IMG/VR virus record: IMGVR_UViG_3300005471_000046
Span: 1-28,147 of that record
Strand: one strand, 5' to 3'
Length of the DNA: 28,147 bases
From: a virus
Shown here: one piece after another, positions 1-28,147 of the stretch
Numbering within the stretch: position 1 is the stretch's first letter
Layout: every line of letters begins with the position of its first letter
The notes under the pieces: generated by a model
The model's database searches: none
The model's input: only the letters and a program-made list of their open reading frames with translations
Told to the model about the DNA's origin: nothing
Translations under genes and position numbers: made by a program

Positions 1-817
1 GGGCGTGCGTATGCGAAGCGTGATTGCCGGCAGACAACGTCACCGCATCGGTGCCGGTGCGGGCATGCAGCGTCGAAAACGCCACCGAGCCGCCGCTCGA
101 CGGCGTGCCCGACACCACCCGCAGCGCCTTGTCGTTGTGCGTTGTCGATTTGGTCCACCCCGTCGGCGCCGTCGTCTGCTGAAACAGCGACAGCGTGCCT
201 TGCCCGTATCGGGCGTCTTTGATCAGCCAATTGGCGCCGTTCGATACAATGGTGATCTCGGCGTAGCGCTCGCGCAGAATGATGGAGGCTGCGCCATCGA
301 TGGTCTGCGCCGACACGGTGGCGATGGTGACATTGTTGGCGGTGCCGGCGTGCTTGATGGTGATCTGCGCACCGTTGCCTGCCGTGATCGCCGAGATCAG
401 CGTGATTGTGAACCCACCGCCTGTGGGATCGGCGTTGATCACGCTTCCCATGTCGGCCGCCAGCACGGTATAAGTCGTCACTTTGGAGATGACGGGCGTC
501 GACGGCAGTGCCGAAGTCAGATCATCGGCGGCGGCCGCCTTGCCCGGCACGCTGTCGGCCGACCAGATGGTGACGCCGTCGGAATCCTTGTGCACGACCT
601 TGAAGTCGCCGACAGGGAGATAGATGGGGGCAAAGGTGCCGGCGCTGTCGGCGACGACGGGTTGGGCGTGCGGTGTCGACAGGGCTGAGTTCTGATAGAC
701 GGTACGATCGGTCGTCGTGCCGGGATCGTAGAAATACAGCTTGGAGGCCGCCAGCAGTTCCGGCGCCTCCGTGGTTTGGTTCAGGATTTGCAAGTACGGC
801 GGGGAGAACAGTTCCAT
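1..817 (-). CDS. Tail fibre / collar-domain protein, partial (3' end outside window)
   Basis: The frame opens with ATG at 817 and stays open for 272 codons to the window edge, so the C-terminus is missing. The N-terminus (MELFSPPYLQILN, then KLYFYDPGTTTDRTVYQNSA and PVVADSAGTF) follows the pattern of phage tail proteins that begin with a short beta domain containing a KLYFY..GT motif. Further on lie a beta-rich stretch (TIKHAGTANNVTIATV, then ITIVSNGANWLI) and, near the visible end, APTGWTKST and LSAGNHASHTHA, which resemble the tail-collar/fibre tip domain where Gly-His-rich loops are common. It probably contacts the host surface. It lies 58 bp downstream of the last putative ejection-protein gene, in the same direction. 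No good ribosome site precedes the ATG. The family call rests on motif recognition; the exact fibre class is unknown. Confidence 0.8.
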   Translation of the reverse strand, partial: MELFSPPYLQILNQTTEAPELLAASKLYFYDPGTTTDRTVYQNSALSTPHAQPVVADSAGTFAPIYLPVGDFKVVHKDSDGVTIWSADSVPGKAAAADDLTSALPSTPVISKVTTYTVLAADMGSVINADPTGGGFTITLISAITAGNGAQITIKHAGTANNVTIATVSAQTIDGAASIILRERYAEITIVSNGANWLIKDARYGQGTLSLFQQTTAPTGWTKSTTHNDKALRVVSGTPSSGGSVAFSTLHARTGTDAVTLSAGNHASHTHA

Positions 818-875
818 GGATCGCCCGATGCGCTTTGTGCTGTGCTTGGCTGCGGCGCTATGGGCGCCAGACGCG

Positions 876-3158
876 TTACTGTTTTTTCTCGTCTTGCTGG
901 CGTCCCTCGCCGATCCCATTTTCAGCAGCCAACTGCCGATAGACCGGCATTAGCTGGGCGTCGCGTTCGGCCGCCTGCCGCAGCAGATTGAGATGGCTGG
1001 CGAGACGCGGCGCGGCGGAGCCGGACGAAGCTTGCAGCGCGCGCGCCCGCAGCTCGGCATAGGTCGTCACCCAGCGCACATAGGCCGGCCGCGACAACAG
1101 CACGGACAGCCCGCCGCCGACCGTCAATGCTGCCCCAAGCAGGGCCGTGTGACCGTTCAGGGCAAGGCCAGCGCTGCCGAGCGCCAAGCCAGCATTGACT
1201 AGGTTCGTTGCCGTGCGCGAGGTGTTGGCCAGCGCCTCGACGTTGGCCAGCCTAGACGTGACGCGGAACCAGTCATCGAGCGCTTGTGCGTGCTCGTGGC
1301 CGAAGATCAGCGCCCGCGCCTCGGGCGTCATGTTGCTCCACCGCGTCAGCGCCGACGACGGCGAGAAGCCCATCTCTTGCACCGCGCCGCGGGCCGAGCC
1401 CAGCGGCTCGCCCAACTGGCGGATGACGGCCGCCGCCACGTCGTCGAGCTCTTCGCCGCGCAAGGTCTTGTGCAGTACGCGCAGCTTCTGCAGGTCGCCC
1501 TTGCCTTTGGAGAGGGCGGCATTCATCACGCTGCGGTAAAGTGCCTCGGCGCTCGGGGCGTTGAACAGCCGTTCGATCGTCTCCATGCGCTCGGCCGCCA
1601 GCCGCGTGAACCGATCGGCGCGGCGAAACTCGGTAATGGCGCGCCGCATCTGCTGCGCCGTCTCGGTTTGCCCCAGACGCTCGTAGGCTTCGACGTTGCG
1701 CTCCAGCAGCGCGACCATGTCGCGCGTCACCGAACTCTGAATGCGCTCCATGTCGGAGACGCGCAGCGTGTTTCTTTCCGTGTCGGCCATGCCCGAGGCC
1801 AGCCGCCGGAACTCGGATCGAACGTCGCGCATGGTCTGCAGCGCAGCCCGCCATTTCGGGTTCTGCATGGCCTCGATCATCTGCCCGAGCAGCCCGCTGC
1901 TGGCGACCGGCCGGGAAGCGGCATCGGCATTGGCGCCAGACGCATTGATCATGCGCCGGTTACGCCCCTGGATGCCGTTGAGCACGGCGGCCGTCTCCGG
2001 CATACCGCCCAGCACCCGCGGCAATCCCTCCGCCGCTCGGCCCTGCTGCATCTCTGCCGGCAAATGCGCCCAAGCGCGCTCATAGAGCGCCGCCTGCTTG
2101 GTCTTGAGCGAGGTATCGCGAACCGGGGCGCGGATGATGGCGCTGCGCTCGGCCGGTGTATAGCCTTGCGCCGCCCGCTCCACCACGTCGGCCGGCCTCG
2201 CATCCTTGAAGCGCTCGATGCCCCCGCGGATCGCCGCGCCCGCTGTCTCCGGCGTCGAGGCCGAGCCGAACCGGCTGGCCAGGTTCTCGGTCGCCGTTGC
2301 CAGCCCTTGCAGCGACGCATCGAGGCCGTTCTTGATCGGGGCGCCGATCCACGGCGTGTCGGCAATCTGCTTGCCAACCGAGGCCATCGGCCCTTGCATG
2401 AAGGCGATCGGCGGCTTGCGCACGCCCATGCGGTCAAAGGCTGCGGCGTCGGCGCCGCTGGTGTCGGCGCGACGGCGCGCGATCTGAGTGCTGACGTCGG
2501 CCACAGCCGGTGGCGCCGACGGACGCAAAGCCGATTGCACGGATGCGGGCGGCTGGGCGCTGCTCAACGGCAGTTGCGGCGCTGCGGGCTGCCGAACGGG
2601 GGCGGCGGCAACGGCGCGTGGCGGCGCCGAGCCCATGCCACCCGGCAGCGGCCCCACCGTCATGTAAGGCGCGATCAGCCGTGAGGCCGACGTGAGTGGA
2701 CCCTCGTTGACCTCGGCATTGCGGGCATAGACGGCCATGCGCCCCGTGTCGGGGTCGCGGGCCATGAAATCGGTCTTGGGGTTGACGCGGAACTCCTGCC
2801 CTGCCGGCGTGCGGTAGACGGGGAATTCCGCGCCCTCGTCGAGATCGCCCAACCGAACCGGCTTGTTGGCTTGGACTTCCTTCGGGGTCGCGAACACCCC
2901 GCCGCCGAACAGCTTAGATGTGGCATGCGGGCTCACGCCCTGGAGCGCCGCAGCCTCGGCGTCACGCAGGCTCTGCAACCCGGCATCCAGCGGCGGGGCC
3001 GGGCTTTCGATCGGGTCGGCGCCCCAACTGCGCGCCGGATCACGGAACACGCCGGGGCTGCCGGGGAATTCGATGTCGATCAGCGGCGGCGCGGCGCCCG
3101 CGCGCGCAAATGCAGGCTGCGTCGGTCCGCCCGTGATCGGATCGTCTTGCCAGCCCAT
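876..3158 (-). CDS. Putative internal virion / DNA-ejection protein (760 aa)
   Basis: This is the largest of three consecutive Ala/Gln/Arg-rich proteins downstream of the tail hub. The N-terminal 200 residues are Pro/Ala-rich with a compact segment around PVYRTPAGQEFRVNPKTDF. The middle is strongly helical (many Arg/Glu/Ala/Leu heptad-like runs). Residues about 652-688 form a Gly/Ala/Leu hydrophobic hairpin (from NLVNAGLALG to GGLSVLLS) that could insert in a membrane. The C-terminus is charged (GRQQDEKKQ). P22-type phages eject three such proteins (gp7, gp20, gp16) to build a conduit for DNA across the cell envelope; the assignment here is by position, size, composition and the hydrophobic hairpin, not by clear sequence motifs. 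The ATG overlaps the previous stop (TGATG), implying coupled translation. No lytic transglycosylase motif was recognised. Confidence 0.7.
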   Translation of the reverse strand: MGWQDDPITGGPTQPAFARAGAAPPLIDIEFPGSPGVFRDPARSWGADPIESPAPPLDAGLQSLRDAEAAALQGVSPHATSKLFGGGVFATPKEVQANKPVRLGDLDEGAEFPVYRTPAGQEFRVNPKTDFMARDPDTGRMAVYARNAEVNEGPLTSASRLIAPYMTVGPLPGGMGSAPPRAVAAAPVRQPAAPQLPLSSAQPPASVQSALRPSAPPAVADVSTQIARRRADTSGADAAAFDRMGVRKPPIAFMQGPMASVGKQIADTPWIGAPIKNGLDASLQGLATATENLASRFGSASTPETAGAAIRGGIERFKDARPADVVERAAQGYTPAERSAIIRAPVRDTSLKTKQAALYERAWAHLPAEMQQGRAAEGLPRVLGGMPETAAVLNGIQGRNRRMINASGANADAASRPVASSGLLGQMIEAMQNPKWRAALQTMRDVRSEFRRLASGMADTERNTLRVSDMERIQSSVTRDMVALLERNVEAYERLGQTETAQQMRRAITEFRRADRFTRLAAERMETIERLFNAPSAEALYRSVMNAALSKGKGDLQKLRVLHKTLRGEELDDVAAAVIRQLGEPLGSARGAVQEMGFSPSSALTRWSNMTPEARALIFGHEHAQALDDWFRVTSRLANVEALANTSRTATNLVNAGLALGSAGLALNGHTALLGAALTVGGGLSVLLSRPAYVRWVTTYAELRARALQASSGSAAPRLASHLNLLRQAAERDAQLMPVYRQLAAENGIGEGRQQDEKKQ

Positions 3159-4708
3159 CAGCGTTTGGTCCGCACAGCGCCGGTCGGATCGATATAGCGC
3201 GTACCCGACGGCAGCGCGTTGTAATCCGCATCACCCTGGATGCGCGGCAGCGCTTGTGACGGCGCCGTCGTCAAGGGTTGCGTCGGAGCTGCTTGCGCAC
3301 GCGGCGGCGGCAACCGGCCCTCCGCTTTGGCCTTGGCCAGATCGATCAGGTCGAGCACGTCCTGCCGCGCCTCTTGCAGCGCCGCCCTGTAAGCGGGCTC
3401 CGATTGCCGCGTCTCATTGAGGCGGGCGATCGACAGCGCCGCCTTGCCGCCCTCGACGTCGGAGATGGCGCCCGCGCCCTTGAGCGTTTGGAACGCCTGC
3501 ATGAACACGCCGCCCTGCACTTGCTTCATGAGGGCTTCGGTGTCGGCTGATCCTTGACGAATGGTCGGCGTCCATGGGTGCCCCATGGTGACGCCGGTCA
3601 CGTCCCCGAGATTGTCGGACTTGAGCAGATTGTCGATGTTGCGCACCATCACCTCGGCGGAGTTGATGGCGACGGGGAGATTGACCTTGGCCGTACCAAT
3701 GCCCTCGCCGACCTTCTGCGCTTGCTGCTTGAGCTGCTCGGCGCGGGACTGCGTCTCGGCCGCCCCTGTGATCGGCATCACGGCGCCGCCGGCCGTCAAC
3801 TGCTGCCCCTTCTCCATCATGGATTGGATCAGCTTCATGTGCGTCTCGCCGGCCGTCACGAACGCCGGCACGCCGGAGGCCACCATGCGCTTGGCGATCT
3901 GGTACTCGCGGGCGAGGTTGAACAGCGGCTGCTGGTTAGCGTCGCCCGCGACCGGCCCCTCCGCCGTCTGCGCGACGCTGGCAACGCGCGGCGCCAGCGC
4001 CGCCACATCGGCTGCGGTCGGCACAGCCGGCCCCGCCTGTTGCCGCATGTCCTGCACGAAGCGCTGCGCGGCCCCGCGCCAATCGCCAGCAAAATCGTAG
4101 CCGCCCGCCCTGAAGTGCGCCCCGAGCTCCGGATGCGCCGCGAGCGCCTCCGCATTGCGCTGAGCCGTAACGGGATCGGACTGATCGAGCACGTGCGTTT
4201 GCACGGCATCGGCAAACCGCTTGGCGGCTTGCGCGCGCCGCTCTGGCGTGACGACCGGCGCCGCCGGTTGCTGCGTCGGGGCACTCATGCCCGGCGTTCT
4301 GGCCGCGCTCGGCGTTGCCGCAGCCGTACCGAGGTCGCTGCGCAGAGCCCGCGTGGCCCCGAGCGTTTCCTCGCCCGTCTCCGCCGTCGTCTTGGCCGTG
4401 CGCACCTGGTAGGGGTGGATCTCGCGGGCCTGCCGCAGTGCTTCTTCGCTGGTCTCCGTCTGCGAGGTCAGTTGGCGTTTCTGCAGTGGGAATAGCTCTT
4501 GCTCGCGTCCGAACTTGGCTAGCGCCAAATTGCCTTCGACGTTGCCGCGAGCCGCCGCAATCGCGCGCGCCCCTTCGAGGTTGTTGCGCGCCAGCTCGGC
4601 GCCGATCAGCCGACCTGTCTCGCCCTCGTAGGCTTCGTCCACGCCTCTGCGATAGCCCGCAAGGGCGTTGGTGACCGGCGAGAAGTCGAGTGCATAAGGA
4701 GAGGCCAT
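3158..4708 (-). CDS. Putative internal virion / DNA-ejection protein (516 aa)
   Basis: The protein is rich in Ala, Gln, Glu and Arg and looks largely helical, with a probable coiled-coil around residues 20-130 (EGETGRLIGAELARNNLEG and following). A Pro/Thr/Ala linker around MSAPTQQPAAPVV and a low-complexity C-terminal tail (PPPRAQAAPTQPLTTAPSQ) flank helical blocks. No enzyme motif is visible. Position between two other candidate ejection proteins, and single-base overlap with the downstream gene, fit the three-gene ejection cassette of P22-like phages. The start ATG at 4708 lies 3 bp after the stop of the 250-residue gene. The functional call is inference from gene order and composition. 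Confidence 0.65.
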   Translation of the reverse strand: MASPYALDFSPVTNALAGYRRGVDEAYEGETGRLIGAELARNNLEGARAIAAARGNVEGNLALAKFGREQELFPLQKRQLTSQTETSEEALRQAREIHPYQVRTAKTTAETGEETLGATRALRSDLGTAAATPSAARTPGMSAPTQQPAAPVVTPERRAQAAKRFADAVQTHVLDQSDPVTAQRNAEALAAHPELGAHFRAGGYDFAGDWRGAAQRFVQDMRQQAGPAVPTAADVAALAPRVASVAQTAEGPVAGDANQQPLFNLAREYQIAKRMVASGVPAFVTAGETHMKLIQSMMEKGQQLTAGGAVMPITGAAETQSRAEQLKQQAQKVGEGIGTAKVNLPVAINSAEVMVRNIDNLLKSDNLGDVTGVTMGHPWTPTIRQGSADTEALMKQVQGGVFMQAFQTLKGAGAISDVEGGKAALSIARLNETRQSEPAYRAALQEARQDVLDLIDLAKAKAEGRLPPPRAQAAPTQPLTTAPSQALPRIQGDADYNALPSGTRYIDPTGAVRTKR

Positions 4709-4711
4709 CGA

Positions 4712-5464
4712 TCAAGCTCGCCCAAAGAGGTTGTTGTAGCCGGTAGATGCCGCCCGACCCATGTTGCCAAAGGCCGTCTCCCCAGTCCGTCCCGGCGTGA
4801 AGCCGGAGATGGCTGCGCTGCCGAGACCGAGGATGTTCTGCCATCCGGTATTGCGGGCGGCCGCCGTTGCCTGCGCGGCGTTGAAGTTGGTGCTGGCGTC
4901 GGCGCCATACGAACTGGCCTCCCGATCCGCCGCCGCCGTGTAGGCCCCACCGATGTTGCCGCCCGTGCGCAGAGCGATGTCGGCCATCGTCCCTGCGCCT
5001 TGCTGCTCTTGCTGGCCGCGCTGAAACAGCGGATTGACGAAGTTCTCGTTGAACCCGCGCGTTGCCGTGTCGGACGCCGCCTTGATACCGGCGCCGCTGT
5101 AAACACCCGGCCCGCTGGCGCCGTTGTTGCGCCGCGCCACACTGCGTTGGGCGACATCGGCCACCCGCATCCAATTCGGGTTGTCCCAATAGGACTTGCC
5201 CGCCGTCTCTGCGGCCGGCGCCCCGTTGAGCCCCATCACATCCGACCAGGCTTTGTAGGCCTGCGGTTTGGCGTAGGGCGAGACAGCGGTCCGCGCTTCG
5301 TCGCCGGCACTGGTGTAGGCGCCGATCGCCGCGTCGCGGCCGGCCGTCGTGGCGCCGCGCGCCGACGCACTCGCGGCCAGTGCCGCGTCGCGACCTTGTG
5401 CGATGTCGCGCCTCTGCGTCGTGCCGAAGAATGAGCCCAGAAAGTCGCCGATGCCCGATGCCAT
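4712..5464 (-). CDS. Putative virion / ejection protein, Ala-Gly-rich (250 aa)
   Basis: The N-terminus (MASGIGDFLGSFFG) is a short amphipathic or weakly hydrophobic segment, followed by Ala/Gly/Arg-rich repetitive sequence (ALAASASARGATTAGRDAA), a central aromatic patch (KSYWDNPNWMRVADVAQ) and a Gly-rich C-terminus ending NNLFGRA. Small Ala/Gly-rich proteins with this layout are typical of the first DNA-transfer protein in podovirus ejection cassettes. It is followed by two larger proteins of similar style. No catalytic motif is visible. The gene sits 3 bp after the fibre-like gene upstream. It could instead be an ordinary minor head protein. Confidence 0.65.
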   Translation of the reverse strand: MASGIGDFLGSFFGTTQRRDIAQGRDAALAASASARGATTAGRDAAIGAYTSAGDEARTAVSPYAKPQAYKAWSDVMGLNGAPAAETAGKSYWDNPNWMRVADVAQRSVARRNNGASGPGVYSGAGIKAASDTATRGFNENFVNPLFQRGQQEQQGAGTMADIALRTGGNIGGAYTAAADREASSYGADASTNFNAAQATAAARNTGWQNILGLGSAAISGFTPGRTGETAFGNMGRAASTGYNNLFGRA

Positions 5465-5467
5465 GGC

Positions 5468-5911
5468 TCACTGATCTCCAAAGAAGCTAACCATGACGAT
5501 CGAGGCGTCGGTCGCCGTGCCGGCTGATCTGTTTACTGTCGTGAAGCGAAACGCCGATGCGGTCGGCGTCGCCCCGAACGATGCGATCAGCGTCGAGCCC
5601 GACAGAAACGCGTTGACCACAGCGCAGTAGTTGGCGCTGGCAAACGGCGTCGTGAAGTTCACCGTATAATCGCCAACGCCGTTGTCCGTGATTGACGCGA
5701 CATTGTAGCTGTCGTCGATGGCGACCACGCCGGTACCGTTGAACCGTACCCACGCCTTGGCAACACCGCCGTGCGCAGCGATCGCCGCCGCAATCTGCGT
5801 CGCGGTTTGGTCGCTGCTGCGCAGCTGCTTCCAGAAATTGAACCACGCGCGCGTGACGCCGCCCGTGCCGTATAGTGGCTCGCTCGAATGCGGGATCGGG
5901 AAGGTGACCAT
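5468..5911 (-). CDS. Fibre-tip-like virion protein (147 aa)
   Basis: After an N-terminal helix-prone part (RAWFNFWKQLRSSDQTATQIAAAIAAHGG) the sequence enters a beta domain starting KAWVRFNGTGVVAIDDSYNV and continuing SITDNGVGDYTVNFTTPFASANYC. This WVxFNG..V.I..SyNVaSIтDNG.GdYTvnFt pattern is a recurring module in phage tail fibres and other receptor-contacting virion proteins, so a role at the fibre tip is likely. The C-terminus (DASIVMVSFFGDQ) is the usual end of that module. ATG at 5911 overlaps the previous stop by one base (TGATG). It is much shorter than a full fibre and may form a trimeric add-on or baseplate tip. Confidence 0.75.
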   Translation of the reverse strand: MVTFPIPHSSEPLYGTGGVTRAWFNFWKQLRSSDQTATQIAAAIAAHGGVAKAWVRFNGTGVVAIDDSYNVASITDNGVGDYTVNFTTPFASANYCAVVNAFLSGSTLIASFGATPTASAFRFTTVNRSAGTATDASIVMVSFFGDQ

Positions 5912-6414
5912 CAGTCCTTCTTGCCGCCAGGGATCACATCCAGTGCGCCGCGCCTTTTTTCAGCTGCCGCCTGTCGCAGACGAGCAAGGATGGCTTCCCT
6001 CTCGGGTCCTTGGAGCGCCGCTGTCAGCGAGCCGTAGCCAGGCAGGTCGTCATTGGCGAACCGGCTTGGCCGGCGATACAGATTGCCACTAACGGCCCCT
6101 TGGAATATGGGATCGAATTTATCGGCCATGGCTTCAACCCCAAGCGCCTCTGGGGGAGGGGCCATCTTGCCGAAATCGGCCGGCTCTCGTGGATACTGGC
6201 GGGCAAGCCTTGCGGCCATCACGCTATCCGCCATCAAGGCATTGGCGCTGCCCGCGCGAAGCGCCATCGGCCCATAGGTAAGCGCCTTCTGCAGAAAGTC
6301 CTTCAGTAGCGGCTTTTGCGACGCCCACAGATCCCACAACGGCTGCGGCGACTGATCGGATACACCATAGCTTGCGGCGTCTTCGCCATAAGGATCGAGC
6401 GCGTTCCTATCCAT
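5911..6414 (-). CDS. Unknown virion-module protein (167 aa), RNAL N-terminus
   Basis: I do not recognise a family. The protein begins MDRNALDPYGED and is otherwise helical and Ala/Arg/Pro-rich, with a charged C-terminus (VIPGGKKD). The first residues echo those of two other small proteins here: the 174-residue protein upstream of the portal (MADYDRNALAGD) and the 99-residue protein beside the tail hub (MDITRNKLAG). It is tightly placed, 3 bp after the tail hub gene and one base overlapping the fibre-like gene, so it is co-translated with tail genes and probably is a minor virion or assembly component. Confidence 0.75.
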   Translation of the reverse strand: MDRNALDPYGEDAASYGVSDQSPQPLWDLWASQKPLLKDFLQKALTYGPMALRAGSANALMADSVMAARLARQYPREPADFGKMAPPPEALGVEAMADKFDPIFQGAVSGNLYRRPSRFANDDLPGYGSLTAALQGPEREAILARLRQAAAEKRRGALDVIPGGKKD

Positions 6415-6417
6415 TGG

Positions 6418-7860
6418 TCAGCCCTTCACGGCCACAGCATCGACGGCAAACCCCGTCACGCATTTGGCCACCGCCGCCGAGCACGAGAAGCGGAACACCT
6501 TGCCGTCCTCGTCGCTCATGCCGAAGCGGAACATCTTGACCTTGGTGCGAAACGCGCCGATGGCGCCCATCGAAGCCGTGCGCTCCGCCGCCCACGTCTT
6601 GCCGTTGTCGTCGGAGTGCGACACCATGATCTGCGGATCGGAGTTGGCCGTGTTGGTCGAATTGATGCCGACGCCCGGCACCACGTCGATATGGATGGCG
6701 TTGAACTTCATGGGGTTCGGCCAGGCGTGAATGGCCGGCGGCTGGATCGTCATGATCAGCGGCTCGCCGGCCTCCGTATACGTATCCCGATCCATCTCGT
6801 AGAGCGTGCCGGCGGCGTAGTCGCCGAGAATGATCTTGGTGCCGAAGGTGGTGATCTGGCTGATGCGCCAGCGGGAAAGCCCATAGCTCTCGCGCTCGTG
6901 CCACTGCCCCGTCACAAAATCATAGACCCACGTGAACGCCGTGCCGATGATGGCGTAGAAGGTATGGCCGCCCTTGCTCCACGTGCCCGATCGCAGATCG
7001 GCCGGGTCGGCCTCACCCTCGATGGCGCGATCGACGGCGTGCGTCGATATCTTGGTGCCGGAGTAGCCGTTGAGGATCATCACCCCAGCATAGGCGCCCT
7101 GCGCATCGGTGGCGGCAAAGGCGATGCTGTCCGTGGTCGAGCCGCCGGCCAGAACCGTGACCTCGCGCACGCTGCCCGCCGAGTAGCAGCCGATGTTGGT
7201 CGCCTGCGCCCGCTCGAACGGGAAGTCCGCCGCCCCCGTGTTGACCCAGAACTCGATCGACCGTGGCCCGAACAGCGCCAACTCACGTCCGCGCGTCGCC
7301 CCGATCATCAGCCCGTCGGGATTGGCCAGCGCGGAGGAAAAGTCGAGCGCGTCGACGGTGATGTCGTCGATGGCCGTGATGAAAAACCGCCCGTCCTCGA
7401 TGGTAAGCACGAAATAGCCGTCGATCGAGGTGATCGAGTTGGGCGCCGGCAGGTCGGCGTCGCTGATCTGCGTGAGGACGTTGCTCTCGATGGTGAAAAA
7501 CAGCCCATCCGACACGATGCCGATCTGCGCCGGGTCAGCCCGGTTGCGGGCCATGTACACCGGGCCAGTGGTGGCAATGCCGCCCAAGGCCGACACCACG
7601 GCGGCGCTCGTCACATGCACGGCCACGGAGCCGATCACGGCGTACATGTCGGACGCGTCGAGCGCCAGCATGGCGCGGACGCCGGCCGCGACGCCAGGGG
7701 ATGCAAAGGTCGTGAACCCGTCGCTGGCGTAGAGCGGAAAGCGTATCTTGCCCTCCTCGCCCAACTCTTCGGCGTAACAGTTCACCAGACGCGCGGCGCT
7801 GTCCTGGCCGTGCCGGCCGGGATTGGAGCGAACACCGAGCGAGACGGGCTGCAGGGCCAC
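6418..7860 (-). CDS. P22 gp10-like tail hub / packaged-DNA stabilisation protein (480 aa)
   Basis: Length matches P22 gp10 (about 470 residues). Diagnostic features include an N-terminal RLVNCYAEELGEEGK with FPLYASDGFTTFASPGV (gp10-type proteins have 'NMLA...SFPGI' here), the central motif RSIEFWVNTG (gp10: STIEYFSLTG), and WVYDFVTGQWHERESYG (gp10: VYD...QW). A C-terminal SDDNGKTW Asp-box also occurs in this family. In P22 the protein forms the hexameric hub between head-tail connector and needle, keeping packaged DNA inside. The start is GTG at 7860; no strong ribosome site is seen, and the gap to the upstream gene is 6 bp. Its presence is the best evidence that the particle has a P22-type short tail. 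Confidence 0.8.
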   Translation of the reverse strand: MALQPVSLGVRSNPGRHGQDSAARLVNCYAEELGEEGKIRFPLYASDGFTTFASPGVAAGVRAMLALDASDMYAVIGSVAVHVTSAAVVSALGGIATTGPVYMARNRADPAQIGIVSDGLFFTIESNVLTQISDADLPAPNSITSIDGYFVLTIEDGRFFITAIDDITVDALDFSSALANPDGLMIGATRGRELALFGPRSIEFWVNTGAADFPFERAQATNIGCYSAGSVREVTVLAGGSTTDSIAFAATDAQGAYAGVMILNGYSGTKISTHAVDRAIEGEADPADLRSGTWSKGGHTFYAIIGTAFTWVYDFVTGQWHERESYGLSRWRISQITTFGTKIILGDYAAGTLYEMDRDTYTEAGEPLIMTIQPPAIHAWPNPMKFNAIHIDVVPGVGINSTNTANSDPQIMVSHSDDNGKTWAAERTASMGAIGAFRTKVKMFRFGMSDEDGKVFRFSCSAAVAKCVTGFAVDAVAVKG

Positions 7861-7866
7861 GGGCGA

Positions 7867-8166
7867 CTAATCCGGCTGATCTTTGGCGTAACGCCGATAC
7901 GCATCGCCCGATGACTTGTACTTCAGCGCCTCGAGGCCGGAGCCCAGCGCAAACAGACCCATCGCGGGTGACCCGAGATAGCGCCAGAGCAGGCTCGGAT
8001 CATTCGCCATGATTGCGCTCAGCGCGCCAGCCCCGACGCTGCTGGCGCCAGACAACCCGGCATCCGCGTAATCGTGATACATGCGACCCCGCGCGTACCC
8101 GCCCGTAGGCTCGGCGCCGACCATCTCCTCGGGGAAGCCCGCCAACTTGTTTCTGGTGATGTCCAT
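7867..8166 (-). CDS. Small protein beside tail hub, possible membrane segment (99 aa)
   Basis: No family recognised. The N-terminus MDITRNKLAGFPEEM resembles the RNAL-type openings of two other small proteins in this window. A Gly/Ala/Ser/Leu stretch (LSGASSVGAGALSAIM, then YLGSPAMGLFALGSGLEAL) could form one or two weakly hydrophobic helices; the C-terminus is basic and polar (KYKSSGDAYRRYAKDQPD). A good ribosome site (AGAGGA, 7 nt before the ATG) supports the start. Its place between connector and hub genes suggests a minor virion or assembly role. Confidence 0.75.
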   Translation of the reverse strand: MDITRNKLAGFPEEMVGAEPTGGYARGRMYHDYADAGLSGASSVGAGALSAIMANDPSLLWRYLGSPAMGLFALGSGLEALKYKSSGDAYRRYAKDQPD

Positions 8167-8180
8167 AATCCATTCCTCTC

Positions 8181-8528
8181 TCAGAAGTATTCCGCCTGCG
8201 TGCGCTGGCCGGACGGATTGCGCGCCATGTGCCGGCGCAGCCGCTTCAAGATGAAGTCCTCGCGCGCCTGCTTGTCTTCTGGGGAGGAGGCTTCGCCGAA
8301 GGCGCCGGAGACTTCGTTGATCATCAGGTCGCGAATGATGGTGAAGATCGCCGTTGGGATCTCGTCGAGGTTCCAGTAGCAGAGGTCTTCACTGACGAGA
8401 TAGTCGAACTTGTCGGCGTAGGCCGCCTTGATGAAGGCGGCGTCCTCGGCCGAGGGCTGCTGCGTGGCATCGAGCCAGCCGCCTTGGCGCATGACGGCGA
8501 CGGCGAGTTCCTGGCGGGTGCGGGCCAT
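8181..8528 (-). CDS. Head-tail connector-like protein, P22 gp4-type (115 aa)
   Basis: The sequence opens MARTRQELAVAVMRQGGWLDATQQPSAEDA, is mostly helical, and has the pattern seen at the start of P22 gp4-like tail accessory factors (LV.AALRKLG...A..P...D), followed by a helix-rich core (DEIPTAIFTIIRDLMINEV) and a basic C-terminus (KRLRRHMARNPSGQRTQ). Position just before the gp10-like hub matches the gp4-gp10 order in P22-like phages. gp4 closes the portal and recruits the hub. The similarity is weak and shorter than gp4 (about 166 residues), so the assignment is tentative. Confidence 0.65.
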   Translation of the reverse strand: MARTRQELAVAVMRQGGWLDATQQPSAEDAAFIKAAYADKFDYLVSEDLCYWNLDEIPTAIFTIIRDLMINEVSGAFGEASSPEDKQAREDFILKRLRRHMARNPSGQRTQAEYF

Positions 8529-8530
8529 GG

Positions 8531-9064
8531 TCAGTTCACGTAATCAGGGAACGGAACGGTGTCGAAGAACGGAGAGGCGTCTGCCAGAATGTCGCCATCT
8601 GTCGCGCTGATGGAATTCGTTCCGGTCGTCTCCCATCTGTAGCGCCAGCGCCCAGCCTCATCTGTGGTGATGATGCCGACATAGATGCCGATGTCCTCTT
8701 GCTCGATCTCATCGTCCTCGCCAAAGGTGTAGGTCGTCTGGACAGCACTCGGTGAAAACACCCGCAACGTCACGGCGCCAGGGTCGATATAAAGGCCGGT
8801 CTCATCCTTGAACGTAATCTTGATGCGCACCGGGTTGGCTATGGCCTGGCGTCCCGGACGCACCATCAACCGAACTTGGTCTAGCCGGCCCCTCTGGCTC
8901 AGAACCGAGACGACGGTGTCGCCAGCTTCGGTGGCACTCAGCTCGAATGGGCTGACTATGATCCCTTCGAGGGTATCGTTCGCCTCGGTGACGCTTAAGA
9001 CGAAGATCCCGCCGCTGTCGGCTTCCGCCAGCGCCAGGACTGCAAGGGCATCGAAACCTAGCAT
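8531..9064 (-). CDS. Minor virion protein with MLGFDALA N-terminus (177 aa)
   Basis: The N-terminal MLGFDALAVLALAEADSG is a short motif I associate with minor structural proteins of alphaproteobacterial phages; the rest is beta-rich. Residues about 70-175 (RPGRQAIANPVRIKITF, DPGAVTLRVFSPSA, IYVGIITTDEAGRWRYRWET) look like one immunoglobulin-like beta-sandwich, a fold often used for phage surface or tail adaptor domains. No catalytic residues are evident. The stop is 2 bp before the connector gene. Function beyond virion component is unknown. Confidence 0.75.
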   Translation of the reverse strand: MLGFDALAVLALAEADSGGIFVLSVTEANDTLEGIIVSPFELSATEAGDTVVSVLSQRGRLDQVRLMVRPGRQAIANPVRIKITFKDETGLYIDPGAVTLRVFSPSAVQTTYTFGEDDEIEQEDIGIYVGIITTDEAGRWRYRWETTGTNSISATDGDILADASPFFDTVPFPDYVN

Positions 9065-9130
9065 CGTTCAGACCGGCTCGCTGCGGCTAGGGGCTTGACT
9101 GATTGGGGTTGGACGAGGAATATTGCGTGG

Positions 9131-9256
9131 ATGACAACAGCGCTGACAGTCATCGCGGTTTGGGCAAGCGTTGCCGCAGGTCTTGGCGCGATCTGGGCTC
9201 TGGTCGGCTGGCGCACCACATTAACATCGAGGCGTCGCTCGGAGCGGCGACACTGA
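9131..9256 (+). CDS. Putative 41-residue membrane peptide, opposite strand
   Basis: A plus-strand frame in the 198-bp gap between two minus-strand genes starts with ATG at 9131, preceded by GAGGAA 10 nt upstream. It encodes one clear membrane helix (ALTVIAVWASVAAGLGAIW and a few residues more) with aromatic ends, followed by a very basic tail (RTTLTSRRRSERRH) that would stay in the cytoplasm. This profile is typical of real small membrane proteins and unlike a random shadow. A minus-strand frame of 67 codons (9058-9261) covers the same DNA but has no comparable features. Could be an inserted accessory gene (moron) or a lysis-related peptide; neither is shown. Confidence 0.42.
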   Translation: MTTALTVIAVWASVAAGLGAIWALVGWRTTLTSRRRSERRH

Positions 9257-9262
9257 GCCACT

Positions 9263-10234
9263 TCACGGAGGCGGCGCTAAATCAAAGTCTACGAACCGCA
9301 TAGTCGTGTCTTGATCTTGTGCATAAAAAACACCCACTTTCCCGTTCGGCAACAGACACATGCTCGAATAACTGGAGCCCGCTGAGTATACCGTGCCCCT
9401 TCCGGCCCAAGTCGCGCCTCCATCCAAGGAGCGCCATACACTCACATTTTGCCTGTTCGACTGGAATATTCCACTGTGGAGCAGATCGCTTCCTACGCTC
9501 AACATCGCCCCCTCTGTGGCGACGCCCGGCATGTCGCCACGAACTGTCGACGTGCCCCAGGTATCACCTTCGTCCGATGAATAGGTGATGATCCTGAAGG
9601 CGGCAACTTGATTGCGGCTTGATGCAATCAGCCTATCATCGTCCAGTTGCGCCACCGTCGTCTCATTGGCGCCTACCGGACCGAATGGTGATGATCGATC
9701 CCACGTCGCTCCTCCGTCGTCCGAGAAAATGGCGTGTGCCTTGTCCGGGTAGGAGCCCCCGCCATAGGCCGGATCTGAATGATTGCCCCCGCAGAGCAAC
9801 CGGCCGCTCGCCAGAACAATCCCCGCGCCCGGCCCTGTCGCGTACCAGCGCCAGTCGGCGTGCCGGACGGCGCTGGTTATATCTGTGGGCGTCTCCCACG
9901 TCGCCCCGCCGTCGTCCGAAAAGGTGTACCATACCGACACTGTATGCGTGCCCGCCCTGATAGCGCCCTCATTCGCTGCCGCTATCTGCGAGCAGTAAAG
10001 CAGATGAAACTTACTAGCGGCCGCGTCACCAATGACGCATGGATTACGAAAGCAGTTAACGCCATCGCTGGCGACCACCTGCGCGGCACCCCACGTCGCC
10101 CCGTTGTCGTCAGACACCCGCGCTTCAATGTCTATGTGGCCGCCGTCTGTCGCAGGGTCATGGTCACGCTCACACAGCGCTATCACATTGGCGCCATCCG
10201 TCGCCAGTGCTGGAATATGATAGGAACTAGCCAT
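9263..10234 (-). CDS. Sialidase-like (GH33-type) beta-propeller with five Asp boxes
   Basis: Starting at ATG 10234 the protein has 323 residues. Five Asp boxes (S-x-D-x-G-x-T-W) lie at residues 41-48, 106-113, 171-178, 219-226 and 269-276, the hallmark of six-bladed sialidase propellers. Other sialidase features are a YHIPAL motif at 5-10 (normally FRIP/YRIP), CERD at 21-24, an Asp in TDGGHIDI (about 30-36), TGPGAGIVLASGRLL at 133-147, ANETTVAQL with Glu191, SSRN with Arg207, SNRQNVSVWRS (Arg261/Arg268) and SSYSSM with Tyr289, the likely nucleophile. So the Asp, Glu, Tyr and two Arg are present, but the first arginine is His6. It probably acts on or binds capsule or surface glycans as a tailspike. 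The frame is open upstream to 10486, overlapping the preceding gene, with no better start found; no signal peptide. Confidence 0.85.
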   Translation of the reverse strand: MASSYHIPALATDGANVIALCERDHDPATDGGHIDIEARVSDDNGATWGAAQVVASDGVNCFRNPCVIGDAAASKFHLLYCSQIAAANEGAIRAGTHTVSVWYTFSDDGGATWETPTDITSAVRHADWRWYATGPGAGIVLASGRLLCGGNHSDPAYGGGSYPDKAHAIFSDDGGATWDRSSPFGPVGANETTVAQLDDDRLIASSRNQVAAFRIITYSSDEGDTWGTSTVRGDMPGVATEGAMLSVGSDLLHSGIFQSNRQNVSVWRSLDGGATWAGRGTVYSAGSSYSSMCLLPNGKVGVFYAQDQDTTMRFVDFDLAPPP

Positions 10235-10277
10235 CGGTCCAAAGCGCCTGCGCGGATGAGAGGTTTTCGATTGCCAG

Positions 10278-11879
10278 TCAACCCACCGTCGACACGGCAG
10301 TCCACGTTGTGCCGCCATCCGTATTGATATACGCACGGTCCGCAACGCCTGTCCCGTCGCTGCGCATGAACCAAGACCCCTTTGCTGCCGATACCGTGGG
10401 GGCACCCGAGCCGTAATAAATGCCGAACCCGGCAGTCGTTCCAAACAGCAATCTTGCGGATGTGGAGCCAGACGCCGGGGTCGCAACGGCCGGGCGAACC
10501 GTGATCGACGCGTCTGAGCTTATTTTTAGACTTACAGAAGATCCGTTATCTCCAGAAAACAACAGCGCTTGCGTAACGCCACGAAAACAACTATCGCCCG
10601 CAGAAGAGCCAGTTATAACTTCATTGCCGGCCTGCGCCACGCCAAATATGAGTTTAGGTGCGTTGGTCAGAGATACGGTGACAGTTGGATTGAATGCGCC
10701 CGTGGAATTCAATAGAAAGGCATCATTGGCGCCAACATTCATGGTTGTCACGCCGAGCTTTGACACCTTGAAAACACTACTGCCGCCAAGCTGCAGATCC
10801 ACAAGCAGGGAGGCAGCGGCAGAGGCTGTAGCGGTGACGTTGTATTTGATGCCGACCGCGGCGCCGGACGTGTTCCACACGTCCACGAGGTTGAGGAACG
10901 GGGTGGTATCGGCGCCGAGCGCGATGTGGGGAGCGCGCACGCCGAGCCGCTGGGTGCCGCCGGTAAGCAGATTGATCAGCTGCGAGGCCGCATCGTGTGC
11001 CGTTGCCGTCAGATTGAGCTTGATGCCTGAGGGTGTGCCGGATGTATTCCAGGTGCCAGCGCAGTCGACAACGGATTGGGCGCTGGAGCCCGTCAGCGAG
11101 TACCCGGTCGAGCTAATAATACTCTCGTTGGCGGTTCCTTCAGTGATGGTCTGGCCACGCGTCCAGGTGTTATTGAGCGCCAGACCTGGAATGGACTGCG
11201 ACGTTGACGGGAACGTCATGGTGGTGGAATCGGTGCCGGCCAGCGTCAGACTGTGGCTGGCGGTAAGTGTCTTGCCTGCGGCAATTGCTAAAACAAAGGC
11301 ATCGCCACCCGCAAAGGTGCCCGAGTTGTTTACGGTCAGCGTCTTGCTGGCGGCGCCGAACACCAGCGTTCCAGCGTTCGTGCTGACGGTGAAGCCCACG
11401 TTGAACGTGACATCCGCCAACACAGAGAGCGTCCGGGCGCCATCGCCAGTCGTCAGCGTAAAGGTCCGATCCGCCGACAAATCGGAACCGGGCGCGATCG
11501 TCAGCAGATGGCTAGCGTTGGTGTCCCTGACGCGTAGCCCCGTATTGGTGAGCGACAGCTGCTCGATGTCTTCCTTGGCGGCCGTCAGAAATACGCTGGC
11601 TACCCCAGACAAGGTTATCTTGGTCGTGCCAGACGTACCGCCGATCTTGGACAGCAGCACCGTGTCACGCGAAAGCGTTGTGCCGGACGCCGTATAAGTG
11701 CCCCGCCCAATCTCGAAATCGTTCCCGTCCTCAATCGTGTACGTAACTAAATCGCCGTCACCAATGCCAGCCTCCGCAAACGTCGCATAGCGCGCCACGG
11801 CTGAACCCAGCGTAATGGTGCCGGTGCCCGCAGTCGCGGTCGTCATCCGCGCTCGATTGAATTGCTTGTAGATGGCCAT
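10278..11879 (-). CDS. Tail-fibre/spike-like virion protein (533 aa)
   Basis: Residues 8-78 (FNRARMTTATAGTG to RGTYTASGTTLSRDTVLLS) form an N-terminal domain common in phage tail proteins. The body is Thr/Ser/Gly-rich beta sequence, as in fibres, and holds a short internal repeat: WNTSG..xGIKxNxTATA..AAS at about 277-300 and again at 335-358, spaced 58 residues apart. The C-terminus (KGSWFMRSDGTGVADRAYI, then NTDGGTTWTAVSTVG) is a frequent fibre ending. The sialidase gene follows after 43 bp in another frame; together they may form one adsorption apparatus. No intramolecular chaperone signature was recognised. Confidence 0.78.
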   Translation of the reverse strand: MAIYKQFNRARMTTATAGTGTITLGSAVARYATFAEAGIGDGDLVTYTIEDGNDFEIGRGTYTASGTTLSRDTVLLSKIGGTSGTTKITLSGVASVFLTAAKEDIEQLSLTNTGLRVRDTNASHLLTIAPGSDLSADRTFTLTTGDGARTLSVLADVTFNVGFTVSTNAGTLVFGAASKTLTVNNSGTFAGGDAFVLAIAAGKTLTASHSLTLAGTDSTTMTFPSTSQSIPGLALNNTWTRGQTITEGTANESIISSTGYSLTGSSAQSVVDCAGTWNTSGTPSGIKLNLTATAHDAASQLINLLTGGTQRLGVRAPHIALGADTTPFLNLVDVWNTSGAAVGIKYNVTATASAAASLLVDLQLGGSSVFKVSKLGVTTMNVGANDAFLLNSTGAFNPTVTVSLTNAPKLIFGVAQAGNEVITGSSAGDSCFRGVTQALLFSGDNGSSVSLKISSDASITVRPAVATPASGSTSARLLFGTTAGFGIYYGSGAPTVSAAKGSWFMRSDGTGVADRAYINTDGGTTWTAVSTVG

Positions 11880-11883
11880 GGCG

Positions 11884-12291
11884 TCAGCTATTCCCCGCCG
11901 TCAGTGTGAAAGACGTGATCTGGATGGTCTGGCCTGACGTGACCGCGAGAGTGCCGACCGTCATATCGCCGCCGCCGCCACTCGCCGTGATAGTGCCCTG
12001 GATGTGGCAGGTGACGCCTGTCGATTCGTAGACGCGGAAATGCCCAGCCGTCCCCGATGCATCGGCCGATGCATCCTCCCATGTCCCAGTCTTCGCCTTG
12101 GCTCCCGAGGATGCTGCCGCCATCCAATCGGAGGGAAGCGTCAAGGTCGCCAGAACTGTCCCACTGTCCGCAGCCGCGCAGTTGGCCGGCGGGGATCCGG
12201 TGCGCACCTTCAGGATTGCGGTCGCGCCAATTGCGGTCTCGACCGCGTCGAGCTTGGCATTGCGGACAGTCGTGGAGTATTGCAGGGTCAC
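11884..12291 (-). CDS. Minor virion protein, beta-rich (135 aa)
   Basis: The start is GTG at 12291, with GGAG 9 nt upstream overlapping the end of the previous gene. The N-terminus (MTLQYSTTVRNAKLDAVETAIG) is a helix seen in small virion proteins of tailed phages, followed by a beta domain (AILKVRTGSPPANCAAADSG, LATLTLPSDWM, GTAGHFRVYESTGVTCHIQG) and a Gly/Thr-rich C-terminal part ending ITSFTLTAGNS. It lies 4 bp before the fibre-like gene. The overall design resembles head-decoration or tail adaptor proteins, but no specific function can be assigned. Confidence 0.75.
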   Translation of the reverse strand: MTLQYSTTVRNAKLDAVETAIGATAILKVRTGSPPANCAAADSGTVLATLTLPSDWMAAASSGAKAKTGTWEDASADASGTAGHFRVYESTGVTCHIQGTITASGGGGDMTVGTLAVTSGQTIQITSFTLTAGNS

Positions 12292-12297
12292 AGCTCG

Positions 12298-12522
12298 TCA
12301 CTCCACTGCACGGAGATTGGGCTTCTCGGCCGGGGCGAAAGGCGCGCCCTCAACCTCTTGGACGAGTTCGTGTATGCGTAACAACTGCTCAATGCCGGAA
12401 GCCAGTCCGCTCAGTCCGGCTTGCCCGAGTTGGGCGGCAATACTGCGCACGCCCGCATCGCAGCAAGCAACCTGCGTCGCGTGTAATTTCTCAGTCAAGT
12501 CCAAAGCCTTGGTTTCTGCCAT
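12298..12522 (-). CDS. Small helical protein (74 aa)
   Basis: No family recognised. The sequence is helical and amphipathic (MAETKALDLTEKLHATQVACCDAGV, LASGIEQLLRIHELVQEVEG), suggesting a short coiled coil, with a Pro-containing C-terminal tail (APFAPAEKPNLRAVE) and a Cys pair at about residues 20-21. AAGGAG lies 10 nt before the ATG at 12522. It is embedded among minor virion genes in the same direction and may be an assembly or chaperone factor, which is inference only. Confidence 0.7.
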   Translation of the reverse strand: MAETKALDLTEKLHATQVACCDAGVRSIAAQLGQAGLSGLASGIEQLLRIHELVQEVEGAPFAPAEKPNLRAVE

Positions 12523-12544
12523 GGTTGGCCAGCTCCTTTGATTT

Positions 12545-12868
12545 TTAGCGGAAAACGGTGAGGCGGTAAGCGAGAGAGCCCAAGGCCACGTTGCCGATCA
12601 CGGATGTGACGAAGCGAATTGCCAACGTGCCGTTGACCGAGCAACGCGCGCCGCCAACAGCAATGCCGGTCGGCAGTGCGCCCAAGCATTGCACCAAGCA
12701 CTGATCCGTGGTGAGCAAGCCTGTCACAGCTTGCGTTGCCGTAAGGCCGTCGAGCGTGATGACGATGCCCAGATCAGCCGTGAAGTCCTTGTAGAAAACA
12801 TTACTGACCGCAGAGAAGCCGGACGGCGGGTCGCTGCGCATACCGGATGAGAAGCGCGAGCCGATCAT
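12545..12868 (-). CDS. Small virion protein, beta-rich (107 aa)
   Basis: I place the start at ATG 12868 (MIGSRFSSGM), preceded by GGAG 7 nt upstream; an in-frame TTG at 12883 would overlap the previous gene and has no such site. The protein contains beta-prone segments (ADLGIVITLDGLTATQAVTG, SVNGTLAIRFVTSVIGNVAL, LAYRLTVFR) and no catalytic motif. Its location in a run of small structural genes after the capsid suggests a head-tail joining or decoration component. Family unknown. Confidence 0.72.
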   Translation of the reverse strand: MIGSRFSSGMRSDPPSGFSAVSNVFYKDFTADLGIVITLDGLTATQAVTGLLTTDQCLVQCLGALPTGIAVGGARCSVNGTLAIRFVTSVIGNVALGSLAYRLTVFR

Positions 12869-12869
12869 C

Positions 12870-13139
12870 TCACCACTCCACAAACGTGACCGTTGGCGTA
12901 CCGGAGGCGGCGATAGCCCAAATCGCCCCCGTATAGCCCTCGAAGCCGAACGACACGCCAGGCTTCAGCACGTGCCCCGTGGTGGTCGACACGGAGCTGT
13001 CCTTGCCGAGATAGACCTTGATGGCGGCGTCGTCGTTGGTCACCTCGGCAAACGACCGATTGGGGTTCTCCGCGATCACGACTTCGGCTGCCGTCGACAG
13101 CGCGTTCTGCCCCGTGGTCAGGCTGTTGTTCTTGGCCAT
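12870..13139 (-). CDS. Small virion protein (89 aa)
   Basis: The sequence MAKNNSLTTGQNALSTAAEVVIAENPNR is followed by a compact beta domain (FAEVTNDDAAIKVYLGKDSS, TTTGHVLKPGVSFGFEGY, AIWAIAASGTPTVTFVEW). This pattern of a small beta-sandwich ending in a VxFVEW strand is found in minor virion proteins of tailed phages. The gene lies 5 bp from its upstream neighbour and its stop is one base from the next start. Specific function not recognisable. Confidence 0.75.
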   Translation of the reverse strand: MAKNNSLTTGQNALSTAAEVVIAENPNRSFAEVTNDDAAIKVYLGKDSSVSTTTGHVLKPGVSFGFEGYTGAIWAIAASGTPTVTFVEW

Positions 13140-13144
13140 CGGCG

Positions 13145-14170
13145 TCAGCCTTTCACGAGGGTCAAGGGCGTCGTCTCGGCGGGCGTGGACGCCGCCACGA
13201 ACAACGGCGAGACCGGCGTGCCGTCGACGAACGTTGCCGTGGTCAAATCCGATCCGTCCGTCAGATCATCGGTATTCGCCGTCCAGTCGCCGGTATTGTT
13301 GGCAATGGCGATATAGCCAATGGCCACATTGCCCGTGTCAGCCGACGGCAATGCCGCCAGCGCGAGCGGCGCCGTATTGTACAATTGTGGCGTCAGCGGC
13401 ACCTTCGTGCTGATCGTCCCCGCCGCGTTCTGCTGCACCAGAATGATGCCGAACTTGCTGGCGTTGACGACGTGGTTGGCCGTGAACACCAGCGCCGTGG
13501 TGGCAGCCTTGGTGTAGACCACGTCGTTGATGCGCACGACGGAGGGAACCGCCGTCTTGAACTTCTCGGCCGTCGCGTCGATCGCGAGCTTGCCGTTGAC
13601 GAGCAGGGCGTTGCCCATGACCGATGCGGCCAACGGCGTCGCATCGGTGAAGGCTGCCGTCGTCAGGTCCGACGCATTGGTCATGTCGTCGGTGTTGGCC
13701 GTCCACGCGGCCACGCCGGCTTCGATGGCGATGTAGCCTAGGGCGACGTAGCCCGTGTCGGCGGACGGTAGCGCAGCGAGCGCCAGCGGCGCCGTCGCGT
13801 ATGCCTGCGTGGCGGACGGCACTTTGGTGCCGATGGTGCCTGCGGCATTCTGTTGGATCAGGATCACGCCGAACTTGGTGGCGCTGATCACGTGCGCCGC
13901 GGTGAACGTCAGCAGGTCGGTTGCCGCCTTGACGTAGGGCACGCCGCCGATGCGCACCGCCGACGCCGTGGTGGTCTTGAACTTCTCAGCCGTGGCGCTG
14001 ATGGCCAGCGTGCCGTGCGATAGAAGACCATTGGCGATCGCCGTTTGCGTTGCCGCCAGAGAGGCCTGCAGCTCATTGATGACGGCCGTGGCGTTGACCA
14101 TCCAGCGATAGATATCGCCCGTCTCGAAGGCGCCCTCGAGAATGTCGTGGCGCAGCGGTAGCGCGGTCAT
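13145..14170 (-). CDS. Virion protein with exact 140-residue internal duplication (341 aa)
   Basis: After a short N-terminal helix region (LEGAFETGDIYRWMVNATAVI) the protein consists of two homologous units offset by exactly 140 residues, about 47-186 and 187-326. Matching landmarks are AEKFKT at 61 and 201, KFGVIL/KFGIIL at 99 and 239, QQNAAGTI at 106 and 246, LPSADTG at 134 and 274, and WTANTDD at 156 and 296. Each unit is predicted beta-rich. A tandem-domain surface or fibre-like protein is likely; enzymatic motifs are absent. The duplication is recent enough to keep several identical heptapeptides but diverged elsewhere, so both copies appear to be under selection. Located just after the major capsid block. 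Confidence 0.8.
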   Translation of the reverse strand: MTALPLRHDILEGAFETGDIYRWMVNATAVINELQASLAATQTAIANGLLSHGTLAISATAEKFKTTTASAVRIGGVPYVKAATDLLTFTAAHVISATKFGVILIQQNAAGTIGTKVPSATQAYATAPLALAALPSADTGYVALGYIAIEAGVAAWTANTDDMTNASDLTTAAFTDATPLAASVMGNALLVNGKLAIDATAEKFKTAVPSVVRINDVVYTKAATTALVFTANHVVNASKFGIILVQQNAAGTISTKVPLTPQLYNTAPLALAALPSADTGNVAIGYIAIANNTGDWTANTDDLTDGSDLTTATFVDGTPVSPLFVAASTPAETTPLTLVKG

Positions 14171-14174
14171 TGGT

Positions 14175-14242
14175 CAGGTTCCAGGTGTTGGGGGGTCAGG
14201 GGTCAGGGAAACCAGAACCTAGTCCCTGACCCCTAGAACCTG
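14175..14242. repeat. Nested inverted repeat between two virion genes
   Basis: Outer arms CAGGTTC (14175-14181) and GAACCTG (14236-14242) enclose perfect inner arms AGGGGTCAGGGA (14198-14209) and TCCCTGACCCCT (14223-14234) with a 13-nt loop. GGGGTCAGG and AGAACCT are also repeated directly inside it. It fills most of the 74-bp gap between the 152- and 341-residue genes. There is no T run, so it is not a standard terminator; it looks like a small mobile palindromic (REP/MITE-type) element or a processing hairpin. Confidence 0.7.
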
Positions 14243-14244
14243 CA

Positions 14245-14703
14245 TCAAGCCGGCGTCAGCGCTGTGGTCGAGAAGCTCTCGTCCACGAAGCCTTCGAGGC
14301 ATATCTTGAGCGTGCCGGCAACGGCTGTGTTGGCCGCCGTGTTGCAGTACACGCGGATTTGCGTCTTGGCGGCGTACTTGTAGAGGAAGCCGGCGCGCGC
14401 CAGCGCAGTCGTGTACCCGGCCGCCTGAATGCTGAGTGCGGCAATCAGGCGATCCTCGTCGTCGACGTCGCCGATATCGATCAGACCGGCAGAGCCCGAG
14501 TCCATGTCGGTGACATCGACGCCGATGCCGGTGACGACAAAGCCGGCCGGCACGTTGAACAGCCCGACATCGTCGTTGGCGTTGTCGATCATGGTCGTCG
14601 CCAGCGCCACGATTGCCGTGAGCTTGAGAGGCTGGCGATGCCATCCCGGCCCGACGACCTTGCCGGAGCTGGTGTTGGAGAGGGAGGTTTCGTAGGTAGC
14701 CAT
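14245..14703 (-). CDS. Putative head decoration or minor capsid protein (152 aa)
   Basis: The first gene after the major capsid protein and its hairpin. The sequence (MATYETSLSNTSSGKVVGPG, LTAIVALATTMIDNANDDVG, LFNVPAGFVVTGIGVDVTDMD, then SIQAAGYTTALARAGFLY and TQIRVYCNTAANTAVAG) is beta-rich with no catalytic motif. Position directly downstream of the coat gene and size fit a decoration or head-completion protein, but I recognise no specific family. GGAGG lies just before the ATG at 14703. Confidence 0.72.
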   Translation of the reverse strand: MATYETSLSNTSSGKVVGPGWHRQPLKLTAIVALATTMIDNANDDVGLFNVPAGFVVTGIGVDVTDMDSGSAGLIDIGDVDDEDRLIAALSIQAAGYTTALARAGFLYKYAAKTQIRVYCNTAANTAVAGTLKICLEGFVDESFSTTALTPA

Positions 14704-14735
14704 GGGAGGAGCCTTTCGGAAAGAAGATAAGGGAG

Positions 14736-14764
14736 GCGAGCGCCGCTCGGTTGACGGCGCTCGC
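14736..14764 (-). terminator. Strong hairpin after major capsid gene, possible terminator
   Basis: On the minus strand GCGAGCGCCG and CGGCGCTCGC form a perfect 10-bp stem with a 9-nt loop, 15 nt after the capsid stop, followed by a pyrimidine-rich, U-containing tract (CTCCCTTATCTTCTTTCC). A hairpin here could reduce transcription of distal genes relative to the coat protein. The U tract is imperfect, so an RNA-stability role is also possible. Confidence 0.6.
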
Positions 14765-14784
14765 TCAGATCACGTCAGATCACG
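14765..14784. repeat. Tandem 10-bp duplication across the capsid stop codon
   Basis: TCAGATCACG occurs twice in a row (14765-14774 and 14775-14784). On the minus strand this puts CGTGATCTGA CGTGATCTGA at the end of the major capsid gene; the first copy supplies the stop codon TGA. Confidence 0.85.
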
Positions 14785-15904
14785 CATCGCCTACGGCCGC
14801 GGCGAAGACAGTGACCATGCCATGGTCTTTGTACGTCCCAAGGGTGCCGTGCTTGCGCATGACCTTGTTGGCGCCGATCAGCTCCTCGATGCCGATGCCC
14901 GAGAAGAAGTCGTAGTCGTCTTCCTTCTTGGCGGTGAAGCGAGGCTCCTGGCCCCAAGCAATCGCCGTCGACTGCGCACCACACAGGAAGTTTGCGCCGA
15001 TGAGGATGGTGCCGTTGGTGAACGACGGGATTTCCGGGATCTCCCTGCAGATCACGCCGTCATGGATCAGATCGCCGTCCTGGAACAGCGGGTTCTTGTC
15101 CATGCCGTTGCCTTCGCGGGACCGGGCATCGCGGTTGTTGGCGATGATGGTGGAGTCGGCCTTGAGGTCGCGGAAGCACGTGGGATTGCAGAACATCACG
15201 TAGTACTCGCGGCCGTCCTCGGCGCTGGACCGGATCGGACGGATGTGCGGGTCGCACGTCTTGGCGAGACGCTTGGCCACGCCGATCATGCTGGACGACA
15301 GCTTGTCGGCCGTGTTGTCGATGGTGGCGATCGACGTGGCGAAATCGGTTGCGTTGTTGGCGACGAGCGCACCGAACAGCGTGCGGTCGGTATTGGCCGC
15401 CCGCCAGGTGTTGAGCGCGGTCGAGCCGGCCACCGCGTTGCGGCCGCTGTCGAGCGGCGTCCAAAACGTGGAGTTTGCCACGCCGGAGAAGGCGACCGAG
15501 CCCATGGCATCGATGATGCGATCGCGCAGCCGGTTGGTCGACCACTCCTTGAGCAGCGGACGCACCGCTTCGCGCGCATTGCTCGCGTCATAGTGCTCGT
15601 CCTGCTTGGAGAGCTCCACCGCGTGCCTGGAGAACTGCACGGTGATGGAGTGGGTGTGCTTGCCCAGGCTCTCCTCCGAGCCGGACAGGCGGGTGTTGCC
15701 CTCGACGCCGGACGAGGCGAGGCGACCCACGAGCGGGATGGTCAGCGACTTGCCGCCGGTCGTCATCTCGTAGCAGGTATGGATCGGCACCATGGGATTG
15801 TTGCCCATGTAGGGCGCAAATCCGGTGTCGCGCACGTACTCGCGCCAGTATTCGCGGCGGTATCTGATCTCTTGGAGGTCAGAGGGAGTGCTGGTGGTCG
15901 CCAT
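14780..15904 (-). CDS. Major capsid protein (374 aa)
   Basis: The gene follows the scaffold gene and encodes a soluble protein of typical coat length. The N-terminus (YWREYVRDTGFAPYMGNN, then IPLVGRLASSGVEGNTRL) and the downstream sequence resemble the DUF4043/N4 gp56-like capsid group with a HK97-type fold, including the early 'Y.R.t.f..yMG..' pattern and the central helix (VRPLLKEWSTNRLRDRIIDAMG). Near the C-terminus DFFSGIGIEELIGANKVMRK and FAAAVGDA complete it. It assembles the icosahedral head around the scaffold. ATG at 15904, 6 bp after the scaffold stop. Family placement is from recollection of motifs; the coat function is well supported by context. Confidence 0.85.
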   Translation of the reverse strand: MATTSTPSDLQEIRYRREYWREYVRDTGFAPYMGNNPMVPIHTCYEMTTGGKSLTIPLVGRLASSGVEGNTRLSGSEESLGKHTHSITVQFSRHAVELSKQDEHYDASNAREAVRPLLKEWSTNRLRDRIIDAMGSVAFSGVANSTFWTPLDSGRNAVAGSTALNTWRAANTDRTLFGALVANNATDFATSIATIDNTADKLSSSMIGVAKRLAKTCDPHIRPIRSSAEDGREYYVMFCNPTCFRDLKADSTIIANNRDARSREGNGMDKNPLFQDGDLIHDGVICREIPEIPSFTNGTILIGANFLCGAQSTAIAWGQEPRFTAKKEDDYDFFSGIGIEELIGANKVMRKHGTLGTYKDHGMVTVFAAAVGDA

Positions 15905-15910
15905 GGTCGT

Positions 15911-16729
15911 CTAGCCTTTGCGTTTGGGGCCGAACATGCCCTTGAAGAAGTCGTTGGCGTCCTCGACCACGGGCACCGCATTGTTGGCGCGCGTGGCCGT
16001 CGACAACGACGGCGGCAGCGTGGTGGTTTGTGGAACAACTCCGTTCACGGCAGCAGGCTTGATGCCCATCTCCGCCATGACCTTGGCTCTGATCTCGGCC
16101 TCTTTGCGGGCCTCCCAACTCTTGAGATCAGGCCCCACTTGCTGCGCGATGGTCTGGGTGTTGTGCCAGTCCATCAATGCTTTGTAGGGATCGGGCTTGG
16201 CCATGAAGTTGCGGTTGACCCCCGCCTCGATGGCTGCCTGCACGGCGGCGTCGACAACGGCGTCGCCATGCTTGCCTCGCGCCAACATCTCCGAGGTATT
16301 GGCCCGCTGATGGATAGCCATCTCCTGCTGAGACTGGATGATGGCGTCTTGGCGCTGGGCGAGAGCGGCGAACGCCCGCTCGGGCTCGGCGACCGGATCG
16401 ATCGGCTGGGGCTGGGGCTGCGATGCACGGAACTGCGCCTCCATTGCTCGCTGGTACTCGGCAAGACGCGCCTCGGCCTGTTGCGCTTTGTACTCGGCCA
16501 TCTGGCGTGCATGCCGCTGCTCCAGCAGCTCCGGCAGCGGAACGGTAGGCGTCGGCTGCGGCGTCGGCGCCGGCTCGGGAGCCGGAACGGGTGCCGCAAC
16601 CGGAGCAACAGCGGGAACTTGGGTGTGATCAGGCGCCTGCGGCGTCAGAATGGACGCGATGTCCGGCTCTGCCGTCATGGGCGTCTGTACGGGTATGGAA
16701 ACGGGCTGTTGCGCGACCTGTTGATCCAC
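15911..16729 (-). CDS. Capsid scaffold protein (272 aa)
   Basis: I use GTG at 16729 (VDQQVAQQPVSIPVQTP): GGAG lies 9 nt upstream, whereas the longer frame to 16816 adds an Arg-rich N-terminus with no such support. The N-terminal 80 residues are Pro/Ala/Gln-rich and disordered; the centre is a long charged coiled coil (ELLEQRHARQMAEYKAQQAEARLAEYQ); the C-terminus (DANDFFKGMFGPKRKG) ends with a basic, aromatic segment of the kind that binds coat protein. Composition, size and position between portal and coat genes fit a scaffold that directs head assembly and is then lost or cleaved. No protease motif seen. Confidence 0.82.
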   Translation of the reverse strand: MDQQVAQQPVSIPVQTPMTAEPDIASILTPQAPDHTQVPAVAPVAAPVPAPEPAPTPQPTPTVPLPELLEQRHARQMAEYKAQQAEARLAEYQRAMEAQFRASQPQPQPIDPVAEPERAFAALAQRQDAIIQSQQEMAIHQRANTSEMLARGKHGDAVVDAAVQAAIEAGVNRNFMAKPDPYKALMDWHNTQTIAQQVGPDLKSWEARKEAEIRAKVMAEMGIKPAAVNGVVPQTTTLPPSLSTATRANNAVPVVEDANDFFKGMFGPKRKG

Positions 16730-16868
16730 TGTTATTTTCTCCAGTGTCGTTGGGGAACCACGAGCCGCCCTGTAACGTCGGGCGCGACGAACCGCTCTGA
16801 CGCAAACCGCCATCAATCCGCCGCGAGCGCGCGGTAGATTTTCACTTGGCTGAAGGGGAACAACTCAG

Positions 16869-17081
16869 ATGACAGACATCACACCGAGCATTCTCGGCGA
16901 AACCGTCGAGAGCGAGTTCCGCGCACAAGAGAAAACCATCGGCACCCTGCCTGATGGCTCGACCATCTTGGAATTGCCGGCGTGGGCACGCTGGATCGTC
17001 GTGCACCCATCGGAGCCGACCAAGGCGATCACCGCAGACGGCCGCCTCGTGACGCTCGATCATCCCACGCGCAAGGAGTAG
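16869..17081 (+). CDS. Opposite-strand small protein (70 aa), unknown
   Basis: A plus-strand gene lies between the portal and scaffold genes, which both run on the minus strand. The product (MTDITPSILGETVESEFRAQ, LPDGSTILELPAWARWIVV, HPSEPTKAITADGRLVTLD) has a balanced, soluble, beta-prone composition with no excess Arg or Cys, unlike the frames opposite it. AAGGGG lies 10 nt before the ATG. A second plus-strand frame follows after 4 bp with its own AAGGAG site, implying a two-gene unit. No family recognised; an inserted moron is a fair interpretation. Confidence 0.62.
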   Translation: MTDITPSILGETVESEFRAQEKTIGTLPDGSTILELPAWARWIVVHPSEPTKAITADGRLVTLDHPTRKE

Positions 17082-17085
17082 CCCC

Positions 17086-17490
17086 ATGCAGTCGCGTAAG
17101 CGTTCGCCTCAGGCCCCCGGTTGGGGCAAGGGCTGGTCTTACATCGGCGGCGACACCGTGGACTACGAGGCCAGCCTCGACTTCGATGCTGTCATTCTGG
17201 CGTCGGCCCGCGGCGATGCTCACTGCATCCAAGGCGTCGACGACTGCTCCAGGAAGTCGGAGCCCTCGGGCGGAATAGGCAGCCCTTGCAACCCATCGGG
17301 AACAGGGGCGCCGACTTCGCCAGAAGGCCCAGCAAGCCCGTTCGGTGGCGGAGCGCCATCCATGCCCGGCGGCCCCATTTGCTTACCAGCAGGCCCCGCA
17401 AGGGCGTTGGGGGGCATTCCAGAGCCTTGCGGCCCGCCGACGCCGCTCATCATGCCGCGCGCCGCGTCCAAAGTGGTCGGCTCGCGATAA
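17086..17490 (+). CDS. Opposite-strand frame overlapping portal C-terminus (134 aa)
   Basis: The frame starts 4 bp after the 70-residue gene with AAGGAG 7 nt upstream of ATG, a very good site. The first 45 residues lie in otherwise unused DNA and look like protein (QAPGWGKGWSYIGGDTVDYE, ASLDFDAVILASARGDA). From 17220 on the frame is the antisense of the portal's Gly/Pro-rich tail, giving low-complexity sequence (GAPTSPEGPASPFGGG). The gene start is thus credible, but the overlapping C-terminal part may be incidental read-through. Function unknown. Confidence 0.42.
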   Translation: MQSRKRSPQAPGWGKGWSYIGGDTVDYEASLDFDAVILASARGDAHCIQGVDDCSRKSEPSGGIGSPCNPSGTGAPTSPEGPASPFGGGAPSMPGGPICLPAGPARALGGIPEPCGPPTPLIMPRAASKVVGSR

Positions 17491-19418
17491 TAGAACGGGA
17501 AGGCTTGGCCCATCGCTTCGGGCGGCAGGCCGATCTCGGCCAAGGTCTTGGCGGTACCAGCGCGCTTGGCCTCGACGTCGGCTTGCGCCTGGTCGACCTT
17601 GACGGCCGCCAGCAACTCCTCGAGTTCGGCCATGCGCTTCTGCAGCGCGGCCAACTCCGGCGGCGGCGCTTTGAACTCCGCCATCTTCCTGAGGATCTGC
17701 TCTTTCTCGCCGATGTTGGACAGCTCGATCAGCAATTCCGGCGGCACCACGCCCGGCCCCAATTGCGAAAGCTGCTCCATCAGCTCCTCGCGCATCGTCA
17801 CCGTATCGGGGCCTTCGTCGAGGATCACATCGATGTCGATCTCGGCGACCGCGTTCTCCATGCCGACGACCTGCCCCGTGTTGGGGTCGACGACGGGACG
17901 GTTGAGGGTGAGGTGCTGGATCGCTTCGGGATCGCCCGACACGCGGATCACCCGCTCGTCGGTCCAGAACTGGCGCACGAGGTTCCAATCACGGCGATAG
18001 CACCTCAACTTCCATTCCCTGATGCGCTCGAACACAGGCGACAATTCCGTCATGCCCGAGTTCTGCTGGGCGAGGATGGCGCGACCGGACTGCTTCTCGA
18101 CGCCGCGGCCGATCAGGCCGGGGTTGGGTCCGAGGTTCTCGATCTCGGCCTTGGCCTCCTGCAGCAGCTCGAGGTTGCCTTGCGTCTCGGCCGTGTGATC
18201 GATGACGTCGAACTCGAAACCCTTGTTGTAGTCGACGTGGCCGTCGGGCTTGGCCATCTCGGATTTCATTTTGTCGACGTCGTCGACGGCGCCCTTCTCG
18301 GCCTTGGTCTGACGCATCGTCAGCAGATGCAGCGCCTTGGACGAGCGCTTGTTGATCTCGTCTTGGATCGGGATCATGTCGCGCACGACGCCGTAGCGAT
18401 CGCCGCGTTCGTCGACGTAGGGGCTCCACGGATCGTACGGGTGCACCGTCTCGCCGTCCTCGTCGACATAGGGCGAGAGGCAATTCATGGGCGGCGTCGT
18501 CACCATCTCGCCGGTCGCGTCGTCCATCTTCTGCGACGGCTCGGACGGGCACAGCGAGACGGCCCCCACCAGGAAGTCGAACAGCCAGTTACCCTGATAC
18601 TTGTACCAGATCTGAATGACGAAGATGCGGCGCGTGTTGGGGTCGACCCAATTGCGCTCCTTGTCGAAGAACTGCGGCAGCGGGCCATGGCTCGAGCCCG
18701 ACATGGCGTGCGTTGCCAACTGGTCGATCTGCTCGGCGGCAAAGGGCAGCATCTCTTTGGCCTGGTCCATCTCCATCCACTGCGCCTCGCCGCAGTAGAG
18801 CGAGTCGGAGAAGTCCCAACGCTCGGAGCGCGGATCGTAGAACCAGCGATCCGACTGCACCTGATGCTTCTTGATCTCCAGGCGGCCCTTTTTCTGCACG
18901 ACGCCGGCCCACTGCACGCCGACGCCGCGGATCAAGCCATCGGAGGCGCCATCAGAGAATATCGCCTGCGCCTTGTTGACGTCGGCGACGTAGCGCAAGG
19001 TCGAGGTGCCGATATAGGCTGCCCTCTCACCCTGCGGATTGCGCGGGATGCCCTTGGGATCACGGCGCTGCGATTGCTCGACGCCGACCAGGAAGTCGAC
19101 CTTGCGCTTGATGCGGTTCTTGGGCGTGGCCGGCTGCCGGCGGCGACGCAACGCCTTCAGCTCAGTGTCGGTGAACTGCTTGCCGTGGTAGTAGCGCGAG
19201 GCTTTGTAGGCTTCCTGGTTCTCGCTCTCCTTGGCCTGCTCCCAGGCGCGGTACATTTCGAGCAGTCGATTGGCCGGCATCCGCGGCGCCACGGGCTGCG
19301 GCTCTGGGGCCGCCTGCGTGGGCATTTGGGACAGCATCGGCTCCGGCCCCATGCCCATCGGCGGCATGCCGAGCGGCTGAGCCGCCTGCTGGTAGGAGAT
19401 GTAATCGGTGAGGGCCAT
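17220..19418 (-). CDS. Portal protein, P22-type (732 aa)
   Basis: Length matches P22 gp1 (725 residues). After a Met/Pro/Gln-rich N-terminal 45 residues the portal body begins (ANRLLEMYRAWEQAKESENQ, YYHGKQFTDTELKALRRRRQ, KNRIKRKVDFLVGVE), with the 'N.i...v..l.G......d' pattern of P22-like portals and QSDRWFYDPRSERWDFSD further on. A long helix (GFEFDVIDHTAETQGNLELL to LGPNPGLIGRG) and a C-terminal coiled coil (ALQKRMAELEELLAAVKVDQ) follow, then a Gly/Pro/Met-rich tail of about 80 residues. Twelve copies form the DNA entry and exit channel where terminase docks. ATG overlaps the previous stop (TGATG). Confidence 0.9.
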   Translation of the reverse strand: MALTDYISYQQAAQPLGMPPMGMGPEPMLSQMPTQAAPEPQPVAPRMPANRLLEMYRAWEQAKESENQEAYKASRYYHGKQFTDTELKALRRRRQPATPKNRIKRKVDFLVGVEQSQRRDPKGIPRNPQGERAAYIGTSTLRYVADVNKAQAIFSDGASDGLIRGVGVQWAGVVQKKGRLEIKKHQVQSDRWFYDPRSERWDFSDSLYCGEAQWMEMDQAKEMLPFAAEQIDQLATHAMSGSSHGPLPQFFDKERNWVDPNTRRIFVIQIWYKYQGNWLFDFLVGAVSLCPSEPSQKMDDATGEMVTTPPMNCLSPYVDEDGETVHPYDPWSPYVDERGDRYGVVRDMIPIQDEINKRSSKALHLLTMRQTKAEKGAVDDVDKMKSEMAKPDGHVDYNKGFEFDVIDHTAETQGNLELLQEAKAEIENLGPNPGLIGRGVEKQSGRAILAQQNSGMTELSPVFERIREWKLRCYRRDWNLVRQFWTDERVIRVSGDPEAIQHLTLNRPVVDPNTGQVVGMENAVAEIDIDVILDEGPDTVTMREELMEQLSQLGPGVVPPELLIELSNIGEKEQILRKMAEFKAPPPELAALQKRMAELEELLAAVKVDQAQADVEAKRAGTAKTLAEIGLPPEAMGQAFPFYYREPTTLDAARGMMSGVGGPQGSGMPPNALAGPAGKQMGPPGMDGAPPPNGLAGPSGEVGAPVPDGLQGLPIPPEGSDFLEQSSTPWMQ

Positions 19419-19942
19419 CAGTAGAGTGTCTGCTTCAGAGGATGCATATTGTCCAAATAGCTCATGATCTCAGCCGTATCACGAGCGTGGCCCTTCATCA
19501 TATTGCTACTATCGGCCTTCCCAAGAGTCCTCGCGTCCCCTGGGAACATTGGCTTCTCTGCTGCCTCAAAACGCCGCGCCGCAGCTACAATGGGCGGCGT
19601 GGCGCCCGCAAGATAGGCCCGCACAAAAGGCTCATTCCACGGCCTGATGCCGGTGATGCTGGCGTTTCGCCTCGTCTCGATGTCAACATGCTTGTTGATG
19701 GCCTCACCCAGATGTCGCTGCCCTAAGGCGAGCCTGTTGGCGTAGCTGCCGAGCGGGATGGCCGAAGTGAGCAACCGCGTCAGCGCTTCGTATGGTTCGC
19801 GATCTTTCTCGGCCTGTCTCGCTGTCATTAACTGCGTCACATCGCGCGTGTCCGCGTCGGCCGCGTCCATTCCGAAACGCGGGTCTGCATAATCCAGGCC
19901 GTAAAGATCACCAGCGAGCGCGTTGCGATCGTAATCGGCCAT
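19418..19942 (-). CDS. Unknown protein between terminase and portal (174 aa)
   Basis: No family recognised. The sequence opens MADYDRNALAGDLYGLDYAD, echoing two other small proteins (MDRNALDPYGED and MDITRNKLAG). It is helical and acidic to neutral, with Met/Asp/Arg-rich segments and a C-terminus ending MHPLKQTLY. It is 3 bp after the large terminase gene and its stop overlaps the portal start. It may be a minor head or assembly protein; nothing enzymatic is visible. Confidence 0.78.
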   Translation of the reverse strand: MADYDRNALAGDLYGLDYADPRFGMDAADADTRDVTQLMTARQAEKDREPYEALTRLLTSAIPLGSYANRLALGQRHLGEAINKHVDIETRRNASITGIRPWNEPFVRAYLAGATPPIVAAARRFEAAEKPMFPGDARTLGKADSSNMMKGHARDTAEIMSYLDNMHPLKQTLY

Positions 19943-19945
19943 GTC

Positions 19946-21511
19946 TTAGACCGTCTTCCAATCGTTGTCGGCGTCGACTTCGTCACGGCTCGCCGATGTG
20001 TAGTCGGATCGGTTGTTGGGCTCGACGACGGGCGGGATGGTGCCGCCGATCATTTCGTCGAGCATGCGGCCGATCAATCCGAGCATGTCCACGTCGTCAT
20101 CCGTTCGGCCGGCCGGGAAGGTGTGCAGCACGTTGAGCACTTCGGCCAGCCACGGCGCATTGCGCGGCCAGTACACTTTGCCCATGGCGGCGCGGGCCTG
20201 GAACGAACGAGAGCGCGTCGGCTTGTCGGACACGGAGACGAACTGCTCGCGCCGGAAGTAGACTTTGCGCTCGCGCATGCGCTGGGAGATGAACGGGCCG
20301 ACGCTCTTGATGATCTGGCCGTCCTCTTCGGCCCAGCACATGGGCTTGTACTTGTTGGCGAGATCGAGCAGCACCTCGACCCAGATGTTGGATGCCGTCT
20401 GTCCGCGCCAGATGTCGGCGACATAGATGTTGTCGTCGGGATCGACGCCGACCACGCCGTGCACGGTGAAGTCGCCGCCCTTGGCAGTCACGGCGTAGTC
20501 GGAGGCACCATAGAAGCGCAGATGCTTGGGCAGGTCGTCGTACCAGCGCCACCATTCGCGCTTGTAGTAGTCGCCTTCGGCCGGCGTCGGTGTTTGCTGG
20601 TACAACGCCGACCAGTCGCGATCGCCGATCGCGCGCTTGATCTCATCGAGACGCTTGACGGGATACTTGCCGGGCCACAGCGCAACGCGTTCACCGGCCT
20701 TGGTGGTGATGGCGGGAAGCTCCAACACCTCCCATTGATCGCCGCCGCGCTGCTGTTCCAACAGTAGCCGGCCAGCGAGATCGTCTTCATGCCAGCGAGT
20801 CTGGATCAGAACTATGGCGCCCTCGAACTTCTTGGCCTCACCGGCCTCGATGTCGTCGAGCAATCCGTGCCACAGCCAATCGTCGTCGAGCACTTCGCTG
20901 CTGTCTATGTCGCTTTCGAGCCGCGTGTAGGCAGTCGACGTGTACCATCGCCACACGCGCTCGCGAATGATCTCGCTGTCGGCTTCCTGGCGGTCCTTGA
21001 ATGGATCGTCGATCAGGAAGACGTGGGCGCCGCGCCCCGTTGTGCCGGTGCCGACGCCGGCCGCGACATACATGCCGCCTTTCTGTGTGTGCCACCGGTT
21101 GGCTGCGCTCGAATCCTCGGCCAACCTCACATCGAACAACGAACTATAGGCTGGCGAGGCGACGATATTGCGAACGCCGCGGCCGAAGTCACCGGCCAGA
21201 TCGGCGTTGTAGCTGGCCGCAATAATGTTGCGCTCTGGATTGCGCCCCACGAAGTAGGCCGGGAACCTGCGTGACGCCAGCTCCGACTTGCCGTGCCGCG
21301 GCGGCATGAAGATCATCAGCCGCTTTTTTTCACCGCGCTCGATTGCCTCCAACGCCTTGGCAATCAACTCGTGGTGCGGCGCCGGCCGATACTTCGGGAA
21401 CGTGTACCTAGTGAACCCGATCAGGCTTCCGCGGGCCATTCTTCGGCGCAGCAACTCCATCGCCGCTGCCGCCTCTCGCGATGACTGCGAGTTCTCTATC
21501 GCTAAGGTCAT
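19946..21511 (-). CDS. Terminase large subunit (521 aa)
   Basis: The ATPase domain has Walker A MPPRHGKSE (69-77), Walker B VFLIDDP (164-170) and a coupling motif LIQTRWHEDD (235-244). The RNase H-like nuclease follows with acidic residues in YGASDYA (Asp338), CWAEEDG (395-397) and DDDVDM (471-475). Together these package DNA into the head and cut concatemers. A region of about 30 residues (around 199-230) rich in Asp/Glu lies between TAYTRL and the GAIVLIQTRW strand, longer than in compact relatives. The ATG at 21511 overlaps the small-subunit gene by 104 bp and has a weak ribosome site; internal ATGs at 21460 (GAGGCGGC-like sequence upstream) and 21439 are alternatives, neither losing any known motif. 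Confidence 0.95.
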   Translation of the reverse strand: MTLAIENSQSSREAAAAMELLRRRMARGSLIGFTRYTFPKYRPAPHHELIAKALEAIERGEKKRLMIFMPPRHGKSELASRRFPAYFVGRNPERNIIAASYNADLAGDFGRGVRNIVASPAYSSLFDVRLAEDSSAANRWHTQKGGMYVAAGVGTGTTGRGAHVFLIDDPFKDRQEADSEIIRERVWRWYTSTAYTRLESDIDSSEVLDDDWLWHGLLDDIEAGEAKKFEGAIVLIQTRWHEDDLAGRLLLEQQRGGDQWEVLELPAITTKAGERVALWPGKYPVKRLDEIKRAIGDRDWSALYQQTPTPAEGDYYKREWWRWYDDLPKHLRFYGASDYAVTAKGGDFTVHGVVGVDPDDNIYVADIWRGQTASNIWVEVLLDLANKYKPMCWAEEDGQIIKSVGPFISQRMRERKVYFRREQFVSVSDKPTRSRSFQARAAMGKVYWPRNAPWLAEVLNVLHTFPAGRTDDDVDMLGLIGRMLDEMIGGTIPPVVEPNNRSDYTSASRDEVDADNDWKTV

Positions 21512-21938
21512 TCAGGGCGTCGAAGTCTCCGGGCTTGCCAGCCTCCACCTTGCGCACATCGCGCCACAGATCTGGCCTGCGGTTCTTGAGCCAAAAGATC
21601 ATCGCCGTCGTATCGGGCGGCACATGCTCTTTGACAGCCATGCGCCTGCCATTGGCAAAGACCTTTTCAGCATCAAAGGTATAGCCGACCGACCGATGAT
21701 AGAGGCTGCGCTCGACGCGTTCGTCGCATTCAGCCTTCCCGGTCTTTATGGCCTGACAAAAATCTTCATATTTTGCCTTCCAACGATAGATAGTTCTGTC
21801 AGTAACGCCAAAGAAATCAGCGATGTCGGCATCTGTAGCCCCGAGAAGACACAGCTTTTGCACCTGTCCAACAAAGGCTGGATCATACTCAGTTGGTCGG
21901 CCTATCTGCTGCTCGTCTTCGTCGTCTTCAGTCGCCAT
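21408..21938 (-). CDS. Terminase small subunit (176 aa)
   Basis: The N-terminal part has GRPTEYDPAFVGQVQKLC followed by LLGATDADIADFFGVTDRTI, a helix-turn-helix of the type found in many terminase small subunits, then YRWKAKYEDFCQAIKTGKAE and a helical region with RSLYHRSVGYTFD. The C-terminus (KVEAGKPGDFDALNDLSDRE) is acidic and helical. Small subunits recognise the packaging site and stimulate the large subunit, whose gene follows. I chose ATG 21938 (MATEDDEDEQQ); a longer frame to 21992 adds an Arg-rich leader without a clear ribosome site. The gene overlaps the preceding stop by 11 bp. Confidence 0.9.
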   Translation of the reverse strand: MATEDDEDEQQIGRPTEYDPAFVGQVQKLCLLGATDADIADFFGVTDRTIYRWKAKYEDFCQAIKTGKAECDERVERSLYHRSVGYTFDAEKVFANGRRMAVKEHVPPDTTAMIFWLKNRRPDLWRDVRKVEAGKPGDFDALNDLSDRELAVIARGGSGDGVAAPKNGPRKPDRVH

Positions 21939-22269
21939 GGGTAATGCTGCTCTTGCGCTTTCCAGCTCTCGGGATTGCCGGCTTGATCTCAAAGGCGTCG
22001 ACAGCTAAAGCGGCGACTTGCTGCTGCGCCTCGACAGTCGAGGGTGCGGCCTTTGCCAGCTCCAGAATGCACCGCGCCTCTTCCGCCGACATGCGAGGCC
22101 GCAACATCGTCGTCTGTCTGTAGGCCAAAGGCCCATGGGTGATCAGATAGGCTGGGCTACCGTCCCATTCCTCGATGGTGACGACGCGAGGCCTGTCGAG
22201 CTTGGCGTCAAATGCCAAATCGAGGGCATCGGAGGCCTTGAGCTGGCGGGACGTGACGATGATTTCCAC
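21928..22269 (-). CDS. Unknown protein (113 aa) before terminase
   Basis: Start is GTG at 22269, one base past the preceding stop. The sequence has a beta-prone first half (MEIIVTSRQLKASDALDLAF, RPRVVTIEEWDGSPAYLITH) and a helical second half with SAEEARCILELAKAAPSTVE, then a basic tail (RAGKRKSSITHGD). No catalytic motif or known domain is recognised. It is transcribed with and overlaps the small terminase gene, so it probably is an assembly or regulatory partner of the packaging genes. Confidence 0.75.
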   Translation of the reverse strand: MEIIVTSRQLKASDALDLAFDAKLDRPRVVTIEEWDGSPAYLITHGPLAYRQTTMLRPRMSAEEARCILELAKAAPSTVEAQQQVAALAVDAFEIKPAIPRAGKRKSSITHGD

Positions 22270-22270
22270 C

Positions 22271-22477
22271 CTATGCCGCTTTCTGTTCTTGCTGGGCCAC
22301 TGGTCGCGGCAACGCCATGAATGCCTTGGCCGCTTGCGCTACCCTATCCAACTGCTGCGGCAAAGTCGCGGCGTATTCGCTCCCGAACGGCCCCATCCCC
22401 ATGATGTTGATCAGCAGCCGCACATGGGCGTCGAGTACAACGTGGGCCTCGAATAGAGCTTGCTCGGTTTTGTCCAT
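22271..22477 (-). CDS. Small helical protein (68 aa), unknown
   Basis: I use ATG 22477 (MDKTEQALFEAHVVLDAHVR), preceded by AGGAAAG; the open frame runs on to 22612 but that part is Arg/Pro-rich. The product is predicted helical with a Met/Gly-rich middle (LLINIMGMGPFGSEYAATLP) and a Gln-rich C-terminus (ARPVAQQEQ-like). It precedes the 113-residue gene by one base. Function unknown. Confidence 0.68.
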   Translation of the reverse strand: MDKTEQALFEAHVVLDAHVRLLINIMGMGPFGSEYAATLPQQLDRVAQAAKAFMALPRPVAQQEQKAA

Positions 22478-22709
22478 TCGTTCTTTCCTAAAAGGACGAG
22501 CCGGCCGTTCGGGTTCGTGATGGAGCCACGCGCCGGCCCGAGTTCGGGCTGGGAAACGCCCAACGCGGGCAGGTTCTCGGCGCCAGCCCTCTTGTACCGC
22601 GTCAGGCGCCACGCCAAGGCCGACGGATCAGGAGGTTTGCCGCGGCAAGGGGAGAAGCCGGCCACTCTGGATAAGGGCAAGCCGGACCCTCAGGCTGGCG
22701 CCGAAACTG
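22478..22709. other. Gap without a supported gene
   Basis: About 230 bp between the 25-residue membrane peptide gene and the 68-residue gene. An 89-codon minus-strand frame (22411-22680) lies in a frame offset from the 68-residue gene, overlaps it, and has neither a ribosome site nor protein-like composition. A GCCCGAGTTCGGGC near-palindrome is present at about 22537-22550. No promoter could be identified by eye. Confidence 0.5.
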
Positions 22710-22787
22710 TCAGGACATCACCATGCACGCCACGCCGATCAGCATGGCGGCCACGGCGATTTGCCCGATGTAGAACAGCAGCGTCAT
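22710..22787 (-). CDS. 25-residue membrane peptide coupled to barrel gene
   Basis: ATG at 22787 overlaps the stop of the outer-membrane barrel gene (ATGA). The product is one hydrophobic helix (MTLLFYIGQIAVAAMLIGVA followed by CMVMS) with no charged residue. Such overlaps are the rule in this genome, which supports translation by coupling, since no separate ribosome site is visible. Its function is unknown; it is too short to name a holin with confidence. Confidence 0.5.
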   Translation of the reverse strand: MTLLFYIGQIAVAAMLIGVACMVMS

Positions 22788-23452
22788 CGCGGGGCGAAAT
22801 TGAACTTGTAGGTAACGCCCATGCGTACCGAGTTGGTGACGATGTCGAGGCCCGGCACGACGTCGGCATAAAAGCCGCGCTCGTAGCGCAGATCGAGGAA
22901 CAGCGGCGCGTCGGGGAGCTTCAACCCTATGCCGCCCACCGCCTTCCAGCCATCCACGTTGCCGAGCGCGTCGACGTCGATGCGGCTCCAGGCTGCTCCA
23001 CCATAGACCAGCACGGAGGGAAAGATCAGATAGCCAGCCCGGCCGCCCATGGCGAGCTCGGTATTGACGCCGAGCTTATCCAGGTCGCCGAAGGCCCAGC
23101 CATACTGCACGAAGGCGCCGACCACGGCACGACCAGTCTGGAGGTCGCAACCCGTCAGCAGCCCGAGCATCGTGCCCTCGGCGCTGAGATTGATGGGCGA
23201 GGACGTATCCGTGGCGCCTTGCAGCAAGCCGGCGCTGGCGCCGACGCTGCAGCCGGTCCACGGGGTCTCGGCCGCAGCGAGTGCGGCATCCCTGGCTGGG
23301 CGTCCCGGCAGGCCCTCGGCGCGCGCCGGGGCGGTGAACAGGGAGACGATCATAACGGCGGCCGCCATGCCGATCAGCGTGGCCAGCAAGTTGCGCCCAA
23401 ACGCGGGACGCGGCGTGTCGAAATAGCTGATGATCTGTTTCACTTGTCGCAT
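22784..23452 (-). CDS. Omp25/Omp31-like outer-membrane beta-barrel (222 aa)
   Basis: From ATG 23452 the protein has a long N-region (MRQVKQIISYFDTPRPAFGR), a hydrophobic core (NLLATLIGMAAAVMIVSLF) and an APARA-EG signal peptidase I site, then a mature domain of about 175 residues. Alternating hydrophobic strands (AVVGAFVQYGWAFG, ELAMGGRAGYLIFPSVLVYG, WKAVGGIGLKL, LFLDLRYERGFYAD, VRMGVTYKF) match small eight-stranded porin-family barrels of Alphaproteobacteria. Two Cys (GCSVG, TGCDL) may pair. The last strand ends YKF but is followed by NFAPR, so the C-terminal aromatic typical of barrels is not last. A GTG at 23530 would add 26 residues covering two hairpins and lacks support. It likely alters the host surface (for example exclusion of other phages) if expressed in a lysogen. 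Confidence 0.8.
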   Translation of the reverse strand: MRQVKQIISYFDTPRPAFGRNLLATLIGMAAAVMIVSLFTAPARAEGLPGRPARDAALAAAETPWTGCSVGASAGLLQGATDTSSPINLSAEGTMLGLLTGCDLQTGRAVVGAFVQYGWAFGDLDKLGVNTELAMGGRAGYLIFPSVLVYGGAAWSRIDVDALGNVDGWKAVGGIGLKLPDAPLFLDLRYERGFYADVVPGLDIVTNSVRMGVTYKFNFAPR

Positions 23453-23460
23453 GAGGTGCT

Positions 23461-23473
23461 GTGCCCCCGGCAC
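23461..23473 (-). repeat. Short inverted repeat just before barrel start
   Basis: GTGCC and GGCAC (5-bp arms, 3-nt loop) end 9 nt from the ATG of the barrel gene. In the mRNA it would cover the ribosome-binding region and could limit translation. The stem is short. Confidence 0.5.
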
Positions 23474-23490
23474 GAGTTGATTGATCGGAT

Positions 23491-23514
23491 GTTTTTGCCA
23501 GCCTCGGCAAAAAC
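23491..23514. promoter_or_regulatory. 9-bp inverted repeat upstream of barrel gene, operator-like
   Basis: GTTTTTGCC (23491-23499) and GGCAAAAAC (23506-23514) form a perfect dyad with a 6-bp centre, starting 39 bp before the barrel ATG. It lacks a following T run, so it is not a typical terminator; the symmetry and AT-rich flanks suit a DNA-binding protein site or a 5'-UTR hairpin. Confidence 0.6.
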
Positions 23515-23722
23515 CAGCACGCACGTTCACGCGGTCGGGGAACGGAGCCCCGGAGGATTGTTGTTTGGCGGGCTACGTCAGTTCGCGGCGCATCGCCAGC
23601 CCTGCAACGTCATTTTTCCCCCACAATCATGGGGCACATTGCGCGAATGGTTTGGCGTTGTGGCGTGTCGGTTGCGTGAGTTTGGGTAGCGGCAATCTGT
23701 AATGCGTACCGCTCGCGTTCGG

Positions 23723-23756
23723 CCTCCAGTGGTTTCCCCGCACGGGCTACTGGAGG
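23723..23756. repeat. Nested inverted repeat (8-bp outer stem)
   Basis: CCTCCAGT (23723-23730) and ACTGGAGG (23749-23756) are perfect complements, with CCCG-CA-CGGG nested inside. It lies 10 bp from the next, longer inverted repeat. No T run follows on either strand. Confidence 0.65.
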
Positions 23757-23766
23757 TCTGCGCTTT

Positions 23767-23795
23767 GCTTAATACGGGCCGCGCCCGTATTAAGC
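23767..23795. repeat. Perfect 13-bp inverted repeat
   Basis: GCTTAATACGGGC (23767-23779) and GCCCGTATTAAGC (23783-23795) are perfect inverted arms separated by 3 bp. The RNA would form a very stable hairpin in either direction, but without a U tract. The AT-rich arms and G/C loop end suit a palindromic operator or an antitermination/processing hairpin in the leader. Confidence 0.75.
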
Positions 23796-23927
23796 TTCCG
23801 ACGTACGGCGCAGAACGGCGCCAGCGTCAAGGTCCAAAGGTGCAGATGAGCAAGGCCTGCGCGCGTTTGGCCGAACCGCAGCCGCCGTCGGAATTGTTTC
23901 ACGAGAAGCACGAGCCGGTTGAGCTTT

Positions 23928-23949
23928 CCTAACATCAAAGACAGTTAGG
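23928..23949. repeat. Inverted repeat CCTAAC...GTTAGG
   Basis: 6-bp arms CCTAAC (23928-23933) and GTTAGG (23944-23949) separated by 10 bp give a 22-bp dyad with half-sites about 16 bp apart, a spacing suited to a dimeric DNA-binding protein. It lies about 120 bp downstream of the NusG-like stop on the minus strand. Confidence 0.45.
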
Positions 23950-24067
23950 GTATCGGCCGCGTTCGTGTTGCATGGCCCGATTTTGCACCTGCGTCTTGGC
24001 TTGCCACGGCCGAGCAGGGCGACGCCACGCACCGGACACATGAGCAAAACTAAATCATGGACCCTCC

Positions 24068-24673
24068 CTAGGTGATTTTCTCCAGCGCCGCAACTGAAAT
24101 CGGTATTTCCTGCAGCGTGCCGAAGAAGCTCAGCAGAATGCGTGCCTTTTTTGCATCAGCATCGATGTCCTTGACGGTGACCTCGTGGCCGCGGAACGCC
24201 TCGCTGGTGATGCGGGCACGATCACCGACCTTGAGACCCCGGATGGATTGAGAGGCTGGGAGCGATCGACCATTCAACTGCATGAGAAACCTCACATCGT
24301 CTTGGGTGAGCTGGGCGGGCTTGCCGCCGAAGCCGACGACGCCGCGGACCAGCGCGCGCCCCGGCATCCGCTCGAGCAAGCCTTCGATCGCCTGCTTGAA
24401 CAGAAACAGGTTCATTGGCCCATCAAAGCCGGCGAACACGTAGCCGCGGAAGATGGGATAGGGCTTGGCCTCGGTCTTGGTGGTGGCGCCGACGCGCTGC
24501 CAATAGGTGTCTTTGGGCAAGAGCGTCTTGTGGCCGAGGGCCTTGACTTGAGCTTGCGCGCCATACTCGGCCGACGGAACCGTCGTCAGCGCGTACCAGC
24601 GCAGCGCCATCAGATCGACGGGCGTTGCGGTTGCCTCCAACCCGACATTCAACCCGACATTTTCGCTGGCCAT
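24068..24673 (-). CDS. NusG/RfaH-like transcription factor (201 aa)
   Basis: Residues about 25-112 form an NGN-type domain (RWYALTTVPSAEYGAQAQVK, then PYPIFRGYVFAGFD), where WYALTT and the PIFRGYVF stretch match the conserved RNA-polymerase-binding core of NusG and RfaH. Residues about 147-200 form a KOW domain (LKVGDRARITSEAFRGHEVT, ILLSFFGTLQEIPISVAALE). NusG-like proteins clamp RNA polymerase and suppress pausing or termination; phage versions may act as antiterminators. The start ATG overlaps the upstream gene by 25 bp; a second in-frame ATG at 24610 would still keep both domains. It is the last gene of the early block, directly before the structured control region. Confidence 0.85.
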   Translation of the reverse strand: MASENVGLNVGLEATATPVDLMALRWYALTTVPSAEYGAQAQVKALGHKTLLPKDTYWQRVGATTKTEAKPYPIFRGYVFAGFDGPMNLFLFKQAIEGLLERMPGRALVRGVVGFGGKPAQLTQDDVRFLMQLNGRSLPASQSIRGLKVGDRARITSEAFRGHEVTVKDIDADAKKARILLSFFGTLQEIPISVAALEKIT

Positions 24674-24936
24674 GCCGCGCCCTCCGGCTCACGCCCTTCC
24701 AGTTCTCGCCGCCTGTCGGCCGCCGCTTTCGGATCCTTGTAGGCAAACCGGCGCAGCTTCGGCCGGCGTCCGCCACGGCTATCGCGCTCGCGCGTGTCGT
24801 CGCCATAAAGCTGCAGCGATGATACCACCTCGTCGGCCGTGCCGGCGCGCAGCCCCAGAGCTTCATCGATCAGCTTCAGCGCCATGGCGTGCAGGCTCCA
24901 GATTTCGTCGACCTGGCGTTGCAGGAGGTAACTCAT
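24649..24936 (-). CDS. Unknown basic protein (95 aa)
   Basis: ATG at 24936 overlaps the stop of the membrane-protein gene (ATGA). The N-terminal half is helical (MSYLLQRQVDEIWSLHAMAL, LIDEALGLRAGTADEVVSSL); the C-terminal half is strongly basic (RRPKLRRFAYKDPKAAADRR), suggesting nucleic-acid contact. No domain is recognised. It overlaps the NusG-like gene downstream, so the two may work in the same step. Confidence 0.72.
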   Translation of the reverse strand: MSYLLQRQVDEIWSLHAMALKLIDEALGLRAGTADEVVSSLQLYGDDTRERDSRGGRRPKLRRFAYKDPKAAADRRRELEGREPEGAAWPAKMSG

Positions 24937-25145
24937 GGGGAAACCCCAACCTGTCCGCACACGAAGCCGAAAACTGCCGGCACCCACCAATCCATGGTCA
25001 CATACGCCAGCCCGAGAACGGCTCCCCAGGACATGAGCGATGAGACCACATCAACGGCGAACGAGTACACCCAGTGCTCTTGCGTGCGGTCACGCCAAAT
25101 CCAGCGCGCAAACGCTGGTCGCGTGTCGTGGTGCTGCATCGTCAT
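24933..25145 (-). CDS. Two-helix membrane protein (70 aa)
   Basis: ATG at 25145 overlaps the stop of the 48-residue gene (ATGA), with AAAGGG 6 nt upstream. After a basic, soluble N-terminus (HHDTRPAFARWIWRDRTQEH) there are two hydrophobic helices: about 25-48 (WVYSFAVDVVSSLMSWGAVL) and 53-68 (WWVPAVFGFVCGQVG). The size and topology resemble small two-helix phage holins, but it sits in an early block far from any endolysin, so that is only one possibility. Confidence 0.72.
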   Translation of the reverse strand: MTMQHHDTRPAFARWIWRDRTQEHWVYSFAVDVVSSLMSWGAVLGLAYVTMDWWVPAVFGFVCGQVGVSP

Positions 25146-25288
25146 GGGGCGCCCTTTCGCTTGACGCTGACCTTCTTGCTGCCGCGCTGTTTCAAGCGGG
25201 TCGACACGTCGAGCCTCCGCTTGTCCCGGACAAGCTTTCCATCCTTGATGCGGAAGCCTTTGAGGGCGATGCGGTGGCCGGTGCTCAT
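25142..25288 (-). CDS. Small basic protein (48 aa)
   Basis: I use ATG 25288 (MSTGHRIALKGFRIKDGKLV), which overlaps the stop of the 47-residue gene (ATGA). The product is very Lys/Arg-rich throughout (RDKRRLDVSTRLKQRGSKKV, then SVKRKGAP), consistent with a small nucleic-acid-binding protein. A longer open frame to 25408 is antisense-like and Arg/Cys-rich. No family recognised. Confidence 0.62.
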   Translation of the reverse strand: MSTGHRIALKGFRIKDGKLVRDKRRLDVSTRLKQRGSKKVSVKRKGAP

Positions 25289-25428
25289 GGCGCAAACCGC
25301 ATATGCGTCGGGCTCCCGTCGTCGAACAGCACGACAATCCACTCTGCGGTCACAACAATGCAGGTACCGTCGCGACCGTTGATCGTGCAGCGCTGGCCTA
25401 GACGCCACGGGTTGCGTTCTTCGCTCAT
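25285..25428 (-). CDS. 47-residue protein in the overlap chain
   Basis: ATG at 25428 overlaps the upstream stop (ATGA) and the stop overlaps the next ATG, so this short frame fills the space between two coupled genes exactly. The product (MSEERNPWRLGQRCTINGRD, then GTCIVVTAEWIVVLFDDGSP and THMRFAP) has a small beta-barrel-like pattern with alternating hydrophobic strands. Two Cys at 14 and 23. Function unknown; continuity of the overlap chain is the main support. Confidence 0.72.
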   Translation of the reverse strand: MSEERNPWRLGQRCTINGRDGTCIVVTAEWIVVLFDDGSPTHMRFAP

Positions 25429-25676
25429 TTCCGTGTCTCGTCTCGCTTGCGTTCGTTGGTCGGGCTGCGCGCGTAATAGGATTGCCGCGGCGGCTTCGAT
25501 TTGCGGGAGCGCGGCGTCGGCTTCGGGTTCGGCGGCCGGCCGATGCCGTACTTGCGCACCAGCCTACCCAACAGACTGGTGGACATGCCGCACTCTCTGG
25601 CGATGGTGACGGCGTGCTGGCGTGTGGTCGCCCACAGAGCCAGAGCCTTGCGCTCGTTGATGCGAAGCTCCGTCAC
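25425..25676 (-). CDS. Small helix-turn-helix protein (83 aa)
   Basis: The start is GTG at 25676 overlapping the preceding stop (GTGA), with AGGAG 8 nt upstream. The N-terminal half has a helix-turn-helix (AVTIARECGMSTSLLGRLVR), followed by a long Pro/Arg/Lys-rich tail (PPNPKPTPRSRKSKPPRQSY). This suits a small DNA-binding regulator; no particular family is assigned. The upstream part of the same open frame (to 26036) is shadow sequence. Confidence 0.72.
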   Translation of the reverse strand: MTELRINERKALALWATTRQHAVTIARECGMSTSLLGRLVRKYGIGRPPNPKPTPRSRKSKPPRQSYYARSPTNERKRDETRK

Positions 25677-25858
25677 GATTTCGTCTCCTGCACCTTCTCC
25701 CATTTCCAGCCCTTGGCCTTGCAGTAGGCGGCGACACGCTGGCCGTCCCACCCCTTCATGTACTTGACGATGTCGGCGGCCTCTTTGACCTTGCCGTGCT
25801 CGGCAACGATGCCAGCATAGAAATGCGGGGCGTCGATCACGATCAGTGTTTCTGTCAT
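25673..25858 (-). CDS. Unknown small protein (61 aa)
   Basis: ATG at 25858 overlaps the stop of the Lar-like gene (ATGA). The product (MTETLIVIDAPHFYAGIVAE, HGKVKEAADIVKYMKGWDGQ, RVAAYCKAKGWKWEKVQETK) starts with a beta-strand and continues as helices with many Lys and Trp. It looks like a compact soluble domain. No family recognised. Confidence 0.75.
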   Translation of the reverse strand: MTETLIVIDAPHFYAGIVAEHGKVKEAADIVKYMKGWDGQRVAAYCKAKGWKWEKVQETKS

Positions 25859-26079
25859 GACACCGACTCCACGTCGGGTCGCCTATTCCAAATATCGACG
25901 GGGCTTTTCGGATTGGCGATCGCCGGGGTTCGCAGATCGCACGCCCTGCAGCGCACAGAGTAAAACTGCCGATCACGGTAGCCCATCTCGAACCCGCCGC
26001 TTCCCCAGCATTTGTCAAACCAAGCCTCGCCACCACAGCACGGGCACGGCTTCAGCGTCGGCTTCTCGCTGTCCGTCAT
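25855..26079 (-). CDS. Lar-like zinc-ribbon protein (74 aa)
   Basis: The pattern LKPCPCCGG near residues 9-17, a later CRAC pair (about residues 44-47), and the closing PVDIWNRRP match the Lar (restriction alleviation) family: CPxCG..., CxxC and a conserved W-N-R-R end. These small zinc-binding proteins in phages and prophages can modulate host type I restriction, but many members are untested. It follows the methyltransferase gene with an ATGA overlap, so restriction evasion is a consistent theme. Function assignment is by family resemblance only. Confidence 0.75.
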   Translation of the reverse strand: MTDSEKPTLKPCPCCGGEAWFDKCWGSGGFEMGYRDRQFYSVRCRACDLRTPAIANPKSPVDIWNRRPDVESVS

Positions 26080-27065
26080 TCCGCCGTCTCCGTTTCCAGA
26101 GCATCGAACAGGCTGGCCGTCTTGGTATCCTCTGGCGCGCCTTCATAGGCAATGCGCACGTTCTTGATGGCCTGGCGATAGTAGGACGGCTTGAGCTCCA
26201 CGCCGAGCGCCTTCCGCCCCGCCCGCAAGGCGCTGTAGACCTCGCTGCCGACGCCCATGAACGGCGTCAGCACCGTCTCGCCGGGATTGCTCCACAGCAC
26301 CAGCACGCGATCGATCACGTCGAGCTGAAGCGGGTGGCAATGTTTCTCGTCTTCCGTATCGCGGGCCTCGCGGAACGGCAGCACCCGGCCGATGCGGATA
26401 TCATCCCAGAACGCCGAGGCGTATTGTCGCCAAATCCAATGCGAGTAGCGGTTCTCGATCTGATTGCCGGTCCAGCCGCGATAGCGCAGCAGCTCGGCCG
26501 GCATCTCGCGCTCGCCAGCGTACTCCATCAGCCCGGTCGGGTGCGTGATCGGAATGGCGTTCTTGCCATGCCGGCGGAACACCAAGAGGTAGTCGGCCGA
26601 TGCCACGCTGCAGCGCGAGCTGTCCTCGATCAGCGATCGATGTGCGAGGTTCTTGGCCATGGTGCGGTTGCGCACCGCCAGCGGCTCTTTCCATATCGCG
26701 TAGCGAGCGATGAAGTGCCAGCCCTCTTTCTCGTGCAGGCGGATAATGTCGCCGGGGAAGTCGATCAGATGGTCGGTGCCGCTGTTGCCGGACGGGACAT
26801 CCATGCAGTGCACCGCCGTCATGCGGCCCGGCAACGTAATCCGATGCAGCTCGCGCACCACAAAGGCGTAGTGCTCGAAAAACTGTGCGTAGCTGCCGCA
26901 GTTCGAGAGGTCGCGGTCAGACGATGAATAGTGGAACAGCCCGCCGAACGGAGGTGAGTACACGGACAAATGCACTTTCTCGGCCGGCATCCCCGCCATG
27001 ACCTCGATGCAGTCGCCGTTGTAGGCCGCATAACGATCCGTCAGTTCCTGGTCGATCACAGCCAC
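26076..27065 (-). CDS. DNA methyltransferase, SPPF type (329 aa)
   Basis: The catalytic motif IV SPPFGG lies at about residues 37-42, near the N-terminus, and the SAM-binding FxGxG motif in TPFMGVGSE lies at 267-275, followed by ALGVELKPSYY. That order (catalytic motif first) is the beta class of amino-methyltransferases; SPPF/SPPY points to N4-cytosine more than N6-adenine (DPPY), but does not settle it. The central region (SDRDLSNCGSYAQFFEHYAF, MTAVHCMDVPSGNSGTDHL) resembles phage solitary methyltransferases. I use GTG 27065 (AGGAGG 10 nt upstream inside the helicase gene); GTG 27059 with a 4-bp GTGA overlap is an alternative. No cognate nuclease is adjacent, so it probably protects phage DNA or marks packaging. 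Confidence 0.88.
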   Translation of the reverse strand: MAVIDQELTDRYAAYNGDCIEVMAGMPAEKVHLSVYSPPFGGLFHYSSSDRDLSNCGSYAQFFEHYAFVVRELHRITLPGRMTAVHCMDVPSGNSGTDHLIDFPGDIIRLHEKEGWHFIARYAIWKEPLAVRNRTMAKNLAHRSLIEDSSRCSVASADYLLVFRRHGKNAIPITHPTGLMEYAGEREMPAELLRYRGWTGNQIENRYSHWIWRQYASAFWDDIRIGRVLPFREARDTEDEKHCHPLQLDVIDRVLVLWSNPGETVLTPFMGVGSEVYSALRAGRKALGVELKPSYYRQAIKNVRIAYEGAPEDTKTASLFDALETETAE

Positions 27066-28147
27066 GACGGCAATCCCTCCTGCTTGTTGAATGCAATGGT
27101 GCGATCGATGTTGATCGCGTTGTTCATGTGGCGCACGAGCTCGGCGAACATCTTGTCGGCGGCCACCGCCTTGCGCTGCAGGTTGGCCAGCACGTTGCTG
27201 TCGCCGTCGGTGGTGACGATGTCGACCGTGACAGGGCGCTTTTGGCCGAAGCGCCAGCACCGCCGCACGCTCTGGTAATAACCCTCGAACGAGTGCGACG
27301 GGAACGATACCGAGTGATTGCAGTGCTGGAAGTTGAGGCCCCAGGCGCCGATCTTCTCTTTGGTGACGAGCACGCGCGCCTTGCCGTCGATGAAGGCCAG
27401 GAACTTCTCTTCTTTGGCGTCCTCGCTGTGCTTGCCACTCACCTGCACACAGTCAGAGATCATGCGCTCGAGCGTGTCACCTTCGTCGTTGAGCTGGCAC
27501 CACACCAAGGCGGGCTGGCCCGTGCCGTTGACCAGCCCAGCCGATCGGGCGCAGCGCTCCTCGATAGTGCGGCGACGTTCCTCGCGCTGCTCTTTGAGGC
27601 CGACGGCGGGCCGCGCGAACATCTCGCCGGCCGGCAACGTCACGGTGTCGACCAGATGCTCGCGCTCAGTCAGCGGCGGCAGAATGAAAGCGCCGTCCTC
27701 GAAGCCCAGATCGGACGGCTTGCGCACGGCGCGCGACCACGAGCACACCCACTGCCAGAACGGCGTTTCGGCGTGGCCCTTGAGGCGCCACTTGGCCGTC
27801 TCTTCCAGAATGCGGTCCCGCTCACTGTGGCGAGGCCGGCGCACATGAGGTTTGATGCTGTTGCCCTGCTGGTTTTTGAAAAAGCGGGACAGCATGTCCA
27901 TGTAGCCGAGATGGCCCAAGGCCTCGCTGCTGGTGCCGAGCTCTATGTATTCGTTGGGCGAAGGCGTCGCCGTGCACAGCAGTCGATAGCGCATCTTGCG
28001 CATGCGGTCGGTGATCTGCTGCCGGCGCGCACCGTCGAAGGATTTCAGGATGGCGCTTTCGTCGCACACCATGCCCGCGATGTCATCGGCGCCGTCGAAG
28101 TAGTGCAAGCGGTCGTAGTTGGCGATGTTGATGCCGGGCCTGATCTT
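27056..28147 (-). CDS. SNF2-family helicase, partial (N-terminus outside window)
   Basis: The frame is open to the right edge (363 codons visible), so the Walker A region is missing. Visible residues 6-17 (INIANYDRLHYF), a DES box at about 29-31 (CDESAILKSF, the DEAx motif II), TATPSPNEY at about 59-67 (motif III), ARVLVTKEKIGAWGLNFQ (motif V) and QSVRRCWRFGQKRPV at about 292-306 (motif VI, QxxxRxxRxGQ) identify an SNF2-type superfamily 2 ATPase. Such phage helicases often lie beside a methyltransferase and may unwind or remodel DNA during replication. The gene ends inside the start region of the methyltransferase. Confidence 0.85.
   Translation of the reverse strand, partial: KIRPGINIANYDRLHYFDGADDIAGMVCDESAILKSFDGARRQQITDRMRKMRYRLLCTATPSPNEYIELGTSSEALGHLGYMDMLSRFFKNQQGNSIKPHVRRPRHSERDRILEETAKWRLKGHAETPFWQWVCSWSRAVRKPSDLGFEDGAFILPPLTEREHLVDTVTLPAGEMFARPAVGLKEQREERRRTIEERCARSAGLVNGTGQPALVWCQLNDEGDTLERMISDCVQVSGKHSEDAKEEKFLAFIDGKARVLVTKEKIGAWGLNFQHCNHSVSFPSHSFEGYYQSVRRCWRFGQKRPVTVDIVTTDGDSNVLANLQRKAVAADKMFAELVRHMNNAINIDRTIAFNKQEGLPSWL

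Follow-up and report, generated by a model that had tools for sequence, protein, structure and literature searches.

We found that a phage genome fragment encodes a sialidase-like propeller that, judged by its residues, has kept its fold and its residues for cleavage and whose pocket has changed on the sugar-binding side. What is new here is the remodelled carboxylate pocket; compact phage proteins of glycoside hydrolase family 33 (GH33) as such were already known. The first arginine of the sialidase arginine triad is regarded as a hallmark of the family. A phage protein that has neither this arginine nor the second conserved active-site glutamate, and that keeps the residues for cleavage, is a natural test of the role of that arginine. 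The protein probably reads or cuts a surface sugar other than the one recognized by ordinary sialidases, and it may lead to an enzyme that acts on bacterial nonulosonic acids; few hydrolases of these sugars are known.

The gene and its fold

The gene occupies positions 9263-10234 of the window, by which we mean the whole 28,147-base virus record IMGVR_UViG_3300005471_000046. It lies on the minus strand, starts with ATG at 10234, stops at 9263, and encodes a six-bladed, GH33-derived Asp-box propeller of 323 amino acid residues. The original prediction gave exactly these coordinates and left the strand unstated; the plus strand over the same interval contains no open frame and is full of stops. 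An alternative in-frame ATG at 10318 gives a protein of 351 residues, with 28 residues added at the N-terminus. In the model of this longer form the added part was disordered (pLDDT <50 over residues 1-19) and brought no gain; thus, we preferred ATG 10234 as the start.

The protein belongs to the GH33/BNR_2 sialidase superfamily. It matched Pfam BNR_2 with an E-value of 2.4e-31, far over the cut-off, and gave in NCBIfam only a weak neuraminidase match, far under the cut-off of that model. By sequence, the closest solved relatives in the PDB were bacterial GH33 sialidases (7.7e-22 to 1e-18). The AlphaFold2 model, built with 44 homologues (pLDDT 93, pTM 0.92), and its comparison by Foldseek indicated the six-bladed beta-propeller fold of sialidases: the best match was the Micromonospora viridifaciens sialidase 1eur (TM 0.88, E 1.2e-24), and every one of the best 50 PDB fold matches listed by Foldseek was a sialidase-fold entry. 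The GH33-type fold that had been proposed earlier is therefore borne out by the Pfam and PDB matches, the model and the fold search alike.

Two other assignments were considered and rejected. For the ten-bladed Vps10/sortilin propeller, the Sortilin-Vps10 profile gave an E-value of 0.004 and 16.4 bits against a cut-off of 33, and the best folds were six-bladed sialidases; the original prediction had named a confident match to a non-glycosidase propeller family, such as VPS10, among the results that would speak against it, and no such match appeared. In the case of the GH58 endosialidases, all of the 323 residues belong to the propeller, and no match to a stalk or chaperone domain was obtained in Pfam or PHROG.

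Five canonical Asp boxes (S-x-D-x-G-x-T-W) begin at residues 41, 106, 171, 219, and 269, all encoded on the minus strand: SDDNGATW (10091-10114), SDDGGATW (9896-9919), a second SDDGGATW (9701-9724), SSDEGDTW (9557-9580), and SLDGGATW (9407-9430). In 20,000 shuffles of the residues, the mean number of such boxes was 0.002 and the maximum was 1. The five boxes, the TDGGHIDI motif, and residues E191, R207, R261, R268, and Y289 each lie where they had been predicted to lie.

Kept and changed residues of the active site

We compared the active site with solved and cellular sialidases by alignment and with a census of 93 homologues (80 cellular and 13 viral). The homologues were fetched with patterns of the Asp-box, G-x-I-D, and WYATGPG types, none of which spans positions 6 or 305, and only the best matches were kept; one viral sequence (L164) was left out as a near copy of another (L056).

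In both the alignment and the census, five catalytic residues are retained in the phage protein, all encoded on the minus strand. These are Asp30 (10145-10147), the predicted acid/base; Tyr289 (9368-9370), the predicted nucleophile; Glu191 (9662-9664), its predicted partner; and Arg207 (9614-9616) and Arg261 (9452-9454), the second and third arginines of the triad. Two features of GH33 are absent, namely the first triad arginine of the F/YRIP motif, where the protein has His6, and the second conserved glutamate 16 residues after the tyrosine, where it has Ala305. The claim of a sialidase active site thus holds for most of the catalytic residues, but not for the complete set.

His6 (CAT, 10217-10219, minus strand) turns the motif YRIP into YHIP at a position where all of the 92 homologues with a residue there have arginine. 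Ala305 (GCA, 9320-9322, minus strand) stands where 93/93 homologues have glutamate, and LLYE reads VFYA. Neither R6H nor E305A occurs in any of the 93 homologues; the His/Ala pair rests on one contig, and no homologue that we found shares both changes. The viral GH33 copies in the census all keep the first arginine and the second conserved glutamate. Two further changes concern the pocket region: Asp24 (GAC, 10163-10165, minus strand) replaces a conserved pocket arginine (93/93 homologues), and Arg63 (CGT, 10046-10048, minus strand) replaces a conserved glycine (92/93 homologues) adjoining Asn64.

To place these changes against the background of the whole protein, we counted the columns in which at least 95% of the homologues have one residue. 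Of these 45 columns, 38 are unchanged in the phage protein, the seven departures being R6H, R24D, G63R, G74S, R99V, G200D, and E305A. As this proportion is high and all the Asp boxes are kept, the protein has not undergone general decay. For the same reason, the retention of the five catalytic residues is not strong evidence by itself, since 84% of all the highly conserved columns are kept. Asp30, Glu191, Tyr289, Arg207, and Arg261 are retained despite an end branch of 2.41, which is among the longest in the tree; the tree leaves the place of the query itself unsettled.

In other sialidases, the second conserved glutamate keeps the first triad arginine in position. A tyrosine and a conserved glutamate 16 residues on are found as Y314 and E330 in a characterized sialidase (PMC9782813). 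In NanH of Tannerella forsythia, mutation of the first triad arginine (R212) abolished activity, and R231 touches the C4 hydroxyl group when a ligand is bound (PMC9472817). Asp24 of the phage protein aligns with this R231 (R212 plus 19, give or take one residue of loop length).

Predicted specificity and comparison with known enzymes

Because mutation of the same arginine inactivated NanH, the phage protein may be inactive. It would then be a catalytically dead lectin with a sialidase fold, which has lost hydrolysis together with the first arginine and the second conserved glutamate and only binds glycans during adsorption. The otherwise invariant nature of the two lost residues and the long branch of the query agree with such a lectin as well. 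However, the acid/base aspartate, the Tyr/Glu pair, and two triad arginines are all present, and Amuc_1547 of family GH181 is an active sialidase with Gln367 in place of one triad arginine (PMC12018670). This enzyme differs from the phage protein in that its tyrosine nucleophile is replaced too (Gln350/His349) and another position of the triad is substituted. We regard the lectin as rather unlikely.

An ordinary exosialidase of the Neu5Ac type, with His6 or Arg63 standing in for the first arginine, would accord with the top sequence and fold matches, which are Neu5Ac sialidases. The substitution occurs in none of the 93 homologues, however, the R212 mutant of NanH is inactive, and a pocket arginine is replaced by Asp24 too; thus, we consider an ordinary exosialidase improbable. 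The GH33 exosialidases used for comparison (1eur, 8gn6 from Porphyromonas, and NanH 7qxo from Tannerella) have the six-bladed Asp-box propeller, the acid aspartate, the Tyr/Glu pair, and the second and third triad arginines in common with the query. Unlike them, the query has His6, Ala305, and Asp24, contains no CBM, and is encoded by a phage.

We favour altered specificity over the lectin. On this reading, to which we give a little less than an even chance, the remodelled pocket would pick a nonulosonic acid other than Neu5Ac, and the protein would be a GH33-derived propeller of the adsorption module acting in the recognition or clearing of the host surface. The target would be a nonulosonic acid on the lipopolysaccharide, capsule, or flagellum of the host, for example a pseudaminic, legionaminic, Kdn-type, or Kdo-type sugar. 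From the retained residues we infer a retaining hydrolysis of the exo type, in which Tyr289 would serve as the nucleophile, activated by Glu191, and Asp30 as the acid/base. Arg207 and Arg261 would grip the acid group of the sugar; His6 and Ala305, with Asp24 and the new Arg63 beside the asparagine of the pocket region, would reshape the pocket. A stronger version is that an adsorption-module enzyme with the His/Ala swap and nearby charge changes cuts one of these sugars that ordinary sialidases leave uncut, and so forms a class of its own, new in specificity, among the proteins with this fold; this is possible, though doubtful.

Known enzymes with incomplete triads bear some resemblance to the query. 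PA2794 of Pseudomonas aeruginosa (2w38), compared here by its description, is also without the first triad arginine, and it is also without the acid/base aspartate, which the query keeps. It has a sialidase-like six-bladed propeller as the query does, and differs in having an extra trimerization domain. Pseudaminic acids, rather than host sialic acid, seem to be its substrates (PMC3658417).

The GH58 endosialidase of phage K1F is, like the query, a propeller of a phage tail, and is directed at a polymer of sialic acid. Endosialidases of GH58 keep only two triad arginines. The K1F enzyme differs from the query in being a large trimeric tailspike with a beta-helix stalk, a chaperone domain, and other catalytic residues (the key residues named are H350, R549, E581, R596, and R647), and no relationship between the two was detected by sequence.

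Genome context and GH33 genes of other viruses

The propeller gene starts 43 bases beyond the stop codon of a gene for a fibre-like protein of 533 residues (10278-11879, minus strand), so that the position directly behind a fibre-like gene, as originally described, is correct. The N-terminal domain of this fibre-like protein is common to the fibre-like proteins of related phages, and matches the N-terminus of a 948-residue fibre-like protein from one of them (E 2e-8). The gene gave no match in Pfam or PHROG, and no close relatives of it were confirmed. We considered whether a frameshift might join the fibre to the propeller, as TGAC stands at the stop of the fibre gene and the next frame stays open; the end of the fibre looks normal, inspection by eye showed no slippery site, and the fusion was set aside.

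The next gene downstream of the propeller (8531-9064, minus strand), after the variable adsorption region, has homologues in related phages that begin to match at about residue 66. Its first part contains repeats of the SATEAxDT type and is either a real extension or the result of a wrong start. Further context on the minus strand is given by genes for a head closure protein (6418-7860; phrog_578, 6.5e-87), which is syntenic, a major head protein (14780-15904; phrog_334, 5.3e-58), a portal protein (17220-19418; phrog_156, 1.4e-93), and the terminase large subunit (19946-21511; phrog_38, 2.2e-108). Related phages have the same portal, terminase, major head, and head closure genes and the same gene downstream of the fibre region, and differ in between. 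Such a propeller is missing from all the related phage loci that we found by way of the portal or head protein, and searching four whole related records for BNR_2 likewise gave no match. We infer a location in the virion from this gene order; the propeller would occupy an exchangeable position in the adsorption region of this tailed phage and work in the recognition or clearing of the host surface.

The propeller gene has a lower GC3 (0.64) than the head genes (0.75-0.88), which is consistent with later acquisition. This value, the long branch, and the lack of a close viral relative (peptide patterns derived from the query alone found none) could also indicate a degenerating gene, acquired horizontally and without function. 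Such a gene is very improbable, however, given the intact frame of 323 codons, the five Asp boxes, the highly conserved columns that are kept, and the confident fold prediction. The alphaproteobacterial host proposed in the original prediction is not established, as the terminase is closest to that of Pseudanabaena phage Pam1 (56%), followed by Acetobacter and others.

Alignment-based searches found stand-alone GH33 genes of about 350 residues in at least 11 actinophage-type contigs (L055, L056, L057, L147-L151, L157, L159, and L164); thus, stalkless compact GH33 proteins are not unusual in phages, contrary to the original suggestion. Most of these genes have a minor tail gene on one side (phrog_7565 where tested) and an endolysin gene on the other (Amidase_2 where tested); in actinophage-type contigs, compact stand-alone GH33 genes thus recur as a tail-and-lysis cassette. 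The cassette is made up of a tape measure gene, tail genes, the minor tail gene, a GH33 gene for about 350-390 residues with the full catalytic set, an amidase-type endolysin, and a small membrane protein, with the GH33 gene at about position 5400-7050 of each locus. The actinophage-type proteins resemble the query in their compact propeller, their place in a tail module, and their identity of up to about 40%. They differ in having intact catalytic residues, minor tail and endolysin genes as neighbours, and siphovirus-type tails with a tape measure, whereas the query lies among a set of head and fibre genes. As the walls of Streptomyces carry a teichulosonic acid with the sialic acid Kdn (PMC11481543), the actinophage-type genes may encode phage Kdnases. 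The GH33 copy in L151 (5866-7035) opens with a signal-peptide-like stretch (MPMRLRTVALAVAGLLAAAAVILAPAPAHA), which suggests that this copy is secreted from the host cell rather than built into the virion. In L058, the GH33 domain is found inside a fibre-like protein of 829 residues.

These genes bear on whether the query protein is part of the particle. Non-virion cargo, either produced late and set free as the cell lyses or made by a prophage, and acting on surface sugars off the particle, would explain why no virion-attachment domain was recognized in the bare 323-residue propeller; stand-alone GH33 genes elsewhere adjoin endolysins, and the L151 copy has its signal-peptide-like start. The query gene, however, is flanked by the fibre gene and conserved virion genes, all on one strand, the protein shows no apparent signal peptide, and L058 carries the domain within a large fibre-like protein. 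We consider such cargo quite improbable.

A link between GH33 and viral tails has also been described for viral genomes of anaerobic digesters. In that survey, GH33 is enriched in the viral genomes and is their commonest carbohydrate-enzyme family, and roughly half of the GH33, GT2, and GT4 ORFs carry the annotation of a tail or tape measure protein (PMC9377139); the digester GH33 ORFs are known there by family assignment. Matches from Escherichia coli phages spanned only 35% of the query, with 30% identity. The only full-length match in the phage collection, MT835944 (L002), was rejected as a phage relative, as it is a Bacteroides-type locus with SusC/SusD-like neighbours. The record, MT835944.1, is labelled Bacteriophage sp. 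and carries a sialic acid locus with SusC/SusD-like, sialidase, and sugar-utilization genes; it is apparently a bacterial contig filed as a phage.

Elsewhere in the window, a gene at 24068-24673 (minus strand) encodes a NusG-like transcription antitermination protein (Pfam NusG, 6.3e-8). At the end of the contig, two ORFs in overlapping frames (26076-27260 and 27056-28108, minus strand) encode an N6/N4 DNA methylase domain (4e-16) and the C-terminal domain of a helicase.
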